From Pigmentibacter sp. JX0631 (GTDB lineage: Bacteria > Bdellovibrionota_B > Oligoflexia > Silvanigrellales > Silvanigrellaceae): 64,000 bases of DNA. The stretch lies in assembly GCF_029873255.1 (NCBI RefSeq), contig NZ_CP123622.1, forward strand, positions 682,501-746,500, in the 5' to 3' direction. This document shows positions 1 through 64,000 of the stretch, piece after piece. Both the position numbers and the translations under genes were made by a program. The notes beneath the pieces are model-generated. The model did not search any database and was not told the DNA's origin. It saw nothing but the letters and a program-made list of their open reading frames with translations. How positions within the stretch are numbered: position 1 is the first letter of the stretch; every line of letters begins with the position of its first letter.

Positions 1-2
1 TT

Positions 3-650
3 ATTCACTGTAAAAATGCAAAAATTAATACTGCTAGTAATTTTAAATTTAGTACTAATAATTTTACTGAAAAATTAGATACAGATTATTTAATTGCAAT
101 TGGTTCTTCAACTGGAGGAACTGAAGCTCTGAAAGTCATTTTAGAACAATTACCCCAAGAAATTCCACCAATTGTTATTGTTCAGCACATCCCGGAAGTA
201 TTCTCAAAAGCTCTGGCCGATAGATTAAATAAACTATGTCGTTTTGAAGTAACAGAAGCAAAAAATGGTGACATAGTTGAAAAAAACAAGGTATATATTG
301 CCCCAGGTAATAAACATATGTTAGTGCAAAAACTAAATAATAAACTTTTAATTCAAATTAATCAGACAGAAGTTTATAATAGTCATCGCCCATCAGTTGA
401 TGTTTTATTTAATTCTATAGCAGATCTAAATCTTAAAAAATCGATTGGAATTATTTTGACTGGTATGGGAAGTGATGGAGCAAAAGGTTTAAAAAAATTA
501 AAAGAAACTGGAGCAAAAACGATTGCACAAAATGAGCAAAGCTGTGTCGTTTTTGGTATGCCAAAAGAAGCAATTAAACTAAATGCAGCAGATTACGTAG
601 AACCAATTGAAGATATAGCTAGAAAAATTATTTCATTGTCAAAAGTTTGA
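3..650 (+). CDS. cheB: CheB protein-glutamate methylesterase, C-terminal part (truncated by window start)
   Basis: This is the catalytic domain of the chemotaxis methylesterase, which demethylates (or deamidates) glutamates on methyl-accepting chemoreceptors when its N-terminal receiver is phosphorylated. The open frame runs in from the left edge. The Ser-His-Asp triad is visible: Ser in AIGSSTGGTEAL, His in IVQHIPEVF and Asp in LTGMGSDGAKGL. The first readable residues look like a Ser/Asn/Lys-rich interdomain linker, so the receiver domain should lie left of the window. A receiver protein begins 15 bases downstream, suggesting one signalling transcript. The family call is secure; only the missing N-terminus is unknown. 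Confidence 0.95.
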   Translation: MHCKNAKINTASNFKFSTNNFTEKLDTDYLIAIGSSTGGTEALKVILEQLPQEIPPIVIVQHIPEVFSKALADRLNKLCRFEVTEAKNGDIVEKNKVYIAPGNKHMLVQKLNNKLLIQINQTEVYNSHRPSVDVLFNSIADLNLKKSIGIILTGMGSDGAKGLKKLKETGAKTIAQNEQSCVVFGMPKEAIKLNAADYVEPIEDIARKIISLSKV

Positions 651-665
651 TTTTAGAGGTGTTGC

Positions 666-1373
666 ATGATTCATGATTTTAATGAAAAAGAAATTTATCT
701 AATTGATGATGAAGTAGGAATTTTAGAAGTAATTAATGATATCATAAAAACTCATTTAGAAGTAAAAATAAAACAATTTACTTCACCAATAAAAGCTTTA
801 GAACAATTATCAAAAGGCCAATATCCTAATTTAATTTTAGTTGATATAAAAATGCCGAAAATGAACGGACTTGAATTTATTGAAAATGTCAATAAATTAA
901 AAATAAAAAAACCAATCATTGTTATTTCTGGCCATGCAGAAAAGTCAGAAGCAGTAGAATGTTTAAAACTTGGAGCATATCATTTACTAGATAAACCCGT
1001 TACCTTTGAAATTTTAATCCATACTATTTTACAGGCTTTAACCTTAGAAGAAGTTTTTGTTTTAAATGAAAAGTTAACTGAAGAAAAAGAAATTCTTATA
1101 AAACTGTTTAAACAGTTTGTCGAAAAAAGCGAGGAAAGAGTTTTTGAAATTGAAAATATTGTTTTAGAAAAAACTAAGATCATTCAAGAAGATAAAGTGC
1201 TACTAAAAAGTTTTCTTGACAAAATAAATGAGTGTAATGAATTAGATCGAGAAATAGTTAAAACATACAAAGATATTTCTAAACTAATGAAAAAACAAAA
1301 TACAATGTTAAATAAAAATATTTCACAAGAATTTCTTGAAAGTAAAGTAATCCAAATAAGAAAAAATATTTAA
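666..1373 (+). CDS. Response regulator with C-terminal coiled-coil tail
   Basis: A stand-alone receiver-domain protein. Residues about 8-125 form the REC fold: the acidic pocket is in YLIDDEVG, the phosphoacceptor is Asp60 in ILVDIKMPKMNG, and the conserved Lys is in LLDKPV. The remaining 110 residues are Glu/Lys-rich and look like a long coiled coil with no recognisable output domain. It may therefore act by protein-protein contact, or through a partner such as the chemotaxis machinery encoded just upstream. The RBS AGAGGT lies before ATG 666. It sits between cheB and a KAP-type NTPase on the same strand with short gaps, so co-transcription is likely. The partner kinase is unknown. Confidence 0.85.
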   Translation: MIHDFNEKEIYLIDDEVGILEVINDIIKTHLEVKIKQFTSPIKALEQLSKGQYPNLILVDIKMPKMNGLEFIENVNKLKIKKPIIVISGHAEKSEAVECLKLGAYHLLDKPVTFEILIHTILQALTLEEVFVLNEKLTEEKEILIKLFKQFVEKSEERVFEIENIVLEKTKIIQEDKVLLKSFLDKINECNELDREIVKTYKDISKLMKKQNTMLNKNISQEFLESKVIQIRKNI

Positions 1374-1408
1374 ATTAATTAAAAACCTTATTTTTATAGG
1401 ATAATTTT

Positions 1409-2755
1409 ATGATTGACGATAATAAAAATAAAAGTTCTATAAAAGAATGTTTCGACAATTTTAGGCGTCTCGTTTCAAATGATCCACCTTTACTAAGAAT
1501 TGTAAAAGAAAAGTTAGCTAAACATGATGGTGCTGATGAACATAAAAGTTTAAATTATGACACAATAAAACATCAAATAGATACATTCATTCGAAAAAAT
1601 GAAAACCTTATTTTTATTATTGGTCCTTGGGGTTCTGGAAAAACATATTTAATAGAAAAATACTCGAATGAAATTCAAGCAGATGGCTTGCACTTTATAA
1701 AAAAAAGTTTCTTTGGAATAACTTCGCTTAGTGAAGCTTATATGCATTTACTAGGTTTTTTTAAAGCAACGTTCTTTCTTTTTATGCTCTATTTTATTTT
1801 TTATATTTTTGGATTTTATTCTTCAAAATTTTTTGCTCCTGTTTTTATTATCATTAGCCTTATATTATTGGCTAATAAATTTAAGTTATCATATTCTCTC
1901 TATAAAATTGTTAGTTGTTTAGTTGATTTATTAATTACGAGTGGTTTTCATTTAGCAATCGTTACAAGAAAAGTACTCGATATGCGGGAATTTAATAACT
2001 ATAAACATAAAGTATATATTTTAGATGATTTAGACCATAGTTCCTTAAAAGAAGAAGACAGGTGGGCTTTGTTAGCAAATTTATGGAATTTTAATACCAC
2101 TTACATAGTATTGCTAGGTTATTCTGAAAATGAACGGATTCAAGGGAAAAATAAATTTGAAATAATTGAACTTTGTGAAAAACTTGAAGGAAAAATTATT
2201 TTTCTTCCAATTGCCTGGGAAAGAAATGAAGAAATTATCAATCACTATCTTTCGCAAATTTTTGAAAATAATAAAATACATTTAGCTTTTCAAAATCCTA
2301 CATGGTTAAATACTTTTACTCCACGAGAATTGATAAACATTGCTGACAATTTTAAAATTCGTTTTGAAGAATATCAACTTCGCCATAAAGGATATGAAGT
2401 CATTGCAGAATTATTCTTTGATTGCTATATGATAAGAGTTTTTTTAGAAAACTATTCAGAAAAAAAGAATATCGATAGCGAGAAAAAAATATATTTAATT
2501 AAAAATACAGATAGTATTGTGAGTAAAGATATTTCAAAATTTTATGATTCAAGTATTCTTTTCCTAGAAAATAAATTTTTTCCAAAACTAGAAATGTTAA
2601 ATAATTTACAAACTCCATATAAATGGTCATCTTTTTATGATAAAGATGAGCTTCTAAGAAAGATCTTTCTTCGCAAAGAAGAAGAAATGATCAAATTTTT
2701 TGATGATACTATGGATTTGTGGATACCCGAAAATGCAAAAAAGCCGTTCCCGTAA
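1409..2755 (+). CDS. KAP family P-loop NTPase with inserted membrane helices
   Basis: Predicted membrane-associated P-loop NTPase. Walker A is GPWGSGKT (residues 72-79). About 125 residues later comes Walker B, YILDDLDH (Asp206-207). Two hydrophobic helices (about 118-137 and 143-156) lie between them. This architecture, transmembrane helices inserted into the NTPase core, is typical of the KAP family (named for Kidins220/ARMS and PifA). Known KAP members include the F-plasmid phage-exclusion protein PifA. The C-terminal half is charged and helical. RBS TAGGATA precedes ATG 1409. Function here is unknown: it follows a receiver protein, so it could be a signalling ATPase or an anti-phage protein. 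Its 3' end overlaps the next gene by 23 bases. Confidence 0.75.
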   Translation: MIDDNKNKSSIKECFDNFRRLVSNDPPLLRIVKEKLAKHDGADEHKSLNYDTIKHQIDTFIRKNENLIFIIGPWGSGKTYLIEKYSNEIQADGLHFIKKSFFGITSLSEAYMHLLGFFKATFFLFMLYFIFYIFGFYSSKFFAPVFIIISLILLANKFKLSYSLYKIVSCLVDLLITSGFHLAIVTRKVLDMREFNNYKHKVYILDDLDHSSLKEEDRWALLANLWNFNTTYIVLLGYSENERIQGKNKFEIIELCEKLEGKIIFLPIAWERNEEIINHYLSQIFENNKIHLAFQNPTWLNTFTPRELINIADNFKIRFEEYQLRHKGYEVIAELFFDCYMIRVFLENYSEKKNIDSEKKIYLIKNTDSIVSKDISKFYDSSILFLENKFFPKLEMLNNLQTPYKWSSFYDKDELLRKIFLRKEEEMIKFFDDTMDLWIPENAKKPFP

Positions 2756-4070
2756 ACTAAATAATTCTTTTCTTTCTCGCCTGCAAAACGTCGAATGTCC
2801 AGACACAACATATATAAATGAAAATTTCCCTATTGTAATGAAAAAAGGGAAAGGGATGTCTATTCAAGATGTTGATAATAATAAATATCTTGATTTTACA
2901 GCTTGTTTTGGTGTTTTAGCATTAGGCCATAGACCTCAAACAACTATTCAAGCAATCCGTAAACAAGCAGCAAAATTAATTCATGGTATGGGAGACGTTC
3001 ATCCTACTGAGGCTAAAATTAATCTTTTAGAACAAATTGCAAAAATTACACCTTATGAAAAAGCAAAATCATTATTAGGTCAAAGCGGCGGAGATGCTAT
3101 TGAGTCTGCTATTAAAACCGCTATGCTTGCAACCAATCGGTATCAATTTTTAAGCTTTTCTGGCGGATATCATGGATTACAATTTGCCCCATTAGCTTTA
3201 AATCATCGACAAGATTTTATCCATGGCTTTGAACCTTGGCTGCACAATAAAAGTACCGCCATTCCTTTTCCGTCTTTTTCCCCTGATGAGACTGGACTTG
3301 ATTCCCAACAATTAAAATGCATTCATCAACTTTATCCAGCAGATGTTGTATTAAATCTGTTAGAAGATGAATTAAAAAAGAAAATTTATGCTGCGTTAAT
3401 ATTAGAGCCCATCCAAGGAAGAGGTGGCAAAAGAGCCTTCACAGCTGAATTTCTAAAAACATGTAAAGAATTGTGTGCAAAATATGGAACTCTCCTCGTT
3501 TTTGATGAAATTTATACTGGCTTTGGCAGAACGGGGAAATTATTTGCCTTACAACATTTTAATGTAACACCCGATTTACTTTGTTTAGGCAAGGCAATGG
3601 GGGGTGGACTACCTATTAGTTTGTGTGTTGGCGACATAATGGAAGTATGGGAAAAATCTAAAGGCGAAGCAAGACAAACCCAAACTTTTTTAGGCCACCC
3701 ATTAGCATGCGCTGTTGCTTATGAAACAATAAAAACTATCCAAAAAAATCTACCAAATTTTCAAAAAGAACTTCTTGCCATAGACCAAGAATTTTTAAAA
3801 TTTCAACAAAATATGCAGCAAGAAGGTCTTTTTACACGCTTTCCTTTTGTAATAAGAGGGAAAGGATTTATGAAGGGAATTTGGTTTTATAAGAGTGATG
3901 CAGGATTTTGTGTTCCATTAATGGAACAATTACTAAATCATGGTTTTATTGTTTTGCCTGAAGGAGAAAGGGCAGATGTGCTCTCATTTACTCCACCATT
4001 AATAGTGAAAGCAAATCATTTTAACAAAATTTTTAAAACAATTATTCAACTTCTGAAAAATTCTGTCTAA
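2733..4070 (+). CDS. Class III (PLP-dependent) aminotransferase, GabT/ArgD-like
   Basis: A PLP enzyme of the acetylornithine/4-aminobutyrate aminotransferase superfamily, transferring an amino group from an omega-amine to a 2-oxo acid. Visible motifs are the phosphate-binding SGGDAIESAIK, the Asp that contacts the pyridine nitrogen in VFDEIYTGFGRTG, and the Schiff-base lysine in LCLGKAMGGGLP. Length (445 aa) is normal. The longest frame begins at 2700, but those first 11 residues overlap the KAP gene and do not resemble the family, so ATG 2733 is preferred; neither start has a strong RBS. The true substrate (GABA, diaminobutyrate, putrescine or other) cannot be told from sequence alone. Confidence 0.85.
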   Translation: MQKSRSRKLNNSFLSRLQNVECPDTTYINENFPIVMKKGKGMSIQDVDNNKYLDFTACFGVLALGHRPQTTIQAIRKQAAKLIHGMGDVHPTEAKINLLEQIAKITPYEKAKSLLGQSGGDAIESAIKTAMLATNRYQFLSFSGGYHGLQFAPLALNHRQDFIHGFEPWLHNKSTAIPFPSFSPDETGLDSQQLKCIHQLYPADVVLNLLEDELKKKIYAALILEPIQGRGGKRAFTAEFLKTCKELCAKYGTLLVFDEIYTGFGRTGKLFALQHFNVTPDLLCLGKAMGGGLPISLCVGDIMEVWEKSKGEARQTQTFLGHPLACAVAYETIKTIQKNLPNFQKELLAIDQEFLKFQQNMQQEGLFTRFPFVIRGKGFMKGIWFYKSDAGFCVPLMEQLLNHGFIVLPEGERADVLSFTPPLIVKANHFNKIFKTIIQLLKNSV

Positions 4071-4082
4071 AAGGAAAAAATA

Positions 4083-5039
4083 ATGCTCCAACATTCAGAG
4101 TGTTCACAAATAACGAAGTGTAGTAATGAAAAAATAATTGGCACAGCAGCAAACTATGATTTTCATTTAGTGATTGAATTAGAGGAACCTTGGGACTCTA
4201 TTCCAATAAAATCAAACAAATATCCTGAAGAATTAAAACTGTTACCGCAAATTTTAGCAAAAAATAAACTAAATGTTGGTATTAATTATTTTGCAAAAAA
4301 TTTACAATGTGAAAAGAATTTTACAAAAATTTTCATCTTCAAAAAATCTTTAAATGAATTTGATTTATACGATAAACTTGAATTAAAAATACCTAATTCA
4401 CAGTTAAATTTGTTTTCAAATTATTGTTTAGATTATTTTCAAAACAAAAATAATAATTTATTAGAATGGGTTGTAAAAAACAACTTAACTACAACTGAAA
4501 TTTTTATTTGTGCGCATGGAAATAGAGATCAGTGCTGTGGAAAATATGGCTTGCAAATTTATCAAAAATTTACAGAAATTATCGAGAAAAATAATCTTAA
4601 CTTTCGAGTTTGGAAATCATCGCATATTGGCGGACACAGATATGCGCCTACATTTTTTGAAGCACCAAGTATGCGCTGGTATGGACTTTTTGATATAAAT
4701 TCAGTTGAAAATTATTTACTCAGAGATAAAAAAAATTTTTTAATTAATAACAATTATCGTGGCATGAGTGGAATAAATAATAAAATTGCATCAATTGTGG
4801 AATGTGAATTATTTAAAGAATATTCTTGGGAATGGGAAAGATTTACCCAGAAAAGTTATGAAATAGAAACAACCAACGAAAAAGAAGGCTTTTTCGTTCA
4901 TTTTTACTACAATTTAAATAATGAGATGCTGAAAAGAACTTTCCAAGTAATTGAGACTGTTCCTATAGAAAATATATCTAGCTGCGGTTCTTTAGAAAAA
5001 AAATTAACTAAACAGTATTTAGTTAAAGAAACAAAATAA
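4083..5039 (+). CDS. Sucrase/ferredoxin-like (Suc_Fer) family protein
   Basis: A 318-residue protein of the Suc_Fer-like family, which has a thioredoxin-like ferredoxin fold expected to bind a 2Fe-2S cluster. The family hallmark is clear: CAHGNRDQCCGKYG, followed by WKSSHIGGHRYAPT and MRWYGLFD. The Cys and His in these motifs are the probable cluster ligands. The N-terminal half is more divergent. RBS AAGGA precedes ATG 4083, 12 bases after the aminotransferase stop, so the two are probably co-transcribed. The physiological role of the family is poorly known; electron transfer is an inference from the fold. Confidence 0.8.
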   Translation: MLQHSECSQITKCSNEKIIGTAANYDFHLVIELEEPWDSIPIKSNKYPEELKLLPQILAKNKLNVGINYFAKNLQCEKNFTKIFIFKKSLNEFDLYDKLELKIPNSQLNLFSNYCLDYFQNKNNNLLEWVVKNNLTTTEIFICAHGNRDQCCGKYGLQIYQKFTEIIEKNNLNFRVWKSSHIGGHRYAPTFFEAPSMRWYGLFDINSVENYLLRDKKNFLINNNYRGMSGINNKIASIVECELFKEYSWEWERFTQKSYEIETTNEKEGFFVHFYYNLNNEMLKRTFQVIETVPIENISSCGSLEKKLTKQYLVKETK

Positions 5040-5087
5040 AAATTCTAGCAAAAGAAATATTTATTATTATTTCGTAACATTATAAAT

Positions 5088-5696
5088 TTACATACCAAAA
5101 GCATAGTTCTTGTAATCTATAACTTCACTATCTCTAACTTGCTTAAATGCTTTTGCATATTCAACTAATAAATTAGTTGCAAATTTAATTCTTTTTCTAA
5201 TTGCTTCATCATTGGGATTTGCAGGTTGCTCCGATTTTAATACATTAGTGCTATCACGAATAATTAAATGTTCTGGAATGTAACAAATTCGATTATTTTT
5301 ATAACTGCTTGAGCGTAATTCACTTACAGGATAAGAACCACTTCCTCCAGCAGAAACACTTGTTATTAAAGCAGGTTTATGACCAAATTCTTTTGGAGAA
5401 GCCAGTAAGAATAAATTTTTTAACCCAGCAGGAACCATTCCGTGCCATTCAGGGGAAATAATGACAAAGGCATCAGAAGTTTGAAATTCTTTCGCAATTG
5501 GAGACCAAACTTTTTGCCAATTTTCATTTTCCGCATTCCAAAATTCTTCATCAAAAAAAGGCAATGGATTGTTTGCAAGAGAAAAGAAATTAGTTTCTAA
5601 ATTATGATTTTTTTTAAAAGTACTTTCTATAAATTTTCCTACCCTGTCGGATTCGGAATGTTTTCGATGACTACCAGAAATAATAGATATCTTCAT
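5088..5696 (-). CDS. NADPH-dependent FMN reductase family (flavodoxin fold)
   Basis: A 202-residue flavodoxin-like oxidoreductase of the NADPH-dependent FMN reductase family. The N-terminal IISGSHRKHSES is the FMN-phosphate loop, and SPEWHGMVPAGLKNLFL is the characteristic second flavin-contacting segment (usually SPEY.G..PG.LKN). The central GGSGSYP also fits. Such enzymes reduce flavin or quinones using NAD(P)H in the cytosol. RBS AGAGGT lies before the ATG. It is convergent with the Suc_Fer gene and lies downstream of flgL on the same strand, but functional linkage to flagella is not implied. Confidence 0.82.
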   Translation of the reverse strand: MKISIISGSHRKHSESDRVGKFIESTFKKNHNLETNFFSLANNPLPFFDEEFWNAENENWQKVWSPIAKEFQTSDAFVIISPEWHGMVPAGLKNLFLLASPKEFGHKPALITSVSAGGSGSYPVSELRSSSYKNNRICYIPEHLIIRDSTNVLKSEQPANPNDEAIRKRIKFATNLLVEYAKAFKQVRDSEVIDYKNYAFGM

Positions 5697-5744
5697 ATTA
5701 ACCTCTTAAATAAGGAGCGATATTCAATTAAACGATGTTATAAA

Positions 5745-6653
5745 TTATTTAAGAAATTCGAGCAAGGAAGGTGTAAGCATTTTAGAACTAGCTTGTAATG
5801 TAAAATTAAGCGCTGTTTCAGCACGTTTTAAATCTAATGCTGATTTCACTAAATCAGCACCTTCTAAATTGTTATTGTCGCTATGTAATTGAGATTCTCC
5901 TCTGTCAAGTCGCTCGGAAACATCCTCTAAAGCAACACGTCTTGCCCCTAAAGAAGCTGTTGCAGTAACGACAGAGTTCATTGCACTATCTAGATCAACC
6001 ATGGATTGATGCAGTTGATCTTTATCCCATGCAAAAAGAGACTCATACATATTTTGTAAAATATTCACTAATGGTGGACGTTTTCCTTCCATCCCACCTG
6101 GAACATCAAAAACCATTCTTCCACTGACATTGATTGGTCTAAAACTATCCTCATCTACCTGAATAAAAATGTATCCATCATCACCTAAATAATGACCATC
6201 TGGTGAGATAGGAGGCTGAGTTGTTTGAAAGCCCCCGAAAACATATTTGTCCCCATAAGTTGTGTTACCTAATATAATGACATGATTTAAAATTTGCCGA
6301 ATTTCTTCTGCAACCGCTTTTCTTGATGCATCATCATAAATATTATTTGATTGTTGAATAGATAATTCTTTTGCACGAATTAATGATTCATATATTGAAG
6401 TTAAAGCGTCTTCAGTTTTAGCAAGATAACCCCGACCGAAATCTAAGGATTTTCTATATTGATCTAAATTAGAAATACGAGTTCTATTCCGTAAAACTCT
6501 TATAGTAGCAACAGGATCATCGCTAATTCTTTTTAATTTTCTTGCAGAAACAGCTGTTTCATGAACATCATCTGCAATATTTTTTACTGTTCCTATTCTA
6601 TCTAAAGTTGATCCGTATCTATATTGCTCTGATATTCGTGGATTTACAGGCAT
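5745..6653 (-). CDS. flgL: Flagellar hook-associated protein 3 (HAP3)
   Basis: FlgL forms the second of two junction layers between hook and filament outside the cell and is exported by the flagellar type III system. The protein has the flagellin-like N-terminal helical D0/D1 domain (start MPVNPRISEQYRYG; ISDDPVATIRVLRNR, the DDP motif typical of FlgL and flagellins) and the matching C-terminal helix (GADLVKSALDLKRAETALNF). Length of 302 residues is normal. RBS AAGGAGT precedes the ATG. It is the last gene of flgM-flgN-flgK-flgL, the order commonly seen for late flagellar genes. Confidence 0.95.
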   Translation of the reverse strand: MPVNPRISEQYRYGSTLDRIGTVKNIADDVHETAVSARKLKRISDDPVATIRVLRNRTRISNLDQYRKSLDFGRGYLAKTEDALTSIYESLIRAKELSIQQSNNIYDDASRKAVAEEIRQILNHVIILGNTTYGDKYVFGGFQTTQPPISPDGHYLGDDGYIFIQVDEDSFRPINVSGRMVFDVPGGMEGKRPPLVNILQNMYESLFAWDKDQLHQSMVDLDSAMNSVVTATASLGARRVALEDVSERLDRGESQLHSDNNNLEGADLVKSALDLKRAETALNFTLQASSKMLTPSLLEFLK

Positions 6654-6678
6654 ATAAACTCCTTAAAAACCTCTATCA

Positions 6679-8106
6679 TTACCTTTTTAAATCCAATACA
6701 GTTTTAAACATTTCATCCGCTGTTGTTACGACACGTGAACTTGCCGTAAATAAATGTTGGTATTTTAAAAGATTCGCAGCTTCATCGTCTAAAGAAACAC
6801 CTGCCACACTTTCTCTTTGTGCTTTTAAACGATCAAAAACAATTTGTGAAGCAGTAGCTTCTTCTTTTGTTTTTAATGCTGCAATACCAATTTTACTTAT
6901 CATTTTATCATAAATACCAGTTATTGTAGTTGTTTCATCATCAAATAATGGTTCATAAAATAATTTAACAAGTTTATTTGCAACAACATTGTCACCAGGA
7001 GTTGTTGTAGACAATGCAGCTCCAATAGCATTAGGATTATAAACAATTCCTAATGAAACTTCTATGTCTTGTGCTGGTTCACCAGGACCATTTAATCCTT
7101 CAAAAAATACTCTCCCATTTGTTTCTTTCATGTCATTAACGCCATATCCTTTGACGTGAACATCATTAAAAGAATCTCCAAATCCTTTCGCTAATGAATT
7201 TACTTCATTTCGAAGATTTTGCGCATATTTATCTCTAATTTGCAGTAAAGCACCCATTTTTCCAGTTTTTATTAAATGTGTCATATCAAAGTAACGCTCT
7301 TTTTCAAATTCAGATACAACAACATTAGGCATACTATTTACTGTATAGATATCTTCAAGCATAAATCGGGAAGAAAGTCCTCCTTCAACGAGCAAACTTT
7401 CACCTGGCCCACGTAAAGTTATTTGATCATTACTATCTTTATAGGCATTTATATCAACAATAGAACCAATTTCTTTAATTAATTTATCTCTTCTATCTTC
7501 AAGATCATTAACATCAGAAAGATTTCCCGCCCCCATTTCTCTAATTTGTCTGTTTAGTTTTGCTACTTCAGCAATTTTTTGATTTACCAAATTAATATTT
7601 TGGCGTATTTCTTCATTCGCATCTGTTTGTACTTGAACAATATTTGCATGGGTTGAATTAAAGGATTGAGCTAAAGCTTTACCACTTTCTATCGTATTAA
7701 TTCTAACTGAAGGTTCCTCAGGGAAATTTGATAACTCTCGAATAGAGTTGACAAAACTTGTAAATCTATCGCGAATTGTTGAAGTTAAATCAGGATTAAA
7801 AAAACTTTCTAATTTTTTTAATCCATCTGATAAAGTTTCAGTCCTACTTTGCTCTTGAACTTCTCGTCTTAACTGTCCTTCTATAAATTTATCATGTGCT
7901 CTGCGAATACTTTGTATTCTAGAACCATCACCAAAAACATGATACCCATATTCAATTGGCCATTTCGTTTCCAAATTCACAACTTGTCTGCTATAGCCAG
8001 GCGTTTGTGCATTAGAAATATTATGTCCTGTTACATCTACCCCTACCCTAGAGTTTTGGAGAGATTCACTACCCATATTTAAAATGTGATTTAAAGTAGC
8101 AACCAT
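6679..8106 (-). CDS. flgK: Flagellar hook-associated protein 1 (HAP1)
   Basis: FlgK forms the first hook-filament junction layer. The N-terminus carries the rod/hook family signature (GVDVTGHNISNAQTPGYSRQ, residues about 21-40), followed by helical D1 and a variable middle. The C-terminus (LDDEAANLLKYQHLF, AADEMF-like TADEMFKTVLDL) is the matching D0 helix. At 475 residues it is a compact but complete FlgK. RBS AAGGAAC sits before the ATG. The gene lies 25 bases upstream of flgL and 9 bases downstream of the FlgN-like gene, so translation is probably coupled within one transcript. Confidence 0.95.
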   Translation of the reverse strand: MVATLNHILNMGSESLQNSRVGVDVTGHNISNAQTPGYSRQVVNLETKWPIEYGYHVFGDGSRIQSIRRAHDKFIEGQLRREVQEQSRTETLSDGLKKLESFFNPDLTSTIRDRFTSFVNSIRELSNFPEEPSVRINTIESGKALAQSFNSTHANIVQVQTDANEEIRQNINLVNQKIAEVAKLNRQIREMGAGNLSDVNDLEDRRDKLIKEIGSIVDINAYKDSNDQITLRGPGESLLVEGGLSSRFMLEDIYTVNSMPNVVVSEFEKERYFDMTHLIKTGKMGALLQIRDKYAQNLRNEVNSLAKGFGDSFNDVHVKGYGVNDMKETNGRVFFEGLNGPGEPAQDIEVSLGIVYNPNAIGAALSTTTPGDNVVANKLVKLFYEPLFDDETTTITGIYDKMISKIGIAALKTKEEATASQIVFDRLKAQRESVAGVSLDDEAANLLKYQHLFTASSRVVTTADEMFKTVLDLKR

Positions 8107-8115
8107 TCTGTTCCT

Positions 8116-8694
8116 TTAAGCTTTTATCCGCATTGAAGAATTTACCGTATTTTTATTAGCACTAGAATGCGCCTTCCCAAGATTGTCATAATTCATTCCA
8201 ACATCAGCTTCGGACTGAAATAAATTAATAGATAATGTTATGTTTCTAAGAAGTTTTTTTAAAATAATCTGATTTCTATAAATTCTTGGATAAACAGTTT
8301 CAAATAAGTTTTCAAACTCAGTCGCTGTATGAAGAATATTTTCTTCTTCTTCCAAAATTTTTTTATAAGTAACTTCATTTACCAAATTTTTGATATTATC
8401 GAGATATTTTTTAAATGTGATTTTAAATAAATTTAGGGAAAGTTTTTGACCTCTGGGATCAAAAGCTATCATGTAACATATTTTTCTTAAAATAGCTACC
8501 CTTCTTTGTTCTAACGATTGAGATATTCTTGAATGTTGATCTTTTACTATAACAATTTTTTCTAATGCAGATAAATCATAATTTGTAATTGCAAACTCTT
8601 CTTCTTCTAAAATTGGTAAATATTCTGTATAATTAGTTATTTGCTTTTTTAATATATCATTAAATTGTGAAAGCAGAGCAATTAATTCTTCCAT
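8116..8694 (-). CDS. FlgN-like flagellar export chaperone
   Basis: A 192-residue, all-helical protein between flgM and flgK. The N-terminus (LIALLSQFNDILKKQ...YTEYLPILEEEEFAITNYD) resembles the FlgN family, small cytosolic chaperones that keep FlgK and FlgL export-competent. The sequence itself is too divergent to be certain, so the call depends largely on position and size: flgM-flgN-flgK-flgL is the standard order. The RBS is weak (AAAGTGAAA). The extra C-terminal 50 residues are polar and of unknown purpose. Confidence 0.65.
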   Translation of the reverse strand: MEELIALLSQFNDILKKQITNYTEYLPILEEEEFAITNYDLSALEKIVIVKDQHSRISQSLEQRRVAILRKICYMIAFDPRGQKLSLNLFKITFKKYLDNIKNLVNEVTYKKILEEEENILHTATEFENLFETVYPRIYRNQIILKKLLRNITLSINLFQSEADVGMNYDNLGKAHSSANKNTVNSSMRIKA

Positions 8695-8714
8695 AACTTT
8701 TCACTTTATATAAA

Positions 8715-9083
8715 TTATCTAAAAACAACACCTGGATCTTTCGCTAATTCATCACGCATAGCTTCTCTAACCATTGCACTCGCAACTTTTTCAGAATCCA
8801 CTTTATATTCACCTTTATCAATAAGATCTTTAAAATATGCAATTTTATCTTCTCTTAAATCAGGTGATTCTTCAGCAATTTTTTTAGCTAAACTCATCTC
8901 TTTAGCTTTTTGTGATATTTGTACGTTTGCTGCTTCTTTAATACCGGGAGGAGTTGCAGCTTTTGCATAATTTGCGGCTGCATTTTTTATATTAGCCTTA
9001 TCCGGTTTATCCACTTTTCCAGAATCTGCACTTTGAATAGCATTTGCTAAATTTGCAGAGTTCTTTACTCCATTCACTGCCAT
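8715..9083 (-). CDS. flgM: FlgM anti-sigma-28 factor
   Basis: Small 122-residue protein whose C-terminal half carries the FlgM pattern: VQISQKAKEMSLAKKIA, then PDLREDKIAYFKDLIDKG, YKVDSEKVASAMVREA. FlgM binds the flagellar sigma factor (FliA/sigma-28) and releases it once the hook is complete and FlgM is exported. The N-terminus is Ala/Lys-rich and disordered, as usual. A strong RBS, AAGGAGGG, is placed before the ATG. It is the first gene of the flagellar block and is divergent from the acyl-CoA synthetase. Its presence implies that a sigma-28 regulon operates in this genome. Confidence 0.88.
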   Translation of the reverse strand: MAVNGVKNSANLANAIQSADSGKVDKPDKANIKNAAANYAKAATPPGIKEAANVQISQKAKEMSLAKKIAEESPDLREDKIAYFKDLIDKGEYKVDSEKVASAMVREAMRDELAKDPGVVFR

Positions 9084-9300
9084 AAAGCCCTCCTTATAAA
9101 GGTTTGCTTTAGAGTACCTTAAATTTTAAAATCTTTAGAGGAAAAAAGAGTACCAGTCAAATTATACTTAAGTTAGGTAACAATACACATTTGTTTCTTT
9201 AAAGTAGGCAAAAATCTCATTCAACAATTCCTGCAAAAAAAATTAATCAATATTTTTTATAACAACTCAAATTAAATATATAATAATTTCAGTATTGAAA
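9084..9300. other. Divergent intergenic region between flgM and the acyl-CoA synthetase gene
   Basis: About 270 non-coding bases (9084-9355) separate flgM (minus) from the synthetase gene (plus); the last part holds the synthetase promoter, listed separately. On the flgM side only the RBS is clear. I looked for a full sigma-28 site (TAAA, about 15 bases, GCCGATAA) and a sigma-54 site and found neither convincingly; TGGTAC on the minus strand is followed by no TTGC at the right distance. Confidence 0.5.
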
Positions 9301-9328
9301 TTGACGTTTCAGCATGATTTTATACAAT
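9301..9328 (+). promoter_or_regulatory. Sigma-70-type promoter for the acyl-CoA synthetase gene
   Basis: A close match to the housekeeping promoter: -35 TTGACG (9301-9306), 16-base spacer and -10 TACAAT (9323-9328). It lies 28 bases before the synthetase start, with the RBS AGGAG at 9347-9351 in between. Each hexamer differs from consensus at one base. This is one of the clearest promoters visible in the window. Confidence 0.7.
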
Positions 9329-9355
9329 TCACCAAATGCTAGATAGAGGAGACAG

Positions 9356-11092
9356 ATGATGGTGGATCAGGTAATTGAATGCAAAGAGCGACCTTGGCAA
9401 AAAAACTATGGACCAGGAACAAATCTAGACTTAGGTCAATTTGAATTTGCAAATTTAGCCGATATGGTAACTCGCAGCTCCGCAAAATGGAAAGATAAAA
9501 TTGCCTGCAGCATGGTTCTGCATAACGGAATGGAAAGTAAACTTTCATATTCTGAAATTGAATTATATTCAGATGCATTCGCTGTTTATTTGCGTGAAGA
9601 GTTAAAGCTCGCAAAGGGCGATAGAGTAGCAATTCAATTGCCCAATTGTTTGTCTTACCCAATTGCAGTATTTGGAGTTTTTAAAGCAGGATGCGTCTTA
9701 GTTAATGCGAACCCCTTATACACAGCTTATGAAATGCAGCATCAATTTAAGGATAGTGGTGCAAAAGTTTTAATTATAATTGATATGTTTGCAGATAAAT
9801 TAAAAGAAGTTGTACCCAATACAAGTATTGAAAACGTGATTTTAGTAAGTGTTGTCGATTTTTTTCCTATTTTGAAAAAAACCATTGTTCATTCAGTATT
9901 AAAATTTGTAAAAAAGCAAATTCCAAAATGCGAAGTTTATGCAACAAGAATTGCATCAGCTCTCCATAAAGGAATAAAAATTCAAAAAGCAAAACAATTA
10001 AATCCACATAAATATTGGAGTAATATCACACAAGACGATTTATGCGCTTTGCAATATACAGGAGGAACGACTGGTGTTAGCAAGGGCGCAATGTTAACTC
10101 ATAAAAATCTCATGGCAAATATGTATCAAATTGTTGAAATGGGGAAATCAAAAATTGAACCAGGAAATGAACATATTTTGTCGGTATTACCTTTGTATCA
10201 TATCTTTGCTTTCACTGTTAATTTAATAACTTTTTATTATTGTGGTGGCGAAAGTATTTTAATTCCAAATCCAAGACCTCTAAAAAATTTAGAAAAAGCA
10301 TTTTCTATGAAAAAAATCACATGGATTTCAGGTGTAAATACTTTATTTAACGGACTATTAAATGAAAAATGGTTTGCTGAAAATCCTCCGAAAGATCTAA
10401 AAGCTTCAATAGCTGGCGGTGCAGCTTTACATAAAGCTGTAGCAGAAAGATGGAATCTTGTTACCAAAACAATTGTGGTTGAAGGTTTTGGCCTTACAGA
10501 AGCTTCTCCCGTTGTTACCTTTAATCCTATAAATGGAATAATTAAAGGAGACACAGTCGGTATTCCCATGCCAAGTACAGATGTAGTATTATTAAATGAT
10601 GAGGGAATTCCTGTGCAGATAGGTGATGCAGGTGAAATTGCCGTTCGAGGACCACAAGTAATGAAAGGCTACTGGCAAAGACCTGAGGAAAGTTCAAAAT
10701 GTCTGAAAGGTGAATGGTTATTAACTGGCGATATTGGTGTTATGGATAATGATGGATATATTAAAATAGTTGATCGGAAAAAAGATATGATTTTAGTCAG
10801 TGGTTTCAATGTTTATCCGAATGAAGTCGAAGATTGTATCGCAAAACTAGCTGGAGTTGGTGAGGTTGCAGTTATTGGAGTTCCCAACGAGAAAACAAAT
10901 GAAGCCGTTAAAGCATTTATTGTAAAAAAAGATAACTCTCTAACAAAAGAAAACGTTTTAGAACATTGTCATAAGTTCATGACGAGCTATAAAGTACCAA
11001 AACAAATAGAATTTAGAACAGAGCTACCAAAATCTCCGATAGGAAAAATTCTACGAAAAAACTTACGAGAAGAGTCTATTAAAAAAATATAA
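9356..11092 (+). CDS. fadD: Long-chain acyl-CoA synthetase (AMP-binding, FadD-like)
   Basis: Adenylate-forming enzyme that activates fatty acids to acyl-CoA with ATP, feeding beta-oxidation or lipid synthesis. The ATP/AMP motif YTGGTTGVSKGAMLTH is intact, as are GFGLTEASPV, the hinge region TGDIGVMDNDGYIKIVDR and the C-terminal catalytic lysine segment LPKSPIGKILRK. At 578 residues it is full length. ATG 9356 and ATG 9359 are adjacent; AGGAG (9347-9351) is better spaced (7 bases) for the second. It has its own good promoter and is followed 27 bases later by an exported esterase that could release fatty acids for it. Confidence 0.92.
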   Translation: MMVDQVIECKERPWQKNYGPGTNLDLGQFEFANLADMVTRSSAKWKDKIACSMVLHNGMESKLSYSEIELYSDAFAVYLREELKLAKGDRVAIQLPNCLSYPIAVFGVFKAGCVLVNANPLYTAYEMQHQFKDSGAKVLIIIDMFADKLKEVVPNTSIENVILVSVVDFFPILKKTIVHSVLKFVKKQIPKCEVYATRIASALHKGIKIQKAKQLNPHKYWSNITQDDLCALQYTGGTTGVSKGAMLTHKNLMANMYQIVEMGKSKIEPGNEHILSVLPLYHIFAFTVNLITFYYCGGESILIPNPRPLKNLEKAFSMKKITWISGVNTLFNGLLNEKWFAENPPKDLKASIAGGAALHKAVAERWNLVTKTIVVEGFGLTEASPVVTFNPINGIIKGDTVGIPMPSTDVVLLNDEGIPVQIGDAGEIAVRGPQVMKGYWQRPEESSKCLKGEWLLTGDIGVMDNDGYIKIVDRKKDMILVSGFNVYPNEVEDCIAKLAGVGEVAVIGVPNEKTNEAVKAFIVKKDNSLTKENVLEHCHKFMTSYKVPKQIEFRTELPKSPIGKILRKNLREESIKKI

Positions 11093-11119
11093 ATTTGAAA
11101 CTTTAGAAGCTGGTGAATA

Positions 11120-12097
11120 ATGAGAAATTTTAAAAAATTTTTGATCCTAATTAATCTTTTGATTTTCTATAAAATTCCAGTTATAGCAGATAACAAAAAT
11201 ACTAATATAGCAATTCATAAAATTGTAGTATTTGGAGATAGTTTATCTGATAATGGTAACTATTTAAATGCTTCTAAAGATACTTCAAATCCAATGCCAT
11301 TGAAACCATATTTTGCCGGAAGAGCAAGTAATGGCAAAATATGGTTAGAATATATAGCTCTAGAAAATAATTTTATAATGGTAAACTATGCTTATTTAGG
11401 AGCATTAACATCTGGTAAAAATCCAAAGTATCCAGAAGCAATTTCATTAATTAATCAAATCGATAAATTTGAACAAGATAATAAAAAAAGTGATTTAAAT
11501 AACACTTTATTTTTTATTTGGGCTGGAGCAAATAATATTTTCAAAATGAATATCAAAGAACCTATAGATACATTTAATTCGTTGTATGGTTTAACAGAAG
11601 ATATTTTAGTAAGTTTAGAAAAATTAAAAAAAATTGGCGCTAAAAACATTTTCATAGCAAATATTCCTGATTTAGGAAACATAGCATTAACCACAGAAAT
11701 TGATAGTTTTAAAAAAATGAAATGGATTTTATCTAATATCAGCAGATTTGAGAACTATATGTTAATGAAAAAAGTTACTAATTTTAGCGAAGAAAATAAA
11801 GATATTAATTTAATCTACTTTGATTCTAATGAATTTTTAAATAGAGTAAGACAAAATCCAGGAAGATATTTTATAGCAAATATCAAAAATGCTTGTTACG
11901 TTGGAGTTCCCAGTAAGCCTGCTATTCCAAATGAAAGTTGCAATAATTCAAAAGAATATTTATTTTGGGATCTTGTGCATCCAACAACAAAAGTTCATTG
12001 TTTTGCAGCTATAGAAGTAGAAAAAGTATTAAAAGAAAAATATCAGCTAAATAGTAACAATAATTTAACTGATAAATTTTGTTCCGAATTAAATTAA
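11120..12097 (+). CDS. Exported SGNH/GDSL-family lipase/esterase
   Basis: A 325-residue hydrolase with an N-terminal signal peptide (hydrophobic residues about 8-22, likely cleaved after VIA). Block I, VFGDSLSDNGNY, carries the nucleophile Ser41; block III is WAGANNIF; block V, FWDLVHPT, carries the Asp-X-X-His pair. This resembles the thermolabile haemolysin / glycerophospholipid-cholesterol acyltransferase branch. Probable activity: hydrolysis of ester-linked lipids outside the cytoplasm. It lies just downstream of the acyl-CoA synthetase, which fits lipid scavenging, though this pairing is only inference. Confidence 0.85.
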   Translation: MRNFKKFLILINLLIFYKIPVIADNKNTNIAIHKIVVFGDSLSDNGNYLNASKDTSNPMPLKPYFAGRASNGKIWLEYIALENNFIMVNYAYLGALTSGKNPKYPEAISLINQIDKFEQDNKKSDLNNTLFFIWAGANNIFKMNIKEPIDTFNSLYGLTEDILVSLEKLKKIGAKNIFIANIPDLGNIALTTEIDSFKKMKWILSNISRFENYMLMKKVTNFSEENKDINLIYFDSNEFLNRVRQNPGRYFIANIKNACYVGVPSKPAIPNESCNNSKEYLFWDLVHPTTKVHCFAAIEVEKVLKEKYQLNSNNNLTDKFCSELN

Positions 12098-12144
12098 ATG
12101 AAAAAATACTGATACTTTTCTTTTAAATTAATTTATAAAACATT

Positions 12145-12783
12145 TTAGTGTGAGCATCTTTGCCATTGTAAAGCATAAGTTGTTTGCACACTACCATCAG
12201 CAGAATCCGTAGTTAATGTTGCATAGCCATTTGGATTATTTGGACCAACTTGCGCTATTAAAGAAGTATTGACATTCAATCCACTCAATGAACCACAAGG
12301 TGACCAAACTAAGTTATTAATTCCTAGAGTATCACTAATAGTATAATCACCAGAAGTAGGACCTCTAAAAACAGTATTTAAACGCGCTTGTTGAAGATTT
12401 CCTTGGAAATAATATAGGGCTTGTTGAGAACCATAAGATCCTGCGCTTAAATTGTAAAAACCACGATAATCCATTCTTGCTATAGAATAAGACCAACCCT
12501 GTGGAAATTGAAAATTAATTAATATCTGACAGTTTTTTCTATCCAGTGAATTTGAACCAGCAGCATTTACAACATATTTATCAAATATCATAGTAAAAGA
12601 CTTCATATCAGGCGCAACAACTGCGCGCGCTGAACCCGCTGGACAACCACTGCCACCATAGGACGGGTTTGGTTGACCATTCACTACTGGTGGAATTGTA
12701 ACATAAGGAGGAACATCAGCCATTGCAGAAACAGTGAAACCAAGTGCAAAAATAGAACCAAAAAGAGCACTAACTAACTTCAT
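12145..12783 (-). CDS. Exported DUF4360-like protein
   Basis: A 212-residue protein with a clear signal peptide (MKLVSALFGSIFALGF...SAMA). The mature part has a CPAGS motif near the start, the phrase FTMIFDKYVV, and cysteines at NCQI, PCGS and the C-terminal RCSH. This pattern, a beta-rich secreted domain with paired cysteines, resembles the DUF4360 family, whose function is unknown. The longest frame starts 7 codons upstream, but GGAGGT sits 7 bases before ATG 12783, so this start is preferred. A Fur-box-like element lies about 100 bases upstream. Expected location is the periplasm or outside. Confidence 0.7.
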   Translation of the reverse strand: MKLVSALFGSIFALGFTVSAMADVPPYVTIPPVVNGQPNPSYGGSGCPAGSARAVVAPDMKSFTMIFDKYVVNAAGSNSLDRKNCQILINFQFPQGWSYSIARMDYRGFYNLSAGSYGSQQALYYFQGNLQQARLNTVFRGPTSGDYTISDTLGINNLVWSPCGSLSGLNVNTSLIAQVGPNNPNGYATLTTDSADGSVQTTYALQWQRCSH

Positions 12784-12880
12784 ACAATTAACCTCCAATG
12801 CCAATCAAGGTAACTGCACCTGCAATTATTGATTAGCATGACTAAGAAAACTATAGAAAATTTAACGACAATTCTTTGAA

Positions 12881-12895
12881 TGAAAATAATTATCA
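12881..12895 (-). promoter_or_regulatory. Possible Fur-box-like operator upstream of the DUF4360-like gene
   Basis: The sequence TGAAAATAATTATCA differs from the 7-1-7 Fur consensus TGATAAT-N-ATTATCA at a single position. It lies 98-112 bases upstream of the DUF4360-like start codon on the minus strand. The surrounding DNA is extremely AT-rich, and a second overlapping palindrome (12884-12902) is also present, so chance is a serious alternative. No strong core promoter was found beside it. Confidence 0.3.
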
Positions 12896-13013
12896 ATTAT
12901 TTTTTTACTTGTCCAGAAGTTTCTGCAAATTTGTATTTTATTTATTTTTTATTTATGCTAACAAAAGGAATTAATTTTTATCTATTTTTATGAAAATACT
13001 TTTTTAAAAAATA

Positions 13014-13047
13014 AAAATCCATTTTACTAAATCAGAAAATGGATTTT
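13014..13047 (-). terminator. Rho-independent terminator after the metallophosphoesterase gene
   Basis: A perfect 12-base inverted repeat, AAAATCCATTTT (13014-13025) and AAAATGGATTTT (13036-13047), with a 10-base loop, begins 15 bases after the stop codon on the minus strand. It is followed by a T-rich run in that direction. The stem is AT-rich but long. Confidence 0.7.
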
Positions 13048-13061
13048 AAAAAAATTCTAAA

Positions 13062-14543
13062 TTACTTTTTCTCAGTTACCTTTTTATAACAATCATTAAA
13101 ATCTTTAATTGTCATACCACTTCCAGCAGCACAAACATAATGTTTCCATCTTTGCACAAGATCAGAATGATCTGCATTTAAGACAAAACGTTTTAAATAA
13201 TGTTCATCCGCTTGATCTGTATCTTTAGACCATGCATCTAATAAAATTTCATAACCATGAGAAACATGCCCAGCACTTGGGCTAAATTCAGTAAATGGTT
13301 TTGGATTTTCTGCCCATTTTTGTTCATTGAGATCATAATAATGGACTGTTGAATTGACCAAAACATTTTCCTTATTAAGTTTAAAAACTTTAAATCCAGG
13401 ATTGTTTCTTACTGCAGTTAAAGATGGAACTGATGATGAGTATAGCTTTTTTGTATCATCTAATTTTTGAAACCCATCATGATGAGTATGCCCTACTAAA
13501 ATCGTAGAAATTTTTTCTGAATTGGTTTTTAGGATATTTAAATAAGAATTAGAATGTAATTCTCTCCAAAAAGGCACTGCTGAACCATCATTAGCAACTG
13601 ACGAAGCATATCCATCAATTCCATTTGGAATATGAGAAATAACTAAAACTTTATTTTCTTCAGGAATACGTGATTCATCTTTATTATCACTTGTAGCTTT
13701 TTCATTACTGTCTGTTTTTTTAGGAGTATTTAGTAAATCGCTTAGCCAATTTAATTGATTTTTTGCACTAGAATCGATATCAACGCCTGCATCTGCATGA
13801 GCCTTTTTTGACAACATATTAGTATTTAATGCAACAATTGATAATTTTTTATCATTAAGATTTATAGAGTAGTAACCACCTTCAGATACAAAAGTTTTTG
13901 ATTTTAATAATTGCTTTGCGTTACTTCCCCAAATAATTGACAAATCTTTATAAAAGCTTGAAGTATTTGGATTATCAAACTTGTAATTAGCACCATAGGA
14001 GTCATTATTGCCTATGACAGGAAAGGCTTCTACATCTTTAGGAAGTTTTGCATTCACAGTTAAGCTAATGTATTCAAAAGTCTTTTTAATAAAAGATTCA
14101 ATTTCATTTTGTTGTGTTAATTTAGCATAATCATTTAACTTTTGGTGGAAACCATGAGTTAAGAAATCTCCTAAAATAACTACAAAATCAATATTTTCTG
14201 ATTTTGCTACTGTTTCTAATTGAACAAGAAATTTTTGATATAGACTATGATTTGTATTTGTTTTTAATGAAGAAATTTTTTCAGTAGTTAAATACTTCGC
14301 AAAAATATTATCCCATTCTTCTGCTTTAGAAGAATTTAATTCTTTCATTAGAGCGTTACACTTACTATCAACAGCACTCAATTTATTTTCTGCTTTTTCA
14401 GTATCACAAAGAGAAAAAGGATTGTAATGAATATCACTTACAGCTAATATATTTTTTTCTTTTTCAGCCTGATAGTCATTTGATTTTGTTGAACAAGAAA
14501 CCGCGAATAAAGAGAGCATTGCAATTAAATTAACTTTTTTCAT
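13062..14543 (-). CDS. Metallophosphoesterase lipoprotein (calcineurin-like)
   Basis: A 493-residue exported phosphoesterase. The N-terminus MKKVNLIAMLSLFAVSC is a lipoprotein signal with Cys17 as the probable lipidated residue. Metal-binding motifs of the calcineurin-like superfamily are in order: VSDIHYNPF, ILGDFLTHG, IGNNDSYG, VISHIPNG and VGHTHHDGF. Overall shape and the Cys-containing C-terminal helix region resemble acid sphingomyelinase-like phosphodiesterases. A Lys/Ser/Asp-rich insertion (about residues 270-292) looks disordered. RBS AGGAAAAGTGAAG precedes the ATG. Likely a periplasmic or surface-anchored phosphodiesterase; the substrate is not evident. Confidence 0.8.
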   Translation of the reverse strand: MKKVNLIAMLSLFAVSCSTKSNDYQAEKEKNILAVSDIHYNPFSLCDTEKAENKLSAVDSKCNALMKELNSSKAEEWDNIFAKYLTTEKISSLKTNTNHSLYQKFLVQLETVAKSENIDFVVILGDFLTHGFHQKLNDYAKLTQQNEIESFIKKTFEYISLTVNAKLPKDVEAFPVIGNNDSYGANYKFDNPNTSSFYKDLSIIWGSNAKQLLKSKTFVSEGGYYSINLNDKKLSIVALNTNMLSKKAHADAGVDIDSSAKNQLNWLSDLLNTPKKTDSNEKATSDNKDESRIPEENKVLVISHIPNGIDGYASSVANDGSAVPFWRELHSNSYLNILKTNSEKISTILVGHTHHDGFQKLDDTKKLYSSSVPSLTAVRNNPGFKVFKLNKENVLVNSTVHYYDLNEQKWAENPKPFTEFSPSAGHVSHGYEILLDAWSKDTDQADEHYLKRFVLNADHSDLVQRWKHYVCAAGSGMTIKDFNDCYKKVTEKK

Positions 14544-14575
14544 TTACTTCACTTTTCCTAAACTATAATAAAAAA

Positions 14576-14604
14576 TTTTGTGTTTATATTAAATAAACAC
14601 AAAA
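14576..14604 (-). terminator. Terminator between nuoI and the metallophosphoesterase gene
   Basis: A 12-base perfect stem (TTTTGTGTTTAT / ATAAACACAAAA) with a 5-base loop and a following T run on the minus strand. It lies about 100 bases beyond the nuoI stop, so it plausibly ends the nuo transcript; the metallophosphoesterase start is 33 bases further on. The stem is mostly A-T pairs, so strength is uncertain. Confidence 0.6.
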
Positions 14605-14701
14605 ATATCTATACTTAAATTTTTTAAATTTCAAGAAAGTAGAAGAAATAAATTTATAATTTTTATTTCTTTAACACAAATATATAAAAATTATAAACTT
14701 T

Positions 14702-15292
14702 TTAATGGTGAGAAGAGGGAGAACGATGAATATTTGGTAACTGACTTTTTACAGAATCATCTTTTGTATTTTCATCTTTGCGGGAAATTTGCTTGTCACC
14801 TAAGCGTTTTTTATTTTCAGGTCTGTTTAACAAATAATCTTTTGTATAAACCCATTTTTGTTCAGGCATGCCAGCCATAGAATATTCTGAGCCTAAACGA
14901 ATAGCATCAACGGGACATGCTTCTTCACAATATCCACAAAACACACAACGCAGAATGTCAATTTCAAATCGAACTGGAAATTTTTCAATACCGCTATCTT
15001 TTGCCTGACCCGCAACAATTGTAATGCATTGCGCTGGACAATTTGTTGCACACAAAAAGCAAGCAGTACAACGCACCTCACCATTGGGGCGTTTCGTTAA
15101 AAAATGCGCTCCCTTAAAACGTTCAGAGTATTTATATTCTACTTCCGGCCATTGGACAGTAACAGACTCTTCAAGTTTTAAGAGTTGCTTTGCAAAAGTT
15201 GATATAGTCTGACCCAATCCAAGTAACGTTGTTGTTAAGTAACCATTCTTTAAACTCTTCTGTGGATCTTTAGATACATTTATATATCCCAT
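14702..15292 (-). CDS. nuoI: NADH-quinone oxidoreductase subunit I
   Basis: NuoI carries the two 4Fe-4S clusters N6a and N6b, passing electrons from the NADH arm towards NuoB and the quinone. Both ferredoxin motifs are present: CTACFLCATNCPAQC and CVFCGYCEEACPVDA. The region before them, GAHFLTKRPNGEVRC, matches the family. The 196-residue protein ends in a polar Ser/His-rich tail. It follows nuoG directly, without the nuoH gene that normally lies between them. RBS AAGAGG precedes the ATG. Confidence 0.93.
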   Translation of the reverse strand: MGYINVSKDPQKSLKNGYLTTTLLGLGQTISTFAKQLLKLEESVTVQWPEVEYKYSERFKGAHFLTKRPNGEVRCTACFLCATNCPAQCITIVAGQAKDSGIEKFPVRFEIDILRCVFCGYCEEACPVDAIRLGSEYSMAGMPEQKWVYTKDYLLNRPENKKRLGDKQISRKDENTKDDSVKSQLPNIHRSPSSHH

Positions 15293-15305
15293 ACTCTTTT
15301 GCCTC

Positions 15306-16775
15306 TTATATTTTTATTGCAGAAAAAATATCTTCAATACCTAACATTGCTGGAAATACAGGTGGATTCGCCTTTAATTTTTGATTCACGCCGTTGTAAT
15401 TAACAAATGTTCCATTTTTTTCAGCAAAAACTTTTGTCGGTATAACCAAGGAAAACTTTTTGGTAGCTGGATTTTTAGAAGAGCCAAAGTAAATTACATT
15501 TTGTAATTCAGTAAAACGATTCATTTCATTTGCAAATTGGGTATAAGATTTTTCAATTTCTGGACCAAAAACAAAAATAACTTCCGCATGTTGTTCTGCA
15601 AGAGGAGCGAAACTGTCTCCTAAGGATACAGCATTTATACTTTGATTTTCTAATATTTGTTTCAAACCTGCAGTATTCGGATTTTTATCACCTCGAAATA
15701 AAATTCCATCAAAATCATTTAGTTTTTCATTGGGATCTCGCCAAACGTATGTTTTAAATTGAGCACCAATAACATTTTTTAAAGTTTCAAAAATAACTTG
15801 ATATTCTTCATTGGTATATTGTGGAGTTAATACTAAAGCTACTTTTTCAGACTTTCCTTTATAAGGAAGAAGTTTTTCAGTTAGTTTTTTATTAACATCA
15901 GTCCAAGCTAGCGATTTACCTCCAGCTAACGGAACAGCTAATCTTTCTTCAGCATTTAAATGATCGTACATAGTCCGACCATAATCACACATCCAATGCC
16001 CATTTACATCTTTATTTTTTCTTGGTTTTAAGCGATAATACTGCCTTTGGTTCTTGTTTTGATATAAAGTAACGTTACAGCCAGTTGAACAACCAGGGCA
16101 TATTGTTTTAGTTTCACTTAAAAACCAAACACGACATTTGAAACGAAAATCTTTTGCAGTGAATGCTCCAACTGGACAAATATCAACAATATTGTAGCTA
16201 TAATTGTGTTGTATTTTTCTAATAGGAAACGTTCCAATTACAGAATGATCCCCACGATTAAAAATACCTAAAGAACTTGTCTTTGTTACTTCATCTTCAA
16301 ATCGAACACAACGTGAGCAAAGTATACAACGTTCAGTATCCAAGACTAGATTGTCCCCAACATCAAGAGCTTTTGGCTTCAATACCTTGTCTTCATCCAT
16401 TTGTGATGTGTATTTACCAACTTTCATATAGTAGTTTTGCAATTCACATTCGCCTGCTTGATCGCAAATTGGGCAATCAAGTGGATGATTGATCAAATGA
16501 AATTCAAGCGCCCATTTATGCGCATCTTTTACATCATCACTTGTTGTTGTTACTTTCATACCTTCAGTACAAGTCGTATTACATGCAATTTGTAACTTAG
16601 GCATGCCTTCAATTTTAACCATACAAAAACGGCAAACTCCTGCCACAGAAAGACCTGGGTGCCAACAAAATCTAGGAACTTCAATTCCTAATAGTTCGGT
16701 AGCTTCAATAACCGAAGTTCCTTTTGGGACAGAAATTTCTTTGCCATCAATTGTTAACGTAACAGTTTCTGACAT
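15306..16775 (-). CDS. nuoG: NADH-quinone oxidoreductase subunit G, compact form
   Basis: NuoG is an iron-sulphur subunit of the complex I peripheral arm. All N-terminal cluster motifs are present: the 2Fe-2S set (RFCWHPGLSVAGVCRFC, then ACNTTC), the His-Cys 4Fe-4S motif HPLDCPICDQAGEC, CILCSRC with a later Cys, and a further motif CPGCSTGC. The molybdopterin-oxidoreductase-like C-terminal domain is greatly shortened: the whole protein is 489 residues against about 900 in E. coli. The frame is intact and ends 13 bases before nuoI, so this looks like a genuine compact form. RBS AAAGGAT precedes the ATG. Confidence 0.93.
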   Translation of the reverse strand: MSETVTLTIDGKEISVPKGTSVIEATELLGIEVPRFCWHPGLSVAGVCRFCMVKIEGMPKLQIACNTTCTEGMKVTTTSDDVKDAHKWALEFHLINHPLDCPICDQAGECELQNYYMKVGKYTSQMDEDKVLKPKALDVGDNLVLDTERCILCSRCVRFEDEVTKTSSLGIFNRGDHSVIGTFPIRKIQHNYSYNIVDICPVGAFTAKDFRFKCRVWFLSETKTICPGCSTGCNVTLYQNKNQRQYYRLKPRKNKDVNGHWMCDYGRTMYDHLNAEERLAVPLAGGKSLAWTDVNKKLTEKLLPYKGKSEKVALVLTPQYTNEEYQVIFETLKNVIGAQFKTYVWRDPNEKLNDFDGILFRGDKNPNTAGLKQILENQSINAVSLGDSFAPLAEQHAEVIFVFGPEIEKSYTQFANEMNRFTELQNVIYFGSSKNPATKKFSLVIPTKVFAEKNGTFVNYNGVNQKLKANPPVFPAMLGIEDIFSAIKI

Positions 16776-16780
16776 TATAG

Positions 16781-18073
16781 TTATCCTTTTAAATATGGTT
16801 CAAATTCATGTGCAAATTTTGCAATGATTGCTCTTGCAGGATCCGCAGCGGCATCTGAAAGAACGCAAATGGTTTTGCCTCGCATATTATTTGCAACAGT
16901 ATTAATTCTTTGAAAGTCTGCTCTAGAAGCATTTCCTTTCAATATGTGTTTTGACATTTTATACAACCAACCAGTTCCTTCACGGCATGGAGTACATTGC
17001 CCACAAGACTCATGCGAATAGAAATCCATTAAATTTTCTAAAACATCTGGCATGCGAACATCTTCAGGAATTACAATAATCGCCCCCGAGCCTAACATTG
17101 ATCCCGCAGCTGCTATGGATTCATAATCTAACGTAACAGATTCACATTCTTTGGCAGTAAGAACAGGTGCAGATGACCCTCCAGGAATCACTGCTTTCAA
17201 TTTTTTACCTTGGATAAGTCCACCACAATCTTCATTTAAAAACCGCATGAGAGGGTAACCTAAAGGTATTTCATAACAACCAGGACGCGCAATTGGACCA
17301 CTCACATTAAATAATTTAGTTCCTGGTGATTTTTCAGTTCCGAATTTTTTATATGCATCGGCTCCATTATTGATAATCCATGGAACTACTGCAAGAGATT
17401 CAACGTTGTTTACAACCGTAGGTTTTCCTAAATAACCTTTTACTGCCGGAAAGGGAGGTTTTAATTTAGGCTGTCCTTTTTTCCCTTCTAATGAGGAAAT
17501 TAGACCAGTTTCTTCTCCACAAATATATGCACCAGCTCCGGAATAAACATCCATATGATGTGTAAATCCAGAACCCATAATATTCTCACCTAAGTAACCA
17601 GCATCATATGCTTCTCGAATGGCTTGTTCACACCATTTAATTTCATTATAAAATTCACCACGCACATAAATATAACTTTTATGTGCACCAATCGCATAAG
17701 AAGCAATAATTTTTCCTTCTACTAAGGAATGAGGTGTAACTTCTGCTATGTAGCAATCTTTATAAGTCCCAGGTTCGCCTTCATCAAAATTTGTAATTAA
17801 ATATTTTTCTCCAGCACCTTTTGGAACAAAACTCCATTTTAAACCGGTTGGAAAACCTGCTCCACCACGACCTCTCAATCCAGAAGCTTTCACAGTATTA
17901 ATGACATCTTCAGATGTCATCCCACCTTTTAAAACTTTTTCTAATGCTTTATAGCCGTTTGCTTTTTCTTTATACGTCTTAATGCTACGCGCGTCTGGAT
18001 GACCTTCAAGTCCAAGCAATATACGATACTCATCAGGCTTCCGGCCTTGGTATTCGTTTGTAATAACTGGCAT
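16781..18073 (-). CDS. nuoF: NADH-quinone oxidoreductase subunit F (NADH/FMN-binding)
   Basis: NuoF oxidises NADH through FMN and passes electrons to cluster N3. The NADH/FMN motif GLRGRGGAGFPTGLKW, the glycine-rich YICGEETGLISSLEGKKG and the cluster ligand motif ESCGQCTPCREG are all visible. At 430 residues it is a normal length. Note GEETGLISSLEG, where many homologues have GEETALLESLEG. Strong RBS AAAGGAG precedes ATG 18073. It is sandwiched between nuoE and nuoG with short gaps, as in the canonical operon. Confidence 0.96.
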   Translation of the reverse strand: MPVITNEYQGRKPDEYRILLGLEGHPDARSIKTYKEKANGYKALEKVLKGGMTSEDVINTVKASGLRGRGGAGFPTGLKWSFVPKGAGEKYLITNFDEGEPGTYKDCYIAEVTPHSLVEGKIIASYAIGAHKSYIYVRGEFYNEIKWCEQAIREAYDAGYLGENIMGSGFTHHMDVYSGAGAYICGEETGLISSLEGKKGQPKLKPPFPAVKGYLGKPTVVNNVESLAVVPWIINNGADAYKKFGTEKSPGTKLFNVSGPIARPGCYEIPLGYPLMRFLNEDCGGLIQGKKLKAVIPGGSSAPVLTAKECESVTLDYESIAAAGSMLGSGAIIVIPEDVRMPDVLENLMDFYSHESCGQCTPCREGTGWLYKMSKHILKGNASRADFQRINTVANNMRGKTICVLSDAAADPARAIIAKFAHEFEPYLKG

Positions 18074-18087
18074 GAAACAGTCTCCTT

Positions 18088-18606
18088 TTATTTCTTCAAA
18101 TTATTTGCACAATTGATTGCTGCTTTTGGCAATTCTTTTGCACTATATTCTTTAATTAGAGCAAGAGCTTTTTCAGGTGTTACGTTATTGTGTCGATCTT
18201 TATTTATTAAAGTTGATGGAGCGTAACCACATTGCCCTAAACATTCTACACCATGCACTTCAAAAGGAAGATCTCTTCCTTCTTTCTGCGCTTTTTCAAT
18301 TTCATATTTTACTGCTTTAATGGTGTCATTTGCCCCCATCAACCAACATGAAATACTTTTACAAATTTCAAATCGATATGGTTTTGGCGGACTTTTTCGA
18401 TACATTGTATAAAAAGTTAAAACTTCTCTTACATCAACAGCTGAAAGGCCAAATTGTTTTTCTAACTCATTTACATCTGCATCAGAAATCCAATCTTTTT
18501 CATCTTGGATAGCATGCAAGATAGGCAAAATGCTTGAGCGTTTAGTTTCATAACGCTTGACAAATCCCTCAATTATTTTGATCAATTCTGGAGAAAAAAC
18601 TGGCAT
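18088..18606 (-). CDS. nuoE: NADH-quinone oxidoreductase subunit E
   Basis: NuoE is the thioredoxin-like 2Fe-2S (N1a) subunit next to NuoF. Ligand cysteines are in CKSISCW and CLGQCGYAP, the usual C-X4-C plus C-X3-C arrangement. The N-terminal helices (GFVKRYETKRSSILPILHAIQ) match the family. The longest frame begins inside nuoCD, but AAGGGGC lies just before ATG 18606, giving a 172-residue protein of normal size beginning MPVFSPELIK, so this start is chosen. It lies 10 bases after the nuoCD stop. Confidence 0.94.
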   Translation of the reverse strand: MPVFSPELIKIIEGFVKRYETKRSSILPILHAIQDEKDWISDADVNELEKQFGLSAVDVREVLTFYTMYRKSPPKPYRFEICKSISCWLMGANDTIKAVKYEIEKAQKEGRDLPFEVHGVECLGQCGYAPSTLINKDRHNNVTPEKALALIKEYSAKELPKAAINCANNLKK

Positions 18607-18616
18607 AAATTGCCCC

Positions 18617-20320
18617 TTATCTATCAAGTTCGCCTGCAATAATATTGATACTTCCAAGTGCTGACACTGCATCAGCTAAGAAATTTCCATGCACCATTGT
18701 TGGGAATCCACTTAAGATAGAAAAACAAGGAGCACGACATTTTACTCTATAAGGGTTTCCACTGCCGTCAGAAATCACATAAAAACCGAGCTCACCATTT
18801 GCAGCTTCGTGTCTGTGATATACCTCACCTTTTGGAGGTTGGATTCCATTTATAATTAGCATAAAATGATTCATCAATCCTTCAATGTTACCGTAAACAT
18901 CTTTTTTAGAAGGTAACACAATATTTTTATTTGGAACATTTATTGGTCCATCAGGCATGTTTTTAAAGCACCAACGCAAAATTTTAATACTTTGTCGAAC
19001 CTCTTCCATTCGAACAAGGTAACGATCATAGGTATCACCATTTGTTCCTACTGGTATGTCGAAATCAACTTGATCGTACATCCAATAAGGTTCTTCTTTT
19101 CTGATATCGTATTCAAAACCTGTGGCTCTTAAACAAGGTCCCGTATATCCAAACTGAACGGCAAGATCTTTTGGTAATATTCCAGATCCTTTTGTCCGTT
19201 GCACAAAAATTCTGTTATTTGTTACGAGAGATTCAACATCCATATGTTTTTTTTCAATACTGTCGACTACTCTTTCACATTCAGCTAACCAGCCTTCGGG
19301 AATATCAAATCCCATTCCGCCAATACGCATTAAAGAAACAGTTAATCTGGCTCCACATAATTTTTCAAATAATGAATAAACTAATTCACGCTCTTCAAAT
19401 AAGTAGAAAAAGCCTGTGATTGCTCCTAAATCTACTAAATTTGCTCCTATACAAACATAGTGATCTATTATTCTGGATAGCTCATCAATAATCATGCGCA
19501 TTACTTGTGCTCTTGGTGGTACTTTAACCCCAATTAGTTTTTCAACTGTTTCACAAAATGCACTATTATTCATTGGTGCAGAACAATAATTTAATCTATC
19601 AGTATATGGAATGACTTGATTATAATTATGAGTTTCACACATTTTTTCAAAACATCTATGCAAATAACCAATTTCCACATCCATTTCTTTTATACGTTCA
19701 GCACCGTCAATAACGGACATAAAACGTAAAGTACCATGAGTTGCAGGATGTGCTGGACCAATGTTTATCCACATAAGATCTTCATGATCATACTTTTTCA
19801 TCAGACGTTCACGATCTTTGTCAAAAGTATTTTCTAATGCTTCACCACGCATGGATTGATTTTTATCAGCAGGATAGTCTTTTCTAAGAGGATGCCCTTG
19901 AAATTCATGATGCGTTAAGATGCGACGCAAGTCTGGATGACCTGCAAATTGTACTCCAAACATATCCCAAGTTTCGCGCTCTGCCCAATTAGCACTTTTC
20001 CATATATGTTGAATAGTAGAGATAGATTCTTGCTCACCAACATGACATTTTACACGCAATCGTTTTTTTTCTACAGGAGCGAGTAAATGATACACGACAT
20101 CAAAACGTTTGTTACGCTGAGGCCAATCTACCGCAGTAACATCAATAAGAAATTGAAAATGATGTTTGTCTCTTAAACAAAACATAACTTCCACAATTTT
20201 TTCTTTTGGGATGATAAGCGTTTGCTCCTGAGCAAACTGCTCTCTTTCCTCAAACTGCCAAGAATCAGCAGCAACAATTTTTTTTAAATCATCAATAATA
20301 GTAGCGTAAAAAGCATCCAT
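18617..20320 (-). CDS. nuoCD: Fused NADH-quinone oxidoreductase subunits C and D
   Basis: A 567-residue natural fusion. The N-terminal approx. 180 residues are NuoC (WPQRNKRFDVVYHL, SIQHIWKSANWAERETWDMFG), and the rest is NuoD (INIGPAHPATHGTLR, YLHRCFEKMCE, RLNYCSAPMNN), which lines the quinone pocket with NuoB. C-D fusion is known in several bacterial groups, including E. coli. The longest frame begins at 20383, but GGGGAGGA before ATG 20320 supports the shorter start. It is the first nuo gene here; nuoA and nuoB are not upstream, where a divergent YciO-type gene is found instead. Confidence 0.94.
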   Translation of the reverse strand: MDAFYATIIDDLKKIVAADSWQFEEREQFAQEQTLIIPKEKIVEVMFCLRDKHHFQFLIDVTAVDWPQRNKRFDVVYHLLAPVEKKRLRVKCHVGEQESISTIQHIWKSANWAERETWDMFGVQFAGHPDLRRILTHHEFQGHPLRKDYPADKNQSMRGEALENTFDKDRERLMKKYDHEDLMWINIGPAHPATHGTLRFMSVIDGAERIKEMDVEIGYLHRCFEKMCETHNYNQVIPYTDRLNYCSAPMNNSAFCETVEKLIGVKVPPRAQVMRMIIDELSRIIDHYVCIGANLVDLGAITGFFYLFEERELVYSLFEKLCGARLTVSLMRIGGMGFDIPEGWLAECERVVDSIEKKHMDVESLVTNNRIFVQRTKGSGILPKDLAVQFGYTGPCLRATGFEYDIRKEEPYWMYDQVDFDIPVGTNGDTYDRYLVRMEEVRQSIKILRWCFKNMPDGPINVPNKNIVLPSKKDVYGNIEGLMNHFMLIINGIQPPKGEVYHRHEAANGELGFYVISDGSGNPYRVKCRAPCFSILSGFPTMVHGNFLADAVSALGSINIIAGELDR

Positions 20321-20503
20321 CTCGGATATATCCTCCCCTGGCGTGCTACATTTTCGGTGCCATAAGAATTCATAACAAAACATATGTCAACTTGCCTTCA
20401 ACAAAATGTGAAAGAATCTCAAGCAACCAAAAAAGATAAAATGACAAACTCATTTTCACATTGTAAAAGTTCATTCTCTCATAATGAGAAAGAAGGCAAT
20501 CTC

Positions 20504-21187
20504 ATGACTCAATTTTTAAGCATACATCAAAAGAATCCTGATAAAAGGCAGATCAAAAAAGTGATCGAAATAATTGACGGCGGAGGGATCATCCTTTCAC
20601 CGAGTGAAACAGGATTTTGTTATTTAGGAAGTGCTTCTTTAGATAGCACTCATGAAAAATTTTTAAAACTTCGCCCAGGACACCCAAAAAATAAACCATT
20701 TAGTTTACTTTGCAAAGATATTTCGCAGGTAAGCAAAGTGGCGTACCTCTCAACACAAATTTTTCGTTTAGCTTCGCGAGTATGGCCTGGCGCTTACACT
20801 CTTATTCTTCCCTGCTCAAAAAATACTCCTAAAATTGCAGCTGGTCCAAAAAGAAAAACTGTTGGAGTGCGAATATCAAATCATCCCATTATTGAAAATA
20901 TAGTGAAAGAATTTGATCATCCTCTACTTGTTACAAGTGTCACTGATGAAGAGGAACTCATAGAACAAGATTATTTTAATGAGGATACCAAAGATGATTT
21001 CTGGTGGACTGACGTAAATAAAATTTGGAATCAAGCAGCAAAGAACTTAATAGATATTGCAATCGACGATGGAGAACAAATTCCAATAAAGGTATCCTCT
21101 ATAATTGATTTTTCACAAGAACCGCCAGTTCTTATCCGTGACGGAGGAATTGATTTAGATTTAATTGGTATTTTTAATACAAATTAA
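20504..21187 (+). CDS. YciO/Sua5/YrdC-family protein
   Basis: A 227-residue YrdC-fold protein. From MTQFLSIHQKNPDKRQIKKV it follows E. coli YciO (start MSQFFYIHPDNP, from memory), with LSPSETGFCYLGSASL, LRPGHPKNKPFSLLCKD, WPGAYTLILP, KRKTVGVRIS and PVLIRDGG as conserved blocks. YrdC/Sua5 makes threonylcarbamoyl-AMP for tRNA t6A; the role of the YciO branch is less clear, and this one should not be assumed to be the t6A enzyme. A longer open frame begins at 20384, but its extra 40 residues are Ser/Lys-rich and unlike the family. ATG 20504 has GAAGGC upstream. Confidence 0.82.
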   Translation: MTQFLSIHQKNPDKRQIKKVIEIIDGGGIILSPSETGFCYLGSASLDSTHEKFLKLRPGHPKNKPFSLLCKDISQVSKVAYLSTQIFRLASRVWPGAYTLILPCSKNTPKIAAGPKRKTVGVRISNHPIIENIVKEFDHPLLVTSVTDEEELIEQDYFNEDTKDDFWWTDVNKIWNQAAKNLIDIAIDDGEQIPIKVSSIIDFSQEPPVLIRDGGIDLDLIGIFNTN

Positions 21188-21223
21188 TAAATTTATTTTA
21201 AATGATTATTTTAAAAACAAAAC

Positions 21224-21252
21224 TTTACATAAATGTTTTAATAAAGTAATAT
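21224..21252 (+). promoter_or_regulatory. Putative sigma-70 promoter for the small lipoprotein gene
   Basis: TTTACA (21224-21229), a 17-base spacer and TAATAT (21247-21252) lie 34 bases before the start of the 45-residue lipoprotein. The -35 has five of six consensus bases and the -10 four of six. An AGGAGGG RBS follows, giving a self-contained expression unit with a terminator behind it. Confidence 0.5.
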
Positions 21253-21286
21253 CCCGAACTAGGCTTTTATTACTAGGAGGGTAATT

Positions 21287-21424
21287 ATGAAACTAGGTAA
21301 ATTTATCTGTGGAATTCTACTTGTAGGTTTTTTAAGCACTTCATGTGCAAGGATTTTGAGACGCTCTGAACAACCTGTTGTTCAGCCGAATGAGCAAGTT
21401 TCAGAAGCAATGCCATTGCGCTAA
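21287..21424 (+). CDS. Small putative lipoprotein (45 aa)
   Basis: A short gene supported by a strong AGGAGGG RBS, a plausible promoter and a good terminator. The product starts MKLGKFICGILLVGFLSTSC, a positively charged n-region, hydrophobic core and a Cys at 20, consistent with lipoprotein signal peptidase processing, although Ser at -3 is not the most favoured residue. The mature part is only 26 residues, with Arg near the new N-terminus and a Gln/Pro/Glu-rich tail ending AMPLR. Similar tiny lipoproteins (for example LptM or entericidin types) act in envelope assembly or remain unassigned; no specific family is recognised. Confidence 0.65.
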   Translation: MKLGKFICGILLVGFLSTSCARILRRSEQPVVQPNEQVSEAMPLR

Positions 21425-21443
21425 TAATTAAAATGCAAAAAAA

Positions 21444-21471
21444 GGGAGTGTTTCTTTACACTCTCTTTTTT
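21444..21471. terminator. Bidirectional terminator between the small lipoprotein and DoxX-like genes
   Basis: The hairpin GGGAGTGT / ACACTCTC has a 6-base loop and one G-T wobble. It is flanked by T runs on both strands (TTTTTT after it on plus, a seven-base T run on minus). It lies 20 bases after the lipoprotein stop and 13 bases beyond the DoxX-like stop, so it can serve both convergent genes. Confidence 0.85.
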
Positions 21472-21483
21472 AATTTATAAATA

Positions 21484-21849
21484 TTATTTTTTCTTCCAAA
21501 GCATATAAGAAATAAGTACGAAAATAAGAACAAACAATGGTGCACAAACTTTCATAATTGGATCATGGACAAAATAATGCGAAGCTGCTGCTCCTAATAA
21601 ATTAATAACAAAACCTGCATATGCCCATTCTTTTAATGTTTTAAAAAAACCAAATAATATTGCTAAACTTCCAAGTAACTTTGCTGTTCCTAAAATTTTT
21701 AATAAATAAACAGGATATCCTAAACTTCTAATGCCGTCCAAAGCTTGGGGGGAAAAAGTAAAATACATGTAAGCTGAAAAAAGCATGACAGCAACAAATG
21801 GTAAAGTTGCAACCCAGTATACTATTCTTAACGTCTTTGAATTTGCCAT
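21484..21849 (-). CDS. DoxX-like family integral membrane protein
   Basis: A 121-residue protein with four predicted membrane helices (around residues 8-28, 47-66, 72-92 and 97-117). The pattern, with YPVYLLKILGTAKLLGSLAIL after the first helix and a small C-terminal KKK anchor, is typical of DoxX-like proteins. The function is unknown in this subfamily; some relatives associate with redox enzymes. The open frame begins inside hutI, but AAAGGAAAG before ATG 21849 supports the shorter start MANSKTLRIV. It is last in the hutU-hutI-doxX-like series, separated from hutI by 37 bases. Confidence 0.78.
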   Translation of the reverse strand: MANSKTLRIVYWVATLPFVAVMLFSAYMYFTFSPQALDGIRSLGYPVYLLKILGTAKLLGSLAILFGFFKTLKEWAYAGFVINLLGAAASHYFVHDPIMKVCAPLFVLIFVLISYMLWKKK

Positions 21850-21886
21850 GTAACTTTCCTTTAATAAAAATGAAAAATTTTTACAA

Positions 21887-23224
21887 TTAAACAACTACAT
21901 GTTTTACGTGATCGCCAATTGGAGAAGCAAAAAAGTCTTCTACACAATTACCTTCAAATGCCACTAAAGAAGCTTTTTTTCCTTGCTCTAAAGTACCATA
22001 TTGTTCTTCTGTTCCTGTAGCAATAGCGGCATTTATAGTAACACCTGCAAAAACTTCAGGTAAAGAAAATGCACAATGAGATAGAGCTAAGTAACAAGCA
22101 AACCATAAATTATTCATTATAGAACTTCCAGGGTTATAATCACTGGCGATCGCTACTCGTACCCCAGAAGAACGCCATTTCTTTGCATCTACATAAGGAA
22201 TTCTACTAAAAAAGCTTGTACAAGGTAACGCAACAGCAACAACACCTAAACTTGCAAGCCTTCCAAGATCCGATTCTGTAGAGTATTGACAATGATCTAC
22301 GGTTAACACTCGTCCTTTGATTCTTTTCTTGGAAGCTGTTTGCTCTATTCGTCTAGCTAATTCAGCTGCTAATTCTGCACCTCCGCAACGGGAAAATTCA
22401 TCGGAATGGATATGCACATCTAAACCATGTTGCAATGCGGCACCCAACCAACGTTCAGCTTGTTCTTTTGAAAAATAATTTCTTTCTAGAAATATATCTG
22501 CAGCAAGCGGAAAGGCTATTCCTTTTTTGGTAGCTTCTTCACCCATTGATGCAATATTCGGTAAATCTTCAATTAATGCTTGTAAGTAATTATCGAGTCC
22601 TCGGTATTCTGGACTTGCAGCATGTGGGCCTAGATACGTAGGTGCCACTGCAGGAAGTTCATAAAAATCTTCCCCCGAATAAGAGAGATAAATTGCTTCA
22701 AGCATTTTTCTTTCTTCTTTGGGGTTTAATCCGTATCCAGTTTTTGCTTCTAAAAGCACAACACCTCTTGCTAAAGCAATTTTTGCGTTTGTTTTAAATA
22801 TTTCGCTTAATTTTTCTTTTGTTACTTCTCGTGTTGCTTTCATTGTTGCTGCAATTCCGCCCCCATTTTTTGCAGCAATTTCCTCATACGTCATTCCTTG
22901 GGATTTAAGCACTGTTTCGTTAGCACGACTCCCAGCAAAAATAGGATGATTATGGCAGTCAATAAGTCCTGGCATCAAAACAAGTTCAGATGCATCTACT
23001 AAATGATAATCTTCTACATTTTTAATTTTGCTACTTTCATTTTCTCCAATAGCTTGAAAAACCCCATCATCAATAACTACATCGCAATTTCTTAAAATCT
23101 TCATATCTTTTTGTGATGAAATATTATGTTCAAGTTCTTTCCAATCTTGAAAAGTAACTACGCAAGGAGAGTTTTTAAAAATTATTTTTTTATTTTTTTT
23201 TGTGTACCAAATTTTTGCAGCCAT
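21887..23224 (-). CDS. hutI: Imidazolonepropionase
   Basis: HutI hydrolyses 4-imidazolone-5-propionate to N-formimino-L-glutamate, the third step of histidine degradation. It is a metal-dependent amidohydrolase: the first metal motif is DCHNHPIFAGSR, and later blocks include EAKTGYGL, VHIHSDEFSRCGGAELA, VDHCQYS and ASDYNPGSS. At 445 residues it is complete, with an N-terminus slightly longer than usual. RBS TGAGGTG precedes ATG 23224, 4 bases after hutU, so the two are translationally close. hutH (histidine ammonia-lyase) and the last step (hutG/hutF) are not in this window. Confidence 0.95.
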   Translation of the reverse strand: MAAKIWYTKKNKKIIFKNSPCVVTFQDWKELEHNISSQKDMKILRNCDVVIDDGVFQAIGENESSKIKNVEDYHLVDASELVLMPGLIDCHNHPIFAGSRANETVLKSQGMTYEEIAAKNGGGIAATMKATREVTKEKLSEIFKTNAKIALARGVVLLEAKTGYGLNPKEERKMLEAIYLSYSGEDFYELPAVAPTYLGPHAASPEYRGLDNYLQALIEDLPNIASMGEEATKKGIAFPLAADIFLERNYFSKEQAERWLGAALQHGLDVHIHSDEFSRCGGAELAAELARRIEQTASKKRIKGRVLTVDHCQYSTESDLGRLASLGVVAVALPCTSFFSRIPYVDAKKWRSSGVRVAIASDYNPGSSIMNNLWFACYLALSHCAFSLPEVFAGVTINAAIATGTEEQYGTLEQGKKASLVAFEGNCVEDFFASPIGDHVKHVVV

Positions 23225-23228
23225 GAAT

Positions 23229-24959
23229 TCACCTCAGAGAAAAATGATTACGTGGATAGTAACAAGGCGTTTCACTAGTTACGTTTTTATTCATCTTTTC
23301 CTGCGCAATATTTCTCGCAACCTCATATCCGGCATCAGCGTGTCTAAATATTCCCATTGCAGGATCAAAAGTTAAAACTCTTTTCAAACGCTCATCAGCT
23401 TCTAAAGTTCCATCAGCAACAATTACCATACCTGCATGTAAGGAGTAACCCATTCCTACTCCTCCGCCATGATGGAAACTTACCCAAGTAGCTCCACTCG
23501 AGATATTTCCAAAGGCATTTAATAACGCCCAATCAGCAACAGCATCGCTTCCATCTTGCATTCCTTCTGTTTCACGATAAGGCGAAGCGACACTTCCGCA
23601 GTCAAGATGATCTCTTCCGATGACTACCGGACATTTTAGTTTTCCTGTTTTTACCATCTCATTTAAGAGTAAACCTGCTTTTAATCTATCTCCATATCCA
23701 AGCCACAAAATTCTGGCAGGCAAACCTTGAACAGATATTCTTTTTGGCGCTAAGTTTAACCATCTTTGAATATCATCATGTTGAGGAAATAAATTCATTA
23801 ATGCTTTATCTGTTAATTCTAGTTCGTGAGGATCACCACTCAACAAAGCAAAACGAAAAGGTCCTTTCCCTCGACAAAATAATGGGCGAATATATTCTGG
23901 AACAAATCCCTTTATATTAAAAGCATCTTCTAATCCTACTTTTTTTGCCATTGCACGAATATTATTTCCATAATCAAAAGTTGGTATTCCTCTCTTTTTT
24001 AATTCAAGTAAATATCCCACATGTTTCTTTATTGATTGAAGCGCATTTTGTTCAACTTTTTTAGGATTTTCTTTTCTTTCAAGAAGGAGTTGTTCCAATG
24101 AATACCCTTCGGGAACATAGCCATATGTTGGATCATGAGCTGAAGTTTGATCAGTAACTAAACTCGGAGTAAAATCTTTGCGTAACATCAATTTAGGGAG
24201 AATATCTACAACATTTCCAATCAATGCTAAACTTTTTGCTATTCCTTCTTTCAATGCATTATTTAAGGAATTCATTGCTGAATCAATATCCCAATGAATT
24301 TCATCTAAGTAACGAGATTTTAGTCGCATTTCTGCTCTTTTAGGATCAACTTCAATTCCTAAAAAACATGCTCCTGTTAATACAGCGGCTAAAGGCTGTG
24401 CTCCTCCCATACCACCTAAACCACTAGAAAAAATAAATTTTCCTTTCGTTTTACCCTGATAATGCTGTTGAAATGCTTCGTAAAATGTTTCGTACGTACC
24501 TTGGACAATTCCTTGCGAACCAATATAAATCCAACTTCCAGCAGTCATTTGGCCATACATTATAAGACCTTGTTTTTCTAAAGCATCAAAATGTTCCCAA
24601 TTTGCCCAATTTCCAACTAAATTGCTGTTTGCCAGAAGAACCCTTGGCGCATTTGCCCACGTCTTTATTCTTGCAACTACAGCTCCGCTCTGGATAAGTA
24701 ATGTTTCATCATTTTCTAGTTCACTTAAAGCTGTTATAATTTGGTGAAAATCTTGCATACTTCTTGCTGCTTTTCCACGACCACCATAGACAATTAATTC
24801 AGTAGGATTTTCTGCAACCTGTTGATCTAAATTATTTAACAACATTCTTAAAGGAGCTTCCTGTAACCACCCTTTTGTATTTAATTGTGTTCCTGTGGGT
24901 GCTGGCTGGCCTGGAATAAATTTTCTTGTTGCTGAAAGGTTTATATTTTGAGTAGACAT
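23229..24959 (-). CDS. hutU: Urocanate hydratase
   Basis: HutU converts urocanate to imidazolonepropionate using tightly bound NAD. Hallmarks include [35 protein letters not shown], the Rossmann-like [15 protein letters not shown] and the active-site block [28 protein letters not shown]. Two in-frame ATGs occur at 24965 and 24959; GAGG directly abuts the first, so the second (6-base spacing) is preferred. Length of 576 residues is slightly longer than the usual approx. 555. The promoter must overlap the start of the divergent trmH gene, since only 35 bases separate them. Confidence 0.96.
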
Positions 24960-24994
24960 AGACATCCTCGCAAAAAAGGGGAGAAAGGAAAAAA

Positions 24995-25840
24995 ATGATT
25001 TTGACGGAATCGACTACTTCTTCAAATGTGCCTACACAATACTTCATTCCAAAGAACTTTGAAAATAACTTTGGAAAAATTTCAGCCACATTAAAAGGCT
25101 TTTTTACTGAAAATCGCTTGGCTAAAATGGAAAGAATCGTTCAAAATAGAAGCAGACAAGTGCTAACAGTATTTGAAAATACTCATCATGCTCATAATAT
25201 AAGCGCTATTTTAAGAACTATTGATTCATTTGGATTCATGGATTTATTTTTCTTGTATTCGAATCATGCCATGCGCTTTAGAGCGGCAGACACTATTGAT
25301 AGGGGGGCAAGTCAGTGGCTTCTCCCAAAAAGATTAGATAATATCTCTGAATGTGCTGAAATTTTAAAAAAAAGTAACTACAAAATTGCTTTGGTTTCTT
25401 TACCTGATTTTTCTCGCACCGCAGATCATTATATTAACAATATACCTTCTTTTCCTTCAAATTCCTTTCATACAACTGAATTTCAACAATTTCTTGGAGA
25501 AAACAAAATTGCTCTTATTTTTGGTAGCGAACTCCATGGAGTTTCTCCAGAATGGAAAAACTATGCTGATTGTTACGTTTCTGTGCAAATGTATGGATTT
25601 ACTGAATCCTTAAATGTGTCAGTTTGTGCTGGCATAATATTACAAAATTTAAGGGAACAACTATCTAGTTTTCAAAAATCGTTTACTTTATCGAATTTTG
25701 AAAAAGAATTGATATTAGAACATTGGATCGCCAAAAATTGCCCCAACTCACTAGAATTTATTAGCACAAGACATCCTCATTTATTGCCTTGGTTTGAATT
25801 TGTACGTTCTGGCAAATTTTTTCAGCCTATCTCTAAATAA
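24995..25840 (+). CDS. trmH: SpoU-family tRNA/rRNA 2'-O-methyltransferase, TrmH-like
   Basis: A trefoil-knot methyltransferase that methylates a ribose 2'-OH, most similar in layout to TrmH (tRNA Gm18). Motif 1 is [20 protein letters not shown] with its catalytic Arg, motif 2 is [12 protein letters not shown] and motif 3 is [20 protein letters not shown]. The Ser-Leu-Asn in motif 3 is the SAM-binding knot. A C-terminal extension ([14 protein letters not shown]) is also typical of TrmH. RBS GGGGAGAAAGGA precedes ATG 24995. It is divergent from hutU and followed by the signalling island. The exact target nucleotide is inferred, not shown. Confidence 0.85.
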
Positions 25841-25847
25841 ATTTTCC

Positions 25848-25855
25848 GCCGATAA
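25848..25855 (+). promoter_or_regulatory. Possible sigma-28 (FliA) -10 element
   Basis: The exact octamer GCCGATAA, the flagellar sigma-28 -10 consensus, lies 35 bases before the start of the membrane coiled-coil gene at 25891. The matching -35 (TAAA about 15 bases upstream) is absent; the nearest TAAA is 10 bases away. A chance octamer is therefore possible. FlgM in this window shows that a sigma-28 system exists. Confidence 0.3.
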
Positions 25856-25890
25856 AAGTCTATATATTAACTTTTTTGGAAGTAAGATTT

Positions 25891-26883
25891 ATGCAACTTA
25901 TCAAGCGCAAACCTCACTTGGGTTGGATAATCAATTTACTGGCTGTTTTATTAATTTGTTTTTTGTTACTAAATAGTTTATTTGGCTCAATATATGTTAA
26001 TCAATTAAAGAAAAAAATTTTAGGCTTAACCGATCACTATTTTCTTGCGCAAAAAGAAATCCTAGAAACAAAAGAAACTTTAGCTAGAAGCAATACAAAT
26101 ATATATAAATTTATCTTGACAGATAGAGAAAAAATAAACGAAAAAGAGTTGCAACAAATTAATTCAAATTTTTTAAAAGAACTTAGAAAAGATTTTATTG
26201 CTATTGTTTCACATACAAAGGAAATAAATAAATTTAATATAGATCCATTTATGACAAATAAAGCGCAAGAACTTCTTCCAATGGTAAATAACTATACTTT
26301 AAATTTGCAAAATGAAATTGAAAACTTTCTTGCCTCAAATTCAAAAAATTATTCAGACATCCTAAAATTCATGCAAAAAGAAAATGAAAACTATAGCAAA
26401 ATAGCATTCTCTTTAGAAATATTAACCAGATTAATTCAAGACAAAGCAATAAGTATTAGGATCTCAGATGATTTACTATTAGAATATCTGCCCTCAGTAT
26501 TTATTATAACATTCTTTGCAGCAGCAATTCTAGGAGGTAGTTTTATTTATGTATCTAGAAGGGAAGTACGAAAGTCTATCATAGAAAATACATTACAAGT
26601 CTTAAATGAAGCATATAACTATCAACTTGATTGTATTGAAACCCTTGAAACATGCCGAGATTTATCTGGAAAAGGAATTGAAAAAATTAATGAAATTTAT
26701 CAAAGTCTGCAGAATAAAAACGATCACATAGAATTAATTGAAATTATTAATAAATTTAAAGAATACGCCTCAAAGATTGAATTTGCCTTTGAAACTAGAA
26801 AAGTAATCCATGAAAAAGAAAGAAAAAAATTAGAGCTTGATATAAAAGAAACAAAAAAAACAGATAAAGAAACAGATAGTTAA
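25891..26883 (+). CDS. Membrane-anchored coiled-coil protein (sensor-like, no kinase domain)
   Basis: A 330-residue protein of unrecognised family. The first hydrophobic helix (about residues 12-32) and a second (about 204-222) flank a 170-residue, presumably periplasmic, helical domain, an arrangement like four-helix-bundle sensors of the CHASE3/chemoreceptor type. The cytoplasmic remainder (about 105 residues) is a Glu/Lys-rich coiled coil ending in KETKKTDKETDS, with no HAMP, kinase or methyl-accepting domain visible. The longer frame uses TTG; GGAAG before ATG 25891 supports the shorter start. Position at the head of a phosphorelay cluster suggests it senses a signal for the kinase that follows. 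Confidence 0.6.
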   Translation: MQLIKRKPHLGWIINLLAVLLICFLLLNSLFGSIYVNQLKKKILGLTDHYFLAQKEILETKETLARSNTNIYKFILTDREKINEKELQQINSNFLKELRKDFIAIVSHTKEINKFNIDPFMTNKAQELLPMVNNYTLNLQNEIENFLASNSKNYSDILKFMQKENENYSKIAFSLEILTRLIQDKAISIRISDDLLLEYLPSVFIITFFAAAILGGSFIYVSRREVRKSIIENTLQVLNEAYNYQLDCIETLETCRDLSGKGIEKINEIYQSLQNKNDHIELIEIINKFKEYASKIEFAFETRKVIHEKERKKLELDIKETKKTDKETDS

Positions 26884-26985
26884 CAATTCTAAGGGTTTTT
26901 AAAATTCGTCAACTGCCTTAATTTGGAAAGAATTATACCGATTCCTTATTGTCTAGATTTTAGAAAGAAGGCGTAAGGGTTAAAC

Positions 26986-28164
26986 ATGGAATTAGGAAAA
27001 CTTAACATCTTAATAATAGAAGATGATGAAGATATCGCTAATCGTCTCCAAAAAGAATTAGAAACATTCAATTTCACCTCAAAAATTGTAAAAAAATATA
27101 ATGAAGCAAAAAGTTTGATCTTTCGCGCAGAAATTGAATTTGACATTTACCTAATTGATGTTCAATTGCCAGACGGGGATGGATTTTCATTAATTCAAGG
27201 TATAAAAAGAAAAAATGATGATGCTATAGTTATAATCATGTCTGGTTATATAAACAATAAAATTCTTGAAAAATCTCATAAATCAGAATGCTTTGAAGTT
27301 ATTCAAAAGCCATTCTCAATTAAAAATGATGTTATTCCTATTATAAAGAAATGTATTAAAAATATTCGTTTAAAAAAAGAAAATTTACATTTAAATTCAC
27401 AAATTTTACATACTTCTAAATTAGCTGCTTTGGGCGAACTATCTGCGACAGTTATTCATGATATTCGAGGCCCATTGACTATGATTCAACTAACGTGCGA
27501 AGACATTAAAGACGATTTAAAACATTTAGAAGTAAAAGATATTGATTGTGTTAATTCACATATTTCTCAAATTAACAAAGCATGTAGTAAAATAAATAAA
27601 CTAGTAGATCATTTAAGAAATTATTCCAGAAAAGATGCTAAAGAGGAAGAGGAAGAATATAAAGATATTGAAGAAGTTATAGAAAATAGCTTATTTTTAG
27701 TAAAACAAAAAATTCGTTCTCTAGTTGTAAAAGTCGAAATAAAGATTGAAGATAAATACAGATTAGCACAGCTATTATGTTACCCAAATAAATTCGAACA
27801 GGTTCTTATGAATTTAATGAGCAATGCTTGTGATGCTATGCGCACGGTAACAAAAAAAGAATTACAAATTCGTGTCTATGTAGAGAGTCAAACGTTTAAT
27901 ATTAGCATTACTGATACAGGAGAAGGAATTCCTGAAGATATTATGCCAAAAATTTTTGATAGTTTCTTTACTACCAAACCCAAGGGAGAAGGAACAGGCT
28001 TAGGCCTTAGCATTGTAAAAAACATTGTCAAAGAGCATGCTGGTGATCTATTGTTAGCTTCGGTTGTTGGAGAAGGTACCACTTTTACTATAAAGCTTCC
28101 TATTTCAAGAATTAAAATAAAACCAAACAGTGGAGATGAAACTCCTTCTCCACGCGCCGCATAG
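26986..28164 (+). CDS. Receiver-histidine kinase (REC-HisKA-HATPase), cytosolic
   Basis: A 392-residue kinase with the receiver at the N-terminus: acidic pocket IIEDDED, phosphoacceptor Asp58 in IDVQLPDGDG and Lys108 in IQKPF. A dimerisation helix follows with the phosphorylated His158 in TVIHDIRGPL, then the ATPase domain with N box NLMSNACDAM, G1 DTGEGIPED and G2 GTGLGLSIVKN. No membrane segment is present, so it must take its input through the receiver or through a partner such as the membrane protein just upstream. It probably feeds the HPt and receiver proteins downstream. Confidence 0.9.
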   Translation: MELGKLNILIIEDDEDIANRLQKELETFNFTSKIVKKYNEAKSLIFRAEIEFDIYLIDVQLPDGDGFSLIQGIKRKNDDAIVIIMSGYINNKILEKSHKSECFEVIQKPFSIKNDVIPIIKKCIKNIRLKKENLHLNSQILHTSKLAALGELSATVIHDIRGPLTMIQLTCEDIKDDLKHLEVKDIDCVNSHISQINKACSKINKLVDHLRNYSRKDAKEEEEEYKDIEEVIENSLFLVKQKIRSLVVKVEIKIEDKYRLAQLLCYPNKFEQVLMNLMSNACDAMRTVTKKELQIRVYVESQTFNISITDTGEGIPEDIMPKIFDSFFTTKPKGEGTGLGLSIVKNIVKEHAGDLLLASVVGEGTTFTIKLPISRIKIKPNSGDETPSPRAA

Positions 28165-28173
28165 AAAAAACAT

Positions 28174-28467
28174 ATGATGTTAAATAGTTACGAATTTGCC
28201 GATGAAGAACACATCAGGCGAGAAAAAGCTAAAGTTAAAGCAGCAAAAAAAAGTCGTTGGTGGCAACAGAAATGTGCTTCTGGCTTGTGTTCCTACTGTG
28301 GAAAAAAATTTGCATTTAAAGATCTTACAATGGATCACATCGTGCCTTTGGCTCGTTTTGGAACCACCACTCCAGGCAATGTTGTTCCAGCTTGCCGAGA
28401 ATGTAACAAAAATAAGGGGGTTGACACGCCTGTCGATCTACTTTTCAAGAAAGACATGATAGACTAA
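28174..28467 (+). CDS. HNH endonuclease
   Basis: A 97-residue single-domain HNH protein. Zinc-type cysteines C39-X2-C42 (CSYCG) and C74-X2-C77 (CRECN) frame the catalytic DHIVPLA (Asp54-His55) and GNVVPAC (Asn69). The N-terminus is a short basic helix. Such proteins are metal-dependent nucleases found as free-standing enzymes, in restriction systems and in mobile elements. The RBS is weak and the start lies 9 bases after the kinase stop, so it is likely translated by coupling. Its place inside a phosphorelay cluster is unusual. Whether ATG 28174 or 28177 is used is uncertain. Confidence 0.8.
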   Translation: MMLNSYEFADEEHIRREKAKVKAAKKSRWWQQKCASGLCSYCGKKFAFKDLTMDHIVPLARFGTTTPGNVVPACRECNKNKGVDTPVDLLFKKDMID

Positions 28468-28502
28468 GAAAAATATCCCTTTTTCTAAGGTTGAGACAAA
28501 AT

Positions 28503-29717
28503 ATGGCCGGAAACGTCATAGAACTTTCACCAGAAATGAATTTTATTGTTATCGATGACTCCCCTGCTTCACGAGAGGGGATCGTAAAGTCGTTAAAAAC
28601 ATTGGGTTTTAAAAATGTGTATGAAGGTGTCAGTGAAGGGGAATCTCTAAAATTTTTGCAGGAAAAAAATTTTGATTTTATTATTTGCGAAAAAGACATG
28701 CGCCAAATAAATGGATTAGAATTTCTTACTGAATTAAGAGAAAACGTTGAAATAAAAAGAACACCTGTTTTAATGGTGGGGTCAGAGTTAACAAAAGACG
28801 AAACTCTCCGCTTTCCTGAAGCCGCACCAGATGGATACTTAAAAATTCCATTTGTTATGAAAGATTTATCTACTCAAATCTCACAAACTCTAGTGAAATA
28901 TCGTGATACAGGTAATATTGAAATTGATTATGAATTAGCTCGTTACCTTTATATAAGTGGTGAATATGAAAATGCTTTAGAAGCATATAAAAATATTTCT
29001 GCCAAAAGTTTATCATCAGCTAGAGCTTTTGTAGGTGTTGCTCGTTGCCATAGAGCATTAGGTAACATTCCAGAAGCAGAAAAAAATTTAAGATTAGCTA
29101 TGCAGAATAATAAAAATTATGCTCAAGCATATTTTGATTTAGGAGTTTGTTTACTTGCTTCTGATAGAAAGCAGGCCGCATTAAAATCATTTGATCAAGC
29201 TTTATCAATTAATCCTAAAAACCCCATTCGATATGAAGAAGTTGCAAATGTATTAACTCGCTGTGAATTATATGAAGAGGCTGAAAGTTATTTAATGCGT
29301 GCAATAAATATGAAAATTGTTTATCCAAAACTTTATGCCCAAGTTGGAAGAAATTTTCTAGCACAAAAGAAAAAAGATAAAGCATTAGATTTTCTGCAAA
29401 GAGCAGTTGAACAAGATCCTAAAAATCCAAGTTTTTTGAATAGCATAGGAATCTGTTACAAAGAAATGGGAAAATTTGAAGATTCAATTTCTAGTTACAA
29501 CTTGGCTCTGAAAATTACACCTAATGATGTAAAAATTATGTACAATAAAGTACTTTGTTTAGTTAGTATGAAAGATTACGACAGAGCTAAAAAAGTATGT
29601 CAACAAATTCTAAAATATGACCCCAAATTTGAAAGGGCTCAACAAAAAATATTAGAAATTGATAAATTAAATGAGACGCCAGCCGAACCAAAATATAGAG
29701 GGGTTATTCCAAAATAA
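28503..29717 (+). CDS. Pseudo-receiver fused to a TPR array
   Basis: A 404-residue protein: an N-terminal receiver-like domain (about 12-135) followed by seven or so tetratricopeptide repeats (for example ARAFVGVARCHRALGNIPEAE, AQAYFDLGVCLLASDRKQAA and SFLNSIGICYKEMGKFEDS). The acidic pair is kept in VIDDSP and the Lys in YLKIPF, but aligning the NG of IICEKDMRQING with typical receivers puts Glu63 where the phosphorylated Asp should be. It may therefore be locked in an active-like state or act only as a docking module. The frame opens at TTG 28491; ATG 28503 with AAGG upstream is preferred. It is in the same run as the HPt and receiver genes. Confidence 0.85.
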   Translation: MAGNVIELSPEMNFIVIDDSPASREGIVKSLKTLGFKNVYEGVSEGESLKFLQEKNFDFIICEKDMRQINGLEFLTELRENVEIKRTPVLMVGSELTKDETLRFPEAAPDGYLKIPFVMKDLSTQISQTLVKYRDTGNIEIDYELARYLYISGEYENALEAYKNISAKSLSSARAFVGVARCHRALGNIPEAEKNLRLAMQNNKNYAQAYFDLGVCLLASDRKQAALKSFDQALSINPKNPIRYEEVANVLTRCELYEEAESYLMRAINMKIVYPKLYAQVGRNFLAQKKKDKALDFLQRAVEQDPKNPSFLNSIGICYKEMGKFEDSISSYNLALKITPNDVKIMYNKVLCLVSMKDYDRAKKVCQQILKYDPKFERAQQKILEIDKLNETPAEPKYRGVIPK

Positions 29718-29719
29718 CT

Positions 29720-30103
29720 ATGAACAATAAAAACTTGCTAGATGAAGAAGTCATAAATAGCATGAAAGAATTAGGCAATGGAGATGAAGAATATTCAGAT
29801 CGGCTACTTATTGTCCAATTAATGAGTGTTTATTTAAATAATCTCCCTGAACGAATTAAAGAATTATCAACGGCAATGCAAAATAGTGATGCAGCAATCA
29901 TTGAACGAGCCGCACATACTTTAAAATCTAGCTCAAGGCTCATTGGTTTAGTTTCATTAGCCGAAGATTGTCAAATATTAGAAGATATTGGCTTTTCAAA
30001 AAAACTCGATGACGCTCCTGATGTTTTTAAACGAATAGATTCTGTAATTAAAGTTGTACCAGATGTTTTAAAAAATAAAATAAAAGAGCTAGAAGCTTCA
30101 TAA
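29720..30103 (+). CDS. HPt-domain phosphotransfer protein
   Basis: A free-standing 127-residue histidine phosphotransfer protein, the bridge in multistep relays. The phosphorylated His is His66 in ERAAHTLKSSSRLIGL, followed by the second helix pattern LAEDCQILEDIG. It begins 2 bases after the upstream stop and has no good RBS of its own, so translational coupling is likely. In this cluster it could accept phosphate from the receiver domains of the hybrid kinases at 31.8-37 kb and pass it to the receiver protein encoded immediately downstream. Confidence 0.88.
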   Translation: MNNKNLLDEEVINSMKELGNGDEEYSDRLLIVQLMSVYLNNLPERIKELSTAMQNSDAAIIERAAHTLKSSSRLIGLVSLAEDCQILEDIGFSKKLDDAPDVFKRIDSVIKVVPDVLKNKIKELEAS

Positions 30104-30114
30104 TAGAGGAAAAA

Positions 30115-30915
30115 GTGGCAACAAAAACCATACTCATTGTTGATGATGCAGCTGAAACAAGAATCTTTTTAAAAGGGGTCATTAATTCACTTGGATATGC
30201 TTTTTATGAAGCAAAAAGTGGGTTAGATGCGCTTAAAATTTTAAATGATCACATGATTGATTTGGTAATACTTGATGTCCTTATGCCAAATTTAGATGGC
30301 TATCAAACACTTGAATTCATTAATAAACTGAAACAAAAACAAGAAATAAAAGTAGTCTTTCTAACTGGTAAAAAAGGAGAGTTAGATCAAGCAAAAATAG
30401 ATGAATTAAATCCTGATGATCTTATTCATAAAACTGTAGATATTCAAGTTTTGAAAACAAAATTAAAAAAATTACTTGATGGAAGTATTCCCCCAACAAA
30501 ACCAAAAGTAGGTTCAGTCATACCCACACCAACTCCCGCTCCTGCACAAGTAAACACAACGGCCACTCAAACACCAAAAGCTGCAGCACCAACAGCCGCT
30601 AAACCAGCTACACCATCTTCGACAACTGGAACTGCGGTAAAAACACCACCAGCAGCTACACAATCAGGTGAACCTAGCCTTGATATCGCAGCTAAAATTA
30701 CAAATATGCCAATTGATGTCGAAATTGTAATTACAAAAATATCCCAAACTACTGTTACTTTTTCTGCTAAATTTCAATTTAAAGAAGGTTCTCAATTAAC
30801 AATAGATAGTCCTAAAGCAGCTTCAACCTTAAAGAAAAATGGAGCATTTAATGTAAAAGTTTTGAAATGCTCGCCTGAAAGTGACAAATTTATCATTAAT
30901 TCACAGCTTATTTAA
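30115..30915 (+). CDS. Response regulator with Pro/Ala/Thr-rich linker and small C-terminal beta domain
   Basis: A 266-residue protein starting with GTG (30115) behind an AGAGGA RBS. Residues about 5-122 form an intact receiver: IVDDAAET, phosphoacceptor Asp54 in ILDVLMPNLDG, VVFLTGKKG and the Lys in IHKTVD. About 60 residues rich in Pro, Ala and Thr follow, a flexible tether. The last approx. 80 residues (ITNMPIDVEIVITKISQTTVTFSAKFQF and on) look beta-rich and about the size of a PilZ-like or other small barrel, but no PilZ Arg motif (RxxxR) is visible. The output is therefore unknown. It is the last plus-strand gene of this sub-block. Confidence 0.82.
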   Translation: MATKTILIVDDAAETRIFLKGVINSLGYAFYEAKSGLDALKILNDHMIDLVILDVLMPNLDGYQTLEFINKLKQKQEIKVVFLTGKKGELDQAKIDELNPDDLIHKTVDIQVLKTKLKKLLDGSIPPTKPKVGSVIPTPTPAPAQVNTTATQTPKAAAPTAAKPATPSSTTGTAVKTPPAATQSGEPSLDIAAKITNMPIDVEIVITKISQTTVTFSAKFQFKEGSQLTIDSPKAASTLKKNGAFNVKVLKCSPESDKFIINSQLI

Positions 30916-30916
30916 T

Positions 30917-31600
30917 CTATTTTTTCCCTACAATTAATTCTTTTAATGATTCTAAATATTCATCAATTGACAAAGAAATTAATTGTGATTGGGATGATAA
31001 AGAAACTATCACGTTTAAATTAGCATCGGCTTTACTCGCAACTTTAATTCTTTGAAAAAAAGATTCATTTACTAATTGAATTGTATCAAAATAAGCAGGA
31101 ATATTTTGTAATGACCAATCAGGTTCTTGCTTTTCCATAAATTTATAATACTGTTTGAGCAAATATGTTGTCACAGAACGGAAAATAGTTTCTTCAATTG
31201 TAGCAAAAGGGAGATGAAAATATGCCATACCCTTCATTTCCTTTAAAATGGGACACCCACTTGTTGCCATGATTAAACCAACTAAAGCTTTTAAGCCCGT
31301 CTGCGCATCGCATTCTTTAAAATAAGATCTATTTTCAGTCTCAACATAAGTCTTGACAATTTCAGTTGATAAAACATCATGAAACTCAAGCATTGCATGT
31401 TGAACATCAAGAGCCGTGGGGCATTTTTTTATTTCAGCACTATTTAACGGGCAATTAGCACATTTATTAAAATCTAGATTGGTCCATTCCACATCAGGAT
31501 CTTTTGGATTAGTTGAAAACAAAGCAGGTCTATCTAAATCAACAGTAAATTTTACTTCTTTATTACTTGAAAATATAAATTTGTAAGTAACATTCGGCAA
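30917..31600 (-). CDS. Conserved-type hypothetical protein with clustered cysteines
   Basis: A 227-residue cytosolic protein. It begins at TTG 31600 with AGAGGA about 7 bases upstream. The N-terminal 40 residues look like a small beta domain (YKFIFSSNKEVKFTVDLDR). A cysteine cluster follows (NKCANCPLN, KKCPTAL, then KECDAQ and SGCPILKEM), and the rest is helical. The spacing suggests a metal or Fe-S site, but no family name can be given with confidence. It lies on the opposite strand between phosphorelay genes and is convergent with the response regulator (1-base gap). Role unknown. Confidence 0.6.
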   Translation of the reverse strand: MPNVTYKFIFSSNKEVKFTVDLDRPALFSTNPKDPDVEWTNLDFNKCANCPLNSAEIKKCPTALDVQHAMLEFHDVLSTEIVKTYVETENRSYFKECDAQTGLKALVGLIMATSGCPILKEMKGMAYFHLPFATIEETIFRSVTTYLLKQYYKFMEKQEPDWSLQNIPAYFDTIQLVNESFFQRIKVASKADANLNVIVSLSSQSQLISLSIDEYLESLKELIVGKK

Positions 31601-31773
31601 AGCAATCCTCTTTCAAGTCTATAAATAATGTTTATTTGTCGGAAATCCCTTTTTCATCTGAAGATTCTGTCAAAAATATATCCATCTGTCATTTTTTACC
31701 TATTTAAGGAAAAGAGCATTCTTCAAAACACCGATTAATAAATAGATAGAAAGTTTTTTGAAGGAAAAATTAG

Positions 31774-34737
31774 ATGTTTCCTGAATTAGAAGAAAAAGTT
31801 CAAAATATTACTTTTTTGCAAAGAAGAAATTGGGTAATAGGAGTATTTTCCCTTTCTCTTTTATTAGGATTTATTACTTACACAAAAGCAATTGAAAATT
31901 TCTTCAATAAATTTGAACTCGTAATTTTTATTGGAAACATACTACTTTCCCTTTCCCTTATTTCATTTTTTACATTTAGAAGAAAGTTTTCAAGAAAACC
32001 ATATTCAACAATCCATTATTTTTCTCAAATATTTATTCTAACAAATCTTTTTGCAAAACTTTTTCTCTCAACAAACAACTTCCTTCTAGATCAAGAAAAA
32101 TTCTTAATAATATCCATATTAAATATGTTAAATTGGTATGCAATAGTTCTAAATATTTCTTTAATTTTTAGTGTAAAAAAATTTAATAATATTATTTTTG
32201 ATGTTAAAAAAGAAGAAAATCCTACTTTTTATTTTATTTATTTAAGCTTATTAAGTATTCCAATTTTTAATCTCCTTAATATTAATGTAAATTACACAAT
32301 TTGCTTTTGCTATCTAGTACCAATTAGTTTTTTAATTACATCAATAGAAAATTTTCCATTAAAAAATGATAAAAATGAGTTAATATTATCTACACTATTA
32401 ACTGCTTTTTTCTGCACAACTTTTCAATTAGGAAGTCAATTAAATTATAGCTCAACAATTTTTCCTTTTTTAAATGAAATTGCAACTTTTTTTACTTTAG
32501 GAGTTTTATCATTTAGAAATCAAATTAAACTTACAACAGAATTCAATAAAATCCATGAAATATCTATAAATTTAGCGAGAAAAATGGGCGAACTTAGTCT
32601 AATGCATATTGAAGCTCAAAAGTCTGAACAAGCAAAAGAAAATTTTTTAGCCACAATGAGCCATGAAATAAGAACTCCAGTCAATGGAATTATTGGGCAT
32701 GCAGAATTACTAAACGATACAGATATATCGGACGAACAACGCCGACTGCTAAGCATGATTACTATAAGCAGTAATAACCTAATGAAACTCATTAATGAAG
32801 TTCTCGATTTACCAAATTTAATTTCTGGACATATTATATTAAGTAAAGAAGTAATTGATGTTTCTGAATTAGTTGAAAGTGTTATAGATGTCGTTAGTCC
32901 AAAAAGTTTTGAGAAAGGTTTAGATTTAACCTACTTTATTGAACCATCCGTACCACTTGAAATTATAGGTGATAGCAAAAGAATAGGGCAAATCCTTTTA
33001 AACCTTTGTAATAATGCTCTGAAATTTACTGAAAAAGGTGAAGTATTTATTGGTGTCACTCAAATAGATCAAGTTGAAGATAATATTGTTGAATTGCTTT
33101 TTGAGGTAAAAGATACTGGAATAGGAATTCCTGCAAGTAAAATTAAAAAATTATTTAAAGCATATTCTCAAACTGATGCATCTATTTCTAGAAAATTTGG
33201 GGGAACAGGACTCGGACTTGCTATTTCAGCTCAGCTTATTGAACTTATGAAAGGTAAAATTTGGGTAGAAAGTGTCGTAGGAAAAGGAACGCGTTTTATC
33301 TTTACATTAAAGTGCCAAATACCTAATATAACAGCCCCTACAAAGTATGATACTACTGAGTTTATTGGATTAAAATGTTTAGTTATTTCAGAAAATCCAA
33401 CTATGCGCTATATATTAGGAAGAAGATTTAAACAATGGAAAGTTAATGCAAAAATAGTTGCTAAGTTTGAAGAAGCACAAAGTACTTTAGGTATAGAAGA
33501 ATTTAAAATATTAATAGTTGATATTGTTTCTGAAAGTAAAAAAGCTATAATGTTTTTAAAAGCAAATCAAATTAATCCAATAGGAAAAATACCATCTATT
33601 GCACTTGTTTCTTTAGGAAAAAATGCCAATCCTGATTTACCACAAATTGCTGATGAAACAATAACAAAACCTTTAAAAACTGAAACTTTGGCAAAGACAA
33701 TAACAAATATAATTCATAAAAAGAAAAAAATTGAAAATTCTACAATAAAAACGCAACAAGATGTTTCTTTAAATTTACTAGGAAATTTTATAACTCCAGA
33801 GAAAACAAAGACAATAAAAATTTTAGTTGCTGAAGATAATCCTGTTAATCAGAAATTAATTATAAGTATTCTTAAAAAAATGGGTTTTGAACCAAAGTTA
33901 GTTGAAAATGGAAAACTCGCAGTTGAAGAAGAAGAAACTGGAAATTATGATATTATTTTGATGGATTTACAAATGCCAGAAATGGATGGTATTAATGCTA
34001 CAAAAAATATAATAATTAATTCTAGAGGAAGAAAACGTCCAAAAATAATTGCCTTAACAGCAAATGCAATGCCTGGAGATAAAGAGAGATGTCTAGACGC
34101 TGGTATGGATGACTACATCTCAAAACCAATTCAATTTCAAGTTCTGCAAGATTCACTTAAAAAATGGATAGAATTATCTGAAACAAATATTGATTTATAT
34201 AAAAACAAACAATCTGCAATAATTGATAACATTAAAAGTTCTCAATTAAATGAGAATGTTACTAATAATAATGTATCAACTACTGAATTAAATGATAATA
34301 AAAAAGAATCTGTTAAGGAAACTAAAACTATGTCAACTCAAGAAAACAATACTAAATCAAAACAAGAAGTAAAAATTCTTGTTGCAGAAGACAATATTGT
34401 TAACCAAAAGCTTATCTTAAGTATTTTAAAGAAACTGGGTTATACAGCAAAATTAGTTGAAAATGGAGCACTTGCAGTTGAAGCAGCAACAAAAGAAAAG
34501 TTTGACATTATAATTATGGATTTGCAAATGCCAGTTATGGATGGCCTTGATGCAAGTAGAAATATAAAAGCGAGCGGTGAAATAAATCCAAAACCCATCA
34601 TTATTGCCCTTACTGCAAACGCAATGGCAGGGGATAAAGAGCGTTGTCTAAATGCAGGAATGGATGATTACATGACAAAACCAATACAGATAAAAGTTTT
34701 AGAAGAGAATTTAAAAAAATGGGGAAATATTAAATAG
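31774..34737 (+). CDS. Membrane hybrid histidine kinase with three receiver-like domains
   Basis: A 987-residue hybrid kinase. The N-terminal approx. 245 residues hold about seven hydrophobic helices. Then come a dimerisation helix with His297 (MSHEIRTPVNG), an ATPase domain (NLCNNALKFT, DTGIGIPASK, GTGLGLAISAQ), a degenerate receiver (about 530-650) without the normal Asp motif, and two intact receivers with Asp731 and Asp916, each in MDLQMP. The two C-terminal receivers are near-duplicates (both contain ILVAEDN, LTANAM and DKERCL), indicating recent tandem duplication. RBS AAGGAAA precedes the ATG. It probably phosphorylates the HPt protein encoded upstream; the signal is unknown. Confidence 0.92.
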   Translation: MFPELEEKVQNITFLQRRNWVIGVFSLSLLLGFITYTKAIENFFNKFELVIFIGNILLSLSLISFFTFRRKFSRKPYSTIHYFSQIFILTNLFAKLFLSTNNFLLDQEKFLIISILNMLNWYAIVLNISLIFSVKKFNNIIFDVKKEENPTFYFIYLSLLSIPIFNLLNINVNYTICFCYLVPISFLITSIENFPLKNDKNELILSTLLTAFFCTTFQLGSQLNYSSTIFPFLNEIATFFTLGVLSFRNQIKLTTEFNKIHEISINLARKMGELSLMHIEAQKSEQAKENFLATMSHEIRTPVNGIIGHAELLNDTDISDEQRRLLSMITISSNNLMKLINEVLDLPNLISGHIILSKEVIDVSELVESVIDVVSPKSFEKGLDLTYFIEPSVPLEIIGDSKRIGQILLNLCNNALKFTEKGEVFIGVTQIDQVEDNIVELLFEVKDTGIGIPASKIKKLFKAYSQTDASISRKFGGTGLGLAISAQLIELMKGKIWVESVVGKGTRFIFTLKCQIPNITAPTKYDTTEFIGLKCLVISENPTMRYILGRRFKQWKVNAKIVAKFEEAQSTLGIEEFKILIVDIVSESKKAIMFLKANQINPIGKIPSIALVSLGKNANPDLPQIADETITKPLKTETLAKTITNIIHKKKKIENSTIKTQQDVSLNLLGNFITPEKTKTIKILVAEDNPVNQKLIISILKKMGFEPKLVENGKLAVEEEETGNYDIILMDLQMPEMDGINATKNIIINSRGRKRPKIIALTANAMPGDKERCLDAGMDDYISKPIQFQVLQDSLKKWIELSETNIDLYKNKQSAIIDNIKSSQLNENVTNNNVSTTELNDNKKESVKETKTMSTQENNTKSKQEVKILVAEDNIVNQKLILSILKKLGYTAKLVENGALAVEAATKEKFDIIIMDLQMPVMDGLDASRNIKASGEINPKPIIIALTANAMAGDKERCLNAGMDDYMTKPIQIKVLEENLKKWGNIK

Positions 34738-34751
34738 AATAAGGTTCTTTT

Positions 34752-36977
34752 ATGTACGGATCAGAAAATAAATTTTATTGGAAAGTTTCTTACTTCTTAT
34801 CAGATATAAGAACAGTTTTATGTTTTTTTATAGCTTGTTTAAGTCTTCAAGTAACTAATACAAATTTTATTAATCCAAAAATATATATTAGTTTTTATTG
34901 TTTATCTGCCTGGATGGTTACAGCTATTTTTTTACTTTTCCGTTTAGTTTATTTAAGTGGAATTAAACAGTATTTATTTTTTTCCAATATTGCAGCAATT
35001 TATTCCATAATTTGTTGGACAGAATTAACTATTACTTTAATAAATGATGAAAATCTTTTAAAAATTTCACCATTTTTAATCAAAATACCTCTTTTTGCAT
35101 TTTACATATACATTTTAAGATTAAATTTAAAATTTAAACTACCAGTTAGCAGAATGGAACCCTGGATTAAATGCATTTATTTTTTAGCTATTCCATACTT
35201 TTTATTTTCAATTTATAATAGTTTAAATCCTAACAAAACAGGAAAACTAATAGAACTTTTAATCATAACATATATAAATTTATCAGCTTTTTTTCACGCA
35301 TTAACTGTCTCACTATTTGAATATTTGCGCCTTGGAAAACTACAAGACGACATGGAAAAACGCAATCTTGAAATTTTTCTTTTTGCCGAGAAGGCTAAAG
35401 AATCTACAAGATTAAAGGGTGAATTTCTAGCTAATATGAGCCATGAGCTGAGGACTCCATTAAATGGTATATTAGGATCAGCAACTTTACTTATTGGTAC
35501 AAAACTCAATCAAGAACAAAGAAATTATTTAGAGACATTAAGAATTTGCGGAAATAATTTACTTGTAATTATTAATGAAATATTAGACTATTCAAAATTA
35601 GAAGCTAATAAACTAGAATTAGAACATATTCCTTTTGAAATTAATTCGTGCATCGAAAATGTCTTTGAACTTTTAGCACCAGCAGCAGCAGGACAAAATA
35701 CACAACTTTTATATACTATTGATGAAGATGTTTCTAAAATTATAGTTAGTGACTATACTCGTATACAGCAAATAACTACTCATCTTGTAGATAATGCGAT
35801 TAAGTTTACAAATAATGGTTACGCTACTGTCAGAGTTAAAAATGAACGTGAAGAAAAAAAACACTATATACGAATTGAAGTTATAGATACAGGTAGAGGA
35901 ATTTCTAAAAAAGATATTGGAAAACTTTTTAAATCTTTTTCGCAAGTTGATGATTCATCTACAAGAAAATATGGTGGTACAGGATTAGGTCTAAGTATAG
36001 CAAAACGCTTAACTGAATTACTCGGTGGAAATATTGGCGTAAAAAGTGAACTAGGAAAAGGCTCTACCTTTAGCTTTACAATAAAAATTAATCCCGAAGA
36101 GTGTTTTAATGCTAGTAAGGAAAAAGAAATTGAATACTCTAATAAACTGATACAGTTTCAAAATAAAATTTGTTTTATTCTAGAGAAAAGTAGACTTCAA
36201 GGGGAAATTTTAAAGGATAGGATAGAAAAATGGGGGGTTGAAAGCTATATAGCTACTAGTGAACAAGAAGCTATAGAAATTCCTTCACAAATTTCTCCTA
36301 GTTACGTATTAATTTCAGTTGATGATTTTGAAACAGAAAAAGTACGAAATGAATTAATTTCAAAATATATGGACAGACAAATTATTTTTATTGCACTCCT
36401 AAAAAATTCAAATACTTATTATGCAGATGAAAAAATAATACCTGCTGGATTTACTGCATCTATTGCAAAACCACTAAGATATTCACAATTATTTGATACA
36501 TTGTTAGATACGTCTAATGCAAAAAGAAAAGGTAATAATTCAGGAATTAAAACTGAACAAAGTAAATTATCAGATACTTATCCTTTGAGAATTCTTGTTG
36601 CTGAAGATAATGTTGTAAATCAAAAACTAATAACAAACATGTTAAAAAAGTTTGGATACTTATGCGATATTGTTGCTAATGGAAATGAAGTTATAGAATC
36701 TTTAACTAGAAATAGCTACGATATTATTTTAATGGATGTTCAAATGCCTGAACTAGATGGAATTGAAGCTACAAAAAAAATAATTCAAAAATATCCTAAA
36801 AGTGCTTCAAGACCTCACATCATAGCAATGACAGCGCATGCAAGAGGAGCTGAAGGACAAGTTTGTTTAGATGCGGGCATGGAAGGTTACCTCGGAAAAC
36901 CTATAGATATGAAAGAACTCAAGCAAGTGCTCGAGTTCTGGGGCGGTAAAGTTACAAAAATAAAGTCAACAGCTTAA
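34752..36977 (+). CDS. Membrane hybrid histidine kinase with receiver domain
   Basis: A 741-residue relative of the preceding kinase, 14 bases downstream and sharing its layout: about six N-terminal hydrophobic helices, His231 in MSHELRTPLNG, ATPase boxes (HLVDNAIKFT, DTGRGISKKD, GTGLGLSIAKR), a degenerate receiver (about 470-590) and one intact receiver with Asp662 in LMDVQMPELDG. The end LGKPIDMKELKQVLEFWG matches the receiver ends of the first kinase. The pair probably arose by duplication and may form heterodimers or feed the same HPt. RBS AAGG precedes the ATG. The 3' end overlaps the stop of the convergent PBP gene by 4 bases. Confidence 0.92.
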   Translation: MYGSENKFYWKVSYFLSDIRTVLCFFIACLSLQVTNTNFINPKIYISFYCLSAWMVTAIFLLFRLVYLSGIKQYLFFSNIAAIYSIICWTELTITLINDENLLKISPFLIKIPLFAFYIYILRLNLKFKLPVSRMEPWIKCIYFLAIPYFLFSIYNSLNPNKTGKLIELLIITYINLSAFFHALTVSLFEYLRLGKLQDDMEKRNLEIFLFAEKAKESTRLKGEFLANMSHELRTPLNGILGSATLLIGTKLNQEQRNYLETLRICGNNLLVIINEILDYSKLEANKLELEHIPFEINSCIENVFELLAPAAAGQNTQLLYTIDEDVSKIIVSDYTRIQQITTHLVDNAIKFTNNGYATVRVKNEREEKKHYIRIEVIDTGRGISKKDIGKLFKSFSQVDDSSTRKYGGTGLGLSIAKRLTELLGGNIGVKSELGKGSTFSFTIKINPEECFNASKEKEIEYSNKLIQFQNKICFILEKSRLQGEILKDRIEKWGVESYIATSEQEAIEIPSQISPSYVLISVDDFETEKVRNELISKYMDRQIIFIALLKNSNTYYADEKIIPAGFTASIAKPLRYSQLFDTLLDTSNAKRKGNNSGIKTEQSKLSDTYPLRILVAEDNVVNQKLITNMLKKFGYLCDIVANGNEVIESLTRNSYDIILMDVQMPELDGIEATKKIIQKYPKSASRPHIIAMTAHARGAEGQVCLDAGMEGYLGKPIDMKELKQVLEFWGGKVTKIKSTA

Positions 36978-39900
36978 TTTTTTTGTAAGATGGGAGGAGG
37001 TGGAGGAATATCATCATTTCCTTTATCTCCAGGTCTCGCCTTTGGCAACTCCTCATCATCAGCTGAATCAAGCGATGATTTATCTTCATTTGTTTGTTTA
37101 CCTGAAAAACTAGATAAAGGTACAGGAACGACAGGTGCTGAATTTGCTTGTTTTTCTGGACTTTCAGTCGTCGATTCTGAAGTGCCTAAACTTATAACTG
37201 GTGCTGAAGGTGGTGGAACGGGATTGTAAAAAGACACCTTTCGTTTTGGAATAAATACTCCATCCGAAGTTGAACCTTGTAAATATACTTTAAATAAACG
37301 TTGTCCAGTATCAGAATAATCGTTTGCATAAGGATTATCTACCTGTGATTTTTCGTCATCATCAGGGTCTTGAGCAGACACTGTTACTCCTGAATTTATT
37401 GGAACAATGACTTGTGAAAGTCCAGAACCATAATCAAAAGGAATCACATGGGCTTTCTTACTATGTAAAAATTTCCAATCTAGTTTTTCCGCATAATCCT
37501 GATCTTTAATAATTGCTACAGCAATTGCTTCCCAAGCAGGAATTGCTGCACCACCATAAACACGATATCCTTTGCGCACCATCGGTTCATTACTGTCATA
37601 ACCTATATAAGTAGCTATGGTAAAAGAATTATCTGGAGATAAAATATCTCCTTTTGAAGTAGGATAAGGTAAAAATCCAACGTAAGTACCATTTTTGTAT
37701 TCATTTGTGGTACCAGTTTTACCAAATGCAGGAACTTTAATTGGTGAAGATATTAATTGCTTATCAATTTCATCATCATTAGAACGTAAAACTACACTTT
37801 TATTTAATACAAAAGCTGTACCTGCTGTTACCGTTCCTCGCAAAGTATTTAATGTAGGAGCAGAATAAAAATTATCTGAAAATTGGTATTCTTTAGCTTT
37901 CGCTTCCCATAATAAATTTCCATTAGCATCTTCAATACGTTTTATGAGCAGTAATTGATTAGGTTGCGCGTTATTAAAGTAACGATATGTTTTTCCAGAC
38001 AAAAATGTTTGGTACATTAAAGCAAGGTCTGCAAGAGTAACATCATTAGAACCTAGAGAAAAAGATGGAACCCATTTTAGTGGTTCTTGAACTCCCATAT
38101 CGTTTACCATATTTGCAGCATAATACATTGCTAAAGAATATTTAAAGTCAGAATTCCAATATAGTCTTTCAAGCGCAGGAGCTGATTGAATATCTTTCCA
38201 TTTTTTACTTAAGTCTGCATTTATGGAGTCAATTATAGATATAGAAACAATACCATCAAGTAAAACAGAGGATGAATTTAGCAAACTAGAATTAGATTTT
38301 ACATAAGTTAACAGAGCATCAAAATTTAATGGAGTTAATTTTACAGGAGAAACTAAAGCTGATGTTACTTCTGGCTTCCAATAATTACTTCCTAAAAATA
38401 CCAGATTTCCATCATCTGTTTTTGCAAATGAAGATAGTAAATCTCTATCAACTTCTGCAAGATTATCACCTCCTACAATTTTATTAAGAGATTCTATAGC
38501 TTTTTTAGCTTGCACAGCCAACTTGTTCCAACGTAACAAATTATTTTTTAAAATATTTAATCTTAATTCTTTTTCTTTTGGAGGCAATTCTTTATCATCT
38601 GCAATTAATTGTTCTTGTTTTTCAAAACCATTTCCATAATGTAAAGTTCTTAGAAAAATCTTTAATCGATTATTTCCAATTACACTTAAATCAGAAAGTA
38701 GATCTGTTTTTACTTTTTCTAAAATTCCACTTTTTATATAAATTTCATTATCAGCAGAAGCATTAAATTTATTAGCAATTAAGCTTAATGTTTGTTCTAA
38801 AGACTTTCCTTTGCCAGAAATTTCTAGAAAACTTAATAAATCAAGATATTGATCATATGTTAATTTATCTAACAAATGTTTCAATAACCATACACTTGAT
38901 AAGTTTTCAGATTTTGCTCCGGCACCCAATATTGTTGTTTCTAAACTACTAATTGCGTGATCTGGTCGAGGAAAATAAAAGACTCCTTGCCATATAAAGG
39001 CATCTCGAATGTTAGGTAAAGGATCTAGAACTGTCCAACCTAACTGCTGAGCCGCATAATATACTGGCAATTTAAAAGAAGAACCTGGTTGTCGTTCTGC
39101 AAAAATAGCACGGTTATATTCATTAGATGAAAATCCACCAGCCATTGCTACAATTTTTCCTTTATCCAAAACAATAGCAGCACCCTGTACTCTGGGTCTT
39201 GACTCTAAATCACAAAATAATTGATTTTCTTTAATTTTGCTCACACTTGTTAACACATATTGCCCAACATGAATTGAAGACAACAAAGCTTCTAAAGATT
39301 TTTTCTTTCCTCTTTTATAAGGCTGATCGGCAATGATAGCTGTTCTACCTAACGCATCTGTGTTGATAATACAGGTAGGTATTCCAAAACTAACTGTTAC
39401 TTTTTCATTTTCAGAGCTTTTGTCGATTGATTCTACTTTACCTACATAGAATCCATATAAGTCAGGACGCTGAATATTTACAAAATTTGATTGAGGTTCA
39501 GCACTAAAACCATTTAAAATAATTTGTATTCGGCTTAAATTTTGCCTTAAACCATATTGAGAAGCTGATTGAATATTTTTTTCAAGAGTAGTTGTTAACC
39601 TTAATCCCATAGTTCCAACTTCATCAACATTATTCGCACCAATTGCAGTTAATATTTCTGGTCTTGACAATTGTTTTAAGATTATTTGATTCACGGCTAA
39701 TTCATTAAATTGAAATTTTCCTTGATTAAATGGAACTTGCTCTTTTACTGATTCTTCATATTGCTGTTTAGTTATTTTTTGAGTTTTAAGCAATCTTTCA
39801 AGAACATAATTCTTTCTAATCAATGCTTCTCTTCTAGCTTTTTCTTGGGCAACAACAGAAGTTTTAGTAAAAGGATTATACTTTTCAGGACCTTTAACAC

Positions 39901-40516
39901 TTCCTGCAATAAAAGCAGATTCAATTAAATTTAAATCTTCTACATTTTTATTAAAGTAATACTTAGCTGCTACTCCAACACCTCTTCCGTTACCGGTTAC
40001 ATGAAACTGATTTAAATAAAATTCAAGAATTTGATCTTTAGAATACATTTTTTCAAGTTTAAAAGCATTTATCATTTCTTGAAATTTTGTATATATATCT
40101 GTTTCTTTTCGCCCAAATAAATTTTTCACCGTTTGCTGAGTAATTGTTGAAGCGCCTTGTCTGGTTTTAAAAATAATATTATGAATCGCAGCGCGAAGTA
40201 TACCCTTTGGATCTATACCAATATTTGTATAGAAATCTTCATCTTCTGCAGCAACAATAGAATCTTTCATTGCTTGTGGGATTTGATCGATATTTACATA
40301 AATTCTATGCTCTTGACCAAACAAACTCCCTAATTGAGATTGACCATCAGCATAATATAAAACAGTTTCTTTTGAAAGAATATCGATAATTCTTGTTTTT
40401 TCAAAGTCAGCATAGTTTCCTGCATACACCTGCCAAGCTACATAACCAATTCCACCAAATAATGGTACGCAAGAAAGGAAAATTAAAAACAAAAAAAGGA
40501 AGAGAATCTTTTTCAT
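36974..40516 (-). CDS. Class A penicillin-binding protein with a large insertion
   Basis: Bifunctional peptidoglycan synthase of the PBP1A type (glycosyltransferase GT51 plus transpeptidase). After one N-terminal membrane helix come GT51 motifs EDEDFYTNIGIDPKG and GASTITQQTVKNLFG. Transpeptidase motifs are SSFK (PGSSFKLPVYY), SEN (KSENLSSVWLL) and KTGT (FGKTGTTNEYKNGTY). At 1180 residues it is far longer than the usual 750-850. About 240 extra residues lie between the SxN motif and the conserved PSFSLGSNDVT block, and the C-terminus ends in a Ser/Pro/acidic tail. The frame starts at 40537, but GGAG before ATG 40516 supports MKKILFLF. It is divergent from lgt. Confidence 0.92.
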   Translation of the reverse strand: MKKILFLFLFLIFLSCVPLFGGIGYVAWQVYAGNYADFEKTRIIDILSKETVLYYADGQSQLGSLFGQEHRIYVNIDQIPQAMKDSIVAAEDEDFYTNIGIDPKGILRAAIHNIIFKTRQGASTITQQTVKNLFGRKETDIYTKFQEMINAFKLEKMYSKDQILEFYLNQFHVTGNGRGVGVAAKYYFNKNVEDLNLIESAFIAGSVKGPEKYNPFTKTSVVAQEKARREALIRKNYVLERLLKTQKITKQQYEESVKEQVPFNQGKFQFNELAVNQIILKQLSRPEILTAIGANNVDEVGTMGLRLTTTLEKNIQSASQYGLRQNLSRIQIILNGFSAEPQSNFVNIQRPDLYGFYVGKVESIDKSSENEKVTVSFGIPTCIINTDALGRTAIIADQPYKRGKKKSLEALLSSIHVGQYVLTSVSKIKENQLFCDLESRPRVQGAAIVLDKGKIVAMAGGFSSNEYNRAIFAERQPGSSFKLPVYYAAQQLGWTVLDPLPNIRDAFIWQGVFYFPRPDHAISSLETTILGAGAKSENLSSVWLLKHLLDKLTYDQYLDLLSFLEISGKGKSLEQTLSLIANKFNASADNEIYIKSGILEKVKTDLLSDLSVIGNNRLKIFLRTLHYGNGFEKQEQLIADDKELPPKEKELRLNILKNNLLRWNKLAVQAKKAIESLNKIVGGDNLAEVDRDLLSSFAKTDDGNLVFLGSNYWKPEVTSALVSPVKLTPLNFDALLTYVKSNSSLLNSSSVLLDGIVSISIIDSINADLSKKWKDIQSAPALERLYWNSDFKYSLAMYYAANMVNDMGVQEPLKWVPSFSLGSNDVTLADLALMYQTFLSGKTYRYFNNAQPNQLLLIKRIEDANGNLLWEAKAKEYQFSDNFYSAPTLNTLRGTVTAGTAFVLNKSVVLRSNDDEIDKQLISSPIKVPAFGKTGTTNEYKNGTYVGFLPYPTSKGDILSPDNSFTIATYIGYDSNEPMVRKGYRVYGGAAIPAWEAIAVAIIKDQDYAEKLDWKFLHSKKAHVIPFDYGSGLSQVIVPINSGVTVSAQDPDDDEKSQVDNPYANDYSDTGQRLFKVYLQGSTSDGVFIPKRKVSFYNPVPPPSAPVISLGTSESTTESPEKQANSAPVVPVPLSSFSGKQTNEDKSSLDSADDEELPKARPGDKGNDDIPPPPPILQKN

Positions 40517-40636
40517 ATAAACTCCAAAATCAAGCATACTTTATTACTCATTGCTTGCTTGATCAAAGCAACCTACTGTCATACAGAAAGCTAGTGTATG
40601 ATAATTTTCAAAGCATACAAGAGGAGACAGCAAGAC

Positions 40637-41794
40637 ATGATACCATCTCAATCTTATTGGACATTTGACTTAAGTCCCTTTGTTTTTCAAGTCAAAAATA
40701 TTAATTTCAATTGGGTGACTACCTGGTGGGGTATACTTTCTCTCCTAGTTGTCTTTGGTGGGGGTTATTTTTTTACACGTTTGCAAATTCAAAATACGAA
40801 ACAAGAATTGAAAGAACCAAATAATTCTTACTTAACAAAAAAATTACAGAATTGGGAGCTTATTCAAACTATTCTTATTTATTGCTTTGTTGTGTTTGGA
40901 ATTTTGTATTGTCTTCAAATTTTAAATGTAAATTGGGGCTTACGTTGGTATAGCACGATGTACCTGATCGGTTTTATAGCCGTATACATTGGCTGTATGC
41001 ATTGGATTCGGAAAAAAACTCTAATGTTAACTGAAGCCATGCTAATGAATTTAATTACATTTTGTATTCTGGGTATGCTAATAGGAGCAAGACTCGTTTA
41101 TGTTTTTGTTTATAATTGGGACTACTACAAAGATCGTCCCCTTGACGCAATCGCTACTTGGGAAGGTGGGCTTTCATTTCATGGTGGAATAATCGGTGTT
41201 TCATTAGCTATTATTTTTTATTGTAGAAAAAACAAAATTCCTTTTTTCCATTTAACCGACAAATTAGTGCGAATTATTCCAATTGGTATCGGCATGGGAA
41301 GAATTGGAAATTTTTTAAATGGCGAGCTCTGGGGACGCGCTGTTGAAAGTAATATTCCTTGGGCAATTATTTTTCCTGAAGGAGGTAATGTTGCAAGACA
41401 CCCCAGTCAAATATATCAAAGTTTAGGTGAAGGCTGGGGGTTATTTGTTACTTTATTTATAATTTCACGTTGGAAACATAAAGAAGGTACAATATCAGCC
41501 TGTTTCATTATGTTTTACTGTATATACAGATTTATCGTCGAATATTTTAGAGCTGCAGATGCGCAAATTAATTATTTCTATTTAAATACTTTTTCATGGC
41601 AACCATTAAATGCTTTTCCAGGAACACCAAGCTGGCAAATAGTTACAATGGGACAAATATTATGCTTCTTCTTCTTTTTCTTTGGATGCTTTTTAATGTA
41701 TTTATCCAGGAAAAATGTTTTCGAAGGAAGTAAAGAATGGCAAACCAGAATGGATCAATTTTCCAAAATTCATAGCGCTGAGAAAAAGAAATGA
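40637..41794 (+). CDS. lgt: Prolipoprotein diacylglyceryl transferase, N-terminally extended
   Basis: Lgt adds diacylglycerol to the lipobox cysteine of prolipoproteins in the inner membrane. Core motifs are present: WYSTMYLIGF, LSFHGGIIGVSLAI, the signature RIGNFLNGELWGR and ARHPSQIYQSLGEG. At 385 residues it is about 90 longer than E. coli Lgt. The extra N-terminal part carries additional membrane helices and begins with a segment (FDLSPFVFQVKNINFNW) resembling the normal Lgt start, so the usual N-terminus seems split by an insertion. The longest frame starts at 40598; GAGGAGA before ATG 40637 favours the shorter form. It heads a long plus-strand run. Confidence 0.93.
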   Translation: MIPSQSYWTFDLSPFVFQVKNINFNWVTTWWGILSLLVVFGGGYFFTRLQIQNTKQELKEPNNSYLTKKLQNWELIQTILIYCFVVFGILYCLQILNVNWGLRWYSTMYLIGFIAVYIGCMHWIRKKTLMLTEAMLMNLITFCILGMLIGARLVYVFVYNWDYYKDRPLDAIATWEGGLSFHGGIIGVSLAIIFYCRKNKIPFFHLTDKLVRIIPIGIGMGRIGNFLNGELWGRAVESNIPWAIIFPEGGNVARHPSQIYQSLGEGWGLFVTLFIISRWKHKEGTISACFIMFYCIYRFIVEYFRAADAQINYFYLNTFSWQPLNAFPGTPSWQIVTMGQILCFFFFFFGCFLMYLSRKNVFEGSKEWQTRMDQFSKIHSAEKKK

Positions 41795-42603
41795 CTCAAG
41801 AACTCCCACCACAAATAGCTCCACAGCATTATGAAGAAAAATCTTCAAACTGGTCTAAGTTCAATCCTGGCGAGTGGAAACAGGATATTTTTACCATACC
41901 ACTCGAAATAGGATTAATTGCGGGTATAAATCAATTTAGTACTATCCATACAACATCCCTTTGGCCATTTAATGATGAAGTTGCAGATAAAGATCCTAAA
42001 GAAACAACCTATCCGCGTTCAAAACTTTTACCATATGCTTTGGGTACAAGCGCTGCTATTTTAGGTGGACTTAGTTTATATTCAAATGAATTCCCAACTT
42101 ACCGGCATAGTATTGGTTGGATACATGCACATCTACTAACAGAAGTTGCTACATCCACAGCTAAAGTTACCTTTCAAAGAAAAAGACCTTACTATGACAA
42201 AAAAGTATCTCAAGGAGGTACACTAGGAGCTGATGATAGATATTCTTTTTTTAGTGGTCATGCTTCCCATGCTTTTACTTTTGCTACCTATTCATCAGCT
42301 TTATTATTTCAATATTCAAACAGTTCAATACTAAATTGGACTTATGCCAGCCTTATTTATACGAGTGCAGGAGTTATAGCAGCCTCAAGAGTGACTGATA
42401 ATGCGCATTATACTAGTGATGTTATTACGGGGGCTATTGTTGGAACTTTAATTTCAGCTTTTGTCTTCTTTAGAGTTGAAGAAGTTAATACTAATAATAA
42501 GAAAGAGGAACAGATTATCTATAATTTTAATATGTCTCCTATTGCTTTCCGCGACGATACTAAGAATTCTTGGTATGGATTTAATGTAGAATTTAATATT
42601 TAA
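41791..42603 (+). CDS. PAP2-family phosphatase
   Basis: A 270-residue membrane phosphatase of the type 2 phosphatidic acid phosphatase superfamily. The three catalytic motifs are there: KVTFQRKRPYYDKK, FFSGHASHAFTFA and SRVTDNAHYTSDVITGAIVG. Such enzymes dephosphorylate lipid phosphates (undecaprenyl diphosphate, lipid A, phosphatidate) at the outer face of the inner membrane. Its ATG overlaps the lgt stop (ATGA), implying translational coupling. A short N-terminal part precedes the helices. Which lipid it acts on is unknown. Confidence 0.88.
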   Translation: MTQELPPQIAPQHYEEKSSNWSKFNPGEWKQDIFTIPLEIGLIAGINQFSTIHTTSLWPFNDEVADKDPKETTYPRSKLLPYALGTSAAILGGLSLYSNEFPTYRHSIGWIHAHLLTEVATSTAKVTFQRKRPYYDKKVSQGGTLGADDRYSFFSGHASHAFTFATYSSALLFQYSNSSILNWTYASLIYTSAGVIAASRVTDNAHYTSDVITGAIVGTLISAFVFFRVEEVNTNNKKEEQIIYNFNMSPIAFRDDTKNSWYGFNVEFNI

Positions 42604-42675
42604 TTAGGTTTCTCATTTTTTTATTCTTTTTTTTAAAAAAATAAACTAGTATCTTCAACAATGGAGGTATTACTT

Positions 42676-43161
42676 ATGAATTTTGCTCTTCCACCATCTA
42701 TTGCTTTATATTACTCTACTGCAAGTAACTTACCAAATGATCTAATTAATGAAGGATTTAACATTGGAACTTATTTTGGAAAATTAGCGTGTAATTTAAT
42801 TCTCGAAAACAGCAAAAATTGTCCTTTAACAACTTCTATAATTGAAGGTTCTTTGCAACAAAAAAAATCGAATGAATTTTTTTATGCTAAAAGTAAAGAA
42901 GAAAAAATTATAAATTCTGACATCTTATTATTCTTACCCGGTGGATTAGAAACTTTAGAGGATCTTCTATTTTGTTTTAATTATAATAAAAATTTAAACC
43001 TCAAAAAAACAATAATTATTTACAATTTTTCTAATTTTTACGAAAATCTTTTAAATTGGTTTGAAGAAGTTTCTTTAATTAATATTATAAATTCAAGCTC
43101 AGATCTTTTCTGCATATGCCAAAACCTTCATGAAATTAACTATTTTTTTAATGAGGAATAA
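42676..43161 (+). CDS. Divergent LOG-like (lysine decarboxylase-like) protein
   Basis: A 161-residue Rossmann-like protein resembling a reduced LOG family member (cytokinin-activating phosphoribohydrolase / TIGR00730). The best signature is FLPGGLETLEDLLFCF, corresponding to the family's PGGxGTxxE motif but with Glu-Thr in place of Gly-Thr. The upstream nucleotide-binding glycine motif is also weak. The protein may have lost or changed activity. The longest frame begins at 42661, but its start codon overlaps the RBS (GGAGG) for ATG 42676, which is preferred. It ends right at the start of lolA. Confidence 0.6.
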   Translation: MNFALPPSIALYYSTASNLPNDLINEGFNIGTYFGKLACNLILENSKNCPLTTSIIEGSLQQKKSNEFFYAKSKEEKIINSDILLFLPGGLETLEDLLFCFNYNKNLNLKKTIIIYNFSNFYENLLNWFEEVSLINIINSSSDLFCICQNLHEINYFFNEE

Positions 43162-43896
43162 ATGCCAAATACAAAATTTTTCAAATTTATTTTTATATTC
43201 TCCTTTTTTTTCTGGAATTATTCATTTTCTTTTGCTCAAAAAAATGAAGGAACAATGAATGATCAAAATTTTGAAAAAAAATATCTTGAAGTTTTAAAAA
43301 CAGCATCAAAGCAAGATTTTTTTTCCGTGAAATTCAAACAAGAAATATATTCTTCTCTGCGAGAAAAAATTTCACCTTCTGACGGTATTTTGTATATCAA
43401 AAAACCTGCATCATTTAGATTCGAAATTATTTCACCACGTCAAGAAATTTATGTATCAAATAGCAAAAATTTTTGGAAGTACATTCCAGAATTAAAACAT
43501 GCACAAAGCTTGCAAGCCAATGCAAATGAATTAGCCTTTGTTCAGTTGTTAACTAATCTAGCAAATATCAAAAAATTCTATAATGTATCTGTATGGGAAA
43601 AACCTGATGCACAAAAGATAAACGAGAACATAAATACACCGTATGTTAAATCTGACACTCCACCACCACAAAATGACGATGATATCCATTTAAGACTCAT
43701 CCCCAAAGAAGACAAACAGCAAAAAGTTTTATACGCTGTTATTCAGGTGAAGACAGGTCTCATTCAAGAGTTAAGAATTGTTCAAACCAACGGAAACCGA
43801 ACAAGATTACTTTTTAATGACTATTCTTCAAACAAATTTAGTGATGAAGTTTTTGAGTTTAAACCACCACAGGGAATCGTTGTGGATAAGCTATAA
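43162..43896 (+). CDS. lolA: Outer-membrane lipoprotein carrier protein LolA
   Basis: Periplasmic chaperone that carries lipoproteins from LolCDE to the outer membrane. The N-terminal signal peptide is clear (hydrophobic residues about 5-23, ending SFA). The mature protein has the LolA pattern: FFSVKFKQEIYSSLREK, GILYIKKPASFRFEI, YVSNSKNFWKYIPEL and the later GLIQELRIVQTNGNRTRLLF followed by FEFKPPQG. A Pro/Asp-rich insertion (about residues 160-175) is unusual. The start follows the previous stop with no gap, behind a GAGGA RBS. It shows that the host has an outer membrane. Confidence 0.87.
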   Translation: MPNTKFFKFIFIFSFFFWNYSFSFAQKNEGTMNDQNFEKKYLEVLKTASKQDFFSVKFKQEIYSSLREKISPSDGILYIKKPASFRFEIISPRQEIYVSNSKNFWKYIPELKHAQSLQANANELAFVQLLTNLANIKKFYNVSVWEKPDAQKINENINTPYVKSDTPPPQNDDDIHLRLIPKEDKQQKVLYAVIQVKTGLIQELRIVQTNGNRTRLLFNDYSSNKFSDEVFEFKPPQGIVVDKL

Positions 43897-43907
43897 AATG
43901 GGAAGGA

Positions 43908-45302
43908 ATGAACTACTTAGAATCTATTAAATCAATAATTTCTTGGAAAGCATTTATCGACATTTCATTGGTCGCTTTTTTGCTTTATCAAATTATATCA
44001 ATGCTTAAAGGAACTCGTGCAGCCCAAGTATTGATTGGTATGCTTGTTATTTTTATTACTTATGTATTCTCTAGCATGCTTCAATTTGATACTTTACATT
44101 GGATTATCAGTAAATTTTATTCCTCTTTTATTATTGTTGTAATAGTTTTATTTCAAGATGACATTCGTCGTTTGTTAACACGTTTTGGAAGAGGACCTTT
44201 TGCAACAGGTTTAGACTCTGTTTCCGGAACAAATATTATCGAAGAAATAACAAATGCTGCTAAATCATTGAGTCACGAACGAATAGGTGCCTTAATTGTA
44301 TTTGAGCGTTCTGTTGGATTAGATAAATTATACGATCACAGTATAATGCTTGATGCTGTTGTCTCTGAACAGCTTTTAAGCAGTATTTTTCAATCATTTT
44401 CTCCCTTACATGATGGTGCCGTAATCATAAAAAAAGATCGCATTAATTGCGCTTCTGCTCAGTTACCTCTCTCTAAAAATCCTAGATTTTCAAAAAAAAT
44501 GGGCACAAGACATAGTGCCGCGGTTGGAATTTCGGAAGAAACAGATGCTGTTGTTTTAGTTGTGAGTGAAGAAACTGGTAATATTTCGATAGCTTGGGAA
44601 GGTAACCTACAAAGGCAAAGTTCATCCGAAGCGGCAAGAAAAATGCTCTCTATTTTACTACTTCCTAGAGGACAGAATTCAAAAATAATGTATTGGTTTG
44701 AAAATTTTGTAATCTTTAAAATTCACAAAATATATGTAAAAAGTAAATCATTTATAAATTCTCCTTTTAATAAAAATTATAAAAAGAGTGACAAACAACT
44801 CCAGAGAAAAGTTTCATCACTTGAAACTCTGGCTATGCAACAAGCCGAGCTTTCTATGCAACAAGTAGAATACGAAAATAAAATTGCTTCAAATATTCCT
44901 AGTAATATTCATATTCGTTTTCCAAGAAGCTCAAAAATAAAGGATATAAAATCTAATGATATGCAATTTATTTCTAGCAATATTTTAAGCAAAAATCAAA
45001 ATTTAAATATTACTCAAAATATTAACGAAAATATATCAGAAGATGATAATGATATTATTGAGAATGATGATAATAAAAATAAAAATGGTAGCGAAAAAAA
45101 TAAGGCTTTAAAAGCCATTACAGAAATTGCCCCCGAAGATCGTTTTGATCCACCAATACCAAAATCACCTCCTCCCAGAGATGTTTCTATTGGCGGTATT
45201 CCATTAGATCCACCAATAGAGAAAAATAAAAAAGACGAAGAAAAAACCAAAAAGGAAGTAACAAACGGTAATGATAAAAAACAAAAGGATGAAGTAAAAT
45301 AA
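43908..45302 (+). CDS. cdaA: Diadenylate cyclase CdaA with long charged C-terminal tail
   Basis: Membrane diadenylate cyclase that joins two ATP into cyclic-di-AMP. Three N-terminal membrane helices (about residues 12-85) lead to the DAC domain, where the catalytic DGA (Asp169, LHDGAVII) and RHS (Arg201-His202, GTRHSAA) motifs are intact, with SEETGNISIAWEG near the domain end. The enzyme is usually about 270-280 residues; here another approx. 190 follow, low in complexity, with Asp/Asn/Lys runs and Pro-rich patches. The neighbours cdaR and glmM form the classic cluster. RBS GGAAGGA precedes ATG 43908. The role of the tail is unknown. Confidence 0.93.
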   Translation: MNYLESIKSIISWKAFIDISLVAFLLYQIISMLKGTRAAQVLIGMLVIFITYVFSSMLQFDTLHWIISKFYSSFIIVVIVLFQDDIRRLLTRFGRGPFATGLDSVSGTNIIEEITNAAKSLSHERIGALIVFERSVGLDKLYDHSIMLDAVVSEQLLSSIFQSFSPLHDGAVIIKKDRINCASAQLPLSKNPRFSKKMGTRHSAAVGISEETDAVVLVVSEETGNISIAWEGNLQRQSSSEAARKMLSILLLPRGQNSKIMYWFENFVIFKIHKIYVKSKSFINSPFNKNYKKSDKQLQRKVSSLETLAMQQAELSMQQVEYENKIASNIPSNIHIRFPRSSKIKDIKSNDMQFISSNILSKNQNLNITQNINENISEDDNDIIENDDNKNKNGSEKNKALKAITEIAPEDRFDPPIPKSPPPRDVSIGGIPLDPPIEKNKKDEEKTKKEVTNGNDKKQKDEVK

Positions 45303-46267
45303 TGCCAGTTGGACCTCAACAAGAAAATCTTTCAATAGCTAGAGAAATATTTAAATTAATAACCAATAATTTTTGGTTAAAAGTCCTATCTTTTTTATTT
45401 TCTATCGTTATTTTTTTCATTGTCAGAACTGATAAAGATTTAACCTTTGAAAAAGTTGCTAGAGTTAAACTAGTTACTTCATCTTCTATGATTATTCTTG
45501 GCCAAAAAGAAAGAACTTTAGATGTTACGATAAAGCAACAGAATACTATATTTTCAATTTCTCCAACTGACATTGAGTTAACTGGAGAAATTGAAATTAT
45601 TAGTGAAACTCCTGGGAAGGTTCGGATAAAAGTAGGAAGGGAAAATTTTCCAAGATTACCAAAACAGTATAATATGATAATTGAAAGACCTTATATCGAT
45701 GTAGATATTGATAAAATTCAAGAAAAAATACTTCCCATTCAGGCTGTTTTAAAAGGAGAACCTCAGCCAGGTTTAATGGTTGAACAAGTTAAAGTTACAC
45801 CTGCACAAATTAAAGTTTCCGGCGCAAGACAGCAACTAGCTAGAACTCAAAATATATTTACTATACCAATTGTGATAGAAGGTATAAGTAAAAATCTTAT
45901 TACTGATGCTAATATTGAACTAGAAGAATCTTCTGCTATTAAATCTATTGAAAAAAGTGTTGTTGTTGCAATAAGTTTAGGCCCGAAAAAATTTAATAGA
46001 ACCTTTCGTTCTGTCCCTATAGAAATTAAAAATATAGCGAAAAGAAATTTTTCTAAAATACAATTACGTCCAAGCTCTGTTGATGTTGAAGTATCAGGTC
46101 AACGAATTATACTGAACAAACTTGATCCTTCTGATGTTAGAGTTTTTATCGATGCGACAGATCTAAAACCAGGTTGGCAAGACAAACCTATTATCTTAAA
46201 AATCCCAGGAAATGTATCTTTAGTAAAGATCATTCCTGATTTCATTTCAGTTCATCTCAATCCTTAA
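45302..46267 (+). CDS. cdaR: CdaR-like YbbR-domain protein
   Basis: A 321-residue protein with one N-terminal membrane helix (WLKVLSFLFSIVIFFIV) followed by approx. 270 residues of YbbR-type beta repeats on the outer side (for example VEQVKVTPAQIKVSGARQQL, VPIEIKNIAKRNF and QLRPSSVDVEVSG). CdaR is the regulatory partner of CdaA in Gram-positives. Its start overlaps the cdaA stop by one base (TAATG), so the two are translationally coupled, and glmM follows 12 bases later. The sequence is divergent but position and repeats agree. Whether it activates or represses cyclase activity here is unknown. Confidence 0.85.
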   Translation: MPVGPQQENLSIAREIFKLITNNFWLKVLSFLFSIVIFFIVRTDKDLTFEKVARVKLVTSSSMIILGQKERTLDVTIKQQNTIFSISPTDIELTGEIEIISETPGKVRIKVGRENFPRLPKQYNMIIERPYIDVDIDKIQEKILPIQAVLKGEPQPGLMVEQVKVTPAQIKVSGARQQLARTQNIFTIPIVIEGISKNLITDANIELEESSAIKSIEKSVVVAISLGPKKFNRTFRSVPIEIKNIAKRNFSKIQLRPSSVDVEVSGQRIILNKLDPSDVRVFIDATDLKPGWQDKPIILKIPGNVSLVKIIPDFISVHLNP

Positions 46268-46279
46268 AGGCTATTTTTT

Positions 46280-47629
46280 ATGGGAAAATACTTTGGTACT
46301 GACGGTATTCGTGGCGAAGCCAATGCCGGCATTATGGCTCCTGTTAATTTATTAAAATTTGCTCAAGCTTTTGGAGTGAGCTTAAAAAGAAAAATTGAAA
46401 AACCAAAAGTTTTAATTGGAAAAGATACAAGAGTAAGCGGTTATTTAATTGAAGGTATTATTTCTTCAGGCTTATGTAGTGTAGGTGTAGATGTTTTATT
46501 TGTCGGTCCTTTACCTACTCCAGGAATTGCTTATCTAACAAGGGGTATGCGAGCCGATGCTGGGATTGTTATTTCGGCAAGCCATAATCCATTTTCTGAT
46601 AATGGAATAAAGCTGTTTGATCACAATGGATTTAAACTTCCTGATAGTGAAGAATTATATATTGAGGATCTTATGGATAGTAATGATCTCGCAAAGCATC
46701 TTGTTACGTCATTACACTTAGGAAGAGCAAAAAGAATCGACGATGCAATTGGCCAGTATGCTGTGTTTCTTAAAGAAAAATTTCCTAAAAACTTAAAATT
46801 AGATGGTTTTAAAATAGTTCTGGATTGCGCACATGGAGCTGGTTACAAAGTAGGTCCAAAAGTTTTTGAAGAATTGGGGGCAAAGGTCATTTCTATTCAT
46901 GATAATCCAGATGGATTTAATATAAATGAAGGAAGCGGAGCTCTACATCCGGAAGTACTAGCAAAAAAAGTTATTGAAGTGGGAGCGGATATTGGCTTTG
47001 CACTAGACGGTGACGCTGATAGAATAATTGTTGTGGATGAACTTGGTAATATATTAGATGGGGACAATATAATTGCTTTGTGTGCATTAGAAATGAAATC
47101 ACAAAATCAATTAAAAAATAATGGCGTTTGTGTTACGATAATGAGCAATAAAGGATTTGATGTAGCAATGGAAAACGCTGGCATTAAGGTCTTACGAACA
47201 AATGTAGGTGATAGAAGCGTCATGGAGAGTATGTTACTTAACAATATTTGCTTGGGTGGAGAACAATCAGGCCATCTTATCTTTTTAGATTCTAGTACCA
47301 CTGGTGATGCCTTAATTGCATGCTTAAAAGTATTAGAAATGATGTGTTTGACTAACAAAAAGATATCTAACTTAGCTTCAGTTATGAAGAAATTCCCTCA
47401 AATTACAAAAAATGTAAGAGTTAGTAAAAAACCTCCTATAGAGACTCTTCCCCTAACAACTTCGATTGTGAGAGAATTTGAAAAAGAATTAGGATCCTCA
47501 GGAAGAGTTTTATTACGTTACAGTGGAACAGAATCACTTGCGCGAATAACACTAGAAGGTCCTGAACTTACGCAAATAGAGTCAATGGCAAAAAGAATTG
47601 AGCAGGTACTTTTAAAAGAGATTGGATGA
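46280..47629 (+). CDS. glmM: Phosphoglucosamine mutase
   Basis: GlmM interconverts glucosamine-6-phosphate and glucosamine-1-phosphate on the route to UDP-GlcNAc, the precursor of peptidoglycan and LPS. The phosphoserine is Ser101 in VISASHNPFSDNG, the metal loop is ALDGDADR and the sugar-binding loop is GGEQSGHL. The phosphate-binding end motif LRYSGTESLARI is also present. At 449 residues it is complete. RBS AAAGG is upstream of the ATG. It sits last in cdaA-cdaR-glmM, an arrangement in which GlmM is known to interact with CdaA in Firmicutes. Confidence 0.96.
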   Translation: MGKYFGTDGIRGEANAGIMAPVNLLKFAQAFGVSLKRKIEKPKVLIGKDTRVSGYLIEGIISSGLCSVGVDVLFVGPLPTPGIAYLTRGMRADAGIVISASHNPFSDNGIKLFDHNGFKLPDSEELYIEDLMDSNDLAKHLVTSLHLGRAKRIDDAIGQYAVFLKEKFPKNLKLDGFKIVLDCAHGAGYKVGPKVFEELGAKVISIHDNPDGFNINEGSGALHPEVLAKKVIEVGADIGFALDGDADRIIVVDELGNILDGDNIIALCALEMKSQNQLKNNGVCVTIMSNKGFDVAMENAGIKVLRTNVGDRSVMESMLLNNICLGGEQSGHLIFLDSSTTGDALIACLKVLEMMCLTNKKISNLASVMKKFPQITKNVRVSKKPPIETLPLTTSIVREFEKELGSSGRVLLRYSGTESLARITLEGPELTQIESMAKRIEQVLLKEIG

Positions 47630-47630
47630 A

Positions 47631-48713
47631 ATGCCACAAAAAAATTTTAATTTTAATTTCTTATCTTCAAATATGCATATCAATAGGTATCTGCAATTAA
47701 AATTACTTCAATTCATTGTCAGGCCAGCAAAAAAAGTAGAAAATCTTGAAGTTATTAAATCAACAGAAGTTGCCTTAGATAAATCTTTCTCAAAAATTAT
47801 TAAATCAGCGTTAAATGTAACAGGGTTTTCATCAAGCTTAATAACTACCAAATATGGTCAAATCCACTACTATGATAGCGATCCAAAATCTAAACTACAA
47901 CCAATTGTATTTATTCACGGTCTGGGCAGTAGTGCTCAAAGTTGGTGGATCCTAGGTAAAATGTTAGAGAATAAAAGAAGAATTATTATCCCAGATTTAT
48001 TTCATATGTCAGGTTTCAGTCAGGCTAGTAATTCAGTAATGAATTTTCTAGAACATGCTGAATCATTAACAGAATTTATTTCTCAAGTAACTGATCAAAC
48101 CGTTGACCTTTGCGGATTAAGTTTAGGCGGTTGGCTATCATTATATATTGCAAGTACCCAACAAAAAAAAATTAGCAAATTAATATTACTTAACCCAGCT
48201 GGTCTTAAAGTGAATCCTTTTGGATTAAGAGATACACTTTCTTTTTTAAGTTGGAAAAAATTTCATAAATTATACCCAGGAATAATGAAAGCATTTCCTT
48301 TTACAGGTATTCCAATTTTAAGTAAAACAGCAAAAAGAGCTTTATACCGTAATTTGAAAGATCACAAAATAAAAGAATTATTAAATTCAACAAAAGAAGA
48401 TCATTTTGTTGATGATAATTTGAAAAATATTAAATGCCCAGTTTTGCTTCTTTGGGGAAAAGAGGATAAATTATTATCTAATAAAATCCCATTAATTTTA
48501 AATAATAACATAAAAAATATTACTGCAAAATGGGTTGAAGATTGTGCACATGTTTTATCTTTAGAAGCACCTGCTACTTGTTATAATGAAATTAATAATT
48601 TTTTAAATTTAAAAACTATTAAAGATAATATTTTTTCACAACTAGTTTTATCATCAAGTTTTTCATACAAAACAACGCTAATATTAAAAAAAGAGCGAGA
48701 TTATGATTATTGA
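47631..48713 (+). CDS. Alpha/beta-fold hydrolase
   Basis: A 360-residue hydrolase. The oxyanion motif FIHGLGSSAQSWW is followed by the nucleophile elbow CGLSLGGWLSL (Ser in GLSLGG), the later Asp in LLWGKEDKL and the His in EDCAHVLSLEAP, completing the triad. The first approx. 80 residues are a helical N-terminal extension without a signal peptide. The C-terminal 40 residues are variable. The frame opens at TTG 47622 overlapping glmM; the first ATG, 47631, is used here. The substrate cannot be read from the sequence. Confidence 0.85.
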   Translation: MPQKNFNFNFLSSNMHINRYLQLKLLQFIVRPAKKVENLEVIKSTEVALDKSFSKIIKSALNVTGFSSSLITTKYGQIHYYDSDPKSKLQPIVFIHGLGSSAQSWWILGKMLENKRRIIIPDLFHMSGFSQASNSVMNFLEHAESLTEFISQVTDQTVDLCGLSLGGWLSLYIASTQQKKISKLILLNPAGLKVNPFGLRDTLSFLSWKKFHKLYPGIMKAFPFTGIPILSKTAKRALYRNLKDHKIKELLNSTKEDHFVDDNLKNIKCPVLLLWGKEDKLLSNKIPLILNNNIKNITAKWVEDCAHVLSLEAPATCYNEINNFLNLKTIKDNIFSQLVLSSSFSYKTTLILKKERDYDY

Positions 48714-49731
48714 CAAAAATTTTTCTCCAATAATGGAACAGGTTTTTGCTGGAAGAGGTTTTTCAATTGATGAAGCAGAAGCTCTTACATTCAGCATGTT
48801 AGATGGAACATTATCTGATGTAAGAATAGCGGCAGTTCTTACAGGATTTCGGTTTTTACCAGTGTCAGAAGAAATTATTATTAAAATATTAAAAACTATA
48901 AAAACTCAAAGTTCATTTAAAACCAATAAATCTTTTGAAAATTTAGTTGATTGCAGTGGTACAGGGGGAGATAGAATTACTACTTTAAATATTATGACCA
49001 CTTCAGCAATTATTGCAGCAGCTGCAGGTGCAAAAGTAGCTAAATTTACCGGAGCTGGAAATATTCAAAAAGCAAATAGCTTAGAGGTCTTGCAATTATT
49101 AAATATCTTTCCAGCTTTAAATTTAGATAAAGCATTTGAGCAACTTGAAGAAGAAAACATTACAATATTAAGTTCTAAAATTGTATTTCCAAGCTTAAAA
49201 CATTTAATGGACATTCGCAAAACTTTAGGTTTTAAAACTATTATCGACTTAATAATTCCTTTAGCTAATCCATTAAATCTTACAGGGCAGTATATTGGAG
49301 TATTCCAAAAAGATTATTTACCGTTGTTTGCCAACTGTTTAAAACAACTAAAAAGAAAAAAAGCAATGGTTGTCCATGGAGAAGATGGGCTAGATGAAAT
49401 TTCTGTTTGCTCCGCTACTTATATTTCTAAATTAGAAAATGAAAAGATAACACATGAAGTTATTAAACCTACTGATTTTGGTCTTCCATTTTATCAAATA
49501 AAAGACTTACTAGGCAAGGATTTAGAATATAATTCAAAGGTATTAATTGATACTCTGCAAAACAAATCGAAACAAGCTATAATTGATGCCGTTTCTTTAA
49601 ATGCAGCAGCAACTTTATGGTGCGCAGAAAAGTGCAATACATTGCAGGAAGGTTTTGTCCTCGCAAAAGAAACTATTTCTAATGGAAGAGCCTTTAAAAT
49701 ATTGGAAAGTTGGAAACAAAAGACACATTAA
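48703..49731 (+). CDS. trpD: Anthranilate phosphoribosyltransferase-like protein
   Basis: TrpD transfers phosphoribose from PRPP to anthranilate, the second step of tryptophan synthesis. The PRPP-binding glycine loop DCSGTGGDRITTLNIMT is intact, followed by AAAGAKVAKFTGAGNIQ; VVHGEDGLDEISV matches the conserved HG.dGlDE. The NSLEVLQLLNI segment corresponds to the usual GSADvLEaLG but with Asn-Ser. At 342 residues the length is normal. It overlaps the hydrolase by 11 bases and the next gene by 22. No trpE, trpG, trpB or trpA is in this window. A related nucleoside-type phosphoribosyltransferase role cannot be excluded. Confidence 0.85.
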   Translation: MIIDKNFSPIMEQVFAGRGFSIDEAEALTFSMLDGTLSDVRIAAVLTGFRFLPVSEEIIIKILKTIKTQSSFKTNKSFENLVDCSGTGGDRITTLNIMTTSAIIAAAAGAKVAKFTGAGNIQKANSLEVLQLLNIFPALNLDKAFEQLEEENITILSSKIVFPSLKHLMDIRKTLGFKTIIDLIIPLANPLNLTGQYIGVFQKDYLPLFANCLKQLKRKKAMVVHGEDGLDEISVCSATYISKLENEKITHEVIKPTDFGLPFYQIKDLLGKDLEYNSKVLIDTLQNKSKQAIIDAVSLNAAATLWCAEKCNTLQEGFVLAKETISNGRAFKILESWKQKTH

Positions 49732-50477
49732 TTCTTTGGAGTTCTTATGCCAAAAAAAAAATTTTACAATTTTTTATAGAACAACAAAAGAAAATAACAA
49801 ATTACCAAAAACATCAGTTGTCAATCATAGATATTCGAAGAAAAACAGAAGAATATTTTAATAAAAATCTAATAGATACCTGTTTTTCATTAAAAATTGA
49901 GCAAAAAATTAATTCATCTTCTAGTATTACAATTCCAAATTTTATTAGTGATGAAGATTTTTCTAAACTTTTTCAAACAGAAAGAAATTTCAATGCGATA
50001 AATACAAGTGATGACTTATTTTGCCTGTTTACTTCACCAATAAGTTTAGATTGGAAAGAGTATTTAATTCATAAATCAAATAATTCTCTGGTTTTTAGAA
50101 CTGGTTTTTTTACTGAGGAATATGAAATATATGAGTCAATTATCCATGGTTTTAATGGCTTAATACTTTATTGTTTTTCTCAGGATGTGTATGAAATTCA
50201 GCTTCTTACAGAAATAGCAAGAGAATATAAGTTCACTTTAATTTTTTTAATTCATGATAAAAATCAATTATTTACTGTCCTTGAAAGTGATGCTCCATAT
50301 TTCGCAATCTCAGGAATAAATTCTTGTAATTTTAAAAATAATATCCAGAATTTAATTAAACTTATTAGTTTTATTCCTTCTTCAGCCAAAAAAATAGCTT
50401 GGATTAATAAATTAGAAAAAAAAGAAAAACAGATTCTCCAACAAGTTGGTTACGAAATTTTTTTTGAAATTAATTAG
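49710..50477 (+). CDS. Degenerate indole-3-glycerol-phosphate synthase-like protein
   Basis: A 255-residue protein starting at TTG 49710, overlapping trpD by 22 bases. Its C-terminal half follows the TrpC (IGPS) barrel: VFRTGFFTEEYEIYESIIHG aligns with the family's LRKDFI..yQi.EA...GA, LLTEIAREYKFTLIFLIHD with the AxxLGMxxLVEVHD strand, and AISGINSCNFKN with GINNRNL. The catalytic Lys of RKDF is replaced (RTGF) and the Glu of VEVHD by Leu (FLIHD); the N-terminal EIKxASPSKG motif is not recognisable. It is therefore probably not an active IGPS, although position beside trpD supports common descent. It could be a pseudo-enzyme partner or an enzyme with a new substrate. Confidence 0.55.
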   Translation: METKDTLILWSSYAKKKILQFFIEQQKKITNYQKHQLSIIDIRRKTEEYFNKNLIDTCFSLKIEQKINSSSSITIPNFISDEDFSKLFQTERNFNAINTSDDLFCLFTSPISLDWKEYLIHKSNNSLVFRTGFFTEEYEIYESIIHGFNGLILYCFSQDVYEIQLLTEIAREYKFTLIFLIHDKNQLFTVLESDAPYFAISGINSCNFKNNIQNLIKLISFIPSSAKKIAWINKLEKKEKQILQQVGYEIFFEIN

Positions 50478-50966
50478 TCAGTAGTATGATTTTTTTTCAC
50501 AATCATTTTTAGTATTTATGTAATATGATATAATTGCTCTGTTAATAAAATCTTGATCTTTTGTATTAAAAGCCAATACCATAGATTTATTTAAATTTTG
50601 ATAACATAGTAATCTTTTTTGTGACTCAACATCAAGAATATTTTCTAAATAGTTTAATCTCTCTTGAATTTTATAGAAAGTATTTACAAACACTTCACTA
50701 TCTTGTTTATTCAAATTATCTTTTTTATATATACTAACTTCAATAGCATTATTAATACAATAGCGAAGAAGCCACTCAGACTGAATATTAAATTTTCCGA
50801 ATCCCCTTATTTGTTCCATCTGACTAGAATTTTTTGCTCTGCAATTTGTTTTAATATTTTCCAATTCTTCGCTAGTTATTTCACTTTCAGTAATATTATT
50901 TGCATAAACTACATTAGAAAAAAGCAATGGGAAAAATACAAATAATTTTGGAAATTTTAGTTTCAT
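50478..50966 (-). CDS. Small exported protein of unknown family, probably Fur-regulated
   Basis: A 162-residue protein with a clear signal peptide (MKLKFPKLFVFFPLLFSNVVYA). The mature part is helical with cysteines at NCRA, RYCI, LCYQ and DCEKK, four in all, suggesting two disulphides. No family is recognised. The open frame starts at 51029, but AAAGGGTG before ATG 50966 and the signal peptide support this start. A near-perfect Fur box and a TATAAT -10 lie directly upstream, so synthesis may rise under iron limitation. It is convergent with the TrpC-like gene (no gap). Confidence 0.6.
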   Translation of the reverse strand: MKLKFPKLFVFFPLLFSNVVYANNITESEITSEELENIKTNCRAKNSSQMEQIRGFGKFNIQSEWLLRYCINNAIEVSIYKKDNLNKQDSEVFVNTFYKIQERLNYLENILDVESQKRLLCYQNLNKSMVLAFNTKDQDFINRAIISYYINTKNDCEKKSYY

Positions 50967-50985
50967 TTTCACCCTTTCTTTAGTT

Positions 50986-51021
50986 ATTATAGACCATTGC
51001 CTTAAATGATAATCATTGTCA
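50986..51021 (-). promoter_or_regulatory. Promoter with overlapping Fur box
   Basis: On the minus strand a perfect -10 TATAAT (50986-50991) is preceded, 15 bases away, by a weak -35 (TTATCA, 51007-51012) that lies inside the palindrome TGATAATCATTGTCA (51007-51021). This 15-mer differs from the 7-1-7 Fur consensus TGATAAT-N-ATTATCA at one base. A repressor bound there would cover the -35. The -10 is 19 bases from the start codon of the 162-residue exported protein. Confidence 0.6.
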
Positions 51022-51201
51022 ATTTTCATAGCTCACCATAAAAAAAATATTTTAAAAATTTTTTGAGTTTCTTTGTATTTCCTTCAAACAATTGTAAATA
51101 TTAAATATTTCTAATTTAAGCCCGCACATTTTATTATAAACTTGATTTACTTCAAAAAAATCAATAAAATTGTTAATGTTTTCATTTGAGGTTTTAATAT
51201 T

Positions 51202-52149
51202 ATGGATTTCTTATCAAATGTTTCTACTGTGCCATCTTGGTTATGGCTATTCTTCACTATAGGTATTGTTATTTTGTTGCTGGTAGATCTCAGCTTATTT
51301 AAAGTGACAAGCCAAAGCAATAAAACTAAACACGCACTTCTCGAAAGTTGTGCATGGATTGGTGTTGCTCTGATGTTCAATGGATGGTTTGCTTGGAATT
51401 ATGGCTCACAATTAGGTATTGAATTTTTCACAGGATATTTAGTCGAAAAAACGTTGAGTATGGATAACATTTTTGTCATTCTACTTATTTTTTCATCGTT
51501 CAAAGTTCCAATGAAGTACCAACATAGAGTTCTATTCTATGGTGTTCTAGGCGCTATAGTAATGCGTGGACTTTTCATCTTATTTGGAGCACATTTATTA
51601 CATCATTTTCATTGGATCATGTACTTGTTTGGAGGAATATTAGTTTATACGGGAATTAAGTTTCTGTTTGATTCTGACGACGAAAGTAATTCAAATGATA
51701 GTTTTATCATACGCAAACTTAAAAAATTAATTCCAACTACTGATAAAATAGAAGGCAAATCTTTTTTTGTAAAACAAAATGGAATTCGCAAAGCAACACC
51801 TTTATTTTTAGCATTAATTGTTATTGAAATTACTGACCTTATTTTTGCTATAGATTCCGTACCTGCTGTGTTCGCTGTAACTAGCGATGCTTTTGTTGCT
51901 TTTGCTTCTAACATTCTAGCAATTCTAGGTTTAAGAGCTTTATACTTTGTTCTTGCTGACTGGATTGTAAAATTACGTTACTTAAAACCAGGATTAGCAG
52001 TAATCCTTGGATTTATAGGATTGAAAATGCTATTGACAGATTGGATTAAAATCCCAAGTTGGATGTCACTTTTAGTAATTATAGCAACTCTATTAACTGC
52101 AGCTTTAAGCTCTTGGTATGTAGCAAAAATTGAAGGAAAAAAGAAATAA
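51202..52149 (+). CDS. TerC-family membrane protein
   Basis: A 315-residue integral membrane protein with about eight or nine helices, of the TerC/Alx family, linked to metal-ion (notably manganese) export and metalation of exported proteins. Family features include VEKTLSMDNIFVILLIFS, the acidic VLFYGVLGAIVMRG segment and ALIVIEITDLIFAIDSVPAVFAVT with conserved Glu/Asp residues in the membrane. RBS TGAGGTT precedes the ATG. I searched the 230-base upstream region for a yybP-ykoY type manganese riboswitch and saw none. It is convergent with the Ppx-like gene (5-base gap). Confidence 0.92.
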   Translation: MDFLSNVSTVPSWLWLFFTIGIVILLLVDLSLFKVTSQSNKTKHALLESCAWIGVALMFNGWFAWNYGSQLGIEFFTGYLVEKTLSMDNIFVILLIFSSFKVPMKYQHRVLFYGVLGAIVMRGLFILFGAHLLHHFHWIMYLFGGILVYTGIKFLFDSDDESNSNDSFIIRKLKKLIPTTDKIEGKSFFVKQNGIRKATPLFLALIVIEITDLIFAIDSVPAVFAVTSDAFVAFASNILAILGLRALYFVLADWIVKLRYLKPGLAVILGFIGLKMLLTDWIKIPSWMSLLVIIATLLTAALSSWYVAKIEGKKK

Positions 52150-52154
52150 TTCTC

Positions 52155-53474
52155 TTATTGCCTTAGTGAAGCATTATCAATTTTCCAGTAATTTTCATTT
52201 TGAAACACTGGGCTAATCATTAAGGTATCAGTCCCATCAATTTTTATAGGAGAAATACAATTAATATCAAGAACACTTTCCATATATAATTTAGTTAGTA
52301 ATAAATTCGAAGAGATTGATTTATATCTCGAATCATTATCCTCATTTTCAACTTCTTTTTTAGATATTATGTCATGTTCTACAGCGTACTTTTTTAAGTC
52401 ATTATCTGAAAAATTTCTGACAATATTAAAACTATAATTAATTGTATCTTGACAAATTGGATTAATAACTGACGAGTGAGTTACTTGGTCATAATTAAAT
52501 ACATTATAATCACTATTAGATCCTTTTATTATAGATGGAATTGATCTAGATAAAATTCCGCCTATTACATAATATTTTTTATTATCTACAAATAAATTAA
52601 AGAATTTATTTGAAATCTCTTCTTTATTCTTTTTAGCTTTATCTAATTCATTTTTTACATAAAGTTTTGCTATATTTATTTTTGAATCAACAGGATTGAA
52701 AGTTCTCAAATTGTTATTTTTAGTTGGTTCAAATGTGATTAAAATATCTTCAAATTTTCTTAATACATCTTCAAAAGTACCTGAACCAATTGAAGTTTCA
52801 AGAACATGAACGCCTGAAGCAGAAAAGTCATTACTAATTGTAAAATCCTTACTAAAAGCAGTTATTTGCGTAGATCCTCCCCCCATATCCCACACTACTG
52901 TATTTTTAGGATCAACGCCTTGAATTTTAAGCACAGGGTAAAAACCATAAAGTGCTTCTTCTTCCTGAGATAGTCTCTTGATCAAAAGACTAGGTACAAC
53001 TTCACTCAGTTTTTCTTGAGCAACTTTCCAATTTTCAGCTTTTCTAAACGCAGCTGTCATAATACCCCGCCAGTTAGATACAATGCATGAAGAACCACAT
53101 TGCTCTGCTAACGCTTCTAATCCTTTTCTTTTTAAATTTAACATAGCATCATACCCGGTATTAATTATGGAATCTGGCAAGATTTTTTTCATACTATCCA
53201 ATGGATCATCAATTAATGCTGCTGAATATTGAACATTGGCATTTTCTTTAAAAAAAGATTTTTCAATACTAATTTTTCCATTCTCACATACTTTTACTAA
53301 TGCTATTTGTAGTTTTGTCGAACCCGATCCAATATCGTAACCACCTCGAATTTCATTTACACAACCAACTTCCATTCCTGCTTTTTTTTCAACATCTTTA
53401 GTAGTAGCATTAGCGTTAAATGAAACTAAAACAATCGTAGTAATCGATCCTAAAACAATATTCCTTAAAAACAT
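52155..53474 (-). CDS. Exported Ppx/GppA-like phosphatase
   Basis: A 439-residue protein with an N-terminal signal peptide (hydrophobic residues about 6-22, cleaved near NANA) followed by an ASKHA-fold core like exopolyphosphatase/guanosine pentaphosphatase. The phosphate-1 loop is GYDIGSGSTKLQIA, the phosphate-2 loop is VVWDMGGGSTQITAF and YYVIGGILSRSI fits the later nucleotide-binding motif. The usual C-terminal HD-like domain of full-length Ppx is absent. Canonical Ppx/GppA are cytosolic, so secretion is unusual. Two cysteine pairs (for example EQCGSSC) suit an oxidising location. RBS AAGGATA precedes the ATG. Confidence 0.75.
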   Translation of the reverse strand: MFLRNIVLGSITTIVLVSFNANATTKDVEKKAGMEVGCVNEIRGGYDIGSGSTKLQIALVKVCENGKISIEKSFFKENANVQYSAALIDDPLDSMKKILPDSIINTGYDAMLNLKRKGLEALAEQCGSSCIVSNWRGIMTAAFRKAENWKVAQEKLSEVVPSLLIKRLSQEEEALYGFYPVLKIQGVDPKNTVVWDMGGGSTQITAFSKDFTISNDFSASGVHVLETSIGSGTFEDVLRKFEDILITFEPTKNNNLRTFNPVDSKINIAKLYVKNELDKAKKNKEEISNKFFNLFVDNKKYYVIGGILSRSIPSIIKGSNSDYNVFNYDQVTHSSVINPICQDTINYSFNIVRNFSDNDLKKYAVEHDIISKKEVENEDNDSRYKSISSNLLLTKLYMESVLDINCISPIKIDGTDTLMISPVFQNENYWKIDNASLRQ

Positions 53475-53880
53475 ATAAATTATCCTTACAATATTTAGTA
53501 TTTACAATTTAAAATAAATTTTATTTTTCAAATATTTTTATAGTTTTAATATATTTAGTAATACAAATTACTTTTTACAGCAATTATAAAACAAAGTGCA
53601 ATAAAACTATTTATGAATATATTTTTTTTTGCCAATTCATTAACATCAAGAATAATCAAATAATATGAATATTTCTCTATATTAAAAGTAAGGTAAGAAT
53701 CTCAAAAAAACTTTTGTAAACTCCTTCAAATTATATTTGAAGATATTTTTATTGAGTATATCGTATTCTATCTTAAACATATATATAGTTCTTATTAAAC
53801 TATCACTCTTTTAGTATTTTTAACTTCAATTAAAAAACATTTTCACCTCCAAAATTATGCTTACAGCAATTTCTACGTTT
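53475..53880. other. Intergenic region with two AT-rich palindromes
   Basis: About 400 non-coding bases between two minus-strand genes. Two small hairpins are visible: AGTAAT/ATTACT with a 4-base loop at 53557-53572, and the perfect 8-base stem CTTCAAAT-TAT-ATTTGAAG at 53724-53742. Neither has a convincing T-run on the minus strand. The second, about 140 bases beyond the 600-residue lipoprotein stop, may end that transcript. No tRNA or small gene was found. Confidence 0.4.
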
Positions 53881-55683
53881 TCAATTTTTTCCCCAAAGTT
53901 CAATTATAAATTTTTCTTCTATAAAATTAGCCGGATATGCAATAAATACTTTTGGAATTCTAGATATATTTTTAAAAAAATTAGGCAACCTTTCATATTC
54001 ACAAACACTATTATAAGATTCTTCCAGTCTTCTTAAATTAACTTCACTATGATTAGATTTATCATCTAAAACAATACCATTCCAAAATCCATACGAAAAT
54101 GGTTCATAAATATTATAAAATTTTGAACTAAGAACCCCTAAATTTGCCTTCTCACACATTAGTTTAAAATGACTATTTTCATTTTTTATCATTAAGTTAT
54201 CTGAACTTTTGATCCTAAAATAAATACTATTATAATCTGATGTTTCAAAAATTTCTTGCAGTGTAAAAAAATCCGAAGAGCGATGTTTTTCATTAGGCAA
54301 AGGACTATTATGCGCTAATACTTCCATTATTTTTTTACCCATATTTCTTTCTAATTTTGATTCATCATACCTAACAATATAGTTGTCAATTGAACTAGTT
54401 TTATTGTTTAAACATGTACTTATATTTCTATAACATTCATCTGCAAAATTATGGTAAAATTCTATATTATTATTAGAATGTTTTACAATATTTTTTAATA
54501 TATTTTTTAAATCAATTTCTAATTCTTGATGTTCAAGCATTCTATTTGCCACTGAATTATTGTCATATTGTTTTATAATTAGATCTCTTATTTTCTGTCT
54601 AAATTCTATTAACTTATTTTTATCTTCATAATTTTCAGTAATTGTAAAGTCTAATTTTTTCCCATTTGAGTCTACTATATTTAATGAATCGTATGGTTCC
54701 GTTTTTACTTGTTCTACAACCCAATGAGAAAGGGAATGATCTGCAAGTTGTTTTGGATAGGCTTCTGAAACATATTTATTAACACTATCAAATATTTCTT
54801 GACATTCTATGATATTATTAAGAGTACATGTATTGGTTTTAAGTGCTGTATTTAAGGCTTCTGGTGTCCCACCTATTTGTATTCCATGCACACTAAGCGT
54901 CGAATGTCTTAGTGTTTCGTCACTAACCATTTTTAAATTAGCAGATAGTTTAAATTTTCCTTTTACTTCCTTATCTCCTTCCTTTTTGTCTCCATCATTG
55001 CCAGAAGTTGAATCTATAACTGCGTTTTGCACTACACCTATTTTATTTTCAAATTCATTACGAGCAGTTCGATTATCAAATTTTATTTTTACAGTTATAA
55101 TTAATTTTGATGAGTAAAGTTTACTTGTTACTACTTCATCTCCACATGTTTTCATAAAATCATAAATATTATTTAGTTTTCCATTTTTATCAAAGTAACT
55201 TAAAGCGGTTTTATTTAAAGTAAATGCAGCACTATCATTATGCATTAAATTAACCCTTCCAAGTATTACATTAGAAGAATAAGTTACTGTCCTACTTAAG
55301 CGAGTGGTTTTAGCATCATCGAGAAAACGAGATTCTGGTGTTACAGTATATCTTTCTGTTGGAATAGAAGAATCTTTCAGACTAGTGTCAAGTATTTTTC
55401 TTATTTCTGAATAATTTAGATTATCTCTTAAATTAACAAATGATCGCTCAGAATTTGTAGGAATTTCTAGCTTATAATTTTCAAGACATCCCTCTTTAAA
55501 AATGTGTTTCATTACGTGATACCCACCCATATCCTTGGGAGTACTTGTATCTATTTGAGAAATGGACACATGGTTTGAGCTAGTTTTTTTATTTATCAAG
55601 CTATTAGTTTTTGTTCCGCAAGAAATTAAACTAACACTCTGTAACGTGCAATAAATAACAAATTTATTAAGTATATTTTTCAT
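53881..55683 (-). CDS. Large putative lipoprotein of unknown function
   Basis: A 600-residue exported protein with a lipoprotein-type start: MKNILNKFVIYCTLQSVSLISC, with Cys22 preceded by LIS. The mature protein is highly polar, rich in Asn, Ser, Lys and Glu, with scattered cysteines (NTCTLNNIIECQE, DECYRNISTC) that may form disulphides. A Gly/Asp/Lys-rich segment (about residues 230-243) looks like a flexible linker. No known domain was recognised. RBS CGAGGATA precedes the ATG. It lies upstream of the exported Ppx-like gene on the same strand but with a 400-base gap, so joint transcription is doubtful. Confidence 0.6.
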   Translation of the reverse strand: MKNILNKFVIYCTLQSVSLISCGTKTNSLINKKTSSNHVSISQIDTSTPKDMGGYHVMKHIFKEGCLENYKLEIPTNSERSFVNLRDNLNYSEIRKILDTSLKDSSIPTERYTVTPESRFLDDAKTTRLSRTVTYSSNVILGRVNLMHNDSAAFTLNKTALSYFDKNGKLNNIYDFMKTCGDEVVTSKLYSSKLIITVKIKFDNRTARNEFENKIGVVQNAVIDSTSGNDGDKKEGDKEVKGKFKLSANLKMVSDETLRHSTLSVHGIQIGGTPEALNTALKTNTCTLNNIIECQEIFDSVNKYVSEAYPKQLADHSLSHWVVEQVKTEPYDSLNIVDSNGKKLDFTITENYEDKNKLIEFRQKIRDLIIKQYDNNSVANRMLEHQELEIDLKNILKNIVKHSNNNIEFYHNFADECYRNISTCLNNKTSSIDNYIVRYDESKLERNMGKKIMEVLAHNSPLPNEKHRSSDFFTLQEIFETSDYNSIYFRIKSSDNLMIKNENSHFKLMCEKANLGVLSSKFYNIYEPFSYGFWNGIVLDDKSNHSEVNLRRLEESYNSVCEYERLPNFFKNISRIPKVFIAYPANFIEEKFIIELWGKN

Positions 55684-57436
55684 ATTATCCTCGGAGCTAG
55701 TTGAAAGTTGAGAAAAATCATGAAAGGTTAAAGAAATAGATCATTTTTGGTATAATACTATCGTTGAAAAAATTACAAAGAATATCAGTTAACAGCTGAT
55801 ATAATGTATTTAGAAAGACAACATTTACTTAAAAAGGCTTATTCCTCTAGTTTATTTTTCAAATAAATGAATAAAATTTCGAATTCTTGTCGAAATAAAC
55901 TCACTATTTTTAAATACATTTAATTCATGGGAAATTTTTTTTATATTTTGAGATTAAAATTTAGGTATTTTTTTGTGAGCCGGTCATTTATAATTATGCT
56001 TTACTTTTTTATCTATTTAAGCTTTATCACCAAGAGTTGTATTATTTCTTGCATTAAAAATAATCCTGACCCCCATTTGAATTTGTCACTTTTAATTATA
56101 AAATGGTGAACAGATGGACAAGTTAAAGGAAACAAGAATTTTGTTAAAAAAATTAAAAATAAATTTAATATTTTTAAAATTATCCAAAACTCCAACGACA
56201 TAAATAATAGCGCTTTCTTCATTGGAAAACATGAAATTAAAGTAAGGACTTATTTTTAAAAAAGGTGAGGAGAAAGTGAAAGAAAACTCTCAGGCTGGAA
56301 GATAAAAAGGTGATGAGCTAGTTCTGCCTTCCCATTGGTAGATTCTTTGTTACTCTTTTTTTTGCAAAAATATTTTAACAAATTTAAGATATTATTCAAT
56401 TTTGACCAATATTTTTCTTAACTATTTAGCTAAATAAATAATATATCAATGAAATTGTTGTACTTGATCATCAACATTAACCTTACGACCTGTGCATTTT
56501 TTTCAACTTTCTTCTCACATTTTTAAAAATTAATTCTAATTTAAATTTTTATTTACCTAAGAAAAAAGCAAATCAATTAAATTTATTGGATTTTTAAATA
56601 ACTTTGAAATATAGAATTTACTTGCAACTACAAACAAGAAAACACGTTTCAATGAAAACAAAACAAGTTTTACAAATTGAATTAATACTCAATAATAAGT
56701 CTTGTTAAGATAAATAAACTAAAAATATTTTGTCCATGGCTAAAACAAATTTATTTGTTTTTATTAAATTAACTAGATCAAAAAAGTATTTTCTTTTAAT
56801 GAAAAATTTATTCAAAATAAGTCAGCAGTCTTTTGCAACTCTTGTTAAATTATCAAATTGAAGTTAGTGACCTCCAAATTTTCCGGAAACTTAGATTCGC
56901 TAAAGATTTCAACAACAATGCTTTCAGGAAGTTTTTGCTTACCTACTCAAGCGCATGATCTTCTTTTGTTTAGTTTTTTAACTATTAATTTAAATTTAAT
57001 AATTTATGTTTATTTGTTGAATAATTTCTTTTTCAACAAGTATTTTATATATTTTTTTAAATTTTAAAAGTCAAGAAAATTTTTAATATTTAATTATATT
57101 TTATATATATAAGAAATTATTTTGAAATTTTTTTTTTAATAGAGTTGCCAATTTTCTTTAAATGTTACTTTTGGATATGCTTATAGGTATAGGCTATAAG
57201 TTAGTAGAATGTATAAAGGGCTAATAATCAAAACTTTAATTTTTGTATAATCATACTCTAGAACTATCCTATATCCTATAAAAACTATTTTATATTCTAG
57301 ACTTATATCTTATAAGGGATAAATATCAAAAAATTATTGTCTTTTATTAAACACTTACTCAGAAAATATTGATTTAACGCATAATATTAATTTTTATAAG
57401 AATTACAATAATACATAATTTTATTTTTCATAAGAA
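55684..57436. other. Long gene-poor, very AT-rich region with repeats and possible mobile-element debris
   Basis: About 1.75 kb without a credible gene; short open frames here have no RBS or family resemblance. At 56061-56089 the segment with CCTGACCCCCATTTGAATT, unusually G/C-rich for the surroundings, looks like the TGACCCCC-type ends of some IS21-like elements. At 56262-56346 lies a second less AT-rich patch. On the minus strand 56845-56946 a short frame (KQKLPESIVVEIFSESKF) reads like a transposase fragment, but only weakly. At 57182-57316 TATAGG/CCTATA repeats and a CTTATA-TCT-TATAAG hairpin are clustered. Best seen as a decayed insertion site. Confidence 0.4.
57182..57316. repeat. Cluster of inverted and direct TATAGG/CCTATA repeats
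   Basis: TATAGGTATAGGCTATA (from 57183) is nearly the reverse complement of CTATCCTATATCCTATA (57264-57280), about 65 bases apart. They are followed by CTTATA-TCT-TATAAG (57302-57316). The motifs could pair into a long imperfect hairpin or be protein-binding repeats. In DNA this AT-rich, function is not implied. Confidence 0.4.
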
Positions 57437-58579
57437 TTAAAGATATATTAATCCACACTTTAAGTTATAAAAAATTTTACCATAGGAAACTTTATTTGCA
57501 ATTTCATTTAATACATTGAAGCTTAAATTTTTGTAATGAAATATTTTATCTTCAGAATCAAATGTACTTGCATGAATAACATAACCATTTTGCTTCACTT
57601 TAAAATTTCCAATATTATTCATCACTCCTGCTGATAATATAAGATGAATATCAGGACTATGTTGCCAAAACTTTTTCCCAACTCCTTGAAAGTGATCAAA
57701 ACAAATTTCTATACCTAGAGTAAAGTGTTTATCGTTATGAATTGGAATGCAGTATAAACCGACACCATTTTGATATATTTTCTCAGACTTTATTCCGGGC
57801 ATAAATAATTGATTACTATAATCATCTTCTTCATCATAACCGGCAATTTTATTATATTTTACTATTCTTTTTCCTGATAAATAGCCAAATGTTTTATTTG
57901 AAATTAAATTGAAATTGCTTTTTTTCCCATGATATTCTCCCACTCTATCAGAAAAATTTTTTGTATCTCTAATATTGTACATGTTAAATTCATGCTGAAT
58001 TAAATACTTAAGATGTGCAGAAGAATTTTTTGTTTTATCATCAATTATTGTAGATTTATAAAATTCATAAGGTGATTTATAAAAATCAATACCTCTTGAT
58101 TTTTTTTCTTTAACATAATCTTTATACTTATTCATAGTTTCATATAAAGAAGATTCACTCTTGGTATTTTTTTCACCATATTTTTTTTCACTCGCAATTG
58201 TTCCTAATAATATTAAAATATTTTTATATTTTTCTGAAAGTTTATGGATTTTATTTTCTATAAGTAATTTCTCTTCATTTAAAATTATTTTTTTCTGTTT
58301 AGTTAATGATAAGAAATATTCTGGGGCAAGAAGTATTGCTTTTACTTGCTGATTTTTAAAATTTTTTTTATGTAATTCCTTAAACTTTATATATTCATTG
58401 TCACTTATTATTTTTATCTTATTTACTCCAATACAACTGTAAAATGAAAAATTATTTTCTAGATGCATTAACTGATCATGAATGTAATTAAGAATATGCT
58501 CAATTCTTTTAAATTTTTCTTCCAATGAAAATGTATCTTTATAAATTGAATATACTTTAAAAATAAAAATAGGTGACAT
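57437..58579 (-). CDS. Divergent carbon-nitrogen hydrolase (nitrilase superfamily)
   Basis: A 380-residue protein in which a nitrilase-type Glu-Lys-Cys triad can be picked out: Glu87 in LLAPEYFL, a Lys in IVKYNKIAGYDEED (Lys241 or Lys244) and Cys293 in LGIEICFDHFQG. The strand ILLGTIASEKK after the Glu and the HLILSAGVMNN segment near the C-terminus also fit the four-layer fold. About 100 residues are inserted between the Glu and Lys. The substrate, presumably an amide or nitrile, is unknown. RBS AAAGAGA precedes the ATG. It follows the XPB/Bax1 pair on the same strand, 97 bases after the nuclease stop. Confidence 0.65.
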   Translation of the reverse strand: MSPIFIFKVYSIYKDTFSLEEKFKRIEHILNYIHDQLMHLENNFSFYSCIGVNKIKIISDNEYIKFKELHKKNFKNQQVKAILLAPEYFLSLTKQKKIILNEEKLLIENKIHKLSEKYKNILILLGTIASEKKYGEKNTKSESSLYETMNKYKDYVKEKKSRGIDFYKSPYEFYKSTIIDDKTKNSSAHLKYLIQHEFNMYNIRDTKNFSDRVGEYHGKKSNFNLISNKTFGYLSGKRIVKYNKIAGYDEEDDYSNQLFMPGIKSEKIYQNGVGLYCIPIHNDKHFTLGIEICFDHFQGVGKKFWQHSPDIHLILSAGVMNNIGNFKVKQNGYVIHASTFDSEDKIFHYKNLSFNVLNEIANKVSYGKIFYNLKCGLIYL

Positions 58580-58676
58580 AAATCTCTTTCAATAAAAGTC
58601 TAGTTTACTTAGATCAAGATAAATCGCTAAAACAAATTTCATGTACTAGCAAGAGTAAGCAAACAAATATTATTTT

Positions 58677-59903
58677 TTATTGAAATAATTTAAGTATTTC
58701 TAAAACTTGATTAATAGAAGGGACTTCACGAAAAATAAAACCTTTTTCATGAAAATATTTAGACTCTTGTATTCGTGATGCTATATCTTGATCTTTCAGC
58801 AAACTTTTTGCAACTCCAAGAACAAGATTATAAGAATTACTATTTTCAATATTTTCCAATCTTTGAAGAAAAGCTTTCTTATGCCAAGAATGAAATAATT
58901 CTAAAAATACTACTTTATTATTATTAATAAATTTAAAATCAGGAAAAAAGAAACTACTTCCATCAAACAATATTTCTTCATCATTTTGATCAATTTTCCA
59001 ATATTCCGACTTATTTTTAAAAAGTTCAGAAAAAGTTTGAAATTCTTCGGGTATATAGCTGGAAAAATTTTTATAGTGAGAAATTAGTGGTGATTTCTCA
59101 CTTATTTCTAGCACTCCTTGGCTTCTACTTGACTTAGAAATTGCTATATTTGCAATTAACTTCCATTTTGTTAAAAGCACAATATTTGGAAAAAATGCTG
59201 CTAAGTTAAATCCATACTTTTGAGTTTGAATAAATAAAGAGATTGGTCCATCGATTTGGACATAAAAATTATCATCTTTAATTTCAATATAAGCTACTAA
59301 TTGATAAAATTTTAATTGACGGAGTAAAAATCTTAGATCTGCTTTTGAATTTTTATGCTGTCCAATTTCAATAGTTACTGCTTCACTATAAAATAGTAAT
59401 CCTTGCACTAAAGAAACATTATAACGATTTAATAATTTTATTTCTTCGATATCTTTAAATGCTATAATTTTACTATTCTCAGGTAAATCTGAGTAAAGTA
59501 TTTTCTGAATTTCTTCGATTGATTTCTCAACAGTTTTAGCTATATCTTTTAAATAATGCGACAATTTAATTTCAGAATTTTCTTTTAAAAAAAGAGTTGC
59601 ATTAGAAAATAGTTTATGTCGAAATTCATTCATATCACTTGTCATTACTTCGGCATATTTTAATCTATCATGCAAAAGTTTAATAATTCCTTTTAAAATT
59701 ATTTCTTCAATACTAGATTCAATCAAAAGCTGTTGCTCTATTTGTTCTTCAACTTCATATCTGGTTAAACCTATAGCATTTGAAAAAACTTGCAAAGCAC
59801 TTCTAGCAAAATTTAAAAGTTCAGGGTCACTAGATGAAATGAATTTAGGAAGAATCTGTCCTTTACTTTTTTTAAAGTTCAGAAGTTCTTTTTTCGTAAG
59901 CAC
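58677..59903 (-). CDS. DUF790/Bax1-like nuclease
   Basis: A 408-residue protein of the DUF790 family, whose archaeal member Bax1 is a structure-specific nuclease that binds XPB helicase. Matching blocks are LNRYNVSLVQGLLFYSEAV, VQIDGPISLFIQTQKYGFNL, AAFFPNIVLLTKWKLIANI and the restriction-endonuclease-like end FFFPDFKFINNNKVVFLELF (Asp322, Glu335), followed by HSWHKKAFLQRLE. The N-terminus is helical. It starts at GTG 59903 with AAGGA upstream and overlaps the helicase gene by 32 bases. The pair probably acts together to unwind and cut damaged or branched DNA. Confidence 0.82.
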   Translation of the reverse strand: MLTKKELLNFKKSKGQILPKFISSSDPELLNFARSALQVFSNAIGLTRYEVEEQIEQQLLIESSIEEIILKGIIKLLHDRLKYAEVMTSDMNEFRHKLFSNATLFLKENSEIKLSHYLKDIAKTVEKSIEEIQKILYSDLPENSKIIAFKDIEEIKLLNRYNVSLVQGLLFYSEAVTIEIGQHKNSKADLRFLLRQLKFYQLVAYIEIKDDNFYVQIDGPISLFIQTQKYGFNLAAFFPNIVLLTKWKLIANIAISKSSRSQGVLEISEKSPLISHYKNFSSYIPEEFQTFSELFKNKSEYWKIDQNDEEILFDGSSFFFPDFKFINNNKVVFLELFHSWHKKAFLQRLENIENSNSYNLVLGVAKSLLKDQDIASRIQESKYFHEKGFIFREVPSINQVLEILKLFQ

Positions 59904-61254
59904 TATGCATTTTCCTTCTTTGGTTTACAAAATATTCGCTTGTTCCAGCGGAAATTAATTCATACAATATAGCTTTTTTTCCTTCTTTGGCACGTAGTAT
60001 TCTTCCCAATCTTTGTACATGCTCTCTCACTGTTCCACTACCAGAAACCACAACTGCAACATTAGCTTCTGGAACGTCAACTCCCTCATTCAAGACCTTT
60101 GAAGTAACTAAAATATTATAGACTCCCTGCCTGAAAAGAGTAAGAAACTGCTCTCTTTCCTTAACTTTTGTATGATGAGTAAGAACTGGTAAATAAAAAC
60201 TTTTTCCAATTGAATATGCTGTTTCATTATCTTGAGTGAAAATAAGAACTCTATCTGTTCGATGTTTGAGTATAATATCCCAAACGTAATTTAATTTATT
60301 TTCGGATGATTGAGATAATTTTTTTTGCTTTAAATATGCTGCAAAAGCTTCTTTTCCATCTGATGTTCGACAAGTTAATTGAATGAATTGCTGCCAGCCA
60401 TTTTTCTGTTGAAAATTAATGTTATTTTTACGAATAAAATTCAAATAAATTTGTCGATATTCTTGATATTGCTTTTTCTCAGTTTCAGACATTTCGACTT
60501 CAAGTGTTATTATTTCGTAAGGTGCAAGAGTTTTTCCTTCAAGATCTTTTATATCCGTTTGGTAACAAATTCCGCCACATAATTCATATAATAGCTTTTC
60601 TTTTCCGTCAGATCTTTCTGGTGTAGCAGTCAATGCCAAACGAAACGGAGCAATAGAACTTAATGCAGTATATTGCATTTGTTCACTGGGTAAATGATGA
60701 CACTCATCAAAAATTAAAAAACCAAATTTATTTCCCTTTGAAGGCACATGGATCAGAGCAGAATCATACGTTGCTACAGTAATATTTTCTGGCTGGTTAT
60801 AGCCACCACCAAGTAATCCTATTTTAGTGCCAAAAAATTTTAACAAGACATCATACCACTGGGTCATTAAATCAATAGTAGGCACATGTATTAATGTGGG
60901 ACGTTGTATTTTTGCTATTGCTAGAACAGCTAAAATAGTTTTTCCAGCTCCAGTAGGTAAAACAACAACTCCATTAGACTGTTGATTTAACCAAGCATTA
61001 AGAGCTTGGGTTTGATAGGCTCTTGGTTCGATCTGCATTTGAATTGAAAAATTTTGGGGTAAAAAATCTTTTGCCTCATCCTGATAAACTATTTGCTCTT
61101 TTCTTAAACCCAAAATAATATTTCGATAATGATACCCCATCGCACGAAAAGCAGATACCCTAATATCCCATTTTAAATATGGAAAAATGGAAGCTAAATT
61201 TTGTGCCAGATTCGATATTAATAATGTTCCTTTATCAAACCTAATATGTATCAA
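59872..61254 (-). CDS. XPB-like superfamily 2 DNA helicase
   Basis: A 460-residue SF2 helicase of the XPB/Rad25 type. A short N-terminal domain (about 1-70) like the damage-recognition domain is followed by QTQALNAWL, Walker A LPTGAGKT (102-106), DEAD-type box DECHH (183-187), LALTATPERSDG, and in the second RecA domain VLIFTQDNETAYS, TSKVLNEGVDVPEANVAVV and QRLGRILRAKEG. It starts at TTG 61254 with a very strong GGAGG RBS and overlaps the Bax1-like nuclease gene. In archaea the same partners act as a helicase-nuclease machine proposed for nucleotide excision repair; this is a bacterial instance. Confidence 0.9.
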   Translation of the reverse strand: MIHIRFDKGTLLISNLAQNLASIFPYLKWDIRVSAFRAMGYHYRNIILGLRKEQIVYQDEAKDFLPQNFSIQMQIEPRAYQTQALNAWLNQQSNGVVVLPTGAGKTILAVLAIAKIQRPTLIHVPTIDLMTQWYDVLLKFFGTKIGLLGGGYNQPENITVATYDSALIHVPSKGNKFGFLIFDECHHLPSEQMQYTALSSIAPFRLALTATPERSDGKEKLLYELCGGICYQTDIKDLEGKTLAPYEIITLEVEMSETEKKQYQEYRQIYLNFIRKNNINFQQKNGWQQFIQLTCRTSDGKEAFAAYLKQKKLSQSSENKLNYVWDIILKHRTDRVLIFTQDNETAYSIGKSFYLPVLTHHTKVKEREQFLTLFRQGVYNILVTSKVLNEGVDVPEANVAVVVSGSGTVREHVQRLGRILRAKEGKKAILYELISAGTSEYFVNQRRKMHSAYEKRTSEL

Positions 61255-61555
61255 GACTCCTCCTACTATTGATCCATAGTTTCATTTACAAATGCTGTAT
61301 TAAATGTCAAGTATTAACTTTGAGGAAAAAATCAAACCTATTTTTTGAAATAACAACTACAAAGTTGATTTAATAACATTTAATTAGAATTATAATTAAT
61401 TTAATTTTAAAAAATTCTTTAAATGGATATAGTTTTAGATAAATATTTTAACAAAAATATATTTACAAATTGCTATTTTTATTTTACTTATAAATTGTAA
61501 GTTGTATATAAATATTTTTACTCACTGTTTCCATGAATTTGTTTTAGGAGATGAA
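61255..61555. other. Divergent intergenic region upstream of the XPB-like helicase
   Basis: About 300 very AT-rich bases between the helicase (minus) and a small exported protein (plus). The only sure elements are the two RBSs (GGAGG for the helicase, AGGAGATG for the exported protein). No promoter stands out, and no small gene or RNA was recognised. Confidence 0.4.
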
Positions 61556-62008
61556 ATGTTAATCCAAAAAATTTCAAGAAAAATATTTGCATTTTTTTTA
61601 ACAACTATTTGCTTTAATCCAAGTTTTTTAATTGCAAATCCAGCAGGTAATTTATGGAATTTTGAGAAAAGTGAACGCATTTTTCATTTTATCCCTAATC
61701 CAGAGCCAAATGAAGGAAATTTATTTGGAATAAATTACACTTGTAATAGCTTTAGTCCAAATTATGTTTCTTTACTTATATTTTACCAAGGAAAATCACC
61801 GATAATTTCAGCAAATCCAGAAGCATTTATTCATAATAAAGCATTAAATAAAAACCCGCTTAGTCTTGAAGAACGAGGTTTTATGCTTGTAAAAAATTTA
61901 TCTAAAATGTCTTTAGTGCTAAGTTTTGGAAGCAAATACCACATTTCAAACTTTACAGGAATTCCAATTCAAGGTCTTGACTGTAGTTCTCAGGAAATTA
62001 GCCATTAA
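61556..62008 (+). CDS. Small exported protein of unknown family
   Basis: A 150-residue protein with a signal peptide (MLIQKISRKIFAFFLTTICF, cleaved after FLIA). The mature part starts NPAGNLWNFEKSERIFHFIPNPEP and looks like a small beta-rich domain with one central Cys (NYTC) and one near the end (DCSS), probably a disulphide. No family is recognised. The open frame begins at 61502, but the RBS AGGAGATG before ATG 61556 and the signal peptide decide this start. It is divergent from the helicase operon. Confidence 0.6.
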   Translation: MLIQKISRKIFAFFLTTICFNPSFLIANPAGNLWNFEKSERIFHFIPNPEPNEGNLFGINYTCNSFSPNYVSLLIFYQGKSPIISANPEAFIHNKALNKNPLSLEERGFMLVKNLSKMSLVLSFGSKYHISNFTGIPIQGLDCSSQEISH

Positions 62009-62130
62009 AAAACTTTCCGCTATTGGTAAGCATCTTCTCTTTTTTTATATAAAATATTATTTTACTTTTTTCTCAATACCAAGTAGAATCAACTTTGATT
62101 TAATCATTATTTTATTTTGCAGGTATTTAT

Positions 62131-63042
62131 ATGAAAAATAATAAGTATTTTAATATTGAAAATATTATAAAGGATGTTAAATTAAACCAAAAATTTCCGT
62201 TTCAATCTATTGTCATAAATTCAAAAAAATTTGATATTAAAAAAAAAATTAACCTTTATAACAATAATAAATTTAGTAACTACTGGTTATTACGAGATCT
62301 CTTGATTAAAAACAATGGAAGTATTTCAGAAATAAAAAAAAATTTATATATGCGTTATGGTGGGGATGAAATAGCACATAAAATTCTCGATGATCTTGAA
62401 TTAAAAGATAAATTAAAAAATTATAAGATATTAAACGCAGGTTCAGGATTTGGTTCAGATCTAATTGAGCATGCCTATTTATTGCCTAATTCAAGCTTTA
62501 TAGGAATAGAATATAATAAAAAATATGCAGATTTATCATGTAAAATTGTTCATTCATTAGGTTTGGAACAAAGAATAAAAATTTATTGTGCAGATTTATC
62601 TAATACAGAAGACCTTCTTAAGATAAGAGATAAAGAGGGATTATTTGATGGCGTTTATTCAAATTTAGCAGTTTTACACATCAAAAATAAGAATTTAGTT
62701 TACGAAAATATTTACAAATTAATGAAAGAAAACACGAAATTCAGAAATGAAGATTACATTAATGACTCTTTAACTGATATAAAATTTGCTGAAGAAAAAA
62801 TTGGTTGTCAGAATTTAAAAACAATTTCTGAAATGTATGAAATTGCAGAGCAAGTAGGATATAAAAATTCATTGTTTGAAGAATTAACTAATAGCTGGAA
62901 AATATTCACTAAAGAAAGAGCAATTAATTATGCAAATTTAAGAAAGAAGAAAAGCAAAATAAAGGAAGATTTCTTAAATGATGTTTCATACTTTTTTTCT
63001 TTAAAAAATGGAGCTGGAGGGGTTTTTATTCATACTAAGTAA
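62131..63042 (+). CDS. Class I SAM-dependent methyltransferase
   Basis: A 303-residue protein with a central Rossmann-type methyltransferase domain. Motif I is ILNAGSGFGSDLIE, the acidic ribose-binding residue is in FIGIEYNKKYADL, motif II/III is IYCADLSN and motif IV-like is DGVYSNLAVLHI. About 100 N-terminal residues precede it, and the final approx. 75 are basic and helical, which might bind nucleic acid or protein. The RBS is CAGGTA. The substrate (small molecule, protein, RNA) is unknown. Base composition is like that of its neighbours. Confidence 0.75.
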   Translation: MKNNKYFNIENIIKDVKLNQKFPFQSIVINSKKFDIKKKINLYNNNKFSNYWLLRDLLIKNNGSISEIKKNLYMRYGGDEIAHKILDDLELKDKLKNYKILNAGSGFGSDLIEHAYLLPNSSFIGIEYNKKYADLSCKIVHSLGLEQRIKIYCADLSNTEDLLKIRDKEGLFDGVYSNLAVLHIKNKNLVYENIYKLMKENTKFRNEDYINDSLTDIKFAEEKIGCQNLKTISEMYEIAEQVGYKNSLFEELTNSWKIFTKERAINYANLRKKKSKIKEDFLNDVSYFFSLKNGAGGVFIHTK

Positions 63043-63184
63043 AATTGATTCAATATTTTACCATGCTATATAATTTTCCTTAAATAATTTAATCATAGTC
63101 TTTTGAAAAAAGTTTTATGTACAAAATTATAGACATTTTTTTCCAATTTTGTTAAATCAATCCCTCCGTCCTTTGGAGTATGGA

Positions 63185-64000
63185 ATGATCAATTTTTTAG
63201 TTGCATTAAGCCCTTTTTTATTTAGTGTATTTTCTATTTTTATTTTAAAAAAAACGGCAACCTTTTCAGCTTTCTTAGCTTGTATCTTTACAGTTTTTAT
63301 AGCTATAATTTTTCCTGCTTTCAAATTTCAAAGTAGCCTTTTTTTTAGTGCTTTCATATCAAGTACAATTCTTGTAATTACAATTGCTCTTATCATAATT
63401 CCTGGTCTTTATTTTAATAATCTTCTAAAAAAAATCGGGAATATTGAAAAATTATCTTCATTAATTGAAAATCTTCCTCTTTCTACTGAAAAAAAAACGT
63501 TACTATTAATGCTTGGAGTATTACCTGCAATAGAAAGTTTTACAGGCTTTGGAATATCTTTATTAATTGGTATTCCTATTTTTTTTCGACTATTTATTCC
63601 TGAAAAAGCATTTCTTCTTTCAATGCTAAGTTTAAATACTATACCTTGGGGAACATTAGCAATTTCTACCGCTGTAAGTTCAAGCTTATCCGGATATTCA
63701 ATTTCTGAAATAGGTTTAAAGTCTTCCTTAATCAGTTTTTTGATTTTTCCTATTATTGGTTTTATTAGTTTATATATTATAAATGGATTTCAACTAATAA
63801 GAAAAAAATGGTTCCTTGCTATTTTACATGGCCTTATTTATTCATTACTTTTATTTTATTTTAACTATATACAATTGATTGAAATGGCTGGAATACTAAC
63901 AGGTATTAGTTCATTTATTTTATTTTTTGTTATTTACTACTTCATGAGTCATCAGAAAGAAGAAATAAAAAGTTTCTCTTATAGTTTTATAAAAACTCTC
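63185..64000 (+). CDS. Multi-span permease resembling the L-lactate permease family (truncated by window end)
   Basis: An open frame of 272 codons running off the right edge. It is almost wholly hydrophobic with at least seven helices. The segment VLPAIESFTGFGISLLIGIPIFF and the later SLNTIPWGTLAIST resemble the L-lactate permease (LctP/LldP) pattern of a Glu-containing helix break with FxGxG-type and N-x-x-P-x-G motifs. Start: ATG 63185 with TGGAG seven bases upstream; the nearer ATG at 63180 hits a stop at once. The family call is moderate because only half the protein is visible. It would import carboxylates (lactate or glycolate). Confidence 0.6.
   Translation, partial: MINFLVALSPFLFSVFSIFILKKTATFSAFLACIFTVFIAIIFPAFKFQSSLFFSAFISSTILVITIALIIIPGLYFNNLLKKIGNIEKLSSLIENLPLSTEKKTLLLMLGVLPAIESFTGFGISLLIGIPIFFRLFIPEKAFLLSMLSLNTIPWGTLAISTAVSSSLSGYSISEIGLKSSLISFLIFPIIGFISLYIINGFQLIRKKWFLAILHGLIYSLLLFYFNYIQLIEMAGILTGISSFILFFVIYYFMSHQKEEIKSFSYSFIKTL

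Follow-up and report, generated by a model that had tools for sequence, protein, structure and literature searches.

XPB is a central helicase of human repair and transcription, and archaea are thought to repair damaged DNA with XPB and the nuclease Bax1. The 64,000-nucleotide stretch of the Pigmentibacter sp. JX0631 genome that we have analysed (the window) carries two adjacent genes of this type, which raises the question of what such a pair is, how far it extends among bacteria and what it might do in a cell that already has UvrABC. The features of the locus are as follows (coordinates within the window).

59872..61254, minus strand: XPB/Rad25 family SF2 helicase of the archaeal (DRD plus thumb) type, 460 aa, TTG start
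58677..59903, minus strand: DUF790/Bax1-type PD-(D/E)XK nuclease, 408 aa, GTG start
59872..59903, minus strand: 32-base overlap between the end of the XPB gene and the start of the Bax1 gene (from the ORF coordinates)
61257..61264, minus strand: Shine-Dalgarno-like AGGAGGAG, just 5' of the XPB TTG (from the sequence and the congener alignment)
59914..59918, minus strand: Shine-Dalgarno-like GAAGG, 5' of the Bax1 GTG and within the XPB gene (from the sequence)

The open reading frames, their overlap and their starts (TTG with a strong ribosome binding site, then GTG) are as the preliminary description of this DNA gave them. AGGAGG is found four bases before the TTG of the helicase gene, and this start, together with a GGAGG or GGAGG-like stretch upstream, is conserved in the alignment of four congeners. 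The GTG of the nuclease gene has GAAGG ten bases upstream, and the alignment with archaeal Bax1 starts at residue 4 of the nuclease, which agrees with the GTG start. A promoter scan at the locus gave fewer matches than were found in shuffles.

The larger protein had been described as an XPB and proved to be one; for both genes the family assignment lies far outside what chance would give. Its Pfam architecture comprises the XPB damage-recognition domain (XPB_DRD, 57 bits against a cut-off of 26), ResIII and the XPB C-terminal domain (ERCC3_RAD25_C, 65 bits against a cut-off of 27), and the XPB of Archaeoglobus fulgidus matches it with 349 bits over residues 4-449 (phmmer, PDB). The DRD occupies residues 4-61, Walker A (GAGKT) 102-106, DECH 183-186 and motif VI (QRLGRILR) 414-421, with R214-S-D216 at the position of the RED motif. 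At the sequence level, the thumb region (residues 241-330) can be aligned without gaps with the XPB of both A. fulgidus and Sulfurisphaera tokodaii. Residues K105, D183, E184 and E366 are invariant in 14 of 14 bacterial sequences, as are R214 and D216 at the RED position, where the middle residue is S, A or V, not E (S. tokodaii has RDD). E366 is aligned with E357 of S. tokodaii; this agrees with the interface of the archaeal complex but is no proof of it, because the stretch is common to many helicases. This helicase is the sole XPB of its genome.

The assignment of the smaller protein to DUF790 has been upheld as well. The full Pfam profile matches residues 1-403 with 233.2 bits (cut-off 28.8), the Bax1 models of NCBI also match, with scores under their strict cut-offs, and a sequence search of the PDB retrieved only Bax1 proteins (from Pyrococcus, Sulfurisphaera and Archaeoglobus). 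For both proteins of the pair, the best matches are the XPB and Bax1 of the solved archaeal complexes from A. fulgidus (6p66) and S. tokodaii (6p4f, 6p4o and 6p4w). An AlphaFold model of the nuclease, built from 18 bacterial sequences (pLDDT 86, pTM 0.75), matched eight Bax1 chains with E values from 9.5e-24 to 2.3e-20, and the same structure search gave no match other than Bax1 at E<=0.001. Global TM-scores of about 0.6 and an rmsd of 6-7 suggest that, in the model, the domains are placed differently from those of the Bax1 structures. In the structure-match alignments about 19-24% of the residues are identical with archaeal Bax1, which is a low value.

In A. fulgidus Bax1 the proposed metal site consists of E275, D305 and E318 (PMC7293015). 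D305 and E318 are aligned with D322 and E335 of the nuclease, both unchanged in all 18 bacterial sequences, and E275 with E286 or E287, an uncertainty of one residue within which the motif I acid is present in all but one of the 18. The alignment thus finds an acidic triad of the PD-(D/E)XK type along with DUF790. At the second site of the A. fulgidus protein, D139 corresponds to D133, also invariant in all 18 sequences, and the position of E135 is taken by a proline with a glutamate adjacent to it. One of the mutations that weakened binding by S. tokodaii Bax1 affects the interface residue R86 (PMC7293015), which is aligned with R95 of the nuclease; this arginine is again invariant (18/18).

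That the two genes keep a fixed order and are conserved together in relatives had also been proposed, and both points are borne out within the phylum. Of 58 genomes from the phylum, 39 have DUF790, as do 24 of the 38 in our sample of relatives (own genome included). All 20 DUF790 loci read in context have an XPB gene upstream, adjacent and in the same strand and order, and 19 of these pairs overlap if each gene is given its longest open frame, the closest relative with an identical overlap of 32 bases. Five of six further DUF790 loci also have an adjacent upstream XPB, which brings the total to 25 of 26 on the same strand; a second DUF790 copy, on a 3.2-kb contig (L140, G042:C215), shows no XPB in the 1.2 kb available upstream. 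Several genomes of the phylum have two DUF790 genes. In a Pfam census of the 38 genomes, 22 had both families, 14 neither and two only DUF790, so that 36 of the 38 either have or lack the two together (Fisher p 1.2e-8, not corrected for relatedness); in both DUF790-only genomes an XPB gene does adjoin DUF790. Both genes are missing from two congeners and from three of the four sister genera sampled, so that the module is dispensable. The flanks of the congeners show two arrangements that are related to each other, and the window and the closest relative have most neighbours in common. The pair is a real, intact and conserved module.

The pair had been considered uncommon in bacteria, and this view did not survive a wider search. 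Scanning genome contigs with the nuclease alone found no relative, a consequence of the poor conservation of its short peptides. A scan based on the helicase alignment gave at least 557 related stretches, of which the best 80 were taken for locus reading, a set selected by similarity to this type of helicase. They come from SAR324, Poribacteria, Calditrichota, Lentisphaerota, Magnetococcales, Myxococcota, Planctomycetota, Acidobacteriota, Latescibacterota and others. Among these best 80 bacterial XPB loci, 69 have DUF790 downstream on the same strand; two of these have it at some distance from XPB, about 0.5 and 1.5 kb. In ten of the other 11, DUF790 is found elsewhere in the genome (L056, L060, L065, L081, L088, L094, L111, L128, L130 and L131), and in the eleventh (L127) the contig stops at the end of XPB. 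An alternative nuclease partner at the XPB loci without an adjoining DUF790 was sought and rejected, the neighbours tested having unrelated functions or no Pfam match and DUF790 being present elsewhere in all ten. The module is nothing unusual in its phylum, and its distribution among bacteria is wide. As the pair is common in many bacterial groups, we regard it as a real system but one of a known kind.

The preliminary description also suggested that the pair might serve in defence; it would then be a helicase-nuclease that unwinds and cuts invading phage or plasmid DNA. A helicase plus a nuclease is a frequent layout of defence systems, the defence helicase PbeA is matched moderately by the helicase (195 bits), DUF790 occurs on some plasmids (the plasmid matches are mainly to haloarchaeal and Deinococcus replicons), and a selfish character was left possible by a survey of 2005 (PMC1189080). 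However, the similarity to PbeA and to defence models is confined to the helicase core, no PADLOC model matches the nuclease, and of five neighbouring or paired proteins none shows a known defence family. DUF790 gave no match in 50,697 phage records, and the pair is chromosomal, with flanks conserved among close relatives and a broad presence across the phylum. We thus found the defence option unsupported and consider it very unlikely.

The presence of uvrABC in the same genome had been proposed as a check. Clear matches were obtained for UvrB (1039 bits) and UvrC (474 bits). The best UvrA (932 aa, about 640 bits) is below the curated cut-off, but both the DNA-binding and the interaction domain of UvrA are present in it. 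The genome has a second UvrA, of 844 aa, to which the UvrA DNA-binding domain gave no match; the two UvrA loci are at G000:C1:1495201-1497948 (L047) and 1739185-1741653 (L048). Genomes of the family have a divergent UvrA, of about 590-640 bits, well below the curated cut-off. We examined whether XPB-Bax1 could substitute for a missing UvrA and rejected the idea, given that the UvrA domains are present and that the same divergent form is found in relatives both with and without the module. The genomes therefore show no connection between the module and the use of UvrABC, the kind of UvrA being the same where the module is absent.

From the gene identity, catalytic residues, predicted fold and conserved pairing established here, we infer a complex, DNA cutting and a role in repair. 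With moderate confidence, we read the pair as an archaeal-type XPB-Bax1 module that would open and cut damaged or branched DNA, as auxiliary repair beside UvrABC. Both genes would be expressed together and co-translated, and their products may form a heterodimer through the N-terminal helices of Bax1 and the thumb and second helicase domain of XPB. The ATP-powered XPB would open DNA at a lesion or junction, and the PD-(D/E)XK nuclease of Bax1 would cut one strand near the single/double-strand junction, adding an auxiliary repair activity to the UvrABC of this bacterium. We counted against this explanation the low identity to Bax1, the replacement of E135 by proline, the R-S-D reading of the RED motif, the dispensability of the module and the lack of a link to UvrABC. 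The same complex might instead trim branched intermediates of replication or recombination (a fork or a D-loop), not bulky lesions: the archaeal complexes are active on forked and bubble DNA (PMC7293015, PMC7672443), excision repair is already covered by UvrB, UvrC and a UvrA, and the survey of 2005 named repair or recombination (PMC1189080). The genome context shows no link to recombination genes, however, and the sequence does not separate lesion repair from branched-DNA processing; we judge this alternative rather unlikely. By homology, repair is a plausible best guess for the bacterial pair.

The archaeal complex, for which structures and biochemistry are available (PMC7293015, PMC7672443), resembles the module described here in its adjacent genes, an XPB with DRD and thumb region, a full-length Bax1-type nuclease, the catalytic D and E and the arginine at the tested interface position. 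It differs in that the host here is a bacterium with UvrABC, the C-terminus of Bax1 is shorter (408 aa against 468 and about 480 in A. fulgidus and S. tokodaii), the RED motif reads RSD and a proline stands at the second-site E135. The Mycobacterium-type XPB shares the XPB helicase core in a bacterial host, but Mtb XPB has another N-terminal domain, lacks the thumb and had no Bax1 partner identified; according to the 2012 study of Mycobacterium XPB, bacteria had until then yielded no complex of this kind (PMC3353954). Along these lines, a Corynebacterium control had the XPB C-terminal family, and both DRD and DUF790 were absent. A further precedent is the COG1061-COG3372 neighbourhood, reported in 2005, in which genes for DUF790 nucleases usually adjoin SSL2-type helicases and repair or recombination was suggested (PMC1189080). 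The arrangement of nuclease beside helicase is the same, but at that time it was known almost only from Archaea and Cyanobacteria (PMC1189080), whereas here it extends to many more bacterial phyla.

The bacterial XPB work that we found in the literature concerns the Mycobacterium type, without thumb or identified Bax1 partner, and our search, mostly of papers available without subscription, found no paper or experiment on a bacterial XPB-Bax1 pair. It is possible, though we would put it only tentatively, that many bacterial phyla keep a second excision machine of this archaeal and eukaryote-like kind in parallel to UvrABC. If true, this would be a widespread bacterial repair pathway, so far uncharacterised. 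An archaeal-type pair in bacteria with UvrABC also offers a genetic setting for asking what XPB-Bax1 does in a cell.

Some minor features of the region may be added. A 600-aa protein with a lipoprotein-like start (53881-55683) has no Pfam match and no counterpart in the congener loci examined. Downstream of the pair, a 380-aa protein (57437-58579), also without a Pfam match, is retained in one of the four congeners with compared flanks (71% identity). Within the genus, with identities of 40-77% for the nuclease and 60-87% for the helicase, the nuclease diverges faster, and its gene is the more AT-rich of the two, with a GC of 0.26 against 0.33.
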